Shown here: positions 1 through 64,000 of the stretch, piece after piece
Numbering within the stretch: the first letter of the stretch is position 1
Layout of the letters: each line of letters starts with the position of its first letter
Notes under the pieces: model-generated
What the model was told of the DNA's origin: nothing
Seen by the model: only the letters and a program-made list of their open reading frames with translations
The model's database searches: none
NCBI RefSeq assembly: GCF_900102745.1
Contig: NZ_FMZF01000004.1
Coordinates: 186,001 to 250,000 of the forward strand
Length of the DNA: 64,000 nucleotides
Direction of reading: 5' to 3'
DNA from: Geodermatophilus telluris
GTDB lineage: Bacteria; Actinomycetota; Actinomycetes; Mycobacteriales; Geodermatophilaceae
Position numbers and translations under genes: made by a program

Positions 1-1
1 C

Positions 2-94
2 AAGCGGGCGCTGGACCCCCACAACGTCATGAACCCGGGCAAGTACCTGCTCGACCGGGCCTACGGGAGGGACACGACCGATGAGAACCGATGA
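2..94 (+). CDS. FAD-linked oxidase, C-terminal end only (partial)
   Basis: Only the last 30 codons are in the window. The visible tail contains ALDPHNVMNPGKY, the C-terminal signature of FAD-linked oxidases of the GlcD/D-lactate dehydrogenase type, which oxidise 2-hydroxy acids. The same signature (ALDPHGILNPGKVF) ends the complete oxidase at 5997-7394, so the two are probably paralogues. The stop codon lies inside the next gene (start 81), a 14-base overlap suggesting translational coupling. Family assignment rests on this short tail alone. Confidence 0.7.
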   Translation, partial: KRALDPHNVMNPGKYLLDRAYGRDTTDENR

Positions 95-398
95 CCAGCC
101 CACCGGCCCCGCGGCCACCGCGCCGTACCGGTTCGCCGAGCAGCACACCCCGCCGGCGCCGCTGCGCGCCAGCGAGGTGGCGCAGACGACCTTCGAGCAC
201 GTCTACGAGGTCGACCCGCGGCTGATGCAGGTGCACGTGCTCCAGCAGGTGTTCCCCAACTGGGACACGCTGCGGATCATGCGCAGCCGGCACGACCACC
301 TGGCCTGGATGCACCGGCACTTCGCCGAGCGGGTGGTCACCGGGTCCGAGCTGCTCGCCGAGGTGGAGGCCGAGGCGGCCGAGCGGGACCCGCACTGA
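81..398 (+). CDS. Conserved-looking small protein of unknown function
   Basis: A 105-residue protein that I do not recognise. It has no membrane segment or signal peptide, and its middle is rich in His, Arg and acidic residues (VYEVDPRLMQVHVLQQVFPNWDTL, then RHDHLAWMHRHFAERV), suggesting a compact helical soluble protein. The ATG overlaps the end of the upstream FAD-linked oxidase, so it is probably the last gene of that operon and may act with the oxidase. A strong hairpin follows directly. Codon use matches its neighbours. Confidence 0.65.
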   Translation: MRTDDQPTGPAATAPYRFAEQHTPPAPLRASEVAQTTFEHVYEVDPRLMQVHVLQQVFPNWDTLRIMRSRHDHLAWMHRHFAERVVTGSELLAEVEAEAAERDPH

Positions 399-424
399 GC
401 GGCCCGACCCGGGCGCCCACCACC

Positions 425-459
425 TGAGCGCCCCCTCCCCGCGCGGGAGGGGGCGCTCA
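425..459. terminator. Bidirectional hairpin terminator between convergent genes
   Basis: A perfect 15-bp inverted repeat (arms 425-439 and 445-459, 5-base loop) separates two convergent genes. The stop codon of the minus-strand gene lies inside the right arm. There is no T-tract, as is usual in high-GC actinobacteria. Confidence 0.75.
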
Positions 460-936
460 GCGCGTGGTGGCGGGGACCAGCTGCACGAGGCCGAGCGCGC
501 TGAGGGCGCCGAGCTCGTCGGCGACCATCACGATCTCGCTGATCCGGCCCCCGGTGAGGGTCAGCACGTCGATCACCCGCAGCTCGAGATCCCGGCCGGT
601 CGGCGGCACCGGCCCGGCCGAGCTCTCGTAGGGACCGACGTGCCGGCCGCCCATCCGGAAGGCCACGGCCACCCGGTCGCCGTCCTCGACGACGGCGACC
701 ACCTCCCGGCGAACCTGCTCGAAGGTCCCCCGCACGGCGCGGGCGCGGGCCACCAGGTCGGCGGCGGTGAGCACCCGGCCGTTGACGGTGACCGGGTCGG
801 TGTAGACGGTGCGGAAGGCGTCCTCGGCGGCGGGCCCGTCGGGCAACGGGTCGGACCACAGCCGCAGCAGGCGCTCGACGTCGAAGGTGGTGGGAGCGGC
901 CACCGCCCCAGGGTGGCCCTCCCGCAGGAGGGCCAC
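457..936 (-). CDS. SnoaL/NTF2-like fold protein
   Basis: A 159-residue protein with the pattern of the SnoaL-like (NTF2-fold) family: an N-terminal helix (DVERLLRLWSD), the motif FRTVYTDPVTVNGRVLTAADLVARA, then alternating strands (VAVVEDGDRVAVAFRM, ELRVIDVLTLTGGRISEIVMVAD). The fold forms a small cavity used by polyketide cyclases, isomerases and many proteins of unknown role, so no reaction can be given. The start is uncertain: GTG at 936 gives the length used, and a second in-frame GTG lies at 903. It converges with the gene at 81-398. Confidence 0.7.
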   Translation of the reverse strand: MALLREGHPGAVAAPTTFDVERLLRLWSDPLPDGPAAEDAFRTVYTDPVTVNGRVLTAADLVARARAVRGTFEQVRREVVAVVEDGDRVAVAFRMGGRHVGPYESSAGPVPPTGRDLELRVIDVLTLTGGRISEIVMVADELGALSALGLVQLVPATTR

Positions 937-973
937 CAGGGGCGTCGGCCCCCGGGCCGGACCCGGTCCTGCG

Positions 974-2407
974 TCAGACGGCGATGCCGGTGAGCACGAG
1001 GACGCGCTCCTCGGTGAGGTCCTCCATCGCCGCGTGCACGCCCTCGCGGCCGGTGCCGGAGTCCTTGACCCCGCCGTAGGGCATCTGGTCGGCGCGGAAG
1101 CTCGGCACGTCGCCGACGACGACGCCGCCGACCTCGAGCACCTGCGCGGCGCGGAAGGCCACCTGCAGGTCGCGGGTGAACACCCCGGCCTGCAGCCCGA
1201 AGCGGCTGTCGTTGACCCGCGCGAACGCCTCGTCCACCGAGTCGACGGTGTCCAGGACGACGACCGGCCCGAACACCTCCTCGCAGGACACCTTCGCGTC
1301 GGCGGGGACGTCGGTGAGCACGGTCGGCGCGTAGGAGGCGCCGTCGCGGGTGCCGCCGGTGAGCAGCCGGGCGCCGGCGGCCACGGCCTCGTCCACCCAG
1401 CTCTCCACCCGGCGGGCGGCGGCCTCGTCGATCAGCGGGCCGACGTCGGTGGCGTCGTCGGTGGGCTCGCCGGTGACCAGCTTGCCGACGGCCTCGACGA
1501 CCCGGTCGGTGAGCTGCTGGGCGACGGCGCGGTGGGCGAACACCCGCTGCACCGAGATGCAGGACTGCCCGGCCTGGTACATCGCGAAGGTGGCGATGCG
1601 CGAGGCCGCCCAGTCCAGCCCCGCCTCGTCCTGGTCGGGGGCGACGACGGCCGCGGCGTTGCCACCCAGCTCGAGGGTGACGTGCTTGCGCGGCGCGGAC
1701 TCCCGGATCGACCAGCCCACCGGCACCGAGCCGGTGAAGGAGACGACCGGCAGCCGCGGGTCCTGCACCAGCTGCGCGGCCACCTCGTTGGGCACCGGCA
1801 GCACCGACCACGCGCCGGCCGGCAGGTCGGTCTCGGCCAGGAGCTCGCCGAGCAACAGCGCCGTCAGCGGCGTGGCGGGGGCGGGCTTGAGCACGATCGG
1901 CGTCCCCACGGCGATCGCGGGGGCGACCTTGTGGGCGACCAGGTTGAGCGGGAAGTTGAACGGCGCGATGCCCAGCACCGGGCCGCGCGGCACCCGCCGC
2001 ACGAGGGCCAGCCGGCCGCTGGCGGCCGGGTCGGTGTCCAGCCGCTGCAGGCTGCCCGACCAGCGGCGCGCCTCCTCGGCGCCCCAGCGGAAGGTCGACA
2101 CCGCGCGGGCCACCTCCAGGCGGGCCCACTTCAGCGGCTTGCCCGACTCGGCGGTGATCAGCGCGGCGACCTCCTCGCTGCGCTCGGCCAGCCGGCGGGA
2201 GACGGAGTCCAGGGCCGCGGCGCGCACGTGGGCCGGGGTCGCGGCGAACTCGGCGCGCACCGCGTCGGCGGCGGCGACGGCGGCCTCGACGTCCTCGGCG
2301 GTGGCGGTCGTGGTCGTGCCGGCGAGGGCGCCGTCGTGCGGCGAGCGGACCTCGAGCACCTCGGTGCCGGTGGCCGGCCGGCCGGCGACCCAGTAGGGGG
2401 TGGACAC
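974..2407 (-). CDS. NAD(P)-dependent aldehyde dehydrogenase
   Basis: A 477-residue aldehyde dehydrogenase, full length for the family, oxidising an aldehyde to a carboxylate with NAD(P)+. Visible residues are Asn151 (FNFPLN), Lys174 in KPAPATP, the general base Glu246 in ELGGN and the nucleophile Cys283 in GQSCIS, followed by EEVFGPVV near the C-terminus. The start is the GTG at 2407, because GAGGAGG lies just upstream; longer readings only extend into non-coding sequence. It is divergent from the MFS transporter at 2668. The substrate cannot be told; nearby 2-hydroxy-acid oxidases suggest a role in small organic-acid or glycol catabolism. Confidence 0.9.
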   Translation of the reverse strand: MSTPYWVAGRPATGTEVLEVRSPHDGALAGTTTTATAEDVEAAVAAADAVRAEFAATPAHVRAAALDSVSRRLAERSEEVAALITAESGKPLKWARLEVARAVSTFRWGAEEARRWSGSLQRLDTDPAASGRLALVRRVPRGPVLGIAPFNFPLNLVAHKVAPAIAVGTPIVLKPAPATPLTALLLGELLAETDLPAGAWSVLPVPNEVAAQLVQDPRLPVVSFTGSVPVGWSIRESAPRKHVTLELGGNAAAVVAPDQDEAGLDWAASRIATFAMYQAGQSCISVQRVFAHRAVAQQLTDRVVEAVGKLVTGEPTDDATDVGPLIDEAAARRVESWVDEAVAAGARLLTGGTRDGASYAPTVLTDVPADAKVSCEEVFGPVVVLDTVDSVDEAFARVNDSRFGLQAGVFTRDLQVAFRAAQVLEVGGVVVGDVPSFRADQMPYGGVKDSGTGREGVHAAMEDLTEERVLVLTGIAV

Positions 2408-2667
2408 GTGCGCCTCCTCGGGAGTGGGAACCGGTCCGAGCGTCGCGGACCGCGCGGTCGTAGACGAGGCGCCGTTCCGTCCACCACCGGCCAGGGAGGA
2501 CGCCGCCCTGGCACCCCCGTTCCCGACCCGGCGCCACGGAGACCTGCTCCACCCCGGCGGCCCAGCGCGGGAGGAGTCCTCCCTGCCGGGGTCGCGCCGG
2601 ACCTCCCTACCGTGGCGTGGGCCACACGTCGGCCCACCGCACACCGACGTCGTCGTCAGGAGGAGCC

Positions 2668-4020
2668 GTGGCCCACCCCGTTGCCGACCCGGTCGGGAGG
2701 AGCGCGCTGCGCAAGGTCGCGTGGCGGCTCGTCCCCTTCCTCGGGCTGCTGTACTTCGTCAACTACCTCGACCGCACCAACATCGGCTTCGCCAAGCTCA
2801 CGATGAGCGAGGACCTCGGGCTCACCGAGACGATGTTCGGCCTGGCCTCGGGGCTGTTCTTCATCGGCTACCTGTTCTTCGAGGTGCCGAGCAACCTGGC
2901 GCTGCACCGCTTCGGCGCCCGCCGGTGGATCGCCCGGATCATGGTGAGCTGGGGCATCGTGGCCAGCGCGATGGCCTTCGTGCCGTCGGCCGGCTGGCTC
3001 TACACGCTGCGGGTGCTGCTCGGCATCGCCGAGGCCGGCTTCTTCCCCGGCGTCCTGCTCTACCTGACCTGGTGGCTGCCGCGCGCGCAGCGGGTGCAGC
3101 TGATCGGCGCCTTCCTGGTCGCCGTCCCGCTGTCCTCGGCGCTCGGCGCGCCGCTGTCGGGCGCGGTGATCCAGTACGCCGACGGGCTGTTCGGCCTGGA
3201 GGGCTGGCGGGTGATGTTCCTCGTCGAGGGCCTGCCCGCGGTGCTGCTCGGGGTGGCGTGCTGGTTCTACCTGACCGACCGCCCCGCCGACGCCCGCTGG
3301 CTGACCCCCGGGGAGCGCGGCTGGCTGGACCGGACCATCGCCGCCGAGGGCGGGACCGGGCACCGCGAGGCCTCCCCGTGGCGGGCGATGGGCAGCCCGC
3401 GGGTGGTGGCGCTCGGCTTCGTGTACTTCGGCGTCGTCTACGGGCTCTACGCGGTGTCGTTCTTCCTGCCCACCGTGGTGGCCGGGTTCGCGGAGCGCTT
3501 CGACGCCAGCTACTCGATCTTCGAGACCGGGGCGATCGTGGCCGTCCCGTTCCTGGCCGGCGCCGTGACGATGGTGCTGTGGAGCCGGCACTCCGACCGG
3601 ACCGGTGAGCGCCGCTGGCACCTGGCGCTGCCGGCGGCCCTGGGCGGGGTGACCATCCCGGTGGCGCTCTACCTCGACTCGCCGTTCACCGTCATGGCCG
3701 TGATCACGCTGACCGCGGTCGGCATCTGCTGCGCGCTGCCGGTCTTCTGGCACTTCCCGCCGCTGCTGCTCACCGGTGCCGGCGCCGCCGCGGGCATCGC
3801 GCTGATCAACTCGCTGGGCAACACCGCGGGCTTCGCCGCGCCCTACATCACCGGCTGGGTCTCCGACGCCACCGGCAGCATCCGGCCGGCGCTGTGGCTG
3901 GTGGGCGTGGCCATGCTGCTGTCGGCGGCCGCCATCCTGCTGCTGTCCCGCTCCCGGGCCGGGGAGGACGACGGGGCCGCCCGGGTCAGTCGGGAGGCAG
4001 CGCGCCCAGCAGCTCGTTGA
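2668..4020 (+). CDS. MFS transporter, anion:cation symporter type
   Basis: A 450-residue 12-helix major facilitator. The N-terminal part (LLYFVNYLDRTNIGFAKL, then LFFEVPSNLALHRFGARRWIARI) is the hallmark of the anion:cation symporter branch that carries phthalate, 4-hydroxyphenylacetate, glucarate or tartrate-like carboxylates. The start is the GTG at 2668, placed by the AGGAGG at 2659-2664. It converges with the PucR-type regulator, the two coding ends overlapping by 35 bases. Likely role: uptake of a carboxylate metabolised by the neighbouring aldehyde dehydrogenase and FAD-linked oxidase. Confidence 0.88.
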   Translation: MAHPVADPVGRSALRKVAWRLVPFLGLLYFVNYLDRTNIGFAKLTMSEDLGLTETMFGLASGLFFIGYLFFEVPSNLALHRFGARRWIARIMVSWGIVASAMAFVPSAGWLYTLRVLLGIAEAGFFPGVLLYLTWWLPRAQRVQLIGAFLVAVPLSSALGAPLSGAVIQYADGLFGLEGWRVMFLVEGLPAVLLGVACWFYLTDRPADARWLTPGERGWLDRTIAAEGGTGHREASPWRAMGSPRVVALGFVYFGVVYGLYAVSFFLPTVVAGFAERFDASYSIFETGAIVAVPFLAGAVTMVLWSRHSDRTGERRWHLALPAALGGVTIPVALYLDSPFTVMAVITLTAVGICCALPVFWHFPPLLLTGAGAAAGIALINSLGNTAGFAAPYITGWVSDATGSIRPALWLVGVAMLLSAAAILLLSRSRAGEDDGAARVSREAARPAAR

Positions 4021-5890
4021 GCCGGAGGGCCAGCTGCAGGTCGAGCACCCGGTCGGGGTCGCGCCAGCCCGCGCCGAGCAGCTCGGTCACCCGGTCCAGC
4101 CGCTGGTAGAGCGTGTTGGCGTGCACGTGCAGCACCGCGCAGGTGCGGGCGTGGTGCTGGGCCTGCGCCAGGTAGACCTGCACCGTCCGCGTCAGGTCGC
4201 GGCCGCGCTGCTCGTCGTGGCGCAGCAGCGGCCCGAGCGTGGCGCCGACGAAGGCCCGGACGTCGCCGCGGCCGGCGTGGCTGAACAGCCCGCGGTAGAC
4301 CCCGACCTCCTCCGCCGAGGCCACCGCGGTGGACCGGCCGAGCGCCACCAGCAGCCGGGCGGTCTGGCGGGCGGCCCGGTGCGCCGAGCGGACGGCGGCC
4401 ACCCCGCCCGCGCACGGCGCCACCCCGACCGCGGCCGGCAGCGTGCCCGCGGGCAGCTCGCGCAGCCGGTCGCGCACCTCCGGCGCCGGGGCCGCGGCCA
4501 CCAGGACGACGACCTCGCCCTCGTGCTCGGCGGTCCACCCCCCGACCGCGGCGGTGACGCGGGCGGCCAGCGACCGCGGCGTCCGCACGTCGTCGTCCCC
4601 GGGGACCAGCACCAGCACCGCGGTGACCGCGCCGACGTCGAGGCGCGCCGCCGTGGCCGACCGCCGCAGGGCCGCCTCGTCGACGTCGGCGGTGAACAGG
4701 GCGTGCACCAGCTCGCCGCGCGCCCGCAGCTCGGCCTCGGCGAGCAGCCGCTGCTGGGTGACCACGAGCGCCACCGAGACCGCGCCCGTGCGCAGCAGCT
4801 GCGCGTCCTCGTCGTCGGGCGGGCGGGGGCCGGCGGTGCCCAGGCAGCCGGCGGGCCCGTCGCGCAGCACGACGGGCGCCAGGGTGACCCAGCCGGCGCC
4901 CGCCGGCCGGCTGCCGGGCCGGTCGCCGTCGGGGTCGCCGGCGAGCTCCGCGGCCGCCGCGGCCAGCTCGGGGGGCGCCTCGGGCAGCACCGGGTCCAGC
5001 GGGCGGCCGTCCGCGCCGAGGACGTGCACCGGGCGGCCCACGGCACGGGCGATGCGCTCGCCGACCTCGCGCAGCCCGGCGCCCCGCACGACCAGCCGGC
5101 CGAGGTCCTCGCGCAGCTCGGCCTCGCGGGCCCGCGAGGCGACGGCCCGGCGCAGCGTCGCGTTGGCCTCCTGCAGCTCCTCCCGGGCGCGGCGCTGCTC
5201 GTCGAAGAGCTGGGCGTTGCGCAGCGCGGCGGCGGCGTGCGCGGCCAGGCCGGCGAGCAGCTCGACGTCGGAGGGCCCGAACCGCCGCGGGCGCCGGTCG
5301 GCGGCGAGCAGGACGCCGAGGGTGTCCTCCCCCACCTGCAGCGGCACGCCGAGGATGCCGCCGAGCTGCTCGCTCACCGCGGCGCCGTCGACCGGGCCGA
5401 CGTGCCCGAGGTCGGTGTCCTCGAGGTAGGACTCGCTCCACCGCGGCCGCCCGGTGCGCAGCACCTCCCCGCCCAGGCCCTGCCCCTCGTGCAGCTCGAC
5501 GCCCCGCAGCGCCGAGCCCATCGAGCCGTCGACGACCTCGATGCGCAGCGTCGGGCTGCCGCCCTCGCGCAGCATGATGTAGGCGAGGTCGACGCCGAGC
5601 AGCTGGCGCGACTGGGCTGCCACCTCGTGCAGCAGGTCGGCGGTGTCCCGCAGCGAGGCCAGCCGCCGGGCGAGGTCGTTGAGCACCCGCAGCTCGCGGG
5701 CGTGCCGGCGCTGCTCGGCCAGCCGCTGGTGCAGCACGGCCGCCAGCGCGGCGTCCCGCTCCAGGGGGCCGCGTCCGGCCGCGGGCACCGTCCCGGCGAG
5801 CGCCAGGCGGTGCGCGTCGAGCGCGGCGCGGGGGGCGTCGTCCACCAGCAGCCGCAGCCAGCCGGTCTCGGGGGTCTCGGCGTCGGCCAC
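3986..5890 (-). CDS. GAF-domain PucR/CdaR-type transcriptional regulator
   Basis: A 634-residue regulator. An N-terminal helical part leads into a GAF sensor domain (about residues 80-225, containing GVPLQVGEDTLGVLLAADRRPRRF), a coiled-coil linker (EEQRRAREELQEANATLRRAV region), a middle GGDEF-like/CdaR region, and a C-terminal PucR helix-turn-helix (TCAVLHVHANTLYQRLDRV). This family activates catabolic operons in response to a small ligand. The start is the GTG at 5890, but the upstream ribosome-binding site is poor, so a shift of a few codons is possible. It is divergent from the FAD-linked oxidase at 5997, its probable target. Confidence 0.85.
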   Translation of the reverse strand: MADAETPETGWLRLLVDDAPRAALDAHRLALAGTVPAAGRGPLERDAALAAVLHQRLAEQRRHARELRVLNDLARRLASLRDTADLLHEVAAQSRQLLGVDLAYIMLREGGSPTLRIEVVDGSMGSALRGVELHEGQGLGGEVLRTGRPRWSESYLEDTDLGHVGPVDGAAVSEQLGGILGVPLQVGEDTLGVLLAADRRPRRFGPSDVELLAGLAAHAAAALRNAQLFDEQRRAREELQEANATLRRAVASRAREAELREDLGRLVVRGAGLREVGERIARAVGRPVHVLGADGRPLDPVLPEAPPELAAAAAELAGDPDGDRPGSRPAGAGWVTLAPVVLRDGPAGCLGTAGPRPPDDEDAQLLRTGAVSVALVVTQQRLLAEAELRARGELVHALFTADVDEAALRRSATAARLDVGAVTAVLVLVPGDDDVRTPRSLAARVTAAVGGWTAEHEGEVVVLVAAAPAPEVRDRLRELPAGTLPAAVGVAPCAGGVAAVRSAHRAARQTARLLVALGRSTAVASAEEVGVYRGLFSHAGRGDVRAFVGATLGPLLRHDEQRGRDLTRTVQVYLAQAQHHARTCAVLHVHANTLYQRLDRVTELLGAGWRDPDRVLDLQLALRLNELLGALPPD

Positions 5891-5940
5891 CCCGCCATCG
5901 TGGGTCAGCCGGTGGAGGACGGCACCTGCTCCCCGGCTCC

Positions 5941-5952
5941 GGTGTGGACACC
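5941..5952. promoter_or_regulatory. Small palindrome in divergent promoter region
   Basis: GGTGTGGACACC, two 5-bp arms around two bases, lies in the 106-bp gap between the PucR-type regulator and the FAD-linked oxidase. It could be the regulator's operator, but the arms are short and I see no second copy, so this is a weak call. Confidence 0.25.
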
Positions 5953-5996
5953 TCCTCCATGGGCACCGGCCGGGCTGCGGCGCTTCACTGTGCGGT

Positions 5997-7394
5997 GTGA
6001 CACAGGCTCCCGAGAGGACGTCGGCCGTCGTGACGGCGCTGCTCGACGCCCTGCCCGCCGACCGCGTCCTGACCGACGGCGACGTCGTCGGCTCCTTCGT
6101 GCACGACGAGGCCGAGTGGGCGCCGCACGGGACGCCCGCGGCCGTCGTCCGCCCGCGGTCCACCGCCGAGGTGCAGGCCGTCGTGCGCGCCTGCCTGGCG
6201 CACCGGACGCCGGTGGTGCCACGCGGCGCGGGCACCGGCCTGTCCGGCGGCGCGAACGCCGTCGACGGGTGCGTGGTGCTCTCCACCGAGCACCTGCGCG
6301 AGGTCGTGGCGATCGACCCCGTGGAGCGCTACGCCGTGGTGCAGCCCGGCGTGGTCAACGACGACCTGCGCGCCGCCTGCGCCGAGCAGGGCCTGTGGTA
6401 CCCGCCGGACCCGGCGAGCTCGCCGTGGTCGACGATCGGCGGCAACGTGGCCACCAACGCCGGCGGCGTGTGCTGCGTGAAGTACGGCGTCACCCGCGAC
6501 TACGTCCTCGAGCTCGAGGTGGTCAACGGCCTCGGCGAGGTCGTGCGGCTCGGGCGGCGCACCGCCAAGGGCGTCGTGGGCTACGACATGGTCGGGCTGG
6601 TGGTGGGCTCGGAGGGCACGCTGGGCGTGGTCACCGAGGTCACCGTGCGGCTGCGGCCGGCGCGGGCCCCCGAGCGCACCGTCGTCGGCTACTTCGACTC
6701 CGTGGTCGACGCCGGCCGCGCGGTGGAGGCCGTCGGCGCGGCCGGGGTGACCCCGTCGGCGCTGGAGCTGGTCGACCGGCACTGCCTGGCCGCGGTCGAC
6801 GAGTGGAAGAACATGGGGCTGTCGGTCGACGCCGCCGTGGTGCTGCTCGGCCGCACCGACGCCCCGGGGCCGGCCGGGGACGCCGAGGCCGACGCGCTGC
6901 TGCGCAGCTTCGAGCTCGGGGGTGCCACCTGGGCCGCGGCGTCCACCGACCCGGCCGAGGCCGAGGCGCTGTTCGCCGCCCGGCGGCTGGCCTACCCGGC
7001 GCTGGAGCGGCTCGGCCCGCTGCTGACCGAGGACGTCTGCGTGCCCAAGGCCGCCGTCCCGGAGATGCTGGCCCGCATCGAGGCCGCCGCCGTCCGCAAC
7101 GACGTGCTCATCGCCAACATCGCGCACGCCGGTGACGGCAACCTGCACCCGCTGCTGATCACCCCGCCCGGCGACGCCGACGCGCGGGCCCGGGCGCAGG
7201 TCGCCTTCGGCGAGATCATGCGCGACGCCGTGGCGCTGGGCGGGACGGTCACCGGCGAGCACGGCGTCGGCCTGCTCAAGCGCGACGGCCTGGCCCTCGA
7301 GCTGTCCCCCGAGGTGGTGGCCATGCAGCGCGCGGTCAAGGCCGCCCTCGACCCGCACGGCATCCTCAACCCCGGCAAGGTCTTCCCGTCGTGA
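5997..7394 (+). CDS. FAD-linked oxidase, GlcD / D-lactate dehydrogenase family
   Basis: A 465-residue flavoprotein. The N-terminal PCMH-type FAD-binding domain shows PRGAGTGLSGGANAV and SSPWSTIGGNVATNAGG; the C-terminal substrate domain has NIAHAGDGNLHP (metal/active-site His) and GEHGVG, ending ALDPHGILNPGK. These oxidise glycolate, D-lactate or D-2-hydroxyglutarate with a quinone or flavin acceptor. No Fe-S subunit gene is adjacent. The start is the GTG at 5997, chosen because the longer reading runs through the divergent regulator; no clear Shine-Dalgarno is present. The stop overlaps the next gene by 4 bases, giving a two-gene operon. Confidence 0.9.
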   Translation: MTQAPERTSAVVTALLDALPADRVLTDGDVVGSFVHDEAEWAPHGTPAAVVRPRSTAEVQAVVRACLAHRTPVVPRGAGTGLSGGANAVDGCVVLSTEHLREVVAIDPVERYAVVQPGVVNDDLRAACAEQGLWYPPDPASSPWSTIGGNVATNAGGVCCVKYGVTRDYVLELEVVNGLGEVVRLGRRTAKGVVGYDMVGLVVGSEGTLGVVTEVTVRLRPARAPERTVVGYFDSVVDAGRAVEAVGAAGVTPSALELVDRHCLAAVDEWKNMGLSVDAAVVLLGRTDAPGPAGDAEADALLRSFELGGATWAAASTDPAEAEALFAARRLAYPALERLGPLLTEDVCVPKAAVPEMLARIEAAAVRNDVLIANIAHAGDGNLHPLLITPPGDADARARAQVAFGEIMRDAVALGGTVTGEHGVGLLKRDGLALELSPEVVAMQRAVKAALDPHGILNPGKVFPS

Positions 7395-8278
7395 GCGCCG
7401 GGGGGTTCGCGGAGCACGTCACGGTCGACCGGCCCGGCGGCCGCGTCGTGCACGCCTGGCGCCGGCCCGGCACGACCCGGCCGGTGCTCGCCGTCCACGG
7501 CCTGAGCAGCACCTCCCGGCTGTGGACCTGGGTGCTCGCCGCGGCGCCCGACCTCGACCTGGTCGCCGCCGACCTCAGCGGCCGCGGGCTGTCCACGCCG
7601 CGGCCGGACACCTCGACGCTGGCCGGGCACGTCGCCGACCAGGTCGCCGTCCTCGACGCGCTCGGGCTGCACGAGCCGGTGGACGTCGTCGGCATGTCGC
7701 TGGGGGGCTTCGTCGCGGTGCAGCTGGCGGCCGCCGCACCCGGGCGGGTGCGCAGCCTGACGCTGCTCGACGGCGGGCTGCCGATGGCCCGGCGGCCGAC
7801 CAGCCGGGAGCAGCTGGCGGCGGCCTTCGCCGACCGGACCGCCCGGCTCGACACCGACTGGCCGGACCTGGCCGCCTACACCGCGTTCGTCGTCGGGCAG
7901 ACCGCGCCGCTGCTCGACCCGGCCGACCCGCACCTGGCCACCTGCCTGGCGCACGACCTCGAGCGCGGCCGCGACGGCGGGCGGGTGCGGCTGGACGGCC
8001 GGGCGCTGGTGGACGACGCCGCCGACACGTTCCTCACCGGGACCGCCGCCGACGCGCTGGCCCGGCTGTCGGTGCCGGCGCGGCTGCTGCACGCGGAGTG
8101 GAGCACCGGCGCCGGCTCGCTCCCGGCCTACACCGCCGGGGAGGTCGCCGGGGCGGTGGCCGCCTCCGGGGGCCTGCTGGCGGCCGAGCCGCTGCCCGGG
8201 CACGACCACGCGGGCGTGGTGATGAGCGACTCCGGCGCCGCGGCCTCGGTGGCGGTGCTGCGCCGGTCGCTGGCCTGA
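7391..8278 (+). CDS. Alpha/beta hydrolase
   Basis: A 295-residue alpha/beta-hydrolase. HGLSST (oxyanion region, residues 36-41), the nucleophile elbow GMSLGG with Ser103, and the C-terminal GHDHAG with a likely catalytic His are all visible. The enzyme is cytoplasmic, with no signal peptide. Its GTG overlaps the stop of the FAD-linked oxidase by 4 bases, so it is probably made together with it and may hydrolyse an ester or lactone to feed the hydroxy acid; that link is inference. It converges with the MarR gene, which ends 8 bases away. Confidence 0.88.
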   Translation: MSAGGFAEHVTVDRPGGRVVHAWRRPGTTRPVLAVHGLSSTSRLWTWVLAAAPDLDLVAADLSGRGLSTPRPDTSTLAGHVADQVAVLDALGLHEPVDVVGMSLGGFVAVQLAAAAPGRVRSLTLLDGGLPMARRPTSREQLAAAFADRTARLDTDWPDLAAYTAFVVGQTAPLLDPADPHLATCLAHDLERGRDGGRVRLDGRALVDDAADTFLTGTAADALARLSVPARLLHAEWSTGAGSLPAYTAGEVAGAVAASGGLLAAEPLPGHDHAGVVMSDSGAAASVAVLRRSLA

Positions 8279-8286
8279 GGCCGCGC

Positions 8287-8733
8287 TCAGCCGGCGGCGT
8301 CGCGGGGCACGCCCGGCGGAGCGGCCGGCAGGTCGAGCGGCGCGGCCAGCAGCCGGCGCAGGGCCGCCGCCCGCTCTCCCAGCGCGGCCTCCAGGCCGGC
8401 CAGGACGGCGCCGGCGTCGGCGGCGAGGGCGCGTCCGGAGGCGGTGAGGCGCACCAACCGGCCCCCGCGCCGCGCCGGGTCCTCGGCCACCTCGAGCAGC
8501 CCCGTGCGGACCAGCCCGGCGACGAGGTCCTGGGTGGCCTGGCGGGAACTGCCCAGCCGGCGGGCCAGCTCGGCCGGTGGCGTGCCGTCGGGGTCGAGGA
8601 AGGCGAAGACCAGGGACTGCGCCCCCGACAGCCGCGGCCACCCGCGGGCGGCGAGCTCCGCGCGCAGCGCCGCGTCGAGCCGGCGGCTGGCGACCAGCAG
8701 GAGGGCGGCCAGAGGTGGCTCCCCGGTCGACAC
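8287..8733 (-). CDS. MarR-family transcriptional regulator
   Basis: A 148-residue winged-helix protein with the MarR order: an N-terminal dimerisation helix, recognition region ELARRLGSSRQATQDLVAGLVRTGLLEV, wing DPARRGGRLVRLT, and a C-terminal helix. It is likely a repressor. Its GTG start is only 3 bases from a perfect 15-bp palindrome (8737-8751), and a second copy sits before the divergent gene, so it most likely controls itself and the NAD(P)H-binding proteins on the other side. Confidence 0.88.
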   Translation of the reverse strand: MSTGEPPLAALLLVASRRLDAALRAELAARGWPRLSGAQSLVFAFLDPDGTPPAELARRLGSSRQATQDLVAGLVRTGLLEVAEDPARRGGRLVRLTASGRALAADAGAVLAGLEAALGERAAALRRLLAAPLDLPAAPPGVPRDAAG

Positions 8734-8736
8734 GGC

Positions 8737-8751
8737 GTCAGGTTACCTGAC
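8737..8751. promoter_or_regulatory. MarR operator, copy 1
   Basis: GTCAGGTTACCTGAC is a perfect palindrome with 7-bp arms around one central T, 3 bases upstream of the marR start codon. A related copy begins exactly 23 bp downstream, about two helical turns. Confidence 0.75.
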
Positions 8752-8759
8752 ATCCTCGT

Positions 8760-8774
8760 GTCAGGGAACCTGAC
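8760..8774. promoter_or_regulatory. MarR operator, copy 2
   Basis: GTCAGGGAACCTGAC repeats the first operator with 6-bp perfect arms. It lies 19 bp upstream of the ATG of the divergent gene at 8794, placed to block that promoter. Confidence 0.72.
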
Positions 8775-8793
8775 GGGTCGAGAGGAGTGGTCG

Positions 8794-9423
8794 ATGCGCG
8801 TGGTGGTGTGCGGGGCGGCCGGCGGGGTGGGCCGCGCGGCGGTGCGGCTGGCCCACGAGCGCGGGCACGCGGTGCTCGCGGTGGCCCGCACCCCGGCCGG
8901 CGACGGGACGGTGGAGGAGCTCACCGGCGACGTCCGCGACGCCGGGCTGCTGGCGCGGGCCGTGGCGGGCGCGGACGCCGTGCTGTGGTGCGTGGGCGTG
9001 ACCCGCCGCTCGGGCGGTGACGTCGGGCGGACGGCGCTGCCGCTGCTGGTCTCCGCGACGACCGCCGCCGGGGTGCGCCGGTTCGTCGGCGTCTCCGGCG
9101 CGGGCGCGGACCTGCCCGGCGACCGCAAGGGCCCGGGCGCCCGCGTCGTCTCCGGGCTCACCCACCGGCTGGCGCGCGACCTGGTGGAGGACAGGGAGGG
9201 CGAGCACGCCGTCCTCGCCGCCTCCCCGATGGACTGGACGCAGGTGCGCCCGCCCCGGCTCACCGACCGTCCCGGCACGGGGCGCTACCGGCTCACCGAC
9301 GCGGCACCGGGACTGCGCGCGGCGCCGCTGGCGAGGGCCGACGTCGCCCTGGCGATGGTCGACCTCGCCGAGAGTCGGGAGTGGCTGCACGCGGCCCCGT
9401 TCGTCGTGGCGGCGGGCCGGTGA
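8794..9423 (+). CDS. NAD(P)H-binding atypical SDR (NmrA-like)
   Basis: A 209-residue Rossmann protein. The N-terminal VVVCGAAGGVGRAAVRLA is the dinucleotide-binding GxxGxxG motif, and RRFVGVSGAGAD is the central strand of atypical short-chain dehydrogenases. Such proteins act as small reductases or NADPH sensors. The ATG at 8794 has GAGAGGAG upstream. It is divergent from marR with a double operator between, so MarR repression is likely. The next gene, of the same broad family, starts within its stop codon. Confidence 0.85.
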   Translation: MRVVVCGAAGGVGRAAVRLAHERGHAVLAVARTPAGDGTVEELTGDVRDAGLLARAVAGADAVLWCVGVTRRSGGDVGRTALPLLVSATTAAGVRRFVGVSGAGADLPGDRKGPGARVVSGLTHRLARDLVEDREGEHAVLAASPMDWTQVRPPRLTDRPGTGRYRLTDAAPGLRAAPLARADVALAMVDLAESREWLHAAPFVVAAGR

Positions 9424-10268
9424 CCGTCCTCGTCGCCGGCGCCACCGGCACGGTCGGCAGCGAGGTGGTGCGCCGGCTGGTCGCGGCGGGTGCCGACCTG
9501 CGCGCCGGTGCCCGGGACCCGCACCGGGCGGCCGCGCTGCTGCCCACCGGCGTGCCGGTGACCCGCCTGGACCTGGAGGACGCCGTCACCTGGCCCGCGG
9601 CCCTCGCCGGCGTCCGGCGGCTGTTCCTGCTGCGCCCGCCCGACGTGGCCCGGGTCTCCCGGCTGCAGCCGTTCCTCGACGCCGTCGTCGCCGCCGGGGC
9701 GGAGCACGTCGTCGTGCTGTCGGTGCAGGCGGCCGGCCGCAACCCGCTGCTCCCCCACCGGGCACTCGAGCGGCGGGTGGAGGCGACCGGCCTGGCCTGG
9801 ACGCACCTGCGGCCCGCCTACTTCCTGTCCAACCTGCTCACCGTGCACCGGGCCGAGATCCGCGACCGCTCCGAGATCACCGTGCCGGCCGGCGAGGGGC
9901 GCACCGCCGTCGTCGACGTCGGCGACCTCGCCGAGGTCGCGGTGCACGCACTCACCCGGCCCGGCCACGAGCGCCGCGCCTACGAGCTGACCGGGTCCGA
10001 GGCCCCCACGTGGTCGGAGGTGGCGGCGACGCTGTCGGCCGTGCTGGGCCGGCCGGTGGTCTACCGGCACCCCGGCGCCCTGGCCTTCCTCCGGCACGCG
10101 CGGCGCAGCGGCACCCCGGGCGGGCTGGCCGCCGTCATGACCGCCCTCTACACGGTCACCCGGCTGGGGCTGGCCGACCGGACCACCGGTGACCTGGGAC
10201 GGCTGCTCGGCCGGTCCCCCACGACCCTGCGCGCGTTCGCCGAGGAGCACGCCGACGCCTGGCGGTGA
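9420..10268 (+). CDS. NmrA-family NAD(P)-binding protein
   Basis: A 282-residue NmrA-like protein starting VTVLVAGATGTVGSEVVRRL, a clear nucleotide-binding motif, followed by RLFLLRPPDVARV, the central VVVLSVQAAGRNPLLPHRALERRVEA and THLRPAYFLSNLL, all characteristic of NmrA/QOR2-type atypical SDRs. They bind NADP(H) and act as quinone reductases or redox sensors. The GTG start overlaps the previous stop by 4 bases. Two adjacent NmrA-like genes under a MarR suggest a response to quinones or electrophiles (inference). Confidence 0.86.
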   Translation: MTVLVAGATGTVGSEVVRRLVAAGADLRAGARDPHRAAALLPTGVPVTRLDLEDAVTWPAALAGVRRLFLLRPPDVARVSRLQPFLDAVVAAGAEHVVVLSVQAAGRNPLLPHRALERRVEATGLAWTHLRPAYFLSNLLTVHRAEIRDRSEITVPAGEGRTAVVDVGDLAEVAVHALTRPGHERRAYELTGSEAPTWSEVAATLSAVLGRPVVYRHPGALAFLRHARRSGTPGGLAAVMTALYTVTRLGLADRTTGDLGRLLGRSPTTLRAFAEEHADAWR

Positions 10269-10272
10269 GCCG

Positions 10273-10488
10273 TCAGCCGGGGCGGCCCCGGTCGACCGGG
10301 CCGTGGACGGCGGGCGGACCCCGGCGGGGACGCCGGCCCGCGGCGCGGGCGGGGCGCCCGGGGTCCTCCCCGTCGTCCCCGTCCGGCTCCTCGCGGGCGT
10401 CGGCGAACCGGACCACCCGGCCGATGACGACGCCGGCGAGCAGCGCGAGCAGCGCCCACGCCAGGCTCGCGAGCACCCAGCCGTTCAC
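10273..10488 (-). CDS. Small single-pass membrane protein
   Basis: About 71 residues: one hydrophobic helix (WVLASLAWALLALLAGVVIG) at the N-terminus, then a charged, Pro/Arg-rich cytoplasmic tail (REEPDGDDGEDPGRP). The family is not recognised. A longer reading from 10551 is possible, but it leaves only 5 bases to the divergent LysR gene; the inner GTG at 10488, preceded by GGGGGCGA and placed directly before the membrane helix, fits better. It converges with the NmrA gene. Confidence 0.5.
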   Translation of the reverse strand: MNGWVLASLAWALLALLAGVVIGRVVRFADAREEPDGDDGEDPGRPARAAGRRPRRGPPAVHGPVDRGRPG

Positions 10489-10556
10489 CGTCGCCCCCGG
10501 CCGGCGCCGCGGACCCGGCCCTGCCCACCGCGCGCCCGCGGTGGTAGCCATGGCGC

Positions 10557-11471
10557 ATGGACGTGCACGTGCGCGACCTCCGCTCCTTCCTCGCCGTCGC
10601 CGACGAGCGGCACGTCACGCGTGCCGCGCAGCGCCTGTTCGTCTCCCAGCCGGCGCTGAGCCGGCAGATCCGGGCACTGGAGCAGCACCTGCGGACGCCG
10701 CTGTTCGTGCGCGGCCCGAGCGGGGTCGCGCTGACCCCGGCCGGCCGGCTGCTGCAGGACCACGCGCGGCGCGTCGTCGCCGCCTGGGACGAGGCGCAGG
10801 CCGCCGTCGCCGCGGCCGTGACCGCGCGGGCGCGCGTCCTGGTCGTGGGCCTGACGATCAGCGTGGGGCGGGGACTGCTGCCGGTGGCCACCCGCGCCTT
10901 CCAGGAGCGCCACCCCGACGTGCGGGTGGAGCTGCGCCAGGCCGGCTTCGGCGACGCCACGGCGGGCCTGGCCGACGGCGACGCCGACCTCGCGTTCTGC
11001 TGGCTGCCGCTGCCGCCCGACGCGGGTGTGCGGCACCGGGTGCTGTTCACCGAGCCGCGGATGGTGGCCCTCCCGGTCGACCACCGCCTCACCGCGCGCA
11101 CCGAGGTGAGCGTCGAGGACCTGCTCGACGAGCCGTTCCTCGCCCTCCCCGAGTCGGCCGGGCCGCTGCGGTCGTTCTGGCTCGGCGAGGACGCGCGCGG
11201 GGGCCGGCCCGCGCGGGTCGCCGCGGTGGTGCACGGCCCCGAGGAGGTGGTCGAGGCGCTCGGCCGCGGCCTGGGGGTGGCCCTGATCAGCGGCGGCAAC
11301 GCCGAGATCTACCGCCGCCCGGAGTTCGTCGTCCGACCGGTGCGGGGCCTGGCGCCGGCCCACCTGGCCGTCGTCTGGCGGGAGGGCGACGGCCGCGGGC
11401 GGGTGCAGGACTTCGTGCGCAGCTGCGCGGCGGCCGCCGCGGCGTCCGCGGCCGGACCGGGCGCGGCCTGA
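10557..11471 (+). CDS. LysR-family transcriptional regulator
   Basis: A 304-residue LysR regulator. The N-terminal helix-turn-helix reads FLAVADERHVTRAAQRLFVSQPALS with the following helix RQIRALEQHL; the C-terminal effector domain begins at about residue 92 (VLVVGLTISVGRGLLPVATRAF) with two lobes. It acts as a tetramer responding to a small molecule. No divergent metabolic gene lies beside it, so its target is unclear. It converges with the histidine kinase, 8 bases apart. Confidence 0.9.
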   Translation: MDVHVRDLRSFLAVADERHVTRAAQRLFVSQPALSRQIRALEQHLRTPLFVRGPSGVALTPAGRLLQDHARRVVAAWDEAQAAVAAAVTARARVLVVGLTISVGRGLLPVATRAFQERHPDVRVELRQAGFGDATAGLADGDADLAFCWLPLPPDAGVRHRVLFTEPRMVALPVDHRLTARTEVSVEDLLDEPFLALPESAGPLRSFWLGEDARGGRPARVAAVVHGPEEVVEALGRGLGVALISGGNAEIYRRPEFVVRPVRGLAPAHLAVVWREGDGRGRVQDFVRSCAAAAAASAAGPGAA

Positions 11472-11479
11472 CCGGGCGC

Positions 11480-12928
11480 TCACCCGTCCCTGCCGTCCAG
11501 CGGCAGCCGCACCTGGAAGCGGGTGTCGCCCGGCTGCGAGCGGACCGTGATCACCCCGCCGTGCCGGACGGTCACCACGCGCCAGGCGACGTCGAGGCCG
11601 AGGCCGGTCCCCTGCCCCACCGGCTTGGTGGTGAAGAACGGCTCGAACACCCGTCGCCGCAGCTCCTCCGGGATGCCCGGGCCGGTGTCGGCCACCTCGA
11701 CCAGCGCCGAGTCGCCGTCGACCGCGGTGCGCAGGGTCAGCGTGCCGTGCCCCTCCATCGCCGCGAGCGCGTTGTCGATGAGGTTGGTCCACACCTGGTT
11801 GAGCTCGGCGGCGTAGGCCGGCACCCGCGGCAGGTCCCGGTCGTAGTCCTTGACCACCCGGACCCCCGGGCCGATCTTCGCCCCCAGGACGACGAGGGTG
11901 GCGTCGAGCCCCTCGTGCAGGTCGGCGGGCTGGTGCGGGGTGCGGTCGAGCTGGGAGTACTGCTTGGCGGCGCCGACCAGGTGGGAGATGCGCCGGGTGC
12001 TCTCGGCGACCTCGCGCAGCAGCGTCTCGGTCTCCACGGTGTAGGCCAGCCAGCGCAGCGCCGGCTCGAGGAAGTCCTCCGTGACGGCCGCGGCGACCTC
12101 CTCCAGGCAGCCGGTGTCCAGCCCGGCCGGCACGAACACCGCCGCCAGCTCCCACGGCCGCTCGATGCCGCGGTCGTCGAGCCAGTCGCCGAGCTCGTCC
12201 TCCCGGTCGGCGCGCTCCAGCGCGTCGAGCTCCCCGGTGGTGCCGATCCGGCCGACGAACTCCTCCTGCAGGTCGGTCAGCCGGCGCAGCTGCTCGCCGT
12301 CGACCCGCCCCCCGGACAGCAGGGCCAGCTTGTGCCGCATCCCGGCCACCCGCTCGCCCAACGCGGCGGTGGCCCGGGACGCCGCGGCCGCCGGGTTGTT
12401 CAGCTCGTGGGTCAGCCCGGCGGTCAGCTTGCCCAGGGCCAGCAGCCGCTCCCGCTGGCCGACCAGCTCCTCGGAGTTGCGGCTGCCCAGGAACAGCCCC
12501 TGGAGCAGGTGGACGGCCATCGGGTACCAGCGGCGGAACACCGCGGCGAACTCGGCGGCGGGCAGCGCCAGGAACGTGCAGTCGGTGACCGCCCGGACCG
12601 TGGCCGGGTACACCTGCTCGACCTGGTCGCCCAGGTAGAACTGCACCGCCCCGCTGTAGACGCCGGGGGTGTCCGAGCGCACGGTCTCCACCTCGTCGGG
12701 GCCGACCCGCCGCACCATGCGCAGCGTCCCCGACAGCAGCACGTGGAAGCACTCGGCCGGCTCCCCCTCCACCGACACGTCGCTGCCCGCGGGGAAGGAC
12801 TCCACCCGCCCGGCCCCCGCCACCCAGTCCAGCTGCGCGTCGTCGAGGTCGGCGAAGAGGAACAGCTCCCGCAGCCGCGCGGGCGCCAGCCGGGTTGGAG
12901 ACGGCGCGGCCGGCAGCGGGGCGCTCAC
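11480..12928 (-). CDS. cNMP-binding-domain histidine kinase
   Basis: A 482-residue soluble sensor kinase. Residues about 20-140 form a cyclic-nucleotide-binding-type domain (SFPAGSDVSVEGEPAECFHVLLSG region). The dimerisation helix carries the phospho-acceptor His174 in LTHELNNPAA. The ATPase domain has NLIDNALAAM (N box), DTGPGIP (G1), FEPFFTTK (F box) and TGLGLDVA (G2). There is no membrane segment. The GTG overlaps the preceding stop by 4 bases, making it the last gene of a four-gene operon. Its partner is almost certainly the receiver domain of the adjacent response regulator-reductase fusion. Confidence 0.9.
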   Translation of the reverse strand: MSAPLPAAPSPTRLAPARLRELFLFADLDDAQLDWVAGAGRVESFPAGSDVSVEGEPAECFHVLLSGTLRMVRRVGPDEVETVRSDTPGVYSGAVQFYLGDQVEQVYPATVRAVTDCTFLALPAAEFAAVFRRWYPMAVHLLQGLFLGSRNSEELVGQRERLLALGKLTAGLTHELNNPAAAASRATAALGERVAGMRHKLALLSGGRVDGEQLRRLTDLQEEFVGRIGTTGELDALERADREDELGDWLDDRGIERPWELAAVFVPAGLDTGCLEEVAAAVTEDFLEPALRWLAYTVETETLLREVAESTRRISHLVGAAKQYSQLDRTPHQPADLHEGLDATLVVLGAKIGPGVRVVKDYDRDLPRVPAYAAELNQVWTNLIDNALAAMEGHGTLTLRTAVDGDSALVEVADTGPGIPEELRRRVFEPFFTTKPVGQGTGLGLDVAWRVVTVRHGGVITVRSQPGDTRFQVRLPLDGRDG

Positions 12929-14619
12929 CGCTCCTCCAGGTACCGGTGCACGAGGGTGACGGCCATGGCGCCCTCGCCGACGGCCGAGGCCACCCGCTTG
13001 ACCGACTGGGCGCGCACGTCGCCGGCGACGAACACCCCGGGGACGCTGGACTCCAGGAAGTAGGGGTCGCGCTGCACCGGCCAGCCGGCGGGCCGCTGCC
13101 CGTCGACGAGCAGGTCCGGTCCGGTGGTCACGAAGCCGCGCTCGTCGCGGGCGAGCACGCCGTCGAGCCACTCGGTGCGCGGCGCGGCGCCGATGAAGAC
13201 GAACAGGTGGTTCGCCGCGACCGTGTCCACCCGGCCGGTGCGGTCGCGCAGCTCCAGCTCCTCGAGGTGCTCGGTGCCGCGCGCGGCCACCACCGTGGTC
13301 CCGGTGCGGACGACGACGTTGGGCAGCCGGGCGAGCTGCTCGACCAGGTAGTGCGACATCGACGCCTCCAGCGACGGCCCGCGCACCAGCAGGGTCACAC
13401 AGCTGGCGTGCCGGGCGAAGAAGACGGCCGACTGCCCCGCGGAGTTGGCGCCGCCCACGATGTACACGTGCTGCCCGGCGCAGGCGGCCGCCTCGGTGAG
13501 CGCCGAGCCGTAGTAGACGCCGCGGCCGGTGAGCGGGCCGGCGCCCTCGGCGTCGAGCTGCCGGTAGGAGACGCCGGTGGCCAGCACCACCGCGTGCGCG
13601 GCGAGGCTGCCACCGTCGGCGAAGTGCACCACCCGCGCCGGGCCGCGGACCTCCAGCGCGGCCACGTCGCGGGTGGTGAGCACCTCGGCGCCGAACCGGC
13701 CGGCCTGGCGGCGGGCCCGGTCGGCGAGCTGGCCGCCGGAGACGCCGTCGGGGAAGCCGAGGTAGTTCTCGATCCGGCTGCTCTGCCCGGCCTGCCCGCC
13801 GGTGGCCTGCCGCTCGACGAGCACGGTGCGCAGTCCCTCGGAGGCGCCGTACACCGCCGCGCCGAGGCCCGCCGGGCCGCCGCCGACCACGACGAGGTCG
13901 TAGAAGTCGGTGCTGGGCTCGACGGTGAGCCCGACGGCGGCGGCCAGCTGCGCCTCGGTGGGGGCGAGCACCGGCCGCCCGTCGGGCGGGAGGACCACGG
14001 GCACGTCGTCCGGCCCGGCGCCGGCCGCGGCGAGCAACCGCTGCCCCTCGGGCTCGTCGACGCTGAACCAGCGGTAGGGCACGGCGTTGCGGGCGAGGAA
14101 GTCGCGGGCGGCGAACGAGGGCGCCGACCACCGGTGGCCCACCAGGCGCACGTCCGGGACGGCGGTGTCCGGGCTGGCCCGCCAGGTCTCGACCATGGCG
14201 TCGACGACCGGGTAGAGCTTCTCCTCGGGCGGGTCCCAGGGCTTGAGCAGGTAGTGGTCGACGTCGACGAGGTTGATGGCCTGGATCGCGGCGTCGGTGT
14301 CGGCGTAGGCGGTGAGCAGCGCGCGCCGGGCGCGGGGCACCAGGTCCATGGCCTGCTCGAGGAACTCGATGCCGTTCATCTGCGGCATCCGGTAGTCGGC
14401 CAGCAGCACCGCGACCGGCTCGCCGCGCAGCGTCAGCTCGCGCAGCGCGGCCAGCCCCTCCTCGCCCGAGGACGCCCGGACCACCCGGTGGTCCTCCCCG
14501 TAGCGGCGGCGCAGGTCGCGGGCCACGGCCCGCGAGACGTTGGGGTCGTCGTCCACGGTGAGCAGCACCGGGCGGGCCGGGCGGCCGGGCCGCCCGCGGA
14601 CGTCGGGGGTGTCGGTCAC
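12925..14619 (-). CDS. Fused response regulator / thioredoxin-reductase-like flavoprotein
   Basis: A 564-residue fusion. Residues 15-145 are a receiver domain with acidic pocket DDD (23-25), phospho-acceptor Asp75 in LLADYRMP, Thr103 and Lys126 (LLKPW). Residues about 157-232 form a glutaredoxin/thioredoxin-like domain without a CxxC pair. The rest is a thioredoxin-reductase-type flavoprotein: FAD motif [12 protein letters not shown] (244-255), [22 protein letters not shown] motif [12 protein letters not shown] and C-terminal [21 protein letters not shown]. The usual redox-active CxxC is absent (AAACAGQHV has one Cys). The output of phosphorylation would thus be a redox enzyme instead of DNA binding. 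It overlaps both neighbours by 4 bases. Confidence 0.9.
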
Positions 14620-17324
14620 GGGCCCTCCTGGACGGCCGGCGCGCGCGGCGCGCCGTCCGGCGCGTCGGCGAGCGCGGTGAGCTCGGCGGGGGTCGGGCGG
14701 CGCAGGACGCGCTCGGAGCGCCACACGACGACGGGCAGGTCCTCCTCGGTGACGTCGAGGTCGGCGAGCAGCGCGGTGACGTCGTCCTCCTCCGCCGCCA
14801 CGTCGACGACGACGGCGCGCAGGCCCCGCTCCTCGGCGGAGCGCCGCAGCCGCTCGGTCTCCGGTGACGCGCCGCTGGTCACGATCCGCACGTCGGCGGC
14901 CAGCGCCAGCAGCATCGAGCGGCGGACGAGGAAGGCGCGCAGCACGGTCTCCTTGAGCGCGCGGTCCTCGGCGAACGCCAGCCGCGCCTGCGCGTCGGGG
15001 ACCGTGACCACCTCGGCCGGCTGCAGCACGACGGCGGTGAGGAACACCGGTCGGTCGCTGAAGAGGTCCAGCTCGCCGAGGAAGCGCCGCGCGCCGTGCA
15101 CCGAGACCACCCGCTGGTCGGGCCGGCCGTGGTGCTCGACCACGGCGACCAGGCCGGAGAGCACGACCTGCAGGTCGTAGCCGGGGTCGCCCTCCCGGAA
15201 CAGCGTCTCCCCCGGCGCCCACGTGCGGCGGGTGCCGTGCCGCTCGAGGAGGGCCAGCTGCCCGTCGGGCAGGCGCGGGAAGGCGCCGTCGCGGTCGGGT
15301 GTCTCCTCCAGGTCGGCCGGCAGCGGGACCGGCGGGACCACGGGCACGGCCCCGGGTGCGGTCCCCGGGTCGGGGCGCCACGGGCCCAGCGCCGGCAGCA
15401 CGGGGGACGTGGGCTCCGCGCGCGGCTGCGGCGGCAGCGCACCGTCCCCGCCGGCGCCGGCCAGCAGCGCGGCGGCCAGCGAGTCGGCGTCGTAGGGCCC
15501 GGTGTGCCGGCGCCCGCCGACGAAGAAGGTGGGCGTGCCCTCGACCCCGCTGGCCTCGGCCGAGTCCACGTCCTCCTGCACCCGCCGCGCGTACCGGCCC
15601 GAGCCGAGGTCGCGGGTGAAGCGCACGACGTCGAGACCGACGGCGGCGGCGTGCTCGAGCAGGTCGCCGGGGGCGAGCCGGTCCTGCTCGGCGAACAGCC
15701 GGTCGTGCAGCTCCCAGAAGCGGCCCTGGGCGGCGGCGGCCTCGGCCGCCTCGGCGGCCAGCCGGGCGTGCGGGTGCACGTCGGTCAGCGGCACGTGCCG
15801 GAACACGTAGCGCAGCCGGTCGCCGAACCGCTCGCGGACCTCCTCGACCGCGCCGGTCGCCCGGCCGCAGAACGGGCACTCGAAGTCGCCGTACTCGACC
15901 AGGGTGAGCGGCGCGTCGACCGGCCCGCGCACGTGGTCGCGGGCCGGGTCGACCGGCGGGTCGAGCAGCACCGGGCGGCCGGTGCCGGCGGGGCGGCGGC
16001 GGTCGGCGAGGCGGAACAGCGCCCAGCCGAGGAGCGCGGCCAGCACCGAGGCGGCCAGGACGCCGACCCGCGCCTGGTCGGCGACCTGCTGGTCGGCCTC
16101 GTCGAAGGCGAGGTCGACGATGAACAGGGAGATGGTGAAGCCGATGCCCGACAGCGCCGCGCCGCCGGCCAGCTGCGCCGCGGTGAGCCCGGGCGCGAGC
16201 CGGCCGAGCCCGAGCCGGACCGCCAGGCCGGTGCCGGCCAGGATGCCGACGAGCTTGCCGAGGACCAGGCCGGCGACCACGCCGAGCGTCACCGGCGAGG
16301 ACGCCGCGGCGCGCAGGACCTCGCCGGTGAGCGGGACGCCGGCGTTGGCGAGGGCGAACACCGGCACGATCACGAAGCTGGTCCACGGCTGCCACAGCTG
16401 CTGGAGGCGCTCGCCGGCCGACACCGACCGGTCGATCGACAGCCGCGCCGCCCGGGCGAACCCCGGGTTGGGCGACTGCTGGTAGGCCCGCACCAGCCGG
16501 GCGGCGTCGGCGACCTCGTCCCGGCGGGCCGCGTAGGCGGGGGTGAACAGCGCGATGACGACGCCGGCGAGGGTGGGGTGGACGCCCGACTCGTGCATCG
16601 CCACCCACACCCCGAGGCCGAGCACCAGGTAGGCCGGTCCGCGCCACACGGCGAGGTACCGCAGGCCGACCATCAGCGCCAGGCCCAGGACGGCCAGCCC
16701 GAGCGGGGTGAGCCGCAGGTCCTCGGTGTAGAACAGCGCGATCACGGTGAGCGCGCCGACGTCGTCGGCGATGGCGAGGGTGAGCAGGAACAGCCGCAGC
16801 TGCGCCGGGCAGGCCGGCCCCACGAGGGCGAGCACGCCGAGCAGGAACGCGGTGTCGGTGGAGATGACCACGCCCCAGGCCGACACCGCGTCCTCGCCGA
16901 GGGTGAAGGCCACGTAGACCAGCGCGGGGACCACCAGCCCGGTGACGGCGGCCAGCGCCGGCACCGCGGCACGGCGCCGGTCGGTGAGCTCGCCGATGAC
17001 CAGCTCCCGCTTGATCTCCAGCCCGACGACGAAGAAGAAGAACACCATCAGGCCGTCGTTGACCCAGTGCCGCAGGTCCAGGGCCAGCTCGGTGCCGCCG
17101 AGCCGGACGGCGAACTCGGTGTGCCAGAAGGCCGCGTAGCCGTCGCCCACGGGCGAGTTGGCCCACACCAGGGCGAGGACGGTGGCCGCCAGCAGCAGCC
17201 CGGCGCCGCCGGCCTCGGTGCGCAGCGCCCGGCGCAGCGGTGACAGCCGCCCGAGCACCCCGCCCCGGCCGCCCGAGCGCGTCCCGGCCGCCCCGGTCGT
17301 GCCGGTCTGCGTGCCGGCGCTCAC
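14616..17324 (-). CDS. nhaA: NhaA Na+/H+ antiporter - DsbA - cNMP-binding - glutaredoxin-like fusion
   Basis: A 902-residue fusion, more than twice the length of plain NhaA. Residues about 30-440 are NhaA with the ion-binding pair Asp187-Asp188 in [18 protein letters not shown]. Residues about 468-625 are a DsbA/thioredoxin domain with the redox motif CPFC (483-486) and the cis-Pro region GTPTFFVGG. After a Pro-rich linker, residues about 685-805 are a cyclic-nucleotide-binding-type domain ([22 protein letters not shown]). Residues about 811-885 resemble the glutaredoxin-like module in the next gene (DVRIV, LPVVV, PTPAEL). It is an inner-membrane protein; all appended domains would share one side. 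The start is GTG 17324, overlapping the MFS stop by 4 bases. Confidence 0.92.
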
Positions 17325-18841
17325 CGGGCAGCCCCTCCCCCGCCGGACCGCGACGGGTGCAGCTGCGGACCGCTGACGCCGCAGTGCCGGCACTCCTCCA
17401 GCCGCAGCCGCGGCTCGCCCGGAGCGGCGGGTGCGGGCGCCTCGCCGAGCGGCCGGCGCAGCGTCGTCGCGGCCACCGCGGCCCCGGCGACCAGGAGGGC
17501 GACGCAGATGAGCAGGGCGACCCGGAAGCCGCCGGCGAAGGCCGCGGGGTCGGTGTAGTCGTCGCCGCCGATCCCCGCGGCGGCGGGCACGGCGGCGACC
17601 GCGAGCAGCCCGGCCGCCCGGGCGACGGCGTTGTTCACCCCGGAGGCGGCGCCGGCGTGGCGGGCCTCCGCGGCGTCGAGCACGGTGGCGGTCAGCGGCG
17701 CCACCAGCAGCGTCAGCCCGGCGCCGAAGAGCACCGCACCGGGCAGCACGTCGAGCCAGTAGGACGCCCCCGGCCCGACGCGCCGCAGCAGCAGCAGCCC
17801 GGCGGCGGCGACCAGCGGGCCGCCGGTCAGCAGCGGCCGCGGCCCGGTGCGCTGCGCCAGGGCGCCCACCCGGGCGGAGAACAGCAGCATCAGCGCGGTC
17901 ACCGGCAGCAGCGCCGTCCCGGCGGCGAGCGGGCTGAAACCGGACACGACCTGCAGCTGCAGGACGAGCAGCACGAACAGCACCCCGAGGGCGGCGTAGA
18001 CGAGGAAGGTCACCGCGTTGGCGGCGGTGAACCGGGGGTTCGCGAACAGGGCCGGCGGCACGAGCGGGTGCGCGGACCGGCGCTGGACGGCCACGAACGC
18101 CGCGAGCGCCAGCACCCCCACCACCAGGCCGGCGGCCACGACGGCCCCCTGCCCGGGCCGGCCCGCCGTCGTCAGCGCGTAGGTCAGCGCGGCCAGGCCC
18201 GCGGCGGCCAGGACCGTGCCCGCCCAGTCCAGCCGGGGCGCGGCGTCGGGGTCGCGCGTCTCGGGCACGTGCCGGGCGGCGACGACCACGATGACGACGG
18301 CCAGCGGCAGGTTGAGCAGGAACACCGCCCGCCAGTTCCACTCCACCAGCCAGCCGCCGACGAAGGGCCCCACCGCGCCGGCGACCCCGCCCAGGCCCGA
18401 CCACGCGCCCACCGCCGCCGCCCGGTCCTCCCCGGAGAACGACGCCGAGATGATCGCCAGGCTGCCCGGGGTGAGCAGCGCCGCGCCGACGCCCTGCAGC
18501 GCGCGGGCGCCGACGAGCGTGCCGACGTCGGGGGCGAGGCCGCACAGCAGCGACGCCACGGCGAACCAGACCACCCCGACGACGAAGACGCGGCGCCGGC
18601 CCAGGCGGTCGCTCAGCGACCCGCCGAGCAGGATCAGCGAGGCCAGGGTCAGCGTGTAGGCGTTGACCGTCCACTGCAGCCCGGTGAACCCGGCACCGAG
18701 GTCGGTGCCGATCCGCTCCAGGGCGACGTTGACCACCGTGGCGTCGAGCATGGCCAGGCTCGAGCCCAGCACGGTGGTGAGCAGGACCCAGCGCGCCTGC
18801 GGCGTGTGCATCCGCAGGCCGGCGGAGTCCGTCGTCGTCAC
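17321..18841 (-). CDS. MFS drug-efflux transporter, DHA2 (EmrB/QacA) family
   Basis: A 506-residue protein with about 14 membrane helices. [17 protein letters not shown] in helix 1, the loop [13 protein letters not shown] and the motif [21 protein letters not shown] identify the DHA2 proton-driven multidrug efflux family. The C-terminus ends in an odd soluble tail with CRHCG. The start is GTG 18841, preceded by GGAGGGGG; a reading from 18973 would run into the divergent promoter. It is the first gene of the efflux/antiporter/redox/kinase operon. Confidence 0.9.
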
Positions 18842-18915
18842 CGGACCCCCTCCCGACACGACCGGTCCCGGGCAGCCTCGTCCCCCGGCGGCGGTGCTGT
18901 CCAATGTCGCCTCCG

Positions 18916-18946
18916 ATGAGCGCTGCGCATGAGCGCTCGCTACGGT
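18916..18946 (+). promoter_or_regulatory. Promoter with 13-bp-spaced direct repeat, likely leaderless
   Basis: ATGAGCGCT occurs twice (18916-18924 and 18929-18937) and is followed by a TACGGT -10-like box at 18941-18946, only 7 bases before the GTG of the gene at 18954. That spacing fits a leaderless transcript. The repeat could be an operator; no regulator is identified. Confidence 0.4.
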
Positions 18947-18953
18947 CCGCCGC

Positions 18954-19532
18954 GTGGCCGACCTCTCCCGCACCGCCCGCGTCGACGTCCTCGTCGAGGG
19001 CTACGCCCGCCTGCCGAACGTCGCCGGGACGGTGAGCCTGGTCCGCGACGCCGGCCGGGTGGTCGTCGTCGACCCGGGCATGGTGGCCGACCGCGAGCTG
19101 ATCCTGCGCCCGCTGCGCGCGCTCGGGGTCGAGCCGGGCGACGTCACCGACGTCGTCGTCAGCCACCACCACCTCGACCACACGCTCAACGTGGCGCTGT
19201 TCCCGGTGGTCCCGGTGCACGACTTCCAGTCGGTGATCGAGGGCGACGTGTTCACCCGCCGGCCCGCCGACGGCGTCGAGCTCACCCCGTCGGTGCGGCT
19301 GCTGGCCACCCCGGGACACACCCCGCAGGACGTCACCACCCTGGTCGGCACGGCCGACGACGTGGTCGCGCTGACCCACCTGTGGTGGACCGGCGAGGGC
19401 CCGGCCGACGACCCCTACTCCCCCGACCGCGACGAGCTGCGCCGCCAGCGCGAGCGGGTGCTGGGGCTGGCCACCCTCGTCGTCCCCGGCCACGGCGCGC
19501 CCTTCCGGCCCAGCGGGGCCACCCCGCGCTGA
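18954..19532 (+). CDS. MBL-fold metallo-hydrolase
   Basis: A 192-residue metallo-beta-lactamase-fold protein, shorter than glyoxalase II. The metal site motif HHHLDH (in [12 protein letters not shown]), the later GHT and the C-terminal GHG are present; the bridging Asp usually found near LTHLWW is not obvious. Such enzymes hydrolyse thioesters, lactones or phosphodiesters with two metal ions. There is no Shine-Dalgarno, and a -10-like box sits 7 bases upstream, so the mRNA may be leaderless. The sodium-solute symporter follows after 28 bases, probably in the same operon. Confidence 0.82.
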
Positions 19533-19560
19533 CCCGACCGAGCTCCCGAGGAGGACCGTC

Positions 19561-21009
19561 GTGGATGTCGCCGTCGTCGGCCTGTACCTGGCCGCCATGA
19601 TCGCCTTCGGCTTCTGGGGGAAGCGCCGGGCGACCACCCAGTCGGACTTCCTGGTGGCCGGACGGCGGCTGGGCCCGCTGCTCTACTCCGGGACGATGGC
19701 CGCCATCGTGCTCGGCGGGGCCTCCACGATCGGCGGTGTCGGGCTCGGCTACGAGTACGGGCTGTCGGGCATGTGGCTGGTGGTCGCCATCGGCACCGGC
19801 ATCCTGGCGCTGTCGCTGCTGTTCGCCGGCCGCATCCAGCGCCTGGGCGTCTACACCGTCAGCCAGATGCTCGAGCTGCGCTACGGCCCGGGGTCCAGCG
19901 TGCTCTCCGGCGTGGTGATGTTCGGCTACACGCTCATGCTGTCGGTGACCTCGACCATCGCCTACGCGACCATCTTCGGCGCGCTGCTCGACCTGGGGCG
20001 GGTGCCCTCGATCGTGGTGGGCGGCGCCGTCGTCGTCCTGTACTCGACGCTCGGCGGGATGTGGTCGATCACCCTGACCGACTTCGTGCAGTTCGTCGTC
20101 AAGACCGTCGGGATCTTCCTGGTCCTGCTGCCGGTCGTCGTCGTGGAGGCCGGCGGGTTCGGCGGGCTGGCCGACAGCCTGCCCGCCGACGCGCTGTCGC
20201 TCACCACCATCGGCGGCAGCACGATCGTCACCTACTTCGTCGTCTACACCTTCGGCCTGCTCATCGGGCAGGACATCTGGCAGCGGGTGTTCACCGCCCG
20301 CAGCCCGGAGGTGGCGCGCTGGGCCGGCACGGCCGCCGGCGTCTACTGCCTGCTCTACGGGGTGGCCGGCGCGCTGGTCGGCATGGCCGCGCGGGTGGTC
20401 CTGCCGGCGCTCGACGCCCGCGACGACGCGTTCGCCGCCGTCGTGGAGGCCACCATGCCCGCGCTGCTGGCCGGGCTGGTGCTCGCCGCCGCCCTGGCCG
20501 CGGTGATGTCGACCTCCAGCGGCGCGCTCATCGCCACCGCCACGGTGTTCAGCCAGGACATCGTCGCCCGGCTGCGGGGCCGCGACCCGGAGGCCGGCAG
20601 CGAGCACGACCACGTGCGCAGCAACCGGCTCTACGTCGCCGGGTTCGGCGTGGTGATGATCGGCATCGCCTGCGCGCTGCAGGACGTCGTCGCCGCGCTC
20701 ACCATCGCCTACGACATCCTCGTCGGCGGCCTGCTGGTCGCCATCCTCGGCGGCCTGGTGTGGCGGCGCGGGACCAACGTCGGCGCGCTGGCGTCGATGG
20801 CCGCCGGCACGGTGGTCACCCTGGTGACCATGGTCGTCGTCGGCGACATCTACGCCAACGAGCCGGTCTACTACGGGCTGGCCGCGGCACTGGTCGGCTA
20901 CCTGGCCGGCAGCCTCGCCTCGCGCCCGACGAGCCAGGAGGTGCTGGCCGCCTGGGACCGCCGGCTCACCGGTGACCGGCCGTCCCGGACGCCGTCCGCG
21001 ACCCCCTGA
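19561..21009 (+). CDS. Sodium:solute symporter (SSS family)
   Basis: A 482-residue membrane protein with about 13 helices. [29 protein letters not shown] with ASTIGG and the central [17 protein letters not shown] are classic for Na+:solute symporters of the SSS/SLC5 family (proline, pantothenate, monocarboxylates, sugars). The start is GTG 19561 after GAGGAGG. The substrate is not determinable; the adjacent sugar-related cluster is on the other strand beyond a terminator, so a link is uncertain. Confidence 0.9.
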
Positions 21010-21015
21010 CGCCGC

Positions 21016-21047
21016 GGGGCCCGCGGTGCGTGCGCACCGCGGGCCCC
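21016..21047. terminator. Hairpin terminator between convergent operons
   Basis: A perfect 15-bp inverted repeat (21016-21030 and 21033-21047) lies between the symporter stop and the stop of the minus-strand dehydrogenase, so it can serve both strands. Confidence 0.72.
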
Positions 21048-21060
21048 GGGCCGTCCTCCC

Positions 21061-21822
21061 TCAGGAGATGTGCGAGCCGCCGTTGACGTCGTAGGTGGCG
21101 CCGGTGACGTACCCGGTCTCCTCGCGGCACAGGTAGGTGATCAGGTCGGCGACGTCCTCGACCCGGCCGTTGCGGCCGACCGGGATGCCGGCGAGCAGCG
21201 CCGTCTTGCGCTCCCCCTCCAGCGCGCCGCCGGTGATGTCGGTGTCGATGAGCCCGGGGGCGACGGCGTTGACGGTGACGCCGTGCGGTCCGAGCTCGCG
21301 GGCCAGCGCGCGGGTGAAGCCGAGCTCGGCGGCCTTGGCCGCGGAGTAGGCCACCCCGCCGAAGACGCCGCCGCCGCGCTCGGCCGAGACCGAGGACAGG
21401 AAGACGATCCGGCCGAAGCCGCGCTCGGCCATGCCCGGCGCGAGGCGGCGGGTCACGTTGAACGACCCGCGCACGTTGACGGCGAAGATGCGGTCCCACT
21501 CCTCGCCGCTCACCTCGAGGAAGGGCGTCGGTGAGGTGATGCCGGCGTTGTTGACCAGCGCGCCGACCGGGGGCAGCGCGGCGTCGAGGACGGCGAGGGC
21601 GGACTCGACCGACGCCTCGTCGGTGACGTCGCAGGCGGTGCCGACGGCCTGCACGCCGTGCCGCTCGGCGATCTCGTGGGCGGCGTCCTTGGCGCCGGCC
21701 TCGTCGAGGTCGAGGACGGCGACGTTCCAGCCGGCGGCGGCGAGGGCGTGGGCGGTGGCGCGGCCGATGCCGCGGGTGGACGCGGCGCCGGTGACGACGG
21801 CGGTCTTGTCGGTGACGGACAC
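21061..21822 (-). CDS. Short-chain dehydrogenase/reductase (polyol/sugar type)
   Basis: A 253-residue classical SDR: TGAASTRGIGRATA cofactor motif, NNAG, catalytic Ser in LSSVS, YSAAK (Tyr-x3-Lys) and the C-terminal YVTGATYDVNGG. It interconverts an alcohol and a ketone with NAD(P). It is the last gene of the operon transporter - transketolase N - transketolase C - SDR, which suggests it oxidises a polyol or reduces a ketose whose carbon skeleton the transketolase then rearranges (inference). The start is GTG 21822 after GGAGGA. Confidence 0.9.
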   Translation of the reverse strand: MSVTDKTAVVTGAASTRGIGRATAHALAAAGWNVAVLDLDEAGAKDAAHEIAERHGVQAVGTACDVTDEASVESALAVLDAALPPVGALVNNAGITSPTPFLEVSGEEWDRIFAVNVRGSFNVTRRLAPGMAERGFGRIVFLSSVSAERGGGVFGGVAYSAAKAAELGFTRALARELGPHGVTVNAVAPGLIDTDITGGALEGERKTALLAGIPVGRNGRVEDVADLITYLCREETGYVTGATYDVNGGSHIS

Positions 21823-21848
21823 GGTGTTCCTCCGGGGGGTGGGGTGGA

Positions 21849-22892
21849 TCAGGCGGTGGCGGGGGCGGGCTCGGCGGCCCAGCGCGGGGAGGACCCGCCG
21901 CCGAGCTCGGCGCGCACGCGGGCGACGACGGCGTCGGTGGACAGGCCGTAGCGGTCGTGCAGGGTGGGCAGGGCGCCGGCGGCGAGGAACTCGTCGGGCA
22001 GCGCGATCGGCACCACGCGGGTGGTGGCCCCGGCGAAGGCGAGCGTCGAGGCGACCGCCTCGGCCAGGCCGCCGACGACCGTGTGGTTCTCCAGCGTGAC
22101 GACGAGCCGGTCGGTGCGGGCGGCGCGCAGGATCGCCGCGGTGTCCAGCGGCTTGATCGTCGGCACGTGCAGGACGGCGACGTCGACGTGGTCGGCCTCG
22201 AGCCGCGCGGCCGCCTGCAGGGCCCGCATGGTCATCAGGCCCGTGGAGATCAGCACGACGTCGCGGCCGGTGCGCAGCTCGGCGGCCCGGCCGAGCTCGA
22301 AGCGGTAGTCGTACTCGTCGAGCACGGTGGGGACCGCGCCGCGCAGCAGCCGCAGGTAGGTCGGCCCGGGGTGGTCGGCCAGGGCGGGGAGCGCCTGCTC
22401 GATGTCGACCGAGTCGCAGGGGTCGACGATCGTCAGGCCCGGGCAGCCGCGCAGGATCGCGAGGTCCTCGGTGGCCTGGTGGCTGGGCCCGTACCCGGTG
22501 GTCAGGCCCGGCAGCGCGCCGACGACGTTGACGTTGAGCCCCGGCTCGGCGATGTCGAGGCAGAGGAAGTCGTAGGCGCGGCGGGTGGCGAACACCGAGT
22601 AGGTCGAGGCGAAGGGCACGAGGCCGACCTCGGCCATGCCGGCGGCCGCGCCGAGCAGCGACTGCTCGGCCATGCCCATCTGGAAGAAGCGGTCCGGGTG
22701 GGCGTCGCGGAACACGTGCATGTCGGTGTACTTGGCCAGGTCGGCCGACAGGCCGACGATCTCCGGCCGCTGCTCGGCGAGCCGGTTGAGCGCGTGCCCG
22801 AAGGGGGCGCTCGTGGTGCGCTGACCGGGGTCGGCGAACGAGGCGATCATCGCCGAGGTGGTGAGCCGCTTCTTCGGTGTCGTGCTGGTCAT
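21849..22892 (-). CDS. Transketolase, C-terminal subunit (split enzyme)
   Basis: A 347-residue protein equal to the pyrimidine-binding and C-terminal domains of transketolase. The catalytic Glu that activates thiamine diphosphate is in MGMAEQSLLGAAAGMA; GYGPSHQATEDLAILR and ENHTVVGGLAEAVA follow. It must pair with the N-terminal subunit encoded just upstream (ATGA overlap at 22889-22892) to transfer a two-carbon unit between sugars. Split transketolases are often dedicated to one pathway, separate from the housekeeping enzyme. Confidence 0.92.
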   Translation of the reverse strand: MTSTTPKKRLTTSAMIASFADPGQRTTSAPFGHALNRLAEQRPEIVGLSADLAKYTDMHVFRDAHPDRFFQMGMAEQSLLGAAAGMAEVGLVPFASTYSVFATRRAYDFLCLDIAEPGLNVNVVGALPGLTTGYGPSHQATEDLAILRGCPGLTIVDPCDSVDIEQALPALADHPGPTYLRLLRGAVPTVLDEYDYRFELGRAAELRTGRDVVLISTGLMTMRALQAAARLEADHVDVAVLHVPTIKPLDTAAILRAARTDRLVVTLENHTVVGGLAEAVASTLAFAGATTRVVPIALPDEFLAAGALPTLHDRYGLSTDAVVARVRAELGGGSSPRWAAEPAPATA

Positions 22893-23764
22893 CGGGCCAG
22901 TCCTTCCTCGAGCTGGTCGCGGGCGATCTGCCACTCGTGCTGCTCGACCCGCATGAAGTGGGCCTTCTCCCGGCTCTCCAGCAGCGGCACGCCGCGGCCG
23001 ATGCGGGTGTCGCAGACGAGGACCGAGGGCGAGCCGCGGTGGGCGCGGAGCTCGTCGAGGGCGTCGACGAGCGCGGCGACGTCGTTGCCGTCGACGCGGA
23101 GGGCGTGCCAGCCGAAGGCCCGCCACTTGTCGGTCACCGGCTCGGTGCGCAGCACGCCGGCCGTGGGGCCGTCGGCCTGCAGCGCGTTGACGTCGACGAT
23201 CGCGGTGACGTTGTCCAGGCCGTGGTGGGCGCAGGCGAGGGCCGCCTCCCAGGTCGAGCCCTCGTCGAGCTCGCCGTCGGAGAGCAGGTCGAACACCCGC
23301 GCCCCGTTGCCCTGGTGGCGCAGGCCGAGCGCCATCCCGGTGGCGACGGCCAGCCCGTGGCCCAGCGACCCGCCGGAGATCTCCACGCCCGGGGTGTAGG
23401 AGGCCATGGCCGACATCGGCAGCCGCGAGTCGTCCGAGCCGTAGGTCTCCAGCTCGGCGGCCGGGATGGTCCCGGCCTCGGCCAGCGCCGCGTAGAGGGC
23501 GATGGCGTAGTGGCCGATGGACAGCAGGAACCGGTCGCGGCCGGCCCAGTGCGGGTCCTCGGGGCGGTAGCGGAGCTGGTCGGTGTAGACGGCGGCCAGC
23601 ACGTCGGCGACGCCCAGCGCCTGGCCGATGTAGCCCTGCCCCTGCACCTCCCCCATGTCGAGGGCGTTGTGGCGGATGCGGTGGGCGGCGCGGCGGATCC
23701 GCTCGATCCGCTCGGCGCGGTCCCCGGTGCGGGGCGCGGCCGCCGGTGTGGTCAGCGAGGTCAT
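22889..23764 (-). CDS. Transketolase, N-terminal subunit (split enzyme)
   Basis: A 291-residue thiamine-diphosphate domain. The ThDP/Mg motif reads SDGELDEGSTWEAA to IVDVNALQADG (the GDG...N type), with GSLGHGLAVATGMALG preceding it and a conserved His region SIGHYAIALYAALAE. It forms the active site with the C-terminal subunit, whose gene starts inside its stop codon. 24 bases separate it from the transporter upstream, so the genes are one operon. Confidence 0.92.
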   Translation of the reverse strand: MTSLTTPAAAPRTGDRAERIERIRRAAHRIRHNALDMGEVQGQGYIGQALGVADVLAAVYTDQLRYRPEDPHWAGRDRFLLSIGHYAIALYAALAEAGTIPAAELETYGSDDSRLPMSAMASYTPGVEISGGSLGHGLAVATGMALGLRHQGNGARVFDLLSDGELDEGSTWEAALACAHHGLDNVTAIVDVNALQADGPTAGVLRTEPVTDKWRAFGWHALRVDGNDVAALVDALDELRAHRGSPSVLVCDTRIGRGVPLLESREKAHFMRVEQHEWQIARDQLEEGLAR

Positions 23765-23788
23765 GGTGTCCTCCTCGTCGTCGGGGGG

Positions 23789-25213
23789 TCAGTCGGTCGC
23801 CGAGGCGGCCGTCGCGTGCCGCTCGGCCGTCCGGGTGCGGGGGCTGGGGACGGCGGGCCGGGCGGCGAGGCTGCGCTCGAGGGCGGCGACGTCGTCGCGC
23901 TGGGCGCGGCCCCAGGTCTCGCGGGTCAGCAGGGCGGCGACCAGGCCGAGGAGGCCGTAGCCGCTGAACAGCAGCGCCGGGCCGACCCAGCCGAAGCCGG
24001 CGTAGAGCGCGGTGGTGATGAGCGGGGTGAAGCCGGAGACGACCGCCGACAGCTGGTAGGCCAGCGAGGCGCCCGTGGTGCGGGTCTTGGTCGCGAACAG
24101 CTCGGAGAACCAGGCGCCCTGCACGCCGGCCAGGCAGTTCTGCAGGACCGCGTAGCTGACGACGAAGGCGACGACGATCGCCACCGCGGCGCCGGTGTTC
24201 ACCACGAGGAACAGCGGGATGCCCCACAGCAGGTGCAGCGCGGTGCCGAGCACGTACACCGGGCGCCGCCCGACCCGGTCGGTGAGCGCGCCCCAGGAGG
24301 TGGTGGCGACGATCCCGATGCCGGCGGCGATCATGGTCGCGGTCAGGGTGACCGAGCGGTCGGCCAGCTCCTCGGCGGCGATGTAGGACAGCATGAAGGT
24401 GACCGACACCGCGTAGCCGGCGGTCTCGGTGATCCGCAGGCAGAAGGCGCGCAGGATGGTGCGCCAGTCGTCGCGGAGCACCTCGAGCAGCGGGTTGCGG
24501 GAGAGCTCGCCCTCCTCCTTGAGCTCCTCGAACTCCGGGGACTCCTCGACCTTGAGCCGGATGACGATGCCGACGACGATCAGCACGGCCGACAGCAGGA
24601 ACGGCACCCGCCACGCCCACGTACCACCCAGCGGGACGCTGACCAGGAAGGCGAGGTTGGCCAGCAGCAGCCCGACCGGGAAGCCGGCCTGGGTGATGCC
24701 GGTGTAGAGGCCCTTCTTCCGCCAGGGCGCGTGCTCGAAGCACATGAGGATGGCGCCGCCCCACTCCGCGCCGAAGGCGAGCCCCTGCACCACCCGCACG
24801 AGGACCAGCAGGATCCCGGCCCAGATGCCGACCTGCTCGTAGGTGGGCAGCGCGCCGATGAGCACCGTCGCGATGCCCATGAGGAGCAGGGAGCCGACGA
24901 GGACGGGCTTGCGGCCGATCCTGTCCCCGAGGTAGCCGCCGATGACCCCGCCGAGCGGCCGGACGGCGAACCCGATGCCGAGGGTGGCGAAGGACAGCAG
25001 GGTCCCCGACAGCGGGTCGTCCGCGGGGAAGAAGGCGGTGTTGAAGTACAGCGCCGCCGCGATGCCGAAGCCGATGAAGTCGTAGGTCTCGATCGTCGCG
25101 CCGACGGAGCAGCCGATGGCGACCTTCTTCTTCTCCGGCGTCCCCTCGATCGGGTGCCAGGTGGCGACCTCCTCGAGGTGGGCGTCGGGTGCGGGTGGGT
25201 GCCGCTCGGTCAC
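23789..25213 (-). CDS. MFS metabolite:H+ symporter (MHS family)
   Basis: A 474-residue 12-helix transporter. GATIETYDFIGFGIAAALYFNTAFFP and GVIGGYLGDRIGRKPVLV identify the metabolite:proton symporters (shikimate, proline-betaine, citrate, dicarboxylates). The start is GTG 25213, preceded by GGAGG; the longer reading to 25282 runs through the operator. It is the first gene of the transketolase operon, so the imported compound is probably the substrate of that pathway. Confidence 0.9.
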   Translation of the reverse strand: MTERHPPAPDAHLEEVATWHPIEGTPEKKKVAIGCSVGATIETYDFIGFGIAAALYFNTAFFPADDPLSGTLLSFATLGIGFAVRPLGGVIGGYLGDRIGRKPVLVGSLLLMGIATVLIGALPTYEQVGIWAGILLVLVRVVQGLAFGAEWGGAILMCFEHAPWRKKGLYTGITQAGFPVGLLLANLAFLVSVPLGGTWAWRVPFLLSAVLIVVGIVIRLKVEESPEFEELKEEGELSRNPLLEVLRDDWRTILRAFCLRITETAGYAVSVTFMLSYIAAEELADRSVTLTATMIAAGIGIVATTSWGALTDRVGRRPVYVLGTALHLLWGIPLFLVVNTGAAVAIVVAFVVSYAVLQNCLAGVQGAWFSELFATKTRTTGASLAYQLSAVVSGFTPLITTALYAGFGWVGPALLFSGYGLLGLVAALLTRETWGRAQRDDVAALERSLAARPAVPSPRTRTAERHATAASATD

Positions 25214-25588
25214 GGTGGCCTCCAGTGGGGGCGAAGGGTGTGGGTCCCCGTCGGTGGTTGACTGTTGACAGTCAACTGGCAACCAGAGTGAGTGGCGTGG
25301 ACCACGGTGTCAAGGGTCGCCTCGCGATCCCGGCGTCCGTGCAGGTCGGAGCGGCGGTCAGCACCGACTGGTCGGAGACACGGGCACGACGGCCCACCCA
25401 CCTGATCGACGACGACCGGTAGCACGGAGACGACGCAACCGGCCGTCCTCCGCGTGGTGTCGAGGCACGCACGGTGCGGCGGACGGTCTTCCCGGCTGGA
25501 CTCCGCACCCGTCCACCGAGTCGCCCGGACGACCGCCGGCCGACCGGCGGGCGGTCGCGCTACGGCCGCTGAGCGCAGCTCGGGTCGG
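25214..25588. other. Intergenic promoter region, no gene
   Basis: 375 bases between the transporter operon start and the end of the GntR gene. Apart from the palindrome at 25257-25276 I see no coding pattern or RNA gene; it presumably holds the promoter of the transporter-transketolase operon. Confidence 0.6.
25257..25276. promoter_or_regulatory. GntR operator, copy 1
   Basis: A perfect palindrome with 9-bp arms (GTTGACTGT / ACAGTCAAC) around two bases, 44 bases upstream of the transporter start. Its core GACTG-N4-CAGTC recurs with the same spacing upstream of the gntR gene (26298-26311). Confidence 0.75.
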
Positions 25589-26242
25589 TCAGGCGGAGGC
25601 GCTGGCCTCGGCGAAGTGCTCGGCGGCGGCGGTCATGTGCTCGTCCACGATCCGCACGGCCGCCTCGACGTCGCCGCGCTCGACCGCCTCGACGATCGGC
25701 ACGTGCCGGTCGCGCGCCATCATCGGCGCCTGCCAGGCCGCCCCGTTGAGGATGGCCACCCGCATGCGCCCCTCGAGCCGCTGCCACGCCTCGACCAGCA
25801 TCGAGTTCCCGGACAGCCGGCACAGCAGCAGGTGGAAGGCCAGGTCGGCCTCCATCCGCACCGAGGGCTCGCCGTCGTCGGAGAGCTGCTCCACCGCCTC
25901 GCGCAGCGCGGCGGCCGCCGAGTCCCGCCCTGAGGAGGCGATGACCTCCCGGACGGCGAGCGCCTCGAGCGCGGCACGGACCCGGAAGAGCTCGTGGACC
26001 TCCGCCGGGCTCAGGCTGTTGACACGCAGCATCCCGCGGGCGCCGGGGCGGACCAGGCCCTCCTGCTGGAGGTGGCGCAGCGCCTCGCGCACCGTGCCGC
26101 GACTGACCCCGAGCGACCCCGCCAGCTCCACCTCGCCGAGGTGGTCACCGGGCCGGTACCGCCCGGACAGGATCGCCGCCCGCAGGGCCTCCAGGGACCG
26201 CTCCCGCAGGGTGCTGCGGTCGAGTGCCGACAGTGCTTCCAC
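25589..26242 (-). CDS. GntR-family (FCD) transcriptional regulator
   Basis: A 217-residue regulator. The winged helix (about residues 10-75) has LGVSRGTVREALRHLQQEGLV; the C-terminal FCD ligand domain is all helical with candidate metal ligands Asp/His in ADLAFHLLL, RDRHVPIVEAVERGD and DEHM. FadR-type members sense sugar acids, lactate or pyruvate. It probably represses both the transporter-transketolase operon and itself through the two matching palindromes. The start is GTG 26242. Confidence 0.9.
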   Translation of the reverse strand: MEALSALDRSTLRERSLEALRAAILSGRYRPGDHLGEVELAGSLGVSRGTVREALRHLQQEGLVRPGARGMLRVNSLSPAEVHELFRVRAALEALAVREVIASSGRDSAAAALREAVEQLSDDGEPSVRMEADLAFHLLLCRLSGNSMLVEAWQRLEGRMRVAILNGAAWQAPMMARDRHVPIVEAVERGDVEAAVRIVDEHMTAAAEHFAEASASA

Positions 26243-26295
26243 GCTCGCGGACCAGCCTCCTCGTCGGCCCCCATCCTAGCGGCGGCCGCCCGCTG

Positions 26296-26314
26296 CGGAC
26301 TGACGACAGTCGAC
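26296..26314. promoter_or_regulatory. GntR operator, copy 2
   Basis: GACTG and CAGTC with a 4-base gap, identical to the core of the site at 25257-25276 (14 of 19 positions match over the wider site). It lies 54 bases upstream of the gntR start, fitting autoregulation. Confidence 0.62.
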
Positions 26315-26444
26315 AGCGGGTCACCCCGGAGGGTCGGTCCACGCGGGTGGGCCGGGTGCCGCGCCGTGTGCACGCACGGTCGACCGCGGACCCCGCCGTC
26401 CGCGACACGTGCACACCCGGGCACCGGACGGACCGCGGCCCCCG

Positions 26445-27248
26445 TCAGTCGGCGGCGCGGCGCTCGCGCGGCAGCCAGGCGAACGGGTCGCCCTCGCCGG
26501 GCAGGTGCTCGAGGGCCACCCAGCCGGCGTAGCCGCCCTCCTCCAGCTCCCGCAGGTGCCGCTCGATCGCCAGCCGGCCCGTGCCCGGGGCGCCCCGCCC
26601 GGGGGCGTCGGCGACCTGCACGTGCGCCGCCCGGGGACCGGACTCGGCGACCTCCCGGTCGAGATCCGCGCCGTTGACCGCCAGGTGGTACAGGTCCAGC
26701 AGCAGGCCGAGGTCGCGCACGCCGGTCGCGGCGGCCACCCCGTCGACGACGGCCAGCGCGTCCTGCGCCGTCCGCAGCGGGTAGTCCGGCGCGGCGCTGA
26801 GCGGCTCGACGAGCACCGTGCCGCCGATCCGCGCCACCGCCCGCCCCGCCAGGGCCAGGTGCTCGACGGCGAGGGCGTCCTGCGCCCCGGGGTCGGCACC
26901 CGGCACCCGGTTGCCGTAGAGCGCGTTGAACAGCCGCACCCCCAGCCGCTCGCCCACGCCGACGGTCGCCGCGACCGCGTCGCGCCACTGCGCCTCACGG
27001 CCGGGCACCGACACCAGCCCCCGCTCGCCGTCGGCCATGGCCCCGGCCGGGAAGTTGAGCGCGACCAGCCGCACCCCGGCGTCCTCGACCGAGCGGACGA
27101 AGGCCTCGACCTCGCGGTCGCCGGGCACGACGGCGTCGAACGGCCACCACGACTCGACGGCGGTGAAGCCGGCCTCCCGCGCGGCGGCCGGGCGCCGCTC
27201 CACCGGCAGGTCGCCGAAGAGGATCGAGGTGTTGACGGCGAGGCGCAC
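26445..27248 (-). CDS. Hydroxypyruvate isomerase-like TIM-barrel protein
   Basis: A 267-residue sugar-phosphate isomerase/epimerase-type TIM barrel. VNTSILFGDLP at the start, FTAVESWWPF, LNFPAGAMADGERGL, the metal-site VLVEPLS and DLYHLAVNG, and the terminal WVALEHLP match the hydroxypyruvate isomerase (Hyi) subfamily, which converts hydroxypyruvate to tartronate semialdehyde; related members act on other small keto sugars. It lies 10 bases downstream of an SDR gene that could be its partner reductase. Confidence 0.82.
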   Translation of the reverse strand: MRLAVNTSILFGDLPVERRPAAAREAGFTAVESWWPFDAVVPGDREVEAFVRSVEDAGVRLVALNFPAGAMADGERGLVSVPGREAQWRDAVAATVGVGERLGVRLFNALYGNRVPGADPGAQDALAVEHLALAGRAVARIGGTVLVEPLSAAPDYPLRTAQDALAVVDGVAAATGVRDLGLLLDLYHLAVNGADLDREVAESGPRAAHVQVADAPGRGAPGTGRLAIERHLRELEEGGYAGWVALEHLPGEGDPFAWLPRERRAAD

Positions 27249-27258
27249 GGCGACCGCC

Positions 27259-28032
27259 TCAGCCGCGCCCGAGGTAGGGCATCCCGGTGGCCAGCATGGT
27301 GGTGAACGGGACGCTGACCTCCAGCGGCAGCCGCGCCATATGCACCACGGCGTCGGCCACGTGGGCGGGGTCGAAGGTGGGCTCGGGCCGCACCGAGCCG
27401 TCGGCCTGGCGGGCGCCGGTGGCGATGCCCGAGGTCATCTCGGTGGCCGCGTTGCCGACGTCGACCTGCCCGCAGGCGATGCGGTGCGCGCGGCCGTCGA
27501 GGGCGATGGCCTTCGTCAGGCCGGTGACGGCGTGCTTGGTGGCGGTGTAGGCGACGCTGGCCGGCCGCGGCACGTGCGCCGAGATCGAGCCGTTGTTCAC
27601 GATCCGCCCGCCCGGCGGGTCCTGCGCCTTCATCAGCCGCACCGCGGCGCGGGCGCACAGGAACACGCCGGTGACGTTGACCTCGACCGTCGCCCGCCAC
27701 TCGGCGACGTCGACCTCGTCCACCTCGCCGGACGGGCCGAACGTGCCGGCGTTGTTGACCAGCAGGTCGAGGCGGCCCCAGGTGTCGCGCACGGCGGCGA
27801 ACGCGGCGTCGACCTGCTCCTCGTCGGCGACGTCGGTGGGCAGCACCAGCGCGCGCCCGGCGTCCCGGGCGGTCTCCTCGAGCGCCTCCCGGCGCCGGCC
27901 GAGCAGGGCCACGGCCCACCCGTCGGCCAGCAGGGCCCGGGCGATGGCGCGGCCGAGACCGGTGCCGGCGCCGGTCACCACCGCGGTGCGCGGGTCGGCG
28001 GCCGGGAGGGCGGGGTCGTCCACGGGGCCCAT
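27259..28032 (-). CDS. Short-chain dehydrogenase/reductase
   Basis: A 257-residue classical SDR with TGAGTGLGRAIARAL, NNAGTFGP, catalytic Ser in NNGSISA and YTATK. The cofactor is NAD(P). The start is ATG 28032; the longer reading includes non-conserved sequence. It is the first gene of a two-gene unit with the hydroxypyruvate-isomerase-like gene, suggesting glyoxylate/hydroxypyruvate or rare-sugar metabolism (inference). Confidence 0.88.
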   Translation of the reverse strand: MGPVDDPALPAADPRTAVVTGAGTGLGRAIARALLADGWAVALLGRRREALEETARDAGRALVLPTDVADEEQVDAAFAAVRDTWGRLDLLVNNAGTFGPSGEVDEVDVAEWRATVEVNVTGVFLCARAAVRLMKAQDPPGGRIVNNGSISAHVPRPASVAYTATKHAVTGLTKAIALDGRAHRIACGQVDVGNAATEMTSGIATGARQADGSVRPEPTFDPAHVADAVVHMARLPLEVSVPFTTMLATGMPYLGRG

Positions 28033-28196
28033 CGTGGTGGGTGGCGGGTGCGCCGACCACCGGGCCCGGGCGCCGCTGTCGTGCCGTGCGGTGGCGGGGC
28101 CCCGGCCGAGGTCCCAGGATGCTCCCTGGCCGCGCAACGGCCGGCCACACCGCCGAACCCTCCCGCGGACCTGCGTCCCGGACGAGAGGAGCGGAC

Positions 28197-29600
28197 ATGA
28201 CCCACGGCCCCGTCACCGACCCGGGAGACCTGCACAAGGGCCTCCGGCAGCGGCACCTGACGATGATCGCGATCGGGGGTGTCATCGGGGCGGGCCTGTT
28301 CGTGGGGTCCGGCGCGATCATCGCCGAGGTCGGCCCCGGCGCGTTCCTGACCTACGCGATCACCGGGGTGCTCATCGTCCTGGTCATGCGGATGCTCGGG
28401 GAGATGGCGGTGGCCTCGCCGTCGACCGGGTCGTTCGCCGACTACGCGCGGCGGGCGCTCGGCGGCTGGGCGGGCTTCAGCGTGGGCTGGCTGTACTGGT
28501 ACTTCTGGGTCATCGTCGTCGGCTTCGAGGCCGTGGCCGGCGCCGGCATCCTGCAGCGCTGGCTGCCCGGCGTCCCGCTGTGGCTCATGGCGCTGGCGCT
28601 CATGGTGCTGATGACCGCGACCAACCTGTTCTCGGTCACCTCCTACGGCGAGTTCGAGTACTGGTTCGCCGGGGTCAAGGTCGCCGCCATCGTGGTGTTC
28701 CTCGCCCTGGGCTCGCTGTTCGTGCTGGGCCTGTGGCCGGGCCGCGACCTCGACTTCTCCAACCTCACCGACCACGGCGGCCTGTTCCCCAACGGCGTCG
28801 GCGCCCTGTTCGGCGGCATCGTCATCGTGATCTTCTCGATGGTCGGCGCCGAGATCGCCACCATCGCCGCCGCGGAGTCCGACGAGCCCGAGCGCGGCAT
28901 CGCGAAGGCCACCAACTCCGTCGTCCTGCGGATCTCGGTGTTCTACGTCGGCTCGATCTTCCTGCTCGCCACGATCCTGCCGTGGGACTCCACCGAGCTC
29001 GGGGAGTCGCCCTACGTCGCGGCCATGGAGACGATCGGCATCCCCGCGGCGGCCGACATCATGAACGTCGTCGTGCTCACCGCGGTGCTCTCCTGCCTGA
29101 ACTCCGGCCTCTACACCGCCTCCCGCATGCTGTTCGTGCTGGCCGGCCGGCGGGAGGCGCCGCAGCGGATGCTGGCCCTGAGCCGGCGCGGCGTGCCCAC
29201 CTGGGCGATCCTCACCTCGACCGTCATCGGCTTCCTGTGCGTGGTCGCCGCCTACGTCTCGCCGGACACCGTCTTCCTGTTCCTGCTCAACTCCTCCGGC
29301 GCGGTGATCCTGTTCGTCTACCTGCTCATCTGCCTCTCGCAGCTGCGGCTGCGCCGGCTGGTCCCGCCCGAGCGCCTCAAGGTGAAGATGTGGTTCTACC
29401 CGGTGCTCACCGTGCTGACGGCGGTGGCGATCGTCGCGGTGCTGGTGCAGATGGCGGTGCGCGACGACACCCGCTCGCAGCTGCTGCTGAGCCTGCTCGC
29501 CTGGGCGCTGGTCCTCGTCGCCTTCGTCGTCCGGCGCCGCGCCGCGGGGCCGGTGTCGCCGGCCGGGCAGGACGTCGAGGAGCGGGCCGCGCGGCGCTGA
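28197..29600 (+). CDS. Amino-acid permease (APC superfamily, GABA-permease type)
   Basis: A 467-residue 12-helix transporter. GLRQRHLTMIAIGGVIGAGLFVGSG is the helix-1 signature of the amino acid transporter family, followed by RMLGEMAVASPSTGSFADYA and the GAEIATIAAAESDEPERGIAKA loop. Members import GABA, asparagine, aromatic or branched amino acids by proton symport. The start is ATG 28197 after GAGAGGA. It converges with the HATPase gene, 7 bases apart. Confidence 0.92.
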   Translation: MTHGPVTDPGDLHKGLRQRHLTMIAIGGVIGAGLFVGSGAIIAEVGPGAFLTYAITGVLIVLVMRMLGEMAVASPSTGSFADYARRALGGWAGFSVGWLYWYFWVIVVGFEAVAGAGILQRWLPGVPLWLMALALMVLMTATNLFSVTSYGEFEYWFAGVKVAAIVVFLALGSLFVLGLWPGRDLDFSNLTDHGGLFPNGVGALFGGIVIVIFSMVGAEIATIAAAESDEPERGIAKATNSVVLRISVFYVGSIFLLATILPWDSTELGESPYVAAMETIGIPAAADIMNVVVLTAVLSCLNSGLYTASRMLFVLAGRREAPQRMLALSRRGVPTWAILTSTVIGFLCVVAAYVSPDTVFLFLLNSSGAVILFVYLLICLSQLRLRRLVPPERLKVKMWFYPVLTVLTAVAIVAVLVQMAVRDDTRSQLLLSLLAWALVLVAFVVRRRAAGPVSPAGQDVEERAARR

Positions 29601-29607
29601 GCGCGGG

Positions 29608-30060
29608 TCAGCCCGGGTCGGGGGCGGCGACGATGCAGGCCCACACGTGCTTGCGGCCGTCGTGGCTGTCCCAGCCGTGCGCCACCGCCAGCCGCGCGAT
29701 GAGGTGCAGCCCGAGGCCACCGGCGGCCGGGTCGCGGTCGACCGCCGGGGCCGGCCCCCGGCCCGGGGCCGCGTCGCTGACGTCGAGCACCCACGTGCCC
29801 GCCGCCAGGGTCACCGTGATCTCGACCGGCGGGAGGCCGTGCCGCAGCGCGTTGGAGCCCAGCTCCTCGAACGCCAGCAGCAGCGTGTCGAGGGGCTCCC
29901 CGTCCGCCTCCGGGGGACCGTCCCCGTCGGCCAGCCGGCCGCGCAGCCGGGCCCGGGAGTCGGTCAGCTCCGAGGCCGTGGCCGGCGCACACCGCCAGAG
30001 GACGGAGGTGGCCGGGCCGGCGGCCGGCGGTGGCCGGTGTGACCAGATCTCGTCGCGCAC
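29608..30060 (-). CDS. Anti-sigma-factor-type HATPase protein
   Basis: A 150-residue GHKL ATPase. The N box is in LLAFEELGSNALRHG and the G2 region in GGLGLHLIARLAVAHGW, while the G1 region (VSDAAPGRGPAP) is degenerate. Proteins of this size act as RsbW/SpoIIAB-like anti-sigma kinases or as stand-alone ATP-binding partners. It is divergent (102 bp) from a GAF-PP2C phosphatase, the classic opposing pair of a partner-switching stress pathway. The start is GTG 30060 after a GGGGGGG tract. Confidence 0.8.
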   Translation of the reverse strand: MRDEIWSHRPPPAAGPATSVLWRCAPATASELTDSRARLRGRLADGDGPPEADGEPLDTLLLAFEELGSNALRHGLPPVEITVTLAAGTWVLDVSDAAPGRGPAPAVDRDPAAGGLGLHLIARLAVAHGWDSHDGRKHVWACIVAAPDPG

Positions 30061-30162
30061 GTCGTCCCCCCCGGGTGTCCGCCTGGGCCGGGCAGGACGC
30101 CCCGGCGGCCCGGACCGCACCGCGGCGCAGGGTCCGACCGGCCCCGTCCTGTTGGAGGCCCG

Positions 30163-31968
30163 ATGGCTCCGACCTACCCGCAGGGCCGCGGCTCAACCGG
30201 GAGCCCGCGGCCGACCTGGCATGATCTGCTCGTGCACGACGGATCGACCGGGGAGAGCCGGGACCGGCTCGCCGGGCTGGTCCGGCTGCTGACCGGCGCC
30301 CCGCTCGCCGCGCTGGCCCTCACCGGCACCGCGCACCCGCAGGACGCGGTACCCGAGCCTCTCTGCCGCGCGGTGGTGGGCACGGGCCGCCCGGTGGTGC
30401 TCGACGACGTCGGGGCCGCCGCGTGGGCGGGCGCCGACCCGGCTGTCGCGGCCACGGGGGTCCGCGCCTGGGCGGGGTTCCCGGTGCGCGCCCCCGACGG
30501 CCGGGTGGCCGGCGTGCTGTGCGCCGGCGACACCGCCGCACGGGCGTGGACCGCCCGGGACGTCGAGGTGCTCGGCCGGCTGGCCGACGTCGCCTCGGGA
30601 GAGGTCGCCCTGCGGGTGCTGGCGGCCGACGCCGAGGCGGCCCGCGCGCGCTCGCAGTTCCTGTCCCGCATCGGCGACGTGCTGCCCATCGGCGCCGGCC
30701 TGGCCGACAGCTGGTCGACCATCGCCCGCGTCGCGCTGCCGGTGCTCGCCGACCTCGCCGTCGTCTCCTCGGTGGAGGAGGGCGGGGTGCTGCGCGTGCA
30801 GGCCCTCGAGCACCGCGACGACCGCGGGCGGCCGCGGCCGGCGGACCCGGCGGACGTCCCGGCCCACCGCCGCGGCGACCCGCACGGGGCCGGGCGGGTC
30901 GCGGCCACCGGCACGACCGAGCTGCTGCCCGAGCTGGCGCGCCTCGACCGGCTGTCGGAGGGCCAGCGCGCACTGCGGGAGCGGTTCGACGCGGCCAGCG
31001 AGATCAGCGTGGCGCTGCGGGCCCGCGGCGAGCTGCTCGGCGTCCTCACCCTGCTGCGGACCTCGCGGCGGGCACCCTTCGGCCCGGACGACGTCGGCGT
31101 CGCCGAGGCGGTGGCCGAGCGGGCGGCGCTGGCCCTGGACCGCGCGCTGTCCTACGACCACGAGCGCAGCCTGTCCACCCACCTGCAGCGGGCCCTGCTG
31201 CCCACCGCGCTGCCCCGCTTCCCCGGGGTGGAGGTCGCCACCCGCTACGTGCCCGCCGGCAACGCGCAGGTCGTGGGCGGTGACTGGTACGACGCCTACC
31301 GCGACCGGTCGGGCACCGCCCGGCTGGTGATCGGCGACGTCGCCGGGCACGACATCCACGCGGCGACGCTCATGGGCCAGCTGCGCACGATGGTCCGGGT
31401 CGCCGGCCACGACGGGTCGCGCTCCCCGGCCGGCGTCCTGACCGCGGTCGACGCGGCCACCGGCGCCCTCGACGCCTCCGTCTTCGCCACCGTCCTCGTC
31501 GCCGAGGTGTCCGACGACGGCCGCCGGCTCACCTGGTCCTCGGCCGGGCACCTCCCGCCGCTGCTGCTCACCCCGGCCGGCGCGGTGTGCTCCCTGGAGA
31601 CGCGGGCCGACCCCGTCCTCGGGCTCGACCTGGGCGACGCCGGGCCCGTGCGCCGGGACCACACCGCCGCCCTCCCCCCGGGCGCGACGGTGCTGCTCTA
31701 CACCGACGGCCTGGTCGAGCGGCGCGGCGAGGACCTCGACGAAGGCCTCCAGCGCCTGGCGGCGGTGGCCGCCGAGCTGGCCCCGGAGGGGCACGGGCTC
31801 GCCGTCCTGTGCGACCTGCTCATCGAGCGGCTCGGCGCCCGGGCCGACGACGACATCGCCGTCCTCGCCCTCCGCACCGCGCCGGCGCGCGAGGGCACCG
31901 GTGCGCCCGCCGCCCGGTGCCCGTCCCACCTCCGCGAGGGCCCCGACCGACGAGGAGTCGACGCATGA
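30163..31968 (+). CDS. GAF-domain PP2C (SpoIIE/RsbU-type) phosphatase
   Basis: A 601-residue phosphatase. Two GAF-like sensor regions (about 25-155 and 165-340) precede the PP2C domain with GGDWYDAYR, IGDVAGHDIHAA, TWSSAGHLPPLLL, YTDGLVERR and ADDDIAVLALR, the metal-binding Asp residues being present. It would dephosphorylate an anti-anti-sigma protein when its ligand binds. The ATG at 30163 has GGAGG upstream; an in-frame GTG at about residue 24 is an alternative. Its stop overlaps the next gene (ATGA). Confidence 0.9.
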   Translation: MAPTYPQGRGSTGSPRPTWHDLLVHDGSTGESRDRLAGLVRLLTGAPLAALALTGTAHPQDAVPEPLCRAVVGTGRPVVLDDVGAAAWAGADPAVAATGVRAWAGFPVRAPDGRVAGVLCAGDTAARAWTARDVEVLGRLADVASGEVALRVLAADAEAARARSQFLSRIGDVLPIGAGLADSWSTIARVALPVLADLAVVSSVEEGGVLRVQALEHRDDRGRPRPADPADVPAHRRGDPHGAGRVAATGTTELLPELARLDRLSEGQRALRERFDAASEISVALRARGELLGVLTLLRTSRRAPFGPDDVGVAEAVAERAALALDRALSYDHERSLSTHLQRALLPTALPRFPGVEVATRYVPAGNAQVVGGDWYDAYRDRSGTARLVIGDVAGHDIHAATLMGQLRTMVRVAGHDGSRSPAGVLTAVDAATGALDASVFATVLVAEVSDDGRRLTWSSAGHLPPLLLTPAGAVCSLETRADPVLGLDLGDAGPVRRDHTAALPPGATVLLYTDGLVERRGEDLDEGLQRLAAVAAELAPEGHGLAVLCDLLIERLGARADDDIAVLALRTAPAREGTGAPAARCPSHLREGPDRRGVDA

Positions 31969-32420
31969 GCACCCCGACCGAGGCCACCTTCCGCACGACG
32001 CTGTGGGCCGCCGGCGGCAACAACGTCGGCATCGTCGTCCCCGAGGACGTGGTGCTCGGCTTCGGCCGCGGCCGGCGGGTCCCGGTCGAGGTCACCGTCG
32101 ACGGCGACCACACCTACCGGACGACGATCGCCTCGATGGGCGGCCGGTACCTGGTGTCGTTCAACGCCGCGACGCGGGCGGCCACGGGCCGGGGCGCCGG
32201 CGACGAGGTCGAGGTCCGGCTCCGCGTCGACGACGCGCCGCGCACGGTCGAGGTGCCGCCCGCCCTGGCCGCCGCGCTGGCCGCCGACCCCGCCGCCACC
32301 GCCGCGTGGGGCGCGCTCTCCCCCAGCCGGCAGCGGGCGCACGCGGAGTCGGTCGCGGGTGCGAGGACCGAGGAGACCCGCGCCCGCCGGGTCGAGAAGG
32401 TGCTCGCCGCCCTGACCTGA
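31965..32420 (+). CDS. DUF1905 / YdeI-OmdA-like protein
   Basis: A 151-residue protein. The N-terminal half (FRTTLWAAGGNNVGIVVPEDVV to YLVSFNAATRAATG) is a DUF1905 beta barrel; the C-terminal half (AAWGALSPSRQRAHAESVAGARTEETRARRVEKVL) matches the short YdeI/OmdA helical module linked to bacteriocin protection. The function is unknown. It starts within the stop codon of the phosphatase. Confidence 0.82.
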   Translation: MSTPTEATFRTTLWAAGGNNVGIVVPEDVVLGFGRGRRVPVEVTVDGDHTYRTTIASMGGRYLVSFNAATRAATGRGAGDEVEVRLRVDDAPRTVEVPPALAAALAADPAATAAWGALSPSRQRAHAESVAGARTEETRARRVEKVLAALT

Positions 32421-32469
32421 CCCGCCCCGACCCGCCGCTCCGGTCGGGCGGCACCGCGGCCGCCCGGGC

Positions 32470-32486
32470 GTATCGTGGTACGAGAC
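32470..32486. promoter_or_regulatory. Imperfect palindrome, putative MarR2 operator, copy 1
   Basis: GTATCGTGGTACGAGAC is an imperfect 17-bp palindrome, 34 bases before the first gene of the unit containing MarR2. A close copy, read on the minus strand, lies upstream of the neighbouring universal-stress gene (34251-34267). Confidence 0.5.
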
Positions 32487-32519
32487 ACCGCCGGGAGCGC
32501 ACGGGGAGGGACCGCACGC

Positions 32520-32801
32520 ATGAGCGAGGCCGTCGAGGTCGAGCCGCAGGGCGACCACGAGTTCGTCGTCCGCCTGCCGGGCGACGGCGAGGGCACCGAG
32601 TCCTGGTTCCGCCTCTCCCCCGGCGTGCTGGCCGACCTCGGGGTCGACCCGGCCGGCGAGGAGGACCTCGTCCGCCGCACGGTCGACTTCCTCCTGCAGC
32701 ACCAGGACGCCGCCGACTTCCCCGACGTCGTCGAGCTCGAGGACGTCGCCGCCAGCTACGACGGCCACCTCGACGCCGTCCGCCCCGCCGGGGACCGGTG
32801 A
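32520..32801 (+). CDS. Small acidic protein of unknown function
   Basis: A 93-residue, strongly acidic protein (EAVEVEPQGDHEFVVRLPGDG, TVDFLLQHQDAADFPDVVELEDVAASYDG). It has no Cys, membrane helix or signal peptide; it looks like a small soluble alpha/beta protein. I do not recognise a family. The ATG at 32520 is preceded by GGGGAGGG. Its stop overlaps the MarR2 start by 4 bases, so the two are probably co-expressed. Confidence 0.68.
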   Translation: MSEAVEVEPQGDHEFVVRLPGDGEGTESWFRLSPGVLADLGVDPAGEEDLVRRTVDFLLQHQDAADFPDVVELEDVAASYDGHLDAVRPAGDR

Positions 32802-33259
32802 GCGCGGGGCCCGCGCGCGACGACGGGCCGGCCCCCTCCGGGACCACCGAGGACGAGCCCCTGAGCAAGGCGGACTTCGAGGCGCTGGCCCGGTTCCGCG
32901 CCGCCATCCGGCGCTACCTGCGCTTCAGCGAGGAGACCGTGCGGCAGCACGGCGTCACGCCGCAGCAGTACCAGCTGCTGCTCGCGCTCAAGGGCTTCCC
33001 CGGTCGCGAGTGGGCCACCGTGCGCGAGCTGGCCGAGCGGCTGCAGCTGCGGCACCACAGCGTGGTGGAGCTGGTCAGCCGCGCGCAGGGCCAGGACCTG
33101 GTCGCCCGGGCACCGGACCCCGGCGACCGCCGGGCCGTGCGCGTGGTCCTCACTGCCCGGGGGGACGCGCTGCTGGGCCGGCTCGCGGCGCTGCACCGCG
33201 ACGAGCTGCGGCGGATGGACGCCGCCCTCACCCTCCCGGCCTGGCACGGGTCCGCCTGA
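32798..33259 (+). CDS. MarR-family transcriptional regulator (MarR2)
   Basis: A 153-residue MarR protein: FRAAIRRYLRFSEETVRQHGVTPQQYQLLLAL, the recognition region VRELAERLQLRHHSVVELVSRAQGQDLV, wing DPGDRRAVRVVLT and a C-terminal helix. The GTG start overlaps the upstream small acidic gene. It converges with and overlaps the universal-stress gene by 32 bases. The shared palindromes before its operon and before that stress gene suggest it controls both. Confidence 0.85.
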   Translation: MSAGPARDDGPAPSGTTEDEPLSKADFEALARFRAAIRRYLRFSEETVRQHGVTPQQYQLLLALKGFPGREWATVRELAERLQLRHHSVVELVSRAQGQDLVARAPDPGDRRAVRVVLTARGDALLGRLAALHRDELRRMDAALTLPAWHGSA

Positions 33260-34202
33260 GGACCTGCCGGTGCGCGTCGGGCCCCGGCGGCACGCGGGAT
33301 CCGGCGCGGTCGGCGCCGACGACGGCCACCGGGGCGGGCGCGCACCGCACGACCTCGGAGCTGACCGACCGGGCCAGCCGCCGGCGCAGCGGGCCGAGCC
33401 GGCGGCAGCCGACGACGACCAGCGCGGCTCCCGACGACGCCGCGGTCACCGCCACCGCGGGGTCGGCGCGGACCGCCCGGGACCGCACCTCGACGTCGGG
33501 GAAGAGCCGGCACAGCGGGCCGAGCACCCGCGCGAGGACCTCCCGGGCCTCCTGCTCGGCCACCGCCGGCGCGCCGCAGACACCCTCCAGGTCGGCGGGG
33601 ACGTCGGCGCCCCAGGCGTGCACCGCGGTGAGCGGGACGCCGCGCTGCGCCGCCGCCGCGAACGCGAAGCCGAGGGCCGCGGCGCTGGACCCGGCACCCT
33701 CGACGCCGACCACCACGGACGGGCGGCACGGGCGGGCGGGCACCCGGGGCCGGTCGCGCACCACGACCACGGGACAGCCGGCGCGGGCGGCGAGCCGGGA
33801 GGGCAACCGGCCGGGGTGCGGCGCCCGCCCGCCCAGCACGAGCAGCCCCGCCGCGCGACTCTCCTGCAGCAGCAGCGGCGCCGGGGCGCCGGCCAGCACG
33901 CACCCCGACACCGGGGTCCCCGAGGTCACGGACCGGACCCGGGCGAGGGCGGTCTCGAGCGTCCCGGCCGCCTCGGCGGTGACCCCGGGCAGGCCGTCGA
34001 CCGGCAGCAGAGCGCCGCACGGGTCGACGACGAACCGGTGCGGGACCACGTGCACGACGTGCAGCGGGACCTGCCGCACCGCCGCCTCGGCGGCCGCCCA
34101 CACCAGCGCGTCCCCGTCGGCCGCGTCGGGGCCGAGCCCCACCACGACCGGCCGCCCTCCCGCGCCGGGGTGCGCCCCGGTGGACCGTCCCTCGTCGCGC
34201 AC
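33228..34202 (-). CDS. Tandem universal stress protein
   Basis: A 324-residue protein with two UspA domains. The first begins RPVVVGLGPDAADGDALVWAA and ends RAGCPVVVVRDRP; the second begins RPSVVVGVEGAGSSAAALGFAF and ends with ALVVVGCRRLGPLRRRLARSVSSEVVRCAPAPVAVV, an ATP-binding-type G-2x-G-9x pattern in variant form. It probably acts in dormancy, hypoxia or oxidative-stress adaptation. The start is GTG 34202; a 17-bp palindrome lies 49 bases upstream. Confidence 0.85.
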   Translation of the reverse strand: MRDEGRSTGAHPGAGGRPVVVGLGPDAADGDALVWAAAEAAVRQVPLHVVHVVPHRFVVDPCGALLPVDGLPGVTAEAAGTLETALARVRSVTSGTPVSGCVLAGAPAPLLLQESRAAGLLVLGGRAPHPGRLPSRLAARAGCPVVVVRDRPRVPARPCRPSVVVGVEGAGSSAAALGFAFAAAAQRGVPLTAVHAWGADVPADLEGVCGAPAVAEQEAREVLARVLGPLCRLFPDVEVRSRAVRADPAVAVTAASSGAALVVVGCRRLGPLRRRLARSVSSEVVRCAPAPVAVVGADRAGSRVPPGPDAHRQVLRRTRARPGG

Positions 34203-34250
34203 GACCGACCTCCTCGCGGTGGCCCCGCGGCGGCCGGCGCCGCCGCAGCT

Positions 34251-34267
34251 GCATCGTAACGCGATAC
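34251..34267. promoter_or_regulatory. Putative MarR2 operator, copy 2
   Basis: On the minus strand it reads GTATCGCGTTACGATGC, matching the site at 32470-32486 in 13 of 17 positions. It lies 49 bases upstream of the tandem universal-stress gene. Confidence 0.5.
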
Positions 34268-34369
34268 AAACGCCGGGGGGAGCGTCTGCTGCGCCGGTGG
34301 GTGGGGCAGGCTGGTGCACCCCGGACGGGAGAGGGTGGCCATGACCCGCGGCCCCGCAGGTGACCCCCC

Positions 34370-35017
34370 GTGACGGCGGCCTCCCCGGTGCTGCTGGCGC
34401 TGGACCTGCTCGGCACGTTCGCCTTCGCCCTCAACGGCGCGCTGACGGCGCTGCGCGTGGCCCGGCTCGACGTCGTCGGTGTCGTCACGCTCGGCGTGAT
34501 CACGGCGCTCGGGGGCGGGATCATCCGGGACGTCCTGCTCGACGTGCCGCCGGTGACCTTCAACGACTGGCGCTACCTGGCCGTCGCGGCCGCCGGAGGG
34601 CTGATCGCCTTCGTCTCCGGGCGCGGGCTCGACCGGCTGAGCGCGCCGATCACCGTGCTCGACGCCGCCGGCCTGAGCCTGTTCGCCGTCACCGGGGCCG
34701 GCCGGGCGCTCGAGCTGGGCCTGGGGCCGGCGCAGGCGGTCGTCCTCGGCGCGGTCACCGGGGTCGGCGGCGGCACGCTGCGCGACGTGCTGGTCCGGCA
34801 GGTCCCCTCGGTGCTGAGCAGCGGGCTCTACGCCGTCCCCGCGCTGGTCGGCGCCACGGCCACCGTGGTGGCCACCGCGCTCGACGCCGAGGGCCCGGGG
34901 ACGGCGGCCGGCGCCGCGGCGCTGTGCTTCCTGATCCGGATGGTCGGCGTCCGCTACGACCTGCACGCCCCCCTGCCCTCGCGCGCCCCGGGACCCGACG
35001 AGGAGGGGCGGGACTGA
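34370..35017 (+). CDS. TRIC-type cation channel family protein (UPF0126)
   Basis: A 215-residue membrane protein with seven helices in two repeats. Each repeat carries the glycine motif of the bacterial TRIC family: GGGIIRDVLLD in the first and GGGTLRDVLVR in the second. These form trimeric monovalent-cation channels; the physiological role in bacteria is unclear. The start is GTG 34370; the ribosome-binding site is weak. It converges with the FAD oxidoreductase, 6 bases apart. Confidence 0.88.
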   Translation: MTAASPVLLALDLLGTFAFALNGALTALRVARLDVVGVVTLGVITALGGGIIRDVLLDVPPVTFNDWRYLAVAAAGGLIAFVSGRGLDRLSAPITVLDAAGLSLFAVTGAGRALELGLGPAQAVVLGAVTGVGGGTLRDVLVRQVPSVLSSGLYAVPALVGATATVVATALDAEGPGTAAGAAALCFLIRMVGVRYDLHAPLPSRAPGPDEEGRD

Positions 35018-35023
35018 CCGGGC

Positions 35024-36217
35024 TCAGGCGTCGACCGCGGCGTACAGCCCGGCGGACGGGCTCGCGCCGCCGACGACGAGGTCGGCCACCACCCGGGAGG
35101 CGACCCACGCCTGCACGTGGCCGGTGCCGTTGTATCCGCCCAGCGCGAGCACCCGCCCGTCGCTGCCCGGCACCGGCCCGCACCGCGGGAGCGGGTCGTC
35201 GGCGAAGCCCACGACGCCGGCCCAGCGGTGCGTCACCGGCGCGTGCACGCCGAGCTCCTCGGCCAGCCACCGGTCCAGGCGCGCCTGCACGGGTGCGGAG
35301 ACCTCGGCCCGGTCGGTCCAGCTCGCGTCCCCGTCGAGGTCGGAGAAACCGCCGAGCGCGATCCGGCCGTCGGCGGTCTGGTGCACGTACTCGTGGCCGT
35401 GGCGCGCGTAGACGGGGAACGGCAGCACCGCCCGGTCCAGCGGTGCCGTGGCGAGCATGTTCAGCCGCCGCGGGCGCACCGCGCCCGCCGAGGGCACCAG
35501 CGCGGCCAGGTCGCCGTCGACGGCCACCACGACCCGGTCGCAGCGCACCGCGCCGGAGGCGGTCCGCACGCAGACGCCGTCGCCGTCGCCGGCCGGGGGC
35601 GCCACCACCGGCGAGGAGTCGAAGAACCGGACCCCGCGCGCCTCCAGGGCGGCCGCGAGCGCACGGAGCCAGCGCACGGGGTGCACCGACCCGTCGTGGG
35701 GGAAGAACAGCCCCGCCCGGCCGGGACGCGCCAGCGGGGCCGGCAGGTCGTCGCCGGCCACCAGCTCCCCCGGGAAGCCGTCCTCGGCGAGCGCCGCGGC
35801 GTTCACCCGGACGTCGTCGGCCTCGGCCGCGTCGACGGCGAGGCGGAGCAGCCCGCCGACGCGGAAGTGCTGCCGCGCGCCGACGGCCTCGGCCACCTCG
35901 AGCATCTCGCGCTGCGCGGCCAGGGTCGCGGCGTGCACGGCGACCGCCCGCTCGCGGCCCCACAGCTCGCGGGTCTCGTGGTACATGGGCGCCGCGCCGG
36001 CGATGAGGAAGCCACCGTTGCGGCCGCTCGCGCCGGAGGCCACCTCGTGCCGGTCGAGCACGACCACCGACAGTCCCGCGTCGCGCAGCCGCCGGGCCGT
36101 CGCCAGGCCGCCGACGCCGGCGCCGACCACGCACACGTCGGCCCGCACCTCGCCCTCGAGCGGGGACCGCGGGTGGTACGGCTCGTCCTGCCACAGCGGG
36201 ACCGGGCTCCCGGTCAC
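35024..36217 (-). CDS. FAD-dependent amine/amino-acid oxidase (DAO family)
   Basis: A 397-residue flavoprotein. [19 protein letters not shown] (FAD Rossmann motif), ASGRNGGFL just after it, and the C-terminal [19 protein letters not shown] are typical of the D-amino-acid-oxidase fold group including gamma-glutamylputrescine oxidase and glycine/sarcosine oxidases. It oxidises an amine to an imine with FAD. The start is GTG 36217 after GGGAGG. The amino-acid permease and the second DAO-like enzyme at 43736 suggest active use of amino compounds. Confidence 0.86.
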
Positions 36218-36257
36218 GTGCGCCTCCCTCTCCTGGCAGTGCGGAGCGGGCGCCCCG

Positions 36258-36674
36258 TCAGGAGGTGTGTACAGGAGCCACCCGCGCACCGGCCCGCGGG
36301 CGCACGACGAGGACCCACCGGAGCCCGGCGAAGCGGACCAGGCCCACCGCGCCGTCGACCGCGCACACCGCGAGCACCGGGGCGAGCGGTCCGGCCGCGT
36401 CCGTCCCGGCGTCCAGGGCGGCCAGCGCGAGGCTCGACGCCGCCAGGCCGGCGACGGCCAGGCCCCCGCCGGCCCACTGCGCCGCCGCCCAGCCGGCCCG
36501 GTCCCCGGCGCGGAAGGTCAGCCGGCGGTGCAGCTCGTTGGCCAGCGCGGTGGACACCACCACGCCGGCGACGTTGGCCGGCTGGTGCCCCAGCGGCGCC
36601 AGGACCAGGAGCAGGCCGGCGTGCACCACGGTCGCCGCACCGCCGACGAGGACGAACCGCGCGAACTGGGCCAC
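36258..36674 (-). CDS. GtrA-like membrane protein
   Basis: A 138-residue protein with four membrane helices. [17 protein letters not shown] in helix 1 and the cytoplasmic NELHRRLTF motif identify the GtrA family, small flippase-like proteins for undecaprenyl-phosphate-linked sugars in cell-wall glycan modification. The start is GTG 36674; no clear Shine-Dalgarno. Upstream lies furA on the opposite strand. Confidence 0.82.
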
Positions 36675-36818
36675 GCGCCCAGGCTGCCGGGCCGGGCACC
36701 CGCGACACATCGGGGAGGACCCGGGGGCGCCCCCGGTTCCCGGACGCCGGCCGGGTCCGGGACCCCCCTGCCCCGCGCGCCCGTCCCGCTCCCGGCGCCG
36801 CGGCCGGCCCAGGGCCCG

Positions 36819-36844
36819 TTTCTTGACTCGTTCCAGGAAAGGGG
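36819..36844 (+). promoter_or_regulatory. furA promoter/operator (FurA box-like)
   Basis: TTTCTTGACTCGTTCCAGGA and the following AAAGGGG just before furA closely resemble the mycobacterial furA-katG operator, as I recall it (TCTTGACT-N-ATTCCAGAAAAGGGA). It is an A/T-richer island in a very GC-rich setting, 14-40 bases upstream of the furA start. Function is by analogy: autoregulation by FurA. Confidence 0.72.
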
Positions 36845-36857
36845 CGAGGATGGCGGG

Positions 36858-37289
36858 GTGCCCGACGCAGCCGCCCTGGAGCGCGCCCTCCGCGCGGCCG
36901 GGCTGCGGGTCACCCGCCCGCGCCTGGCGGTCCTCGACGCCGTCCACGCCCACCCCCACGTCGACACCGAGACGCTGATCGGCGCCGCGCGTGCCCGCGT
37001 GGGCGCGGTGTCGCACCAGGCCGTCTACGACGTGCTGCGCGTGCTCACCGACAGCGGGCTGGTGCGGCGCATCCAGCCGCAGGGCTCGGTGGCACGCTAC
37101 GAGGCGCGCGTCGGCGACAACCACCACCACCTGGTCTGCCGGTCCTGCGGCGCCATCGTCGACGTCGACTGCGCCACCGGCGTCGCACCCTGCCTGACCC
37201 CCTCGGACGACGGCGGCTTCGTGATCGACGAGGCCGAGGTCGTCTACTGGGGACGCTGCCCGACCTGCGCCCCCTCCCCCGCTCCCTGA
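36858..37289 (+). CDS. furA: FurA, Fur-family redox/iron-responsive repressor
   Basis: A 143-residue Fur-family protein. The winged helix contains [12 protein letters not shown] and [21 protein letters not shown]; the metal region has HHH (89-91), Cys94-x2-Cys97 and the C-terminal Cys134-x2-Cys137. The position just upstream of katG is the conserved actinobacterial arrangement in which FurA represses itself and katG and is released by peroxide. GTG 36858 follows GAGGA with good spacing and preserves the frame; the ATG at 36850 is out of frame. Confidence 0.92.
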
Positions 37290-37325
37290 ACACCCGGACC
37301 AGACCGCAGCACAGAGAGGCACACC

Positions 37326-39542
37326 GTGAAGGACGAGAGCAACAAGGTGGAAACCGCCAGCACCAGCGAGAGCGAGAACCCGGCGATCCCGTCGCCGGAG
37401 CCGCAGACCAGCGGTCGTCCCCGCACGAACCGGGACTGGTGGCCCAACCAGGTCGACCTGGCGGTGCTGAACAAGACCTCGAAGGACTCCGACCCGCTCG
37501 GTGAGGACTTCGACTACAAGGCCGCCTTCGCCGGGCTCGACGTCGAGGCGCTCAAGGCCGACCTGCGCACGCTCATGCGCACCTCCCAGGACTGGTGGCC
37601 GGCCGACTGGGGTCACTACGGGCCGCTGTTCATCCGCATGTCCTGGCACGCGGCCGGCACCTACCGGATCGCCGACGGCCGCGGCAGCGGCAACAACGGC
37701 GCGCAGCGCTTCGCCCCGCTCAACAGCTGGCCGGACAACGCCAGCCTGGACAAGGCCCGCCGTCTGCTGCTGCCGATCAAGCAGAAGTACGGCCGCAAGC
37801 TCTCCTGGGCCGACCTGCTCGTGCTCGCCGGCAACGTCGCGCACGACGACATGGGCCTGCCCACCTTCGGCTTCGCCTTCGGCCGCGAGGACACCTGGCA
37901 GCCCGAGGAGGTCTTCTGGGGCCCCGAGGACACCTGGCTCGGCGACGAGCGCTACGCGGGCGACGACCCGCTCGACCTCGACGAGGGCCCGCTGGCCAAC
38001 GTCACCATGGGCCTGATCTACGTCAACCCCGAGGGCCCGAAGGGCAACCCCGACCCCGTGGGCTCGGGCCACGACATCAAGCAGACGTTCCGCCGCATGG
38101 GCATGACCGACGAGGAGACCGTCGCGCTCATCGCCGGTGGCCACACGTTCGGCAAGACGCACGGCAACGGCGACCCGTCCCTGCTCGGCCCGGAGCCGGA
38201 GGGCTGCCCGGTGCACGGCAACGGCCTCGGGTGGCAGAACCCCCAGGGCACCGGCAAGGGCGCCGACACGATCACCAGCGGCCTCGAGGGTGCCTGGACC
38301 CCCACGCCGACGCAGTGGGACAACTCCTACTGGGAGACCCTCTTCGGCTGGGACTGGGAGCTCGTCACGAGCCCGGCGGGCGCCAAGCAGTGGCAGCCGA
38401 AGAACCCCGAGGCGCAGGAGCTGGTCCCCGACGCGCACATCGCCGGCAAGAAGAACCCGCCGATGATGTCGACCGCCGACATGGCGCTGCGGATGGACCC
38501 GGAGCTGCGCGTGTACGCCGAGCGCTTCCGGGACGACCCGGAGTACTTCGCCGACCAGTACGCCCGCGCCTGGTTCAAGCTGCTGCACCGCGACCTCGGC
38601 CCGAGGTCCCGCTACCTCGGCCCGGACGTGCCCGCCGAGGAGCTCGTCTGGCAGGACCCGGTGCCGGCCGTCGACCACGAGCTCGTGGGCGAGGCGGAGA
38701 TCGCCGACCTCAAGCAGCGGCTGCTGTCCGCCGGTCTCACCGTGTCGCAGCTGGTGCACACCGCCTGGTCGTCCGCGGCGTCGTTCCGCAGCACCGACTA
38801 CCGCGGTGGCGCCAACGGCGCCCGCATCCGCCTCGAGCCGCAGCTCGGCTGGGCGGCGAACGAGGGCGTCCGCGACGTCCTGCCCGTGCTCGAGCGCGTC
38901 AAGGGCGAGTTCGAGCAGCAGACCGGCAAGAGGGTCTCGCTGGCCGACCTCATCGTCCTCGGCGGCACCGCCGCGGTCGAGAAGGCGGCCGCGGACGCCG
39001 GCGTCCAGGTCACCGTGCCGTTCCACCCGGGGCGCACCGACGCCTCGCAGGAGCAGACCGACGTCGACAACTTCCGCTGGCTGGAGCCGCGGGCCGACGG
39101 CTTCCGCAACTGGATCCAGCCCGGCAGCAAGCTCGCGCCGGAGACGCTCCTGGTCGACCGCGCCTACATGCTGGACCTGACCGCCAAGGAGATGACGGTC
39201 CTCGTCGGCGGCCTGCGCGTGCTCGGCGCCAACACCGGCGGCACGCAGCACGGCGTGCTCACCGACCGGCCCGGCGTCCTGTCGCAGGACTTCTTCCGCA
39301 ACCTGCTCGACCTGGGCATCTCGTGGTCGACCTCCGCGGACGAGGGCGTCTACGAGGGCCGGGACGCCTCGGGCGCCGTCGTCCGCACCGCCACCGCCGC
39401 CGACCTGGTGTTCAACTCGAACTCCATCCTGCGCGGCATCGTGGAGGTCTACTCGGCCGACGACGCCAAGGAGAAGTTCGTCCAGGACTTCGTGCAGGCC
39501 TTCGTGAAGGTCATGGAGAACGACCGCTTCGACCTGCGGTAG
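37326..39542 (+). CDS. katG: Catalase-peroxidase KatG
   Basis: A 738-residue bifunctional heme enzyme, about the length of the mycobacterial protein, removing H2O2 by catalase and peroxidase activity. Distal residues Arg104, Trp107 and His108 ([12 protein letters not shown]), the Tyr232 of IYVNPEGP and Met258 of FRRMGM needed for the Met-Tyr-Trp adduct, and proximal His273 in [10 protein letters not shown] are all present; the C-terminal half is the degenerate duplicated domain. The GTG start follows AGAGAGG, 36 bases after furA, so the two form an operon. A 16-bp terminator follows. Confidence 0.98.
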
Positions 39543-39556
39543 GCACCGCCCCGTCC

Positions 39557-39592
39557 GGACGCCCCGGCCCGCACCCGCGGGCCGGGGCGTCC
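39557..39592 (+). terminator. Terminator after katG
   Basis: A perfect 16-bp inverted repeat (39557-39572 and 39577-39592) with an ACCC loop, 14 bases after the katG stop. Confidence 0.8.
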
Positions 39593-39701
39593 GCACGTCC
39601 GGTCCCGGGCGACCGGCCGGCGACGGGTCCCCGGGCGCGGCGCCCGTGCCGGGGAGCGGCCGGTCTTCCGACCGGGCCGCCCCGTCACGCAAAATCGGTC
39701 G

Positions 39702-40574
39702 ATGCCGGACGCAGGGGCGCCGACCACGCAGGGTGAGGGCGGTGCGGTGACCGCCGACGGCCCCGTGCTCCCGGTGGTCGCGGCGTACGACGGCTCCCAC
39801 GCCTCCGTCCGGGCGGCCCAGCTGGCGGCCGGAGCGGCCCGCCGGCGCGGGGCGCGGCTCCACCTGCTGCACACCTGGCTCGACGTCCCCGACCGGCTGC
39901 GCGCGCGGGCGGACACCGACCTGGTGACGGTGTCCCGCTCCCTCGCCGGCGCCGGCACGGAGGTGAGCAGCTCGGTCCGGGAGGGGGACCCCGTCGAGGC
40001 CCTGCGCGCCGCCTCGGCCGCGGCGCAGCTGGTGGTCGTGGGGCACCAGGACGGCACGGCCCACGCGGTGGCCGCGTCCGCCCGGTGCCCGGTCGTGGTG
40101 GTCCCCCACGACCTGATGTCGATCGTCGTCCGCGGCCGCCGCTCCGTGGTCGTCGGGGTCGAGGGGTCCACCGACGCCGACGACGTCCTCCCCTTCGCCT
40201 TCGCCGAGGCAGCGAGCCGGCGGACCGACCTGCTGGCCGTCCACGCCTGGCGGGAGCGCCCGCACACGGCCCAGCAGGACGCCGAGGGTCCCTTCGTCGA
40301 CTGGGGCGCCGTCCGGGACCGGGAGGAACGCGTCCTCCGGGTGGCCCTCGGCAGGTGGCGGCAGCGGTGGCCCGACGTGGTCGTCCGCGAGGCCGTCGTC
40401 CGCGAGCGGACCGCGTCGGTGCTGCTCGCCGCGGCGCTCACCGCCGAGCTCCTGGTCATCGGGCACCGGCGACGCGGGCCGCTGGCGACCAGGCGGTCGA
40501 CGACGCGGGCGGTCCTGCACCGGGCCACCGGCCCGGTGGCCGTCGTGCCGCTCGCGCCGGCCGACGCCTCCTGA
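39702..40574 (+). CDS. Tandem universal stress protein
   Basis: A 290-residue protein with two UspA domains: LPVVAAYDGSHASVRAAQLAA to CPVVVVPHDL, and RSVVVGVEGSTDADDVLPFAFAEA to ELLVIGHRRRGPLATRRSTTRAVLHRATGPVAVVPL, the latter with an ATP-binding loop. A CAAAAT -10-like box ends 6 bases before the ATG, so the mRNA may be leaderless; a hairpin around the TTCC loop at 39666-39669 precedes it. It lies next to katG and a CBS gene, consistent with a stress role. Confidence 0.86.
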   Translation: MPDAGAPTTQGEGGAVTADGPVLPVVAAYDGSHASVRAAQLAAGAARRRGARLHLLHTWLDVPDRLRARADTDLVTVSRSLAGAGTEVSSSVREGDPVEALRAASAAAQLVVVGHQDGTAHAVAASARCPVVVVPHDLMSIVVRGRRSVVVGVEGSTDADDVLPFAFAEAASRRTDLLAVHAWRERPHTAQQDAEGPFVDWGAVRDREERVLRVALGRWRQRWPDVVVREAVVRERTASVLLAAALTAELLVIGHRRRGPLATRRSTTRAVLHRATGPVAVVPLAPADAS

Positions 40575-40741
40575 CGCGCGCCACGCCTGCCGGAGGACCG
40601 GTCCCGCGACGCGTCGGGGTGCCGGGCGGGGGCAACGACGGCCGCCGCCACCTGGCCGGTGCGGGCCGTGTCCCCGGGCCGCCGCGGGGGGGCAGGGTCG
40701 ACGTGACCGGATGTCGCGGCGACCCCGAGGGAGGACGAGAG

Positions 40742-41283
40742 ATGACACCCGACCCGGCCGCGCCGGCCAGAGCCTCGTGCGACCGGCGGGCAGGTGGCAC
40801 CGGCGCGCGGCAGCCGGGCACCCCCCGGCTGCCGACGGCCGCCCAGGTGATGCACCCCCACCCCGCGGTCGTCGACGCGCACACCTCGCTGTCCGCCGCG
40901 TGGGGGCGGCTGCACGGCCGACGGGACCGGCACCTGGTCGTGATCGACGACGGCGTGCGTCCGATCGGGGTGCTCGACGAGCGCGACCTCGCCCGGGGGT
41001 GGCCACCGGCCCGGTCGCCGCGCACCGCCTCCCGGTGCACGAGCTGCTGCGCTCCCGGCCCGGGCCGCGGGTTCGGGGCGAGGACGACGTCGCGGAGGTG
41101 GCCCGCACCATGCTGACCTCGCGCGAGACCGCCGTGCCGGTCGTCGGCGGCGACGGCCGGCTGCTCGGCCTCGTCACCGCCTGGCACTGCGTCGAGCTCG
41201 TCGCCGGTGCCCGTGACCGTGACCGACGCCGGGAGCCGCCCACGTCGCAGGACGCCGGCGACGTCCCGCGCGATCGAGGGTGA
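40742..41283 (+). pseudogene. CBS-domain protein, broken by a one-base frameshift
   Basis: The ATG at 40742 (after GGAGGACGAGAG) opens a CBS domain: AAQVMHPHPAVVDAHTSLSAAW to HLVVIDDGVRPIGVLDERDLARG. The frame then fails, and the second CBS domain continues in another frame: PVHELLRSRPGPRV to TAVPVVGGDGRLLGLVTAWHCVELVAGA, ending at 41283. One extra G in the GGGGG run at 40995-40999 would restore one 180-residue two-CBS protein (DLARG-VATGPVAAHR). CBS pairs bind adenine nucleotides. This is either a recent pseudogene, a slippage site or a sequencing error. Confidence 0.75.
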
Positions 41284-41287
41284 CCCG

Positions 41288-41485
41288 TCAGGCGGGCCGG
41301 CAGACGCAGCCCCGGTCGAGAGCCGCAGCCAGGGTGGCTCGGCAGAACCGCAGCGCGATCGCGTCGTGGTCGCTGGCGGGGTGGGGGCACCCGTCGCAGC
41401 GCGGCTCGTCCACGGACCCGGGGACGGCCTCACGGGGCCACTCATGCCGGCCGGTGCGGGCGGAGGTCGACGTCGGGACGGGCAC
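41288..41485 (-). CDS. Small Cys-rich (possible zinc-binding) protein
   Basis: A 65-residue protein. The second half has evenly placed Cys and His: RCDGCPHPASDHDAIALRFCRATLAAALDRGCVCR in segments, giving CxxC, FC and CVC with a His-Asp-His patch, suggesting a small metal-binding fold. The GTG start at 41485 has GAGAGGAG five bases upstream, a strong reason to believe it. No family is recognised. It converges with the CBS gene, the two stops 5 bases apart. Confidence 0.58.
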   Translation of the reverse strand: MPVPTSTSARTGRHEWPREAVPGSVDEPRCDGCPHPASDHDAIALRFCRATLAAALDRGCVCRPA

Positions 41486-41573
41486 GGGGGACTCCTCTCG
41501 GGACGGGCCGGCGGCGGTCGCCGCGGGGTGAGCACCTCGGGCTCGCCACCGGGTGGGATCGCGTGGTGGGCCG

Positions 41574-41936
41574 TCAGGCCGTCCGCGGGGTGTGCCCGCG
41601 GGACTCCTCCGACGACGGGCGGTCCGGCGCGTGGAGGGTCCGGGTCCCCGCCGGCGCGGAGGGCCCGACACCGCCGTCCAGCACCGGCCAGTAGCGCCAC
41701 AGCAGCCACTGCGGGACCGTGGCGACGGCGATGGCCAGGCCGGCGAGCGGGGCTCCGAGGACGACGAGCAGGACGGCGAGGCCGCCGCCGGCGACGACCG
41801 CGGCGCGGAGCGCCACCGGTGTCGAGGAGCGGAGCCGCCGGCCGCCCGGGTCGAGGCGACGAGCGGGCTCCTCGACCTCCCGCGCGTAGCGACGCCGGAT
41901 CTCCTCCCAGGCCCGCTCCTCCTCCGCGCTGAGCAC
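41574..41936 (-). CDS. DUF3040-type membrane protein
   Basis: A 120-residue protein. The N-terminal VLSAEEERAWEEIRRRYAREVEEPA is the DUF3040 signature of actinobacterial proteins, followed by two membrane helices (AAVVAGGGLAVLLVVLGAPLAGLAIAVA region, broken by Gly-Ala-Pro) and a polar tail. The start is GTG 41936, where the family normally begins; the same reading frame is open further upstream through a 21-bp tandem repeat that contains two more AGGAGG/AGAGG-GTG start signals. Confidence 0.78.
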   Translation of the reverse strand: MLSAEEERAWEEIRRRYAREVEEPARRLDPGGRRLRSSTPVALRAAVVAGGGLAVLLVVLGAPLAGLAIAVATVPQWLLWRYWPVLDGGVGPSAPAGTRTLHAPDRPSSEESRGHTPRTA

Positions 41937-41994
41937 CGTCCACCTCCTGCTGGGCACCGTCCACCTCCTGCTGGGCACCGTCCACCTCTGCTGG
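41934..41994. repeat. 21-bp tandem repeat carrying a repeated start signal
   Basis: Two perfect 21-bp units (41934-41954, 41955-41975) and a third of 19-20 bp (to about 41994) lacking one base. On the minus strand each unit holds a purine-rich Shine-Dalgarno (AGGAGG, or AGAGG in the outermost) six bases before a GTG, and the GTGs at the three units are candidate starts of the DUF3040 gene. Confidence 0.85.
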
Positions 41995-42152
41995 TCCCGA
42001 GCGTGCCGGGGACCGGACGGGGACACGAGGGGCGTGGCCGGTCAGGTGCAGCACCCCGTCCTCGCCGGGTGCCGGCAACCGCAGTCGGCGGATCCCGGCG
42101 GTGGAGCCGTCCCCGCCCGCCACGGACAGGAGGAGGGACCTGCGGAGCGGCG

Positions 42153-42320
42153 GTGGCCCGGGTCGTGCTGGGCGCCCGGGCCGACGCCGTGCCGGTGGTC
42201 GACCGGGACGGACGGCTGTCCGGCCTGGTCACGCTGTGGCACCTCGCCGGACTGGTCGCGGGTGGCGGACGGGAGTGGTCCCCGGGAGGAGCCACGGGGC
42301 GGCCGACGGGCAGAGGGTGA
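42153..42320 (+). pseudogene. Half-CBS-domain gene fragment
   Basis: About 55 codons encode VARVVLGARADAVPVVDRDG and then RLSGLVTLWHLAGLVAGGGRE, matching the C-terminal half of the second CBS domain of the broken gene at 40742-41283 (VARTMLTSRETAVPVVGGDG, RLLGLVTAWHCVELVAGA). No first half is found upstream; that space is taken by the DUF3040 gene on the other strand. It looks like a remnant of a tandem duplication. A GTG with GGAG upstream could still permit translation. Confidence 0.6.
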
Positions 42321-42369
42321 GCACGCCGGACACGGCGACGCCGCGCGCGTGCGCGCGCAGCGGCACCGG

Positions 42370-43596
42370 TCAGGGCTCGGCCGGCAGCGGCGTCGCGGGC
42401 CAGTCGAGCAGCCGGGCACCCAGCACGGCCGCGTGCAGGGCGAAGCGCTGGTCGGGCCGGGAGACGCGGTAGCCGGTCAGCTGCGCGACCCGGGCCAGCC
42501 GGTAGGTGACCGTGCGGACCGAGACGTGCAGCCGGCGGGCGGCCTCGGTGGCGACCTCGCCGGCGTCGAAGTACCCCTGCAGGGTCTCCAGCAGCACCTC
42601 CGCGCCGCCGCGCACCCGCTCCAGGGGCGAGAGCACGTCGCGGACCAGGTCGACCATGGCCGCCTGGTCACGGCCCAGCACCCGGTGGACGAGCAGGTCG
42701 CGGGCGTGCACGACGTCGGTCTCCAGACCGAGCCGGTCGGCGACGGTCAGGGCCTCGAGCGCCTCCTCGTAGGAGCGGGCGACCCCGTAGGCACCGGCGA
42801 ACGCGCGCCCGGCCGCCACGCGCCAGCGGCCGGCGATCCCGCGCCGCTGCAGCGCCTGGTGGAGCACCGTGCCCACGCCGACGCCCTCCGGGAGCGCGAA
42901 GGCCGGCGAGGGGCCACCCGGGACGACGACGACCACGCGGCCGTCCTTCGTGGCCACCAGCACCTCCCGGTCGCCGAAGCGCTCGACCACCGCGCGCTCC
43001 AGCGCGGTCGCCGCACGGTCGGCCGTGCCGTCGCCGTCGCGGGGGGCGACCAGCGCGACGTGGTGGGGCTTGCCGAGGTCGATGCCGAACGGCTCGGCGC
43101 GCTCCACGAGCCGGGCGACGTCGGCGTCACCGCGCAGCAGGTCGTCGACGAACCCGGCCCGCTGCGCCTCCTCGTGGCGGACCATGTCCCGCCGTTCGGT
43201 CTGGTGGCCGTCGACGAGCACGCCGACGGCGTCGTCGAGCACCCGCAGCACCGCCTCGGCGGCGCGGCGGACCTTCTCCGGGTCCGACGAGCGGGCGACC
43301 ACGGGCAGCTGCCGCCACAGCCGCCACGCGGCGGAGAGGTAGAGGTCGACCGCGCGGCGGGCGCCGACGCCCTGCGCGGCGGCGCGCCGGCCGAGCTCGC
43401 GGACGGCCTCGAGCTGCGAGGAGTCGGGACGGCGGCCGTTGACGGCGGCGTCGGCCAGCATCGGCAGGTAGCCCCCGAGCAGCTCCTCCGGCGCCTGCAC
43501 CGCCTTCGCCGCCGAGGCCGCGACCGGGGCCAGCCAGTCGTCGGCGGCCGGTGGCGTCGCCGGCCCACCGGGACGCGTGGACTGGCTTCCGGTCAT
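42370..43596 (-). CDS. PucR/CdaR-family transcriptional regulator
   Basis: A 408-residue regulator. The N-terminal helical region (LLGGYLPMLADAAVNGRRPD, VGARRAVDLYLSAAWRLWRQLP) resembles RsbR/DUF-type sensor helices; a GGDEF-like middle domain (HHVALVAPRDGDG, VLVATKDGRVVVVVPGG) follows; the C-terminal PucR helix-turn-helix is GYFDAGEVATEAARRLHVSVRTVTYRLARV. The start is ATG 43596 with GGAGGGG upstream. A palindrome 17 bases before the start recurs at 45849, upstream of the gene set containing the DadA-like oxidase, indicating self-control and control of that set. Confidence 0.88.
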   Translation of the reverse strand: MTGSQSTRPGGPATPPAADDWLAPVAASAAKAVQAPEELLGGYLPMLADAAVNGRRPDSSQLEAVRELGRRAAAQGVGARRAVDLYLSAAWRLWRQLPVVARSSDPEKVRRAAEAVLRVLDDAVGVLVDGHQTERRDMVRHEEAQRAGFVDDLLRGDADVARLVERAEPFGIDLGKPHHVALVAPRDGDGTADRAATALERAVVERFGDREVLVATKDGRVVVVVPGGPSPAFALPEGVGVGTVLHQALQRRGIAGRWRVAAGRAFAGAYGVARSYEEALEALTVADRLGLETDVVHARDLLVHRVLGRDQAAMVDLVRDVLSPLERVRGGAEVLLETLQGYFDAGEVATEAARRLHVSVRTVTYRLARVAQLTGYRVSRPDQRFALHAAVLGARLLDWPATPLPAEP

Positions 43597-43612
43597 GTCC
43601 CCTCCGCACGTC

Positions 43613-43630
43613 GTTGCCGACGATCGGCAG
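43613..43630. promoter_or_regulatory. PucR operator-like palindrome, copy 1
   Basis: TTGCCGA-N3-TCGGCAG, 17 bases upstream of the pucR-type gene. The arms and the 3-base spacing match the perfect palindrome at 45849-45867. Confidence 0.65.
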
Positions 43631-43735
43631 GCACAGTCTGCCGCACCCGCCCGGGGGGAGCGGGCGGAGCGAGGCCTGCTCGTCGGCGGGTGCCGGGGAG
43701 GGCCGCCCGCCGACGAGCAGGGGTGCGGAGGCCGG

Positions 43736-45019
43736 TCAGCGCAGCGGGTCGAAGGGGGCCAGCTCCGGCGGGGCCTCGCCCTTGAGCACGGTCTGGGCCA
43801 GCAGCTGCCCGGTGAGCGGTCCGAGCACGATGCCCCACATGCCGTGTCCGCCGGCGACGAACACCCGCGGGGAGGCGGTGGCACCGACGAGCGGCAGCCC
43901 GTCGGGCGTGCACGGTCGGGAGCCGACCCACTCGTCGCGCCGGTCGTCGAGGTCGACCCCGGTCAGGAAGGGGCGGACGGCGTCGGCGACGGCGGTGACC
44001 CGCCGCGGGTCGAGCGGGTCACCGGGGCGGCGGAACTCCATCATCCCGGCCACCCGCAGCCGGTCGCCCAGCGGCGTGAGCGCCACCCGCTGCGCCGGGA
44101 AGTACAGCGGGCCGGCCGGCATCCGCTCGACCGGCACGCTGAAGCTGTAGCCGCGGCCGGCCTGCACCGGCTGCCGCACCCCGAACCGCGAGGCGAGCTC
44201 CCCCAGCCAGGCGCCGGTGGCGAGGACCACGGCGTCGTGGCGCTGCCGGTCGCCGCTCCGGGTGGTCACCACGACGCCGTCCGGCCCGGACCGCAGGTCG
44301 GTGACGTCGCCGCCCTCGACCACCGCACCGCCGCGGTCCCGCACCGCGCGGGCGAGACCCGCCACGAACTCCGGCGGGTGCAGGTAGCGCTGCCCGTGGA
44401 GCTGCACGGCCGCGCCCACCCGGTCGGTCAGCACCGGCTCGATCGCCCGCACCCGCCAGCCGGTCACCGGGTGGGACGCGGCCTGCTGCCCGCCGTCGCG
44501 GACCTGCCCCAGCTCGGCCAGGAGACCCGCGGCGTCGCGCTCCCGGCGGAAGCAGGCCAGGAACGTCTCCGCGCGGTGCGTCGTCGCGGGCACCCCACCG
44601 GCGGCCAGGACGTCGAACGCCTCCAGGGCCCGCTCGTTGAGCGGCGCGTAGGCGGCCACGCCCCGCCGCCACCGCCGCGCGGTGCTGTGCGCGACGAAGC
44701 CGGTCAGGAAGCGCAGCAGCGTGCGGTCGGCGCGCAGCGGCAGGTACACCGGCGACCGCGGGCTGAGCACCGCCCGGAGCCCGTAGCGCAGCACCGCCGG
44801 CTCCGGCAGCGGCGCGGTCAGCGCCGGGGTCAGCCGGTCGGCGTTCCCCCACGAGGCGCCGGCGCCGACGTGGTCGCGCTCGTAGACGGTGACCCGGACC
44901 CCGGCCTCCTGCAGGAACCAGGCGGTGGCCAGGCCGACCGTGCCGGCACCGACCACGGCCACCTGCCGCGGCGCGCCGGCGACGAGCGCCGGCCCCTGGT
45001 GCTGGTGTTCCGACGACAT
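43736..45019 (-). CDS. FAD-dependent D-amino-acid dehydrogenase-like oxidoreductase (DadA type)
   Basis: A 427-residue flavoprotein: QVAVVGAGTVGLATAWFLQEAGVRVTVYER (FAD motif, shown as the first strand-helix-strand), GASWGNADRLTPAL (the GNAG-like region of DadA), HDAVVLATGAWLGELA and the C-terminal FVAGGHGMWGIVLGPLTGQLLA. It matches D-amino-acid dehydrogenase / glycine oxidase-like enzymes, which deaminate D-amino acids with electrons passed to quinone. The start is ATG 45019 after GAGGGA. It lies downstream of a DksA/TraR-like gene and a strong palindrome, beside a PucR regulator. Confidence 0.86.
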   Translation of the reverse strand: MSSEHQHQGPALVAGAPRQVAVVGAGTVGLATAWFLQEAGVRVTVYERDHVGAGASWGNADRLTPALTAPLPEPAVLRYGLRAVLSPRSPVYLPLRADRTLLRFLTGFVAHSTARRWRRGVAAYAPLNERALEAFDVLAAGGVPATTHRAETFLACFRRERDAAGLLAELGQVRDGGQQAASHPVTGWRVRAIEPVLTDRVGAAVQLHGQRYLHPPEFVAGLARAVRDRGGAVVEGGDVTDLRSGPDGVVVTTRSGDRQRHDAVVLATGAWLGELASRFGVRQPVQAGRGYSFSVPVERMPAGPLYFPAQRVALTPLGDRLRVAGMMEFRRPGDPLDPRRVTAVADAVRPFLTGVDLDDRRDEWVGSRPCTPDGLPLVGATASPRVFVAGGHGMWGIVLGPLTGQLLAQTVLKGEAPPELAPFDPLR

Positions 45020-45075
45020 GCGTGTCCCTCTCCCTCCACCGTGTCGCGGCAGGGCCGCGCGGCCCGTGCGGGCGG

Positions 45076-45432
45076 TCAGTGCGCCGACGCCTCGCAGGCG
45101 ACGCAGCCGGCCGCGAAGGGCCGGAACTCCAGCCGCTCGGCGGGGACGTCGACACCGCAGTGGGTGCACCGCCCGTAGCTGCCGTCGGCGATCCGCTCCA
45201 CCGCGGCGTCGATCTCGTGGATGGTGGCCAGCAGGTGGGCGGCCCGCCGCACCGTCACCGGGTCCGGCACCGAGGTGGCCGCCTCGGCCAGGGCCAGCTC
45301 GCGCCGGCGGACGCAGTCGGCGCGCTGCGCCTGCAGCAGCACCAGGTACCGCTGGTGGGCCGTCGCCGTCCCCGTCGTCGGCGCGGTCACCGTCGTCGGG
45401 GCGGTGGTGGGTTCGGTGGTGAGCGTGGACAC
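45076..45432 (-). CDS. TraR/DksA-type zinc-finger protein
   Basis: A 118-residue protein. A Thr/Pro-rich N-terminus precedes a helical hairpin (RADCVRRRELALAEAATS, AHLLATIHEIDAAVERIADGSYG) and a C-terminal zinc finger Cys-x2-Cys-x17-Cys-x2-Cys (RCTHCGVDVPAERLEF, GCVACE). DksA/TraR proteins bind the RNA polymerase secondary channel; the short forms in actinobacteria are mostly uncharacterised. The GTG at 45432 has AGGAGGT upstream. Confidence 0.88.
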   Translation of the reverse strand: MSTLTTEPTTAPTTVTAPTTGTATAHQRYLVLLQAQRADCVRRRELALAEAATSVPDPVTVRRAAHLLATIHEIDAAVERIADGSYGRCTHCGVDVPAERLEFRPFAAGCVACEASAH

Positions 45433-45510
45433 GGCGGTACCTCCTGGGAGTGGAACGAGGACGCGTCCCGCGGAGCGGGACGCGTCGAGGGGGTCGTGGA
45501 CCCGTGCGGG

Positions 45511-45711
45511 TCAGCCCGCGGCCGGCGGCGCCCGGTCCCGACTGCGTCGCAGCACGTCCAGGCCGCGCAGGCCACGGGCCCGCAGGCCCGCCGCCAGGGC
45601 GAGGCGCGCGCCGCGGGAGACCGGGGCGGGCCACGTCCCGCAGGGGCCCGGGGCACCTCCGGCGGCCGGGACGGCGCAGGCCCCGGCGGCCCGACACGTG
45701 CTCGCGGTCAT
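45511..45711 (-). CDS. Putative small Ala/Arg-rich protein
   Basis: A 66-residue ORF: MTASTCRAAGACAVPAAGG, a Cys-containing start, then an Ala/Arg/Leu-rich helix-like stretch (GARLALAAGLRARGLRGLDVL). GGAGG lies 9 bases before the ATG. The composition is simple and the family is unknown; it could be a chance ORF in GC-rich DNA. If real, it is the first gene after the palindrome at 45849 and would lead the operon with the DksA/TraR-like protein and oxidase. Confidence 0.35.
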   Translation of the reverse strand: MTASTCRAAGACAVPAAGGAPGPCGTWPAPVSRGARLALAAGLRARGLRGLDVLRRSRDRAPPAAG

Positions 45712-45848
45712 CCCCCGTCACCTCCTCCGTCGTCGCCGGGGCCGGACCCGGTGACCGGCCACGCCCGCCGCGGCTGGTCCTGACCACACCCTCCCCGGGT
45801 CCCGGCTGCCGCAGGAGGGCGGCCGCCGGTCGAGAAGTCCGGGTGCAC

Positions 45849-45867
45849 GTTGCCGACCGTCGGCAAC
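45849..45867. promoter_or_regulatory. PucR operator-like palindrome, copy 2
   Basis: GTTGCCGACCGTCGGCAAC is a perfect palindrome with 9-bp arms around one C. It lies between the M20 gene stop and the minus-strand set 45711-43736, in promoter position for that set. Confidence 0.7.
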
Positions 45868-45907
45868 GCCCCGCAGCGGGACCCCACCGGTGGTCACCCC
45901 CGCGGCG

Positions 45908-47176
45908 TCAGAGCCAGGCGAGCGCGGCCGCGACGAGGGCCTGCGTGCCGGTGTCCAGCGTCGGCTGGAGGACCGGGGCGAAGGCGGCGTGGTGGTTGAC
46001 CGGGACGTCCCGCTCGACCCGGCCGGCCTCCTCGGCGGCGCGCCAGGTGTCCGGGTCGATCCCCCCGAAGCCCCAGTAGGTGTAGGGCGCGCCCAGGCCG
46101 GTGGGGATGTCGCCGAAGTCCTCGCTGGCCGACAGGCGGGGCAGCTGCCCGGCCCGGTCGCCGAAGTGGGCGGCGAAGGCGTCGGCCACCCGGTTGGTCA
46201 CGGCGGGGTCGTTGTCCGTGACCGGGAAGCGGTCGTAGAGCTCGAACTCCGGCTCCCGGGGGCACCCGGACGCCTGGCACTCGGCGGTGACGATCCGGCG
46301 CACGGCGTCGAGCACCGCGGTGCGGGTGGCGTCGCTGTAGGTCCGCGTGTTCAGCAGCAGCGTCGCCGTGTCCGGGATGATGTTGCTCTTGGTGCCCGCC
46401 CGGACGCTGCCCACGGTGAGCACGGCCGGCTCACCCGGTGCCAGCTCGCGGGCCACGACGGTCTGCAGCCGCAGCACGACGGCGGCGGCCACGACCACCG
46501 GGTCGACCGCGGCCTGGGGCATCGAGCCGTGCGAGCCGCGCCCGTGCACCGTGACCCGCACGCTGTCGGCCGCCGACATCGTCGGGCCGGGACGGGTGCG
46601 GACCTCCCCGGCCGGCAGCGGCAGCACGTGCTGGCCCAGCGCCACGTCAGGGACGGGCACGACGTCGGCCAGCCCCCCGTCGAGCATGCCGCGGGCGCCG
46701 TCGCCGGTCTCCTCGGCCGGCTGGAACAGCGCCACCACGGTGCCCCGCCACGAGTCCCGGCCCTCGGCGAGCAGCCGGGCCGCGCCCAGCAGGCACGTGA
46801 CGTGCACGTCGTGACCGCAGGCGTGCATGACCGGCACCTCGTCGCCGTCGGCGTCGATCGCGGTGGCCGTGCTGGCGTAGGGCAGGCCGGTCGCCTCGCG
46901 CACCGGCAGGGCGTCCATGTCGGCGCGCACCAGCACGGTCGGGCCCTCGCCGTTCTCGAGGACGCCGACCACGCCGGTGCCGCCGATCCCCTCGTGCACG
47001 CCGAACCCCGACCGCCGCAGCCGCTCGGCCACCTGCCCGGCGGTGCGTCGCTCCTGGTGCGACAGCTCCGGGTGGCGGTGCAGGTCGCGGTAGAGCTCCT
47101 CCAGCTCGTCGCGGATCCGGTCCAGCCCGGCCAGCACGGTGGCGAGGCGGGACGGGGCGTCGTGGGCGGTCGTCAT
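45908..47176 (-). CDS. M20-family amidohydrolase (N-acyl-amino-acid / hippurate hydrolase type)
   Basis: A 422-residue zinc amidohydrolase. DLHRHPELSHQE, RADMDALPV, HACGHDVHV (metal ligands), the Glu pair in QPAEETGDGA and the terminal NHHAAFAP are all present, matching the M20D amidohydrolases that cleave N-acyl amino acids, indole-acetyl conjugates or hippurate. It is cytoplasmic. The start is ATG 47176 with GGGAG upstream. With a DadA-like oxidase and amino-acid permease nearby, it fits a scavenging pathway for acylated amino compounds. Confidence 0.9.
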   Translation of the reverse strand: MTTAHDAPSRLATVLAGLDRIRDELEELYRDLHRHPELSHQERRTAGQVAERLRRSGFGVHEGIGGTGVVGVLENGEGPTVLVRADMDALPVREATGLPYASTATAIDADGDEVPVMHACGHDVHVTCLLGAARLLAEGRDSWRGTVVALFQPAEETGDGARGMLDGGLADVVPVPDVALGQHVLPLPAGEVRTRPGPTMSAADSVRVTVHGRGSHGSMPQAAVDPVVVAAAVVLRLQTVVARELAPGEPAVLTVGSVRAGTKSNIIPDTATLLLNTRTYSDATRTAVLDAVRRIVTAECQASGCPREPEFELYDRFPVTDNDPAVTNRVADAFAAHFGDRAGQLPRLSASEDFGDIPTGLGAPYTYWGFGGIDPDTWRAAEEAGRVERDVPVNHHAAFAPVLQPTLDTGTQALVAAALAWL

Positions 47177-47444
47177 GGCGGCTCCCGGCGGTCGAGGGAC
47201 GCAGGAACGCGGTCCGGGTCGGCTCCGACAGTGTCAGCCCGCCGTCCCCGACGCACCGCGGGGGCGGGCAGCCGCGGGCCGTGCCGCACGGCGGTGATGC
47301 CGAGGTGACAACGGCGTGACGCACGCCTCCCTAGCGTGCGCTCCCGTGCACCGGCGAGCGGCGCACCGCCGACGGGTGGACAGCAGCACCCGCGTCGACC
47401 GGCCCGTCCCCGCGACGGGGAGACACAGAGAGGAGAGCGGGCCC

Positions 47445-47705
47445 ATTGCCTTCACCAACGCCGGGGACATCGTGTTCCTGGCCCAAGGGGGCACCCTCCG
47501 GTACTTCTACAGCTTCGGCGGGGCCGACCGCGGCTTCCAGCAGGCCGGTGCGGACATCAAGACCCCGAACAACGGCGCGGAGGTCGTCGCGTTCGACCAG
47601 AGCAAGCAGAAGCTGACCAACGGCACGACCACGTACCGCGTCAGCTTCCGCAACCTGGGGCCCGGGGGGATCTTCTTCAACATCCAGGGTGGAGGGGCAG
47701 CGTGA
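47445..47705 (+). CDS. Small protein of unknown function, possibly ATT-started
   Basis: About 86 residues beginning IAFTNAGDIVFLAQGG, then TLRYFYSFGGADRGFQQAGAD, FDQSKQKLTNGTTTYRVSFRNLG and a Gly-rich end: a beta-rich soluble protein, richer in Phe, Asn, Gln and Lys than the neighbours. The only good Shine-Dalgarno (AGGAG, 47431-47435) sits 9 bases before an in-frame ATT at 47445. In-frame GTGs at 47316, 47346 and 47376 lack one and would add an Arg-rich, non-protein-like leader. The stop overlaps the next gene by 4 bases. No family is recognised. Confidence 0.5.
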   Translation: MAFTNAGDIVFLAQGGTLRYFYSFGGADRGFQQAGADIKTPNNGAEVVAFDQSKQKLTNGTTTYRVSFRNLGPGGIFFNIQGGGAA

Positions 47706-47917
47706 GGATCACGGCGATCGTCGACGAGAACGGTCAGGTCATCGCAGCCACGTCCGGACGCGTCGGCGACCCGGAGTCCGTGTCGGCCGCGGCCGGGGAC
47801 GAGGTCGTGGGGGGCGTCGAACTCCTGCAGGGGCAGACGTCGCGGGAGGTCGAGGTCTCGGACGAGCTGTTCCAGAGCGGTGACGCGGACGCGCTGTTCA
47901 GGCAGCTCTCCGAGTAG
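47702..47917 (+). CDS. Small acidic protein of unknown function
   Basis: A 71-residue acidic protein: VRITAIVDENGQVIAATSG, then VVGGVELLQGQTSREVEVSDELF and DADALFRQLSE. The pattern suggests a small beta-sheet domain ending in a helix. GTG 47702 overlaps the previous stop, so the two genes form a translationally coupled pair of unknown purpose. A strong terminator follows at 47941. Confidence 0.65.
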   Translation: MRITAIVDENGQVIAATSGRVGDPESVSAAAGDEVVGGVELLQGQTSREVEVSDELFQSGDADALFRQLSE

Positions 47918-47940
47918 CGCCCGGGCCGACGGCGTCGACC

Positions 47941-47980
47941 CTGCCGGGGCGATCGGGAGTCCTCCCGGTCGCCCCGGCAG
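47941..47980. terminator. Long hairpin terminator
   Basis: A 19-bp inverted repeat with a single G-U pair (47941-47959 and 47962-47980) after the small-protein pair. Confidence 0.78.
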
Positions 47981-48070
47981 ACGGCGCCGGGCCGGCCTCC
48001 TGACGCCCCGCCGGCGACGTCGGCGGCAGCCGTGCGGTCGGGTCAGGAGGTCCACCGACGGCGTCGGGAC

Positions 48071-48106
48071 GGGCAGGCCCGCAGTGCCGTGACCGCAGGC
48101 CTGCCC
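48071..48106 (-). terminator. Possible terminator of the lipoprotein gene
   Basis: 9-bp perfect arms (48071-48079 and 48098-48106) with an 18-base loop, 35 bases past the stop of the minus-strand gene at 48141. Confidence 0.4.
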
Positions 48107-48140
48107 GCACACCCGCAGGCTCCTGACGCGAGCGGTCCGC

Positions 48141-48734
48141 TCAGGCGTCCAGACCGGAGAAGGTCGGCGTGGCCTCCTCCCCGTCCCAGTTCACGCGGAA
48201 GGAGAACGCCTCCTCGAGCGCCGCGCGGTACTGGTCGGCCTCGTCCTGGGTGATGGTGCCGTCGGCCAGCAGGGTGTCGATGGCCGGGCTGTACTCCGCG
48301 ACCAGCGCGTCGATGAGCGTCTGCGGGTCGATGCCGAGGTCCTCGGCGACGGCGGCGAGGTTCTGCCCGGCGTCCATGCGCACGTGCAGCTCGTCGTGGC
48401 TGATGGTGAGCACCTCGTCGAGGACGTCCTCGATGGGCTGGTGGCCACGGTGCAGGCCGAGGCCGGCGTCGCCATAGGCCTCCTGGACCAGCTCGACGAG
48501 CTGGTCCTCGGTGGTGACGGAGGAGACGTCGATGCCGCCGGGGCCGCCGCCCTGTGCCATGCCGCCGCCGGGCCCGCCGGTGTCGGTGGTGCCGTCGGTG
48601 GTGCTGCTGTCGGCGGACGCCGAGGTGCTCGTGCCGCTGGTCGCGGAGGCGGCCTCGGCGGTGGTGCCGCAGGCGGCGGCGACCGGGACGACGGCGGCGA
48701 GGAGGACGGCGGCGAGGGTCGTGCGGAGCTTCAC
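48141..48734 (-). CDS. Secreted/lipoprotein with helical C-terminal domain
   Basis: A 197-residue exported protein. The signal peptide VKLRTTLAAVLLAAVVPVAAAC ends in a Cys, a weak lipobox; a Ser/Thr/Gly-rich low-complexity linker follows (TSTSASADSSTTDGTTDTGG in part, then GGGMAQGGGPGG). The C-terminal region (IEDVLDEVLTISHDELHVRM, LAAVAEDLGIDPQTLIDALV, DGTITQDEADQYRAALEEAF) is made of short helical repeats seen in many actinobacterial surface proteins. The start is GTG 48734 after GGGAGG. It is divergent from HupE. Confidence 0.75.
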   Translation of the reverse strand: MKLRTTLAAVLLAAVVPVAAACGTTAEAASATSGTSTSASADSSTTDGTTDTGGPGGGMAQGGGPGGIDVSSVTTEDQLVELVQEAYGDAGLGLHRGHQPIEDVLDEVLTISHDELHVRMDAGQNLAAVAEDLGIDPQTLIDALVAEYSPAIDTLLADGTITQDEADQYRAALEEAFSFRVNWDGEEATPTFSGLDA

Positions 48735-48910
48735 GGGAGGCTTCTCTCGGTTCGGGAGGAGTCGGTCGGGCACCACGATGTGCGGCAGTCCTCCGGCTCC
48801 TCTGGACGTGCACTGTGAGGACGCTGTGACACCTCGCGACTGCGCTCCGTCACATCTCTCCCAGCCGGCGTCCGGGGAACTCCCAGGGAGCACCGGCACG
48901 GTGGGGCCCC

Positions 48911-50212
48911 GTGTCCTCCTCCCCCCGCCGCCGCACGCTCGCCACCGGCGCCGCCCTCACCGGCCTGCTGACCGGCGGCCTCGTCCTGCTCACGCCCGCC
49001 GTCGCGAGCGCGCACAGCCTCGACAGCAGCACGCTGTCGGTCCGGGTCGGCGAGGACGCGGTGGACACCACCGTGACCGTCGCGCTGCAGACGCTCGACG
49101 AGACGCTGGGCACCGACTGGACGGCGGCCACCGACGTCGACTCCTACGCCGACGCCGTCATCGCCTACGTCGACGAGCACCTGACCGTCACCGGCGCCGA
49201 CGGCACTCCCTGGACCGAGACCTACACCGCCGTCACCGGCGAGTCGGTGGAGGGCATCGACTCCGTCGGTGTCGAGGTGACCCTCGACCCCGCCGGCGCC
49301 GACCCGTCGTCGTTCACGCTCGCCTACGACGGCGTCATCGAGGCCGACCCGGCGCACGAGGCCGTCGTCGTCCTCACCGACGCCGCCGGCGACATCTCCA
49401 CCGCCGGCGTGCTCACCGCCACCGACGACAGCCTGCAGATCGGGGACGCTGCGGACGCCGGGATCACCGACGTGGTCGGGTACGGGCTGCACCACGTCCT
49501 CGAGGGCGCCGACCACCTGCTCTTCCTGCTGACCCTGCTGCTGGTGGCGCCGCTGGTCACCGTCGCCGGCCGGTGGCAGCGCCGCGAGGGCCTGGCCCCG
49601 ACGCTGCGCCGCGTGCTGGCGGTCGTCACCGCGTTCACCGTCGGCCACTCGCTCACGCTGATCGCCTCGGCGCTGGGCTGGGTCGCCGTGCCCGGCGCGC
49701 CGGTCGAGGTGCTGATCGCCGCCTCGGTCGGAGTGGCGGCGGTGCACGCGGTGCGCCCGCTGGCCCGCCGCGGCGAGGTGCTCATCGCCGGCGGCTTCGG
49801 CCTGGTGCACGGCCTGGCCTTCGCCGGCATCCTCACCGACCTCGGGCTCGCCGGGACGGCGTCGGTGCCCGCCCTGTTGGCGTTCAACGTCGGTGTCGAG
49901 CTGGCGCAGCTGCTCACCGTGGCGCTGGTGTTCCCGTCCCTGTACGTGGTGTCGCGGACGCGGTTCTCCCCGGCGCTGCGCCTCACCGGCGCCGGCGTGG
50001 CACTGGCCGCCGCCACCGGGTGGGCGCTGGACCGACTGGGCCTGCTGGCCAACCCGCTGGCCGGCGCGGAGGACGCCGCCATCGCCCACCCCTGGTGGGT
50101 GGTGACCGGGCTCGCCGTCGCCGCCGCGGTGTGCTGGACGGCCGACCGCCGGCGGCGTCCGCGCGCGGCGCTCCCTGCCCGGGAGGAGGTCTCCAGCGCT
50201 CCGGCGCGGTGA
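48911..50212 (+). CDS. HupE/UreJ-family membrane protein
   Basis: A 433-residue protein. An N-terminal signal peptide (GALTGLLTGGLVLLTPAVASAHS-like region) leads to an extracytoplasmic domain of about 150 residues, then six or seven helices with the HupE motif GLHHVLEGADHLLFLLTLLL, GHSLTLIAS and HGLAFAGIL, whose His and Asp residues are thought to handle Ni2+ or Co2+. No hydrogenase or urease is nearby, so the metal is unclear. The GTG start lies 176 bases from the divergent lipoprotein gene. Confidence 0.85.
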   Translation: MSSSPRRRTLATGAALTGLLTGGLVLLTPAVASAHSLDSSTLSVRVGEDAVDTTVTVALQTLDETLGTDWTAATDVDSYADAVIAYVDEHLTVTGADGTPWTETYTAVTGESVEGIDSVGVEVTLDPAGADPSSFTLAYDGVIEADPAHEAVVVLTDAAGDISTAGVLTATDDSLQIGDAADAGITDVVGYGLHHVLEGADHLLFLLTLLLVAPLVTVAGRWQRREGLAPTLRRVLAVVTAFTVGHSLTLIASALGWVAVPGAPVEVLIAASVGVAAVHAVRPLARRGEVLIAGGFGLVHGLAFAGILTDLGLAGTASVPALLAFNVGVELAQLLTVALVFPSLYVVSRTRFSPALRLTGAGVALAAATGWALDRLGLLANPLAGAEDAAIAHPWWVVTGLAVAAAVCWTADRRRRPRAALPAREEVSSAPAR

Positions 50213-50625
50213 CGTCCTCCGGGGCGCGGCGGGTGCGACCGCAGCAGGTCGATGCCCTCGGAGACGGCGGCCGCACGTTTACGCGGGACCTGCGGCTGGC
50301 CCTGGCGCGCAAGCACCTCGACCGAGCCGACGGCGACGACGCGGACCTGCTGCACCCCGACCGGGCGGCCGAGGCGGTGCGGCGGGCCGCCGCCGGATCG
50401 ACGCCCGGCACGAGGCCGGCCACCGTGGTCCGCGGCCGGCCGGACTGCTGTGCAGCCACCTCCGCCGGACCGGTGGCGGAGCGCTCGCCGGGCGGCGGGC
50501 CGGTAGCGCAGGCAGCACCCGGCGCGCAGAGGTGCCGACCCACCCTCGACCACGAACGCGTCACGCGGACGGAGGGGGCCGGTGTGCGGACAGCCGTCGC
50601 CGCACTCGCCTGGCCGGCCGCCTGA
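50209..50625 (+). CDS. Possible coupled ORF after hupE, unknown or decaying
   Basis: A GTG overlapping the hupE stop opens 138 codons. The first 60 residues look protein-like and use strongly G/C-ending codons (RTFTRDLRLALARKHLDRADG, DADLLHPDRAAEAVRRAA), while the rest is Pro/Arg/Ala-rich and poorly structured. No family is recognised. It may be a real short protein with a wrong end, or the remains of a longer gene. Confidence 0.35.
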   Translation: MTSSGARRVRPQQVDALGDGGRTFTRDLRLALARKHLDRADGDDADLLHPDRAAEAVRRAAAGSTPGTRPATVVRGRPDCCAATSAGPVAERSPGGGPVAQAAPGAQRCRPTLDHERVTRTEGAGVRTAVAALAWPAA

Positions 50626-50862
50626 CGCCCGTGACGATGTCGGTCAGCTGACATCGCGACTGGGAGCGGCGGCGGGTTGGCGGTCGAGGCGCATCGGGGC
50701 GCAACCGCCCACACACGACGCGCTCAGGTCGGGTCCGTCGGCGGGGACCCAGGCTCCCGGCGGTGCTCGTGACCCCAGCCGGGCTGCTGACCGTCGTCGT
50801 GGCGAGGTGACCTGCCGCGCTGGACAGTGCAGAGGATCGGCGGGGTGACGAGGAGGTGCCGG

Positions 50863-51291
50863 ATGGCGGGGTGGCGGTCGACCGGTCGACGGGGGACGCG
50901 CCAGGGTGTCGACGACCGCGCTCCGGAGCGGCGGGGGTGGGTCGGTCGGCTCCTGGCCACGGGCACGGACCCCGACCCCCGCTTCACCTTCGCCAACGAG
51001 CGGACCTTCCTCGCGTGGATCCGCACGTCCCTGGCCCTGATGGCGGGCGGGATCGGTCTCGAGGCCTTCGCCGGAGAGGCGCTCGCCGTCCGGTTCCGCC
51101 AGGTCCTCGCGGTCGGGCTGCTGCTCTTCGGCGCTGCGCTGGCTGTGACTGCCTTCAGCCGTTGGTACCGCAGCGAGCGGGCCCTCCGGGAGGGGAGGAG
51201 CCTCCCCGGGCTCGGTGTCGCACCGGTGCTCGCCGCTGGGCTGGCCGTGTGCGGCATCGCCCTGGTCATCGGTGCCCTGGTCGCGGCATGA
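50863..51291 (+). CDS. YidH-type DUF202 membrane protein
   Basis: A 142-residue protein with three membrane helices. RFTFANERTFLAWIRTSLALMAGGIGLEAF is the DUF202 signature (given here as one motif spanning helix 1). The role is unknown; members are often found in pairs, as here. ATG 50863 follows GAGGAGG with 6-base spacing, preferred over the upstream GTG. Its stop overlaps the next DUF202 gene (ATGA). Confidence 0.86.
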   Translation: MAGWRSTGRRGTRQGVDDRAPERRGWVGRLLATGTDPDPRFTFANERTFLAWIRTSLALMAGGIGLEAFAGEALAVRFRQVLAVGLLLFGAALAVTAFSRWYRSERALREGRSLPGLGVAPVLAAGLAVCGIALVIGALVAA

Positions 51292-51623
51292 GCAGAGGTG
51301 GACACGAGCGCGCGCCGTCCCTGTGGGACCCCGGCGCGCAGCCGGAGCGGACCCACCAGGCATGGACGCGCACCGCTCTGGCACTGGCTGTCTGTGCCCT
51401 CCTGACCACACGGCTCGTCGGTTCTACCGGTGTCCTCGCGGTCGGGGTGAGCGCTGCCGGCGTCGTGGCAGCCGCGTCGGTCTCCTGGGCGCAGTGGCGA
51501 CGGTTGCGATCCAGGCAGCACGGGCCCGCCCCTCGTGCGACCGCGGCCCTGACCGTCCTGACGGTCCTCCTCGCCGGCGCGGCGCTGACGTTGATCGCCC
51601 TCGGTGCCGTCGGTGCTCGTTGA
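51288..51623 (+). CDS. DUF202 membrane protein, second of pair
   Basis: A 111-residue protein with the shorter DUF202 pattern: PERTHQAWTRTALALAVCAL in helix 1, then two more membrane helices and QWRRLRSRQ between them. It is translationally coupled to the preceding DUF202 gene. It is the last chromosomal gene before the mobile region that begins at 51822. Confidence 0.8.
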   Translation: MSRGGHERAPSLWDPGAQPERTHQAWTRTALALAVCALLTTRLVGSTGVLAVGVSAAGVVAAASVSWAQWRRLRSRQHGPAPRATAALTVLTVLLAGAALTLIALGAVGAR

Positions 51624-51821
51624 GCTGGCACGTGGCGTCCGCCGGGCGCACGTGTCCACCGGACACCGACGACGGGCTGATCGCCCCTGCGGGGACCTCC
51701 CGCTCGCCGCCTGGTGCGGAGTCACGTGCTGAGGTCGACCTGCGGTCGAGGCCCAGCTCCGCACCGCAGCGCAATCGATCGTTCGTCCGACCGCAGCCGG
51801 CGAGGCGCTCAGCAGGAGCTC

Positions 51822-51869
51822 TGCTCCCCCGATTGGACTCGAACCAATAACCCTGCGAGTTGATCTTGA
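51822..51869 (-). repeat. Attachment-site repeat, left copy (tRNA 3' fragment)
   Basis: 48 bases identical to 60647-60694. Read on the minus strand it holds a complete T-arm (ATTGG-TTCGAGT-CCAAT) and a CGGGGGA acceptor strand with G discriminator, closest to the 3' half of actinobacterial tRNA-Asn. No D-arm or anticodon stem follows, so this is not a functional tRNA. GTTTGTTGGTCGT begins 94 bases past its end. Confidence 0.85.
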
Positions 51870-51962
51870 GGTGGTTGGCGGCGGTTGGTCCACAACGAAC
51901 GCGCAGGTCAACCGGCCTCCGAGCCCTCGAGCAGCGTCGGCTGCCACTGGGTATCAAGGAAC

Positions 51963-51986
51963 GTTTGTTGGTCGTAGATTGGTCGC
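51963..51986. repeat. Integrase arm-like motif, left end of element A
   Basis: GTTTGTTGGTCGT followed by a second TTGGTCG; starts 94 bases after the 48-bp core. The same motif lies at 60788-60811, also 94 bases after its core, and at 60580-60602. Confidence 0.65.
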
Positions 51987-52072
51987 GTCGTCGCCGCCGA
52001 CCTGATCCGCCTGGCTCCACACCGGCCTTGCAGAGGCTGGACCGGTACCGAAGGTCGGTCATTCTCCTGACC

Positions 52073-52537
52073 GTGACGACGGTGTCGCCAGCGGACGCGA
52101 AGGCTCGCCTGTCCAGGCTGGTCGCCCGCACCAGCGGTCAGCACGAACGCGCCTATGTGACCGTGCACGGCAGGCCTTCCGCCGTCCTGCGCACCACCGA
52201 TGACCTCTGGTCCCTCAAGGCGATCGCCGACGCCATGCGGTGGCTGCACACGTCCGAGGCTGAGCTCGCCCGAGGAGAGGCTGAGGGCCGCGACGAGCTG
52301 GACGCGGCCATAGCTCGCCGGCGCAGCCGGCAACGGATCGGTGGGGTCCTGATCCGGTCGGCCTCGGCGAAGGTGAACGTGACCGGGAGGACGACCTCCC
52401 GTCCGGCTCCGGTCCGGCCACACCCACCGCTCCTGCTGCACCCACGACCTGAGCGGCCGGCCGCCCGGCATGCGGCGGTGCCTTCCTGGAGTCTGTCCCG
52501 CAGCGGTTGCAGCCTGCGGATCACCTCGTCCAGCTGA
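52073..52537 (+). CDS. Phd/YefM-family antitoxin, orphan
   Basis: The first about 75 residues match Phd/YefM antitoxins: TTVSPADAKARLSRLVARTS, ERAYVTVHGRPSAVLRTTDDL, then an acidic C-terminal toxin-binding part (SEAELARGEAEGRDELDAAIARRR). The rest of the 154-codon reading is Pro/Arg-rich and probably not natural; the usual length is about 85-100 residues, so the 3' end may be damaged. No RelE/YoeB-like toxin gene follows. The GTG start lacks a clear Shine-Dalgarno. Confidence 0.7.
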   Translation: MTTVSPADAKARLSRLVARTSGQHERAYVTVHGRPSAVLRTTDDLWSLKAIADAMRWLHTSEAELARGEAEGRDELDAAIARRRSRQRIGGVLIRSASAKVNVTGRTTSRPAPVRPHPPLLLHPRPERPAARHAAVPSWSLSRSGCSLRITSSS

Positions 52538-52685
52538 GCGGCGTCCAGAGCCGCTGCGGCGGAGCCGAGGTCGTCGAGGGGGCGGCGATGTCCTGGGCGG
52601 CGGTGAGGGCGCGCAGGCAGCTCTCGTCGAGCTGCGCCCGGCCACCCGGGTCAGCGCCGCCCGTCGACGGCGCGGGCGTGGTCAT
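52430..52685 (-). pseudogene. Small helical protein gene, frameshifted
   Basis: ATG 52685 opens MTTPAPSTGGADPGGRAQL and DESCLRALTAAQDIAAP; the frame then breaks, and LDDLGSAAAALDAAQLDEVI with RRLQPLRDRLQEGTAA continues in another frame. One more G in the GGGGG run at 52578-52582 would join them into a single helical protein. The 3' end is not clear (given approximately). Its ATG overlaps the stop of the small membrane gene upstream (ATGA), so the two were an operon. The family is unknown. Confidence 0.5.
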
Positions 52686-52838
52686 CGCCTGCGCGGCCGC
52701 AGACCCCGGCGGGTCCGTGCCGAGCAGCCCACGCCGACGACGACACCGACGACGAAGGCGCCGGTGGTGACCCACCCGGTCCACCCCACCCGGCCGGGCG
52801 GACCGGTACGCCTGGTCCCCGGTGCCGGCCTGGGTCAT
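52682..52838 (-). pseudogene. Small single-pass membrane protein gene, frameshifted
   Basis: ATG 52838, with GGGAGGA six bases upstream, opens MTQAGTGDQAYRSARPG; after the CCCC run at 52784-52787 another frame gives GWTGWVTTGAFVVGVVVGVG, one membrane helix, and a basic tail ending at the TGA that overlaps the next start. The span is 157 bases, one more than a whole number of codons; removing one base in that run gives an intact 51-residue protein. The family is unknown. Confidence 0.5.
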
Positions 52839-52964
52839 GGCAGTCCTCCCCCGCGGCGGATCGATGGCCGCCGTGCTGACCGGCACACGGTGGGCTACGC
52901 GCGGAGGAGACCGGTGCGGGTGCGGGTCCAGCGCCCCGGGCGCCGACCGGCCGGGCGGTGTCCG

Positions 52965-53551
52965 GTGACCGTGCTGGGCAGGGTGACCGGCGCCGTCCGG
53001 ACGGCTGCGGTGACCGGACGGTGGTTCACCCTGGTCGGGTGGATCGCGCTCGCCGTGGCCACGGTCGCGCTGCCGGCCCCCGGCGGTGGCGGTGGCGGTG
53101 GCGGTGGCGACGACGCCGGAGGGCTGCTGCGCCCGGACAGCGCGGCGGTCGAGATCCAGGAACGCAGCCTGCCGCTGTTCCGCGTGCCGGTGCTGTCCGA
53201 GACCACCGTCGCGGTGCACGACCCGCAGGGACTGGACCCTCTCACCTGGGCTGATGTCGCGCTGTGGGCGCTGGCCCACTCCCTGGCCACCCTGCAGCGC
53301 GGGGTGTCGCCGACCGGGGAGCAGGTCCTCGCGGCGGTACCGGTCCCCACCTCCAGTCCCGAGACGGCGGTCACCTTCCTCTACGTGACCCACGGGACCT
53401 CGCTCGCGGAGGCGACCTCCCTCACCCGCCAGTACGCCGGCCCTTTCGACAACCATGCCTCGGTGTAGACCTACGCCACCGGGCTCGCACCGGCCTCGGT
53501 CACTCAGGCGGAGCACCTCCGGACGCGGTTGCATGTGTTCTTCGCAGGTGT
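52965..53551 (+). pseudogene. MMPL (RND-type) transporter, truncated with nonsense codon
   Basis: The N-terminus matches actinobacterial MMPL transporters: LGRVTGAVRTAAVTGRWFTL, GGLLRPDSAAVEIQERSLPL, FRVPVLSETTVAVHDPQGLD, TAVTFLYVTHGTSLAEATSL. The frame stops at TAG (53466-53468) where the family has a Glu codon, yet the similarity continues in the same frame (TYATGLAPASVTQAEHLRTRL) for about 25 codons before fading. More than 500 residues, including almost all membrane helices, are missing. It is a dead gene. Confidence 0.8.
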
Positions 53552-54033
53552 TGACCCGGTCCTCGACCGAGGCCGCCACGGACAGGACCCGACTCAGGTC
53601 CCGCTGTGCGTCGAGCGCACGACCTCGTGATGCGACCAGCGGTCCCGACCGAAGCTGTTCGTGTCGTCCCCGCCGATCCGGTGCAGTCAGCGGAGGTCGG
53701 CGCTCACCTCGCCTCCCCGACGGAGCGGGACACCCCGACGAGCGCCTCGGCGAGCCGCTGTTCCAACGCCCGGTTCCCCGACTCCTCCCGTCAGTGTGTG
53801 CTTCCGTGACCTGTCCCTCGGTGCACCGTGGTGGGAGGACGCGTCGCCGGGGTCGGTCGCATCGCCACCCCGGGGGGAGAGGCGGCGTGCTCGTGTGCGG
53901 GAGCGGGCGCCTCCGGCGCGTCGAGCCCCCGTCGCCCTCATCGCCGGCCGGGGCCACGTTCGTTGCTGTACACGGTTGCGCTCGATGGGATGACGCACAC
54001 CAGCTGGTCCTCGTGGGAGTGCGCGACACTGGA
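53552..54033. other. No gene recognised
   Basis: 482 bases between the dead MMPL gene and the regulator. Open frames exist but none has protein-like composition or a start signal; probably decayed sequence and the promoter of the next gene. Confidence 0.5.
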
Positions 54034-54723
54034 CGGGTGGAGGTGCCGCCGCGGGGCGATCGTGCCCCAGACCCTGGGCGAGCCGGCGTCAGTCGGCAAC
54101 GGGTCCTCGGGCTGATGCGCGCGGCCGCCGGACCGCTGGGCGTGCAGGAGTTGGCGGACCGGACCGGCCTGCACCCCAACACGGTGCGCTTCCACCTGGA
54201 CCGGCTGGTCGGCGAGGAGCTCGTGCAGCGGCACGTCGTCGAGCGCGGCGAGCCGGGCCGTCCCCGGCTGGCCTTCACCGCGGTGCCGCGCCCCGATCCC
54301 GCTCGGGACCGGCGCAACTACCAGTTCCTGGCCCACATCCTGGCCGGACACCTGAGCGGCACCGCGGAGGATCCGGCACAGGTCGCTCTCGAGGCCGGCC
54401 GGACCTGGGGCCGCCACCTCGTCGACCGGCCGGCGCCCTTCCGGCGGGTCACCGAGCAGGAGGCGGTGACCCGGTTGCTGGGCATCCTCGACGAGATCGG
54501 GTTCACCCCCAGTCCGGCGCCGGAGGACCCGCGCCGGATCCTGGTGCCCAACTGCCCGTTCCGGGAGCTGGCGGAGGACCACCGCGAGGTGGTGTGCTCG
54601 ATCCACCTGGGGTTGATGCGGGGAGCGCTCGCCGAGATGGGGGCGCCGGTGACTGCTGAACGGCTGCTGCCCTTCGTCGAGCCGTTCCTGTGCATCGCCC
54701 AGCTGGGGACTGCCAACGCCTGA
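54034..54723 (+). CDS. Winged-helix regulator of the COG2345 type
   Basis: A 229-residue regulator. The N-terminal winged helix is QRVLGLMRAAAGPLGVQELA, then RTGLHPNTVRFHLDRLVGEE and a wing EPGRPRLAF. The C-terminal half (DEIGFTPSPA, LVPNCPFRELAEDHREVVCS, IHLGLMRGALAEMG, PFVEPFLCIAQL) has three conserved-looking Cys that could hold an Fe-S cluster or react with NO or peroxide, as proposed for related regulators. Starts at GTG 54010, 54016 or 54034 are possible. It converges with the cupin gene, and the flavohemoglobin lies beyond. Confidence 0.8.
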   Translation, partial: RVEVPPRGDRAPDPGRAGVSRQRVLGLMRAAAGPLGVQELADRTGLHPNTVRFHLDRLVGEELVQRHVVERGEPGRPRLAFTAVPRPDPARDRRNYQFLAHILAGHLSGTAEDPAQVALEAGRTWGRHLVDRPAPFRRVTEQEAVTRLLGILDEIGFTPSPAPEDPRRILVPNCPFRELAEDHREVVCSIHLGLMRGALAEMGAPVTAERLLPFVEPFLCIAQLGTANA

Positions 54724-54756
54724 CCGAGGCCGCAGGCCTAGGAACTCCTCCGGTGG

Positions 54757-55089
54757 TCAGCGGTTCTTGACGACCGTCAGGAGCACGACGGCATCGCTGA
54801 GCGCGTACAAGCCGTGTCGAGCCTGTGGGATGACGATGAGGTCGCCGTCGCGTCCCTCCCAGGACGCCTGAGCCGTGTCCAGGCGCACTCGTCCGCGAAC
54901 AACGAGGAGGGTCGCCTCACCGGGGTTCTCGTGTTCTGCCAGGGCGTTGCCGGCTGACAGTGCCACCACGGTCTGCCGCAGCGTCTTCTCATGCCCGCCG
55001 TGGACCGTGTCGGCCGCTCGGCCACTGTCACAGGCGCCGGCCGTGAGCAACAGTTGTCGCGCCAGCGCGTCGAGGCTGACCTTCTGCAC
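54757..55089 (-). CDS. Small cupin protein
   Basis: A 110-residue single-domain cupin: LSAGNALAEHENPGEATLLVVRGRVRL and GDLIVIPQARHGLYALSDAVVLL form the two cupin motifs, with the His/Glu ligands only partly matching the metal-binding consensus. Starting GTG 55089 has AGGAGGG upstream. It is divergent from the flavohemoglobin (190 bp). Small cupins of this kind commonly accompany nitric-oxide or redox-stress genes; the exact role is unknown. Confidence 0.8.
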   Translation of the reverse strand: MQKVSLDALARQLLLTAGACDSGRAADTVHGGHEKTLRQTVVALSAGNALAEHENPGEATLLVVRGRVRLDTAQASWEGRDGDLIVIPQARHGLYALSDAVVLLTVVKNR

Positions 55090-55279
55090 GAGCCCTCCTG
55101 TCCTCGCTCACCGCGTTGCTTCGCCCGACGGGATGACCTCGGGATGTTCCTATCAGTCTTTCTCATAAGTACAACTGCTGTTGTTGCCACCCTGCTCTCC
55201 CTCTACGGTCGGTCGAGTCGTCAGCGAGCCACCCCGAACGAGGGGGTGGCGGCTGCTTCCTACGACCCAGGGGGAACCT

Positions 55280-56533
55280 GTGCTCTCGGACCGTTCACGT
55301 CCTGTCATCGAGGCCACGCTGCCGGTCGTCGGCGAGCACATCGGCGAGATCGCCAAGCGGTTCTACGCCCACATGTTCGGTGAACACCCTGAGCTGCTCG
55401 ACGGGCTGTTCAACCGCGGCAACCAGGCCGAGGGGACGCAGCAGGTCGCGCTCGCGGGCTCCGTGGCCGCGTTCGCCAGCGCACTGGTCCAGACCCCCGA
55501 GCAGCTCCCCGACCACCTGCTCAACCGGATCGCCCACAAGCACGCCTCACTGGGCCTGCGCCCCGACCAGTACCAGGTGGTGCACGAGCACCTGTTCTGG
55601 GCGATCGTCGACGTGCTCGGCGACGCGGTGACGCCCGAGGTGGCCGCGGCCTGGGACGAGGTCTACTGGCTGATGGCCTACGCGCTGATCAACCAGGAGC
55701 GCGGCCTCTACAGTGCCCGCGGTGTGCGCCCGGAGACCGTGTGGCGGCCGTGGGAGGTCGAGGAGAAGCGGCGCGAGACCGACGACGTGGTGACGTTCCG
55801 GGTCAAGCGGATCGACGACCGGCTGGTGAAGACCTCGCTGCCGGGCCAGTACGTCACCGTGAAGGTGGAGATGCCCGACGGCGTGCACCAGCCGCGCCAG
55901 TACAGCCTGACCCGCGCCGACGACGGCGAGCACCGCCAGTTCTCGGTCAAGCGCGTGCACGGCGGCGGCAAGCCCGACGGGGAGGTGTCCAACCTCCTGG
56001 TGGATCGGGTGCAGGTCGGCGACGTGCTCACCCTGTCGCTGCCCTTTGGCGACGTGGTCCTCGACGACTCCGGCCGGCCGGTCGTCTTCGCCAGTGCGGG
56101 CATCGGGATCAGCCCGATGGCCGGCATGCTGTCGCACCTGGCCGCCGCGGGCTCCGGACTGCCGATCACGCTGCTGCACGCCGACGTCGACGAGGCCTCC
56201 TTCGCGCTGCGCGAGCAGGTGGCCCGCGACGTGCGGGCCCTGCCCAACGCCTCCCTGCACGTCTGGTACGAGGGCGGCGCCGACAGCGAGCTCCCCGTCG
56301 ACGGGGTGCACGCCGGGATGATGGACCTGGGACAGGTCTCCCTGCCCGACGGTGCCACCTACTACCTGTGCGGCCCGCTGCCGTTCCTGCAGGCGGTGCG
56401 CAGCGCCCTCGTGGAGCGGGGAGTACCGCCTCGCGACATCCAGTACGAGGTCTTCGGCCCCGACCTGTGGCAGGCCGACCTCGTCACCGCACCGGCGCCC
56501 GGGGCACAGCGGGAGCCCGCCTCCGCGAGGTGA
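55280..56533 (+). CDS. hmp: Flavohemoglobin (nitric oxide dioxygenase)
   Basis: A 417-residue flavohemoglobin converting NO and O2 to nitrate with NAD(P)H. Globin domain (1-140): B10 Tyr29 in RFYAHMF and proximal heme His88 in RIAHKHASLGLRPDQY. FAD domain: GQYVTVKVEMPDGVHQPRQYSLTR (RxYS motif, in the second half). NAD domain: FASAGIGISPMAGML, YLCGPLPFLQAV and the terminal YEVFGPD. The start is GTG 55280 after a GGGGGA tract. It is the clearest functional cargo of element A. Confidence 0.95.
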   Translation: MLSDRSRPVIEATLPVVGEHIGEIAKRFYAHMFGEHPELLDGLFNRGNQAEGTQQVALAGSVAAFASALVQTPEQLPDHLLNRIAHKHASLGLRPDQYQVVHEHLFWAIVDVLGDAVTPEVAAAWDEVYWLMAYALINQERGLYSARGVRPETVWRPWEVEEKRRETDDVVTFRVKRIDDRLVKTSLPGQYVTVKVEMPDGVHQPRQYSLTRADDGEHRQFSVKRVHGGGKPDGEVSNLLVDRVQVGDVLTLSLPFGDVVLDDSGRPVVFASAGIGISPMAGMLSHLAAAGSGLPITLLHADVDEASFALREQVARDVRALPNASLHVWYEGGADSELPVDGVHAGMMDLGQVSLPDGATYYLCGPLPFLQAVRSALVERGVPPRDIQYEVFGPDLWQADLVTAPAPGAQREPASAR

Positions 56534-56969
56534 GGCGAGCGGACTCACCACCCGCGGTGTCCAGTGACGGTGCCAGGCGGACCGGGCCCACCCGGCCGGG
56601 AGCGATCACGGGCTCCGCCTCGCCCGCCGAGGAGTCGCACCGGATCGGTGCGGGGTCGCGACGCGTCCCGTGGTGCGACCGCGTCAACCCCTGCGTCCGG
56701 TGCACGGATCGCGCCGTGCGTCTGCGTGCGTGCACCCGGACCTGCGCGCGACCACCCAGCGCTCGTCACGCCCGGGTGCTGTTGGACGACCTCACGCGCC
56801 GCGGGCGGCAGGTCACAGGGGACGCAGCAGTCGGCGGCGACTGCGCTCACCGGACGTCGCGGTGCTCACCACGACCCCGGACGTCGCCCGAGGACGCGGC
56901 CAGACCCGTGTCCGGGCCCCGTCCCACCGCCGCCTGCCACCGTGTCGTCGTGCGCACGTCGGGCGGAGC
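56534..56969. other. No gene recognised
   Basis: 436 bases between the convergent flavohemoglobin and acyltransferase genes. Open frames here have irregular third-position composition and no start signals. I see no hairpin that stands out. Confidence 0.5.
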
Positions 56970-58223
56970 TCAGGTCCCGGCGAACAGCGCCCGCGTCAAC
57001 GCGGTCCGTCGGACCAGCAGGTCATAGGCCACCAACGTGCCCAGAGCGCTCGCCACACAGATGAGCAGGTACTCCAGCACGGGGTGCAGCGTGCTACCGA
57101 CGACGAGGTACGCCACCCCGACCACGATCGGCTGGTGCAGGACGTACCAGGCCAGCACCGCCGGCACGACGTAGCGCCCGACCCGGCGGCCCGGTGAGCG
57201 GTCGCCCGCGGCACGGCCCGAGGACGGCCGCAACCGGGCCAGCCACCCGACGATGGAGACCACCGCGCACCACCCGGCCGCGCCGAACGCGGCCCTCCCG
57301 ACCAGGTCGACCGGGTCACGGTCGAGCAAGGGGTCACCGTCCCCGCCCACGAGAGCCGCGCCGGCGACGGCCAGCAACGCGATGGCGACCGCCCCGGCCA
57401 GTCCGGCGTTGCAGCGCAGCACCGCGGGGAAGCGGACGTCGGACGCGAGCACCACACCGGCAGCGAAGAACAGGAGATAGCCCAGGGCGTTGCCCGCGGC
57501 GATCCCCTGGTCGAGGCCGAGCCCGGCGGCGACCGCGCCGAAGAGAACAGCCGGCAGCAGGACGACACCGCGCCGCTCGGCGCCGGCAGCCAGCAGGCGC
57601 ACGACTCGATCCCCCCGGGAGGAGCCGAGCCAGATCAGGAGCGGCACCACGGCCAGCGAGTACAGCAACAGCAGGTAGAGGAACCACAAGTGGCCGGTCT
57701 CGAAGCCCCGGCCCCCAGCGGCCGGTTGGACGACGAACGGGAAGTCCGACCAACTCCACCGGACACGGAGGAAGCGGGGCCAGAAGTCCAGGTAGGCCTC
57801 CGTGTAGTCCGGGTCCGCCCGCAGCCGCAGCCAGACCGGTAGCGGGACGAGCAGCACCGTCCCGGCCACCAGCGGCACCAGCAGCCGGCGCACCCGACGG
57901 CGGAGGTAGGCACCGGCGCTCCGCGCGCGCCACGCGTACCGGGCGCCGATCCCCGCCACCAGGAACAGCAGCGGCATCGCCGCCACCACCACCGGCGCGG
58001 CGAACGGCGTCAGGTCCACGGTGCGGTCGCTCTTGACGTAGAAGTCGTCGGTGGCGTCGAAGACCAGCGCCGCGTGGAAGGGGATCAGGCCACCGACGAC
58101 GACTCCTCGCGCGACGTCGAGGCCCGGCCACCGGCCGAGCCGGCCCGAGGTCTCCGCCGTCGTCGCCGTCCGCAGTCCCTCCCGCGCTCCCTCCGTCGGC
58201 AGCACGGTGACATCCTGCCCCAT
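56970..58223 (-). CDS. Acyltransferase-3 family membrane protein
   Basis: A 417-residue protein with about ten membrane helices. RWPGLDVARGVVVGGLIPFHAALVF at the N-terminus, GHLWFLYLLLLYSLAVV in the middle and VLAWYVLHQPIVVGVAYLVV near the end match the acyltransferase-3 (OafA/MdoC-like) family, which O-acylates glycans or lipids at the membrane; the helix-1 His of PFHAAL is the usual catalytic candidate. The start is ATG 58223; the upstream AGGACAGGG is a moderate ribosome-binding site. Confidence 0.85.
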   Translation of the reverse strand: MGQDVTVLPTEGAREGLRTATTAETSGRLGRWPGLDVARGVVVGGLIPFHAALVFDATDDFYVKSDRTVDLTPFAAPVVVAAMPLLFLVAGIGARYAWRARSAGAYLRRRVRRLLVPLVAGTVLLVPLPVWLRLRADPDYTEAYLDFWPRFLRVRWSWSDFPFVVQPAAGGRGFETGHLWFLYLLLLYSLAVVPLLIWLGSSRGDRVVRLLAAGAERRGVVLLPAVLFGAVAAGLGLDQGIAAGNALGYLLFFAAGVVLASDVRFPAVLRCNAGLAGAVAIALLAVAGAALVGGDGDPLLDRDPVDLVGRAAFGAAGWCAVVSIVGWLARLRPSSGRAAGDRSPGRRVGRYVVPAVLAWYVLHQPIVVGVAYLVVGSTLHPVLEYLLICVASALGTLVAYDLLVRRTALTRALFAGT

Positions 58224-58761
58224 CCCTGTCCTGGAGGAACCGGTCCGACGCCCGCTCGCCGAGGAGCCGCGGAGCTCCCTCGGCGCAGGCTGCGATCTGA
58301 CCGTCGCACGTCCGCCGCTCCATCGGATCGCTCGACCCCGCCGGCACGACCACGGACCGCATGCGCGCCTCCGTGACGCACCACGGACACCGGATTCGAG
58401 GCCGAAACGGCCGTCGAGGATGTCGAGCCACCCGTCAGGGGATTCAGCGACACCGCTCCTACGGGAAGCCGCCGAGGGATCCCCAGACCGCCTGCTCCGC
58501 TCGGTGATCGCAGCCGTAGTAACCGACAATCGATCAGCGCTCCCGAGGAAGGAATCGACCGCCACCTCCACTCTGACCGGTCCGCCCAGATTCCGACCCC
58601 TGACACCGGCGAGCCTCCGTCGAGATCCGACGATGAACTCTTCCGCACTGCAGAACCATCAAGATCACGGGCATCACACCTCTTGCCTGCAGGAACGGCT
58701 GATAGCGGGCCGCTGGCCGCCGGCGCTCCTGCCGGATCAGCCTCGTCGTACCGTGGGCCGG
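58224..58761. other. No gene recognised
   Basis: 538 bases between the acyltransferase start and the secreted-protein stop, with visibly lower GC than the chromosome around 58.4-58.7 kb. No convincing ORF, RNA gene or repeat is seen. Confidence 0.5.
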
Positions 58762-59001
58762 TCAGGGGTTGTTCCGCGGCGGCTGCCCACAGTTCGCCAG
58801 CCCGAAGTTGTCCACCGCCTGTGCCTGAGCGCTGCTGGCGACGAACGGACCGAATCCGGGCTCAGCCAGTGAACTGACGACGGTCCCAGCGCAGTTGTGG
58901 TCGTTGAGGCTCGGAGCGGCCAGCGCGGACGGCGCGGTCGCCACCAGGGATGCAATCGCAAATCCCAAGACGGTGGCAAGGCGAGAAGCGGACACGGGCA
59001 C
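58762..59001 (-). CDS. Small secreted protein with two cysteines
   Basis: A 79-residue precursor: VPVSASRLATVLGFAIASLV with ATAPSALA-A as signal peptide, then a mature part of about 45 residues (LNDHNCAGTVVSSLAEPGFG, SSAQAQAVDNFGLANCGQ, PPRNNP) with two Cys that may form a disulfide. The pattern NCAG...VDNFGLANCGQ resembles small exported actinobacterial proteins of unknown function. GTG 59001 has GGAGGTG five bases upstream, so the longer reading to 59052 is unlikely. Confidence 0.8.
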   Translation of the reverse strand: MPVSASRLATVLGFAIASLVATAPSALAAPSLNDHNCAGTVVSSLAEPGFGPFVASSAQAQAVDNFGLANCGQPPRNNP

Positions 59002-59335
59002 GAGGCACCTCCGAGAGCGCGGGATCCGGAGGCCAGCGTCTACGCAGCGCACGGACCTGTCACCACCTTCCTGTGCGCCCGCTGGGCCTGTCCGCGATTG
59101 AGCCCGTCGGACAGCGCTGCAGTCCGGACGACGTCTGGCTCAGTAGTTGGTGGGGGAGTACTGGAGAAGGACTGCAGCAGGCTCCTCACAGTCGGAGCCG
59201 GACGGCGTCGTCGTCATCCACAGGGCTCTGCGCTGTCCCCAGGATCCCGCGCCGTCACCGCGCGGTGTTCACCTCGTCGCCGAGCCTGTCTCAGCCGGTA
59301 CTCCCCTGCTACCGGCGAGGATCGAGGAAGCCGTC
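59002..59335. other. Promoter region of secreted protein and integrase, no gene
   Basis: 334 bases between divergent genes. Nothing else is recognised; no excisionase-like ORF lies here. Confidence 0.45.
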
Positions 59336-60478
59336 ATGGGAAGGCCACCACTGCCGGTGGGGACCTTCGGCAAGATCGACTTCCTCGTGGTGGGCAAGGG
59401 CCGGGTGCGGGCCCGGGCCAGCGTCCGCGACTTCGACGGCCGACGCCGCTTCGTCACCCGCTACGGCTCCACCCGCGCTCACGCCGAGCGGCGGCTGCGC
59501 GAGGCCCTGCGCGACCGCAACGGAATGGCGACGCCGGCCGCCACCGCCGACAGCCGGCTGGCCGCCGCCGCGGCACTGTGGCTGGCCGAGGTCGAGGCCA
59601 GCGAGCTGGCCGCCGGCACCAAGCGGCTGTACCGCCTCGTCGTCGACTCCTACGTCCTCCCCCGCCTGGGCGAGCTGCGGCTGCGCGAGGTCACCGTCCC
59701 CGCGGTCGACCGGCTGCTGACCGCCGTCCGCGCCGGCCACGGCGCCGGCGCGGCCAAGTCCACCCGCAGCGTCCTGTCCGGGATCCTCGCCCTCGCCGTC
59801 CGCCACGGCGCGCTGCCCACCAACCCGGTCCGCGAGACCACCCTGCGGCGCACCGCCCGGCCGACGAAGACCCCACGGGCACTGACCGTCGCCGAGGCCC
59901 AGCATCTGCGGAAGGAGCTCGCTGCCGACCCCGAGGCCGTTCGGCTGGACCTCCCGGAGTTCGTGGACCTCACGCTCGGCACCGGCGTGCGCATCGGCGA
60001 AGCCTGCGCGGTCCGCCCGACCGCGGTCGACCTGGACGCCGCCACCCTGGCGATCACCGCGACCGTCGTCCGTGTGCCCGGCCGGGGCCTGGTCATCCAG
60101 GAGGTGCCCAAGTCCGACACCGGGCGGCGGACCATCGCCCTACCGCCCGTCGTCGTCGGCCTGCTCCGCCGTCGCTGCGCCGCTGTCCCCCCGGACGCCG
60201 ACCCGCCGGTGCTCTTCCGCAGTCCGCAGGGCCGGCTGCGGGACCCGAACAACACCAGCGGCGACCTGCGCAGCGCGCTGGACCGAGCCGGCTTCGACTG
60301 GGTCACCTCGCACACGTTCCGCAAGACCGTCGCCACCCGGCTCGACGAAGCCGGACTCTCTGCCCGGCAGATCGCTGACCACCTCGGCCACACCCGGCCC
60401 AGCCTCACCCAGGACGTCTACATGGGCCGCCGGCTCGCCAGTCCTGAAGCGGCCGCCGCACTGCAGCGCACGCTGTAA
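59336..60478 (+). CDS. Tyrosine recombinase / phage-type integrase
   Basis: A 380-residue integrase. The N-terminal half has an arm-binding-type beta domain (FLVVGKGRVRARASVRDFDGR, in part) and a SAM-like core-binding helical region (residues about 75-165). The catalytic set is complete: Arg219 (GTGVRIGEAC), Lys259, His326-x2-Arg329 (SHTFRK), His352 (HLGHT) and nucleophile Tyr362 (DVYMG). ATG 59336 follows GAGGAAG. It ends 169 bases from the 48-bp repeat, the usual place for an integrase beside its attachment site. Confidence 0.95.
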   Translation: MGRPPLPVGTFGKIDFLVVGKGRVRARASVRDFDGRRRFVTRYGSTRAHAERRLREALRDRNGMATPAATADSRLAAAAALWLAEVEASELAAGTKRLYRLVVDSYVLPRLGELRLREVTVPAVDRLLTAVRAGHGAGAAKSTRSVLSGILALAVRHGALPTNPVRETTLRRTARPTKTPRALTVAEAQHLRKELAADPEAVRLDLPEFVDLTLGTGVRIGEACAVRPTAVDLDAATLAITATVVRVPGRGLVIQEVPKSDTGRRTIALPPVVVGLLRRRCAAVPPDADPPVLFRSPQGRLRDPNNTSGDLRSALDRAGFDWVTSHTFRKTVATRLDEAGLSARQIADHLGHTRPSLTQDVYMGRRLASPEAAAALQRTL

Positions 60479-60579
60479 CGGCGAACCGCGTTCCTCGGCT
60501 CCGCCCGCGGCCACTCCCCCGCCGCCGCGCCGTCTCCGGAGATGCCTCGACAGAGGTCGCACCGGGCTGTGCGGGAGGG

Positions 60580-60602
60580 GTTTGTTGGTCGTCTGTTGGT
60601 CC
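60580..60602. repeat. Integrase arm-like motif, right end of element A
   Basis: GTTTGTTGGTCGTCTGTTGGTCC, 45 bases left of the right 48-bp core, inside element A. Confidence 0.6.
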
Positions 60603-60646
60603 TTGGTGGATCAACTACCGACCGAACAAGCCGCTGACCTGCGTTT

Positions 60647-60694
60647 TGCTCCCCCGATTGGACTCGAACCAATAACCCTGCGAGTTGATCTTGA
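60647..60694 (-). repeat. Attachment-site repeat, middle copy (tRNA 3' fragment)
   Basis: Identical to 51822-51869 over 48 bases and different on both flanks. Again only T-arm and acceptor sequence; the expected D-arm on the right side is absent, so another element follows instead of the rest of the tRNA. Confidence 0.85.
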
Positions 60695-60787
60695 CGTCGA
60701 CGACAACCACCGGCTGGTGCTGAATGACGAGGTCAGACTCTCGTTGTGCGGCTGGGTGTTGATGGTCGACATCGGCGGTCGACGGGG

Positions 60788-60811
60788 GTTTGTTGGTCGT
60801 AAGTTGGTCGC
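60788..60811. repeat. Integrase arm-like motif, left end of element B
   Basis: GTTTGTTGGTCGTAAGTTGG plus TCGC; differs from the motif at 51963-51986 at two positions and lies exactly 94 bases after its core, as that one does. Confidence 0.65.
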
Positions 60812-61041
60812 AGCCGGGTGCTGCCCCCAGCGCGGTGGATGAGGACGCCTCAAGCGCTGTTGCTCAGGTGCGGGGTGCGGCTCGGGTCGGCGGCCTCAGT
60901 GCCCGTGTCCTCTTGTCGCCAGTCGCCGGTCGCCGGCCACGCAGGGACCTCCCACTTGGCGGAGCAGATCTGGCGATCCGCTGCGGCAGGCACTCCCAGG
61001 ATCCGTGCGACCATCGCCGGATCCTGGCGAGGAGGGCGGCC

Positions 61042-62241
61042 ATGGCGACACCGCTTCCTGTCGTGGACGTGACGCCCCGGGTCGTCGACACCCTCAAGGC
61101 CGTCCCGATGGCCCGGGCACAGGAGGGCTTCTCGGTGTCGCCCACTCTGCTCCGCGAGTACCTGGTACCCCAGGCCGACGACCGGGTCTTCCGCAAGCTC
61201 TACGTGACCGAGAAGCTCCTCGAGGGCAATCGCCTGCTGATCGCGAGCGTCGAACTGTTCCCCAACTACCAGGGCCGCATCTTCGAGGTGTCCGTCGAGG
61301 GCCGCACCCAGCTGGTCATGGCCGGCTTCAGCGGCGACCTCGGGCTGCCGCCCGTGTCCCAGACCCTGCCCTTCCTGGTCTACGTGCCGCCGAGCCCCCA
61401 GGACACTCCCGCGGCGCACCGCGCCGCCAACCGACCTCTGTACGACCGCACGAAGGACCCCGACGTCCCCGTCTACTACGGCGACGCGACCGGCTACCCC
61501 TACGCGTGGGACTGGCTGGCCTTCCAGCACCACATCAACGCCCACCGGCTCGCCCACCAGCTCAAGTGGGCCAAAAGCCCCTACGTCTTCGTCGTCCCGC
61601 TCGTGCGGAGCTTCGCCGACGGCATGGGCCCACTCGGGGCTCCCGAAGTCCTCGAGGGCGTGCTGCTGGGACTGCAGCGGTGGTATCTCGATCGACAGCC
61701 GCCGCCCGAACGCCTCCACGAGGACCGGCTGCGCCACGTGGTGCTGGCCTCCTTCAGCATCAGCACCACGATCCTCGCCGCCTTCCTCGACCGGCACCGG
61801 AACTCGCCCTTCGTCCGGGACTCCGTGACCGACCTGGTGGTGCTGGACCCGCCACCGGGCAACCCGAGGAACCGCTCACCGATCGTCGACGTCGCGCTCA
61901 GCGTGCTGCGCGGCGACCGCCGCAAGCGGCTACTGCTCTACTCCCAGGACCGGTACTACGTCGACAAGGTCACCGCGGCCATCACCCGCGCCGGGCTGAC
62001 CTTCGACCCCGCTCGGCAACGACTGTTCGCCGACCCACGTCTGCCCCACGTCGTGGTCGCCTACATCGACAAGGCACTGTTCGGGCCGGCGATCATCGAC
62101 CCCGTCCTCAAGGACGTGCACAACACCTTCCCGAACCTCTTCATCGCCGACGCCGCCCGGCGCGCCACCCTCCACTTCAGCGAGCGGGACGGCCGGCAGT
62201 TCGCCGAGACGAGCTTCCTGGATTGGGCCCCAGGACGCTGA
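61042..62241 (+). CDS. Protein of unknown function, 399 residues
   Basis: Not recognised. ATG 61042 follows GAGGAGG. It is soluble, with no signal peptide. Visible parts: FEVSVEGRTQLVMAGFSGDL, PFLVYVPPSPQDTPAAHRAA, aromatic-rich YYGDATGYPYAWDWLAFQHH, and HVVLASFSISTTILAAFLDR followed by VTDLVVLDPPPG and KRLLLYSQDRYYVD. The strand-SFSIS-helix-strand-LDPPP order is reminiscent of an alpha/beta-hydrolase nucleophile elbow, but GxSxG is not intact, so this is a weak guess. 69 bases separate it from the next gene; the two are probably one operon. Confidence 0.8.
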   Translation: MATPLPVVDVTPRVVDTLKAVPMARAQEGFSVSPTLLREYLVPQADDRVFRKLYVTEKLLEGNRLLIASVELFPNYQGRIFEVSVEGRTQLVMAGFSGDLGLPPVSQTLPFLVYVPPSPQDTPAAHRAANRPLYDRTKDPDVPVYYGDATGYPYAWDWLAFQHHINAHRLAHQLKWAKSPYVFVVPLVRSFADGMGPLGAPEVLEGVLLGLQRWYLDRQPPPERLHEDRLRHVVLASFSISTTILAAFLDRHRNSPFVRDSVTDLVVLDPPPGNPRNRSPIVDVALSVLRGDRRKRLLLYSQDRYYVDKVTAAITRAGLTFDPARQRLFADPRLPHVVVAYIDKALFGPAIIDPVLKDVHNTFPNLFIADAARRATLHFSERDGRQFAETSFLDWAPGR

Positions 62242-62310
62242 GCCTTCCCGGGCCCCCCGGCTGCCCGTACCGTCGCACCCTCCACGGAGCGGCGCGGGGA
62301 TCGAGGCGTC

Positions 62311-64000
62311 ATGTTCGACCTCTTCAAGGACCTGGACACCTACCGCGGGATCCCGCCCTACGCCAGCGAGCACTACGGCGTCTACCAGCCCCTCCTGGGC
62401 TGGCGCTCGAACCTGACGACCCAGTGGGTGCGCAGAGGCGGGCGCACGGTGGACCCGCGCCTGCGGCGCATCCTCGACGGCCGGATCACCCCGGGCGTCA
62501 CGGAGGTGGTCAACCCCCATCCACTCGAGTTCCTGGCCCAACCCCTGGAGCCAGGCTCGGGGCGTACTCCGTGGCGCGTGGTGGCGCCGCGGCCGCTGGG
62601 CAGCGAACTCATCGTCGTCCTCCGCGACAGGGTGCAGGCGTGGGTCGACGCCCACGACGGCCACCTGCCGCAGGGCACCGAGTGGGCGGCAGTCATCGAC
62701 ATCAACGTGCTCCTCAACACCGACGAGGGACCGCTGCGCGTGGTGAACGACAGGCACCGGGAGCGCATCTGGGCACGGATGCAGGCCGAGGCCGGCGAAG
62801 GCGGGGTCACCCCTGCGGCCATCGAGGCGGGACGCGCCGAGCTGCTCGACCTCATGCGGTTCGAGTCCCAGATCGCCGCGATGCTGCTGTTCCACGCCGA
62901 GGCGCAGGCGGACTACGACCCGGCGGCGCTGGAACAGCTCTACGTCGTGGTCACCGCACCCCCGCTGTCCGAGGTGCTGGCCACCACCGATCCGCTCGCC
63001 ACGATCGACCCCGAGGACCGCAGCGGCGTGCTGTCACCGGTCGGCTTCGTGCACCTGTTCCGCCAGTACTTCTTCGACCTGGGGACGTTCCTCGGTGAGC
63101 CCGTCGAACACGTCTGGCTGGCTCCCGGAACCACGATCGAGCTGATCGAGGTGAGCACCCGGCGGGTCCTGCTGGAGCGCACCGAGGAGATGTCGCTGGA
63201 GACGCAGCAGCGGGTCGAGGCCTCGACCAGCGTGAAGGACGAGCTGAGCGACGCCGTGCGCGCCGAGAACAGCGGCAGCACCAAGCTCGGCGTCTCGACG
63301 ACCAACACCGTGAAGGTCGGCGTCTACCAGGGGTCGGCCACCGCGAGCCTCGGCCTCGAATCAGCTCGCAAGGACGCCCGCGAGTCACTGCACAAGCAGA
63401 GCCGCGAGCAGACCGAGAAGCTGTCCTCGGAGATCAAGCGGAGCTACAAGTCCGTGTTCAAGACGACGACGGAGACCACCGACAGCCGGACGCGTCGCTA
63501 CGTCCTGCAGAACCCCGGCAGCGAGCTGGTGAACTACGAGCTGCGCCGCAAGATGCGTCGGGTGGGCGTCCAGCTGCAGGACGTCGGCGAGCGACTGTGC
63601 TGGCAGGTCTTCGTCGACGACGCCGGTGCCGGCCTCGGGCTCGCCGACTTCGTGCACTACGCCGAGTCACCCGACCTCGCCAACCTCAAGGAACCCGACC
63701 CGCTGCCGCCGCCGGCGGCCATCGTCAAGAAGGTCACCGTCCCCATCCCCTTCTCGCCCATCCTCAACTACGACGACAACGGCCCCGCCGCCATCTACGA
63801 GTGGCGCTACGTCGAGACGGCGAAGACCGCCTACGAGGGCAAGCACCTGGGCAACCGCGCGAACACCAACGACGAGGACGCCGAGGACAACCAGGTCGTG
63901 ATGGGACCGTTCACCTTCAAGATCGACCCACCTCAACTGGATTACGTGCTCACCGACGACATCCGCGTGCTCGGGCCGCAGGGCAGCAAGCTCGGACAGG
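62311..64000 (+). CDS. Large protein of unknown function, N-terminal 563 residues (partial)
   Basis: Open from ATG 62311 to the window end. The N-terminal part has FDLFKDLDTYRGIPPYASEH and GVYQPLLGWRSNLTTQWVRR. Residues about 290-400 are a long charged, Ser/Thr/Lys/Glu-rich stretch (RTEEMSLETQQRVEASTSVK, SARKDARESLHKQSREQTEK), predicted extended helix or coiled coil, then YVLQNPGSELVNYELRRKMR, RVGVQLQDVGERLCWQVFVD and beta-rich sequence. No membrane helix or signal peptide is seen. The layout suggests a structural or assembly protein. Family unknown. Confidence 0.8.
   Translation, partial: MFDLFKDLDTYRGIPPYASEHYGVYQPLLGWRSNLTTQWVRRGGRTVDPRLRRILDGRITPGVTEVVNPHPLEFLAQPLEPGSGRTPWRVVAPRPLGSELIVVLRDRVQAWVDAHDGHLPQGTEWAAVIDINVLLNTDEGPLRVVNDRHRERIWARMQAEAGEGGVTPAAIEAGRAELLDLMRFESQIAAMLLFHAEAQADYDPAALEQLYVVVTAPPLSEVLATTDPLATIDPEDRSGVLSPVGFVHLFRQYFFDLGTFLGEPVEHVWLAPGTTIELIEVSTRRVLLERTEEMSLETQQRVEASTSVKDELSDAVRAENSGSTKLGVSTTNTVKVGVYQGSATASLGLESARKDARESLHKQSREQTEKLSSEIKRSYKSVFKTTTETTDSRTRRYVLQNPGSELVNYELRRKMRRVGVQLQDVGERLCWQVFVDDAGAGLGLADFVHYAESPDLANLKEPDPLPPPAAIVKKVTVPIPFSPILNYDDNGPAAIYEWRYVETAKTAYEGKHLGNRANTNDEDAEDNQVVMGPFTFKIDPPQLDYVLTDDIRVLGPQGSKLGQ

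Follow-up and report, generated by a model that had tools for sequence, protein, structure and literature searches.

Two integrated elements in tandem at a tRNA-Asn gene of Geodermatophilus telluris, one of them probably decayed

In the window, a stretch of 64,000 nucleotides (C7:186001-250000) of the Geodermatophilus telluris genome G000 (4.8 Mb, 12 contigs), a long direct repeat lies close to a gene for a tyrosine integrase. This raises the question of whether one element or more have been inserted here, at which gene, and which of them may still move. The account that best explains the locus is that two elements, A and B, belonging to one integrase-specificity class, have a tRNA-Asn(GTT) gene as their common target and form a tandem array at its 3' end, and that B has decayed, to which we assign a probability of about 0.9. 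It is drawn from sequence alone, and the array is known from one assembly of the strain.

Three cores and an intact tRNA-Asn gene

An exact 48-bp repeat occurs at positions 51822 and 60647, 8,825 bp apart from start to start and with no other copy in the window, just as originally described; allowing one mismatch lengthens it to 51 nt. No other exact direct repeat in the window is as long, and in 20 first-order Markov versions of the same stretch the longest repeats measured 16-20 bp. It had also been stated, correctly, that neither copy runs on into a tRNA: the window gives no tRNA with ARAGORN and no Rfam family at gathering score.

51822..51869, + strand: att copy 1, the 37-nt tRNA-Asn 3' core (51822-51858) followed by 11 element-derived nt; left end of A
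60647..60694, + strand: att copy 2, junction of the right end of A with the left end of B

The original prediction was a layout of chromosome, core, element A, core, element B and a last core with an intact tRNA. Rightward extension, carried out as a check, brought both a further core and an intact tRNA, and the layout is as predicted: the third core, 91.5 kb to the right of copy 2, is joined to a complete minus-strand tRNA-Asn(GTT) gene (ARAGORN, C7:338168-338241). A search of the whole 4.8-Mb genome for the core pattern at up to 3 mismatches gave exactly three matches on one strand (C7:237832, 246657 and 338177; reversed-pattern control, 0). The core-to-core length is 8,825 bp for A and 91,520 bp for B; element A is bounded by direct-repeat cores at both ends, and an intact tRNA is restored at the last core. 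Two expectations failed, as the distance to the third copy could not be predicted, contrary to the claim that the next att position was predictable, and the second integrase expected just before that copy was not found.

51822..60683, no strand: element A, both cores included
60647..64000, no strand: leftmost 3.4 kb of element B; the rest runs past the window to C7:338203

The claim that the repeat contains the 3' part of a tRNA holds for its first 37 nt (TGCTCC...CTGCGA), which are identical in all three copies with 0 mismatches, but not for the last 11 nt (GTTGATCTTGA). These are not shared with the tRNA, because after the 37 nt the intact gene reads TTAACAG (anticodon loop) where copies 1 and 2 read GTTGATCTTGA. 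The latter sequence is found again at several element left ends within the genus.

Besides the cores, the two elements share an arm-type repeat, GTTTGTTGGTCGTnnnTTGGTC, located at +141 from the core start at copies 1 and 2 and at -67/-68 at copies 2 and 3. It is exact at four genome positions, all on the expected sides: each element has one copy at its left end and one at its right end, always on the element side. Allowing up to 2 mismatches brings no further match in G000, and the reversed control pattern has none. The following three lie in the window.

51963..51984, + strand: arm-type repeat, 141 bp right of the start of core 1; left end of A
60580..60601, + strand: arm-type repeat, 67 bp left of the start of core 2; right end of A
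60788..60809, + strand: arm-type repeat, 141 bp right of the start of core 2; left end of B

These arm repeats are presumably bound by the integrase. At up to 3 mismatches the core pattern is present in all 26 genomes of the genus, with two or more copies in 16 of them. Among 54 cores examined at fetched loci, 22, from nine genomes, carry an arm-like site (up to 4 mismatches) at offsets of -67 to -69 or +140/141, two weak extra matches falling outside these offsets. The remaining 32 have no arm site of the A/B class and probably belong to other integrase classes. At up to 2 mismatches GTTTGTTGGTCGTnnnTTGGTC occurs genus-wide at 29 places in 14 of the 26 genomes, 21 at a core and eight elsewhere; one of the core-associated sites, in G005, sits at a degenerate core. 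As a separate observation, G001 has a row of cores on contig C21, all on the same strand, and its tRNA on C22.

Element A and its relatives

The integrase gene is complete and lies just inside the right copy of the repeat, as originally noted, its reading frame ending 168 bp to the left of copy 2; the match covers profile positions 3-165 of 172 in PF00589. Element A has its own tyrosine integrase adjoining one att site. Its recognisable genes are the following.

52073..52537, + strand: Phd/YefM-type antitoxin near the left end (PF02604, E 4.5e-10; TIGR01552, 22.2 bits, cut-off 20.8)
54115..54723, + strand: helix-turn-helix regulator, cargo (PF09339, E 9.1e-07 on the longer ORF 53455-54720; start by gene caller)
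54757..55089, - strand: small cupin-like protein, cargo (PF07883, E 2e-05, 24.7 bits, below the cut-off of 27.2)
55280..56533, + strand: flavohaemoglobin-type protein, cargo (globin, FAD and NAD domains)
56970..58223, - strand: membrane acyltransferase, cargo (PF01757, E 1.8e-19; start by gene caller)
59357..60478, + strand: tyrosine integrase, 373 aa (PF00589; frame open from 59147)

For the antitoxin no partner toxin gene was identified. The best NCBIfam match of the flavohaemoglobin-type protein is PRK13289 (E 4.6e-98, 328.8 bits, below the model cut-off of 432). Relatives of the integrase were located at 32 loci in named genomes, which divide equally: a core just downstream of the gene, a core upstream, another tRNA (Lys, Thr, Arg or Met) and nothing recognised, at eight loci each. 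No excisionase like that of G001 was found in the G000 region, and the capacity of A to excise is therefore uncertain.

An A-like element of ~8.77 kb resides directly at the tRNA in G005, B being absent. It resembles A at the right end, integrase included (89% over 1,623 bp), and at the left end (75% over 596 bp), while A's six other predicted genes have no match in it; its left core is degenerate. This element bears on the reading that A and B came as one composite, from core 1 to core 3, joined elsewhere at an earlier time. Such an arrival would agree with three cores identical over 37 nt and arm repeats of one class, and composite transfer is described for CIME-ICE tandems in the available text of PMC5704250. 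However, the A-like element stands alone at the tRNA in G005, and right ends like that of B are seen at the tRNA in G001, G003, G006 and G019; the composite appears rather unlikely.

Element B and the fate of its integrase

The gene caller places 67 genes in B, of which 45 were scanned with Pfam. The part of B within the window holds two genes with no Pfam match.

61063-62241: gene of B with no Pfam match
from 62311: second gene of B with no Pfam match

Elsewhere the Pfam matches include metal and sulfur functions (CsoR-type repressors, a heavy-metal-binding protein, a P-type ATPase, rhodanese proteins), transport and catabolism (BCCT, OpuAC, a Rieske oxygenase with reductase, DHDPS, aldehyde dehydrogenases), aconitase X, an NAD-glutamate dehydrogenase and an IS110 transposase. 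An FtsK/SpoIIIE-type translocase was not found among the 45 scanned genes. Near the right end, finishing 2.7 kb from the third core, is a relaxase of 1,973 aa (TrwC, E 7e-83; MobF NF041492, 243.5 bits, cut-off 100). From there to the right end just 2 kb are left, with an IS3-like match (E 0.0023, 17.3 bits, cut-off 160), a scrap that has no Pfam match and rests on this one weak hit. Across the 91.5 kb of B no tyrosine integrase is found by PF00589, and tblastn gives only matches with E >0.1. In G000 as a whole PF00589 has eight matches, and contig C7 holds just the integrase of A and one at C7:10908.

PF08751 has matches in 19 of the 26 Geodermatophilus genomes, and six of the 13 strongest (at least 272 bits) are located to the left of the tRNA-Asn gene on its contig and share one relative orientation (G000, G001, G004, G008, G009 and G020). 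The five relatives have a related large MobF relaxase and then common conjugation-type genes, the start of the relaxase being ~39-59 kb from the tRNA compared to 8.6 kb in G000. In G001, whose right end is the best match to that of B (83% over the last 0.8 kb; relaxase 76%), the conjugation-type block is followed by an HTH gene and then by an integrase, 73% like that of A, which precedes the B-like right end; in B the 2 kb with the weak IS3-like scrap stand in their place. Between relaxase and HTH_17 gene G001 has 29 predicted genes, 24 of which recur in both G008 and G009. Pfam matches among 16 distinct G001 proteins comprise a TraG/TraD-type coupling protein, an M23 peptidase, a LysM protein, a SAF protein, T2SSE and two T2SSF (Tad-like) proteins, HTH_17 and the integrase, and one ATPase weakly matches a VirB4-like structure (E 3.9e-05). 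The order of block plus integrase is seen only in G001 and, with the integrase gene oppositely oriented, in G004 and G020; beside the tRNA of G008 and of G009 an integrase of this kind was not found.

None of the 29 block genes of G001 has a match in G000 C7:226001-346000, yet the MobF relaxase is present. Compared with an ICE, which combines an integrase, a relaxase and a coupling protein or T4SS, B has the relaxase alone (45 of its 67 genes scanned with Pfam). It retains attL and attR, as cores and arm repeats at both ends, and its integration genes are lost. A CIME is defined in the text available of PMC5704250 by attL and attR retained and integration and transfer genes lost; as the relaxase persists, we regard B as CIME-like and do not file it as a CIME. 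It is best read as a conjugative element which has decayed and lost its own integrase, a history suggested by these gene comparisons.

One alternative is that B has always been without its own integrase: chromosomal genes would have been captured between two element ends, and the resulting unit would have depended on neighbours from the start. At C7:335400-337500, compared with three relatives' integrases, no trace above chance remains (best E 0.15), as this would lead one to expect; the relaxase and the right-end ORFs, however, match the G001 element that has an integrase at this very spot, and such a capture appears improbable. According to another alternative only A is mobile, and the 91.5 kb that follow on the right are old chromosomal DNA flanked by two att-like remnants. 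The failure to detect an integrase in B favours this, as do homologues of its copper genes elsewhere in the chromosomes of relatives. It is nevertheless weakened by arm repeats at both ends of B at the offsets seen at the ends of A, by the relaxase, by the similarity of the right end to that of G001, which adjoins an integrase, and by the G005 element, which abuts the tRNA with no B between, and we hold it to be very improbable.

The probable site of strand exchange

Four of the eight arm sites away from a core mark left ends that start exactly at CCT(G/A)CGA (G002 C23, G006 C5, G006 C13 and G041 C14), one retains only a deeper piece, and three have no left-end likeness. The four match the left ends at the tRNA site from CCT(G/A)CGA rightwards, and the DNA to their left is unrelated. 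A motif search with 42 matches contributed two clear isolated left ends and a weak one; it is biased toward a CCTGCGA start, the query motif itself beginning with CCTGCGA, and most of its 3-mismatch matches resemble chance. One left end found in this way, in G023, also matches the left part of the G004 unit over 1.4 kb (71%); that unit has two cores 75.7 kb apart. Since isolated left ends begin at CCTGCGA next to unrelated DNA, we infer that strand exchange takes place at or beside this heptamer, in the 3' strand of the anticodon stem.

Partner right ends were found neither within 60 kb (G006 C5), 40 kb (G002, G041 and G023, each) or 20 kb (G003), nor in the 16.5 kb to the contig end in G006 C13; in G001 the contig, C24, stops after 1.8 kb. 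The isolated left ends are therefore as likely to be relics or rearrangements as whole secondary insertions.

The left flank of the array

The DNA to the left of copy 1 was considered as a stable neighbour of the tRNA and rejected. Its HupE-like region (window 49.0-50.2 kb) has strong matches in eight relatives and is near the tRNA only in G002, ~16-18 kb away and inverted, the fetched tRNA neighbourhoods reaching up to ~19 kb left of the tRNA. A conserved oxidoreductase gene (window 35.0-36.3 kb) is 6.2 kb from the tRNA in G010. The comparison with related genomes proposed in the original prediction yielded no clean empty site in these neighbourhoods. The last 55 bp before copy 1 resemble the left flanks of att sites in G003 and G005, so that an older, worn element may precede copy 1; a search of this part of the window at up to 13 mismatches in 37 gave no degenerate core.

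A possible mechanism and its implications

On the account of two elements with B decayed, each would have been integrated by tyrosine-recombinase exchange between attP and the tRNA 3' end, the tRNA being rebuilt each time. The left-end copies would then have target sequence in the 30 nt to the left of CCTGCGA and element sequence in the 11 nt to its right. In B, the transfer block, an excisionase-like gene and the integrase would have been deleted beside the right end, leaving the genes for metals, sulfur and betaine/amino-acid catabolism in place. The integrase of A might still be able to move B: acting through the common arm repeats it could release the 8.8 kb of A, the 91.5 kb of B or the two together (100.3 kb), and onward transfer of B would require a helper conjugation machine. 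Weighing against this account, the newcomer adjoins the target gene in the usual accretion scheme, while here it is the decayed B which adjoins the tRNA.

A more tentative reading, on balance doubtful, is that the tRNA-Asn gene of Geodermatophilus is a shared docking platform where elements with the same ends (a Phd antitoxin side, an integrase side and arm repeats at fixed offsets) and interchangeable cargo stack, integrase-less members such as B perhaps being mobile through the integrase of a neighbour. If true, the stack would resemble an integron array whose units are whole elements of 8-90 kb, and now and then elements would be thrown into non-tRNA sites at CCTGCGA.

The array accounts for ~100 kb of one genome with exact ends, and consists of a flavohaemoglobin island and a copper, sulfur and betaine-catabolism island that also encodes a relaxase. 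Because the att sites have a fixed geometry, elements of this kind can be recognised in draft genomes even when they have no integrase and would escape integrase-based rules such as that of Islander. The array also poses a testable question, namely whether a small intact element mobilises a large crippled neighbour.

Comparison with known systems

In their mode of transfer AICEs use FtsK-like double-strand transfer, whereas the transfer genes in relatives of B are relaxase-based. Like the present array, actinobacterial AICEs form tandem insertions at tRNA genes, as described in the available text of PMC3218068: Fean5518/Fean5534 at tRNA-Lys in Frankia, a pair that excises singly and together, and Sav3708/Sav3728 at tRNA-Arg in Streptomyces avermitilis. 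They differ in having an integrase in every member, while B is without one (PMC3218068). The same text reports a search for a T4SS-based class of actinobacterial ICEs, with TrwC relaxase, coupling protein and VirB4-like ATPase, as in the elements of B's relatives, where the VirB4-like match is weak; its main text does not mention Geodermatophilus or Blastococcus. The Geodermatophilus elements differ from these MobF ICEs by the addition of Tad-like pilus genes, and tad loci are described on putatively conjugative plasmids of Cutibacterium acnes in the text available of PMC5696575.

The Streptococcus ICESt1/CIME model of tandem accretion of ICEs, IMEs and CIMEs, as reviewed in the accessible part of PMC5704250, is alike in its tandem at one target gene end, its decayed member which keeps attL and attR, and the integrase in the neighbour. 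Islander islands likewise have a tRNA fragment at the far end and the intact tRNA at the near end, and the Islander table lists 3,919 islands with 125 tandems of two or more, only four of them of three or more (PMC4383910, available text). As its tandem rule is stated there, an integrase is demanded in each member, and the A-B array is therefore not resolvable as a tandem by it. In the literature on accretion and on Geodermatophilus or Geodermatophilaceae islands (mainly open papers) nothing was found on this tRNA-Asn site. Tandem accretion with decay at a tRNA gene is, on the available text of PMC3218068, PMC5704250 and PMC4383910, already documented, actinobacteria included; what is added here is the exact anatomy, the likely history of decay of B and the placement of the crossover, and the array is ordinary in kind and instructive in detail.

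Flanks and gene content of the arrays

The gene for an FAD oxidoreductase-like protein marks the chromosome side to the left of the variable region, and in the Geodermatophilus genome G010 it is found at a distance of 6.2 kb from the tRNA. A Pfam search of the first two genes of element B returned no match for either.

Window 35019-36289: FAD oxidoreductase-like gene, conserved
Window 61063-62241: first gene of element B (392 aa)
Window from 62311: second gene of element B (920 aa)

Left of tRNA-Asn, G001 carries a conjugation-type block in which Tad-like pilus genes stand together with genes for a MobF relaxase and a coupling protein of the TraG/TraD type (contig C22; loci L154 and L073), with Pfam assignments that refer to this genome only; counterparts of the block are present in G004, G008, G009 and G020.

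Element ends and integrases at other positions

On contig C11 of G003, a core with the left-end arm repeat is located 529 kb right of the tRNA, with an integrase fragment 2 kb to its left. This position is unexplained by a simple left-side array, and a rearrangement is likely to lie behind it.

G003 C11, 238451 and 767912: the tRNA and the core as a pair, 529 kb apart on the same contig and strand

Element left ends also stand alone at six non-tRNA loci, all starting with CCT(G/A)CGA, and no partner right ends were found nearby. At the G041 locus an integrase with 30% identity is encoded about 21 kb inward, while none was seen in the stretches examined beside the other five.

Isolated left ends
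L166: G002 C23
L167: G006 C5
L168: G006 C13
L173: G041 C14
L195: G001 C24
L178: G023

In a second integrase branch, 45-51% like the element A integrase (loci L128, L131-L135, L138 and L147), the tRNA-Asn core is on the upstream side of the integrase gene, at about 1.3 kb from the gene end, whereas in the A-type arrangement the core is downstream.
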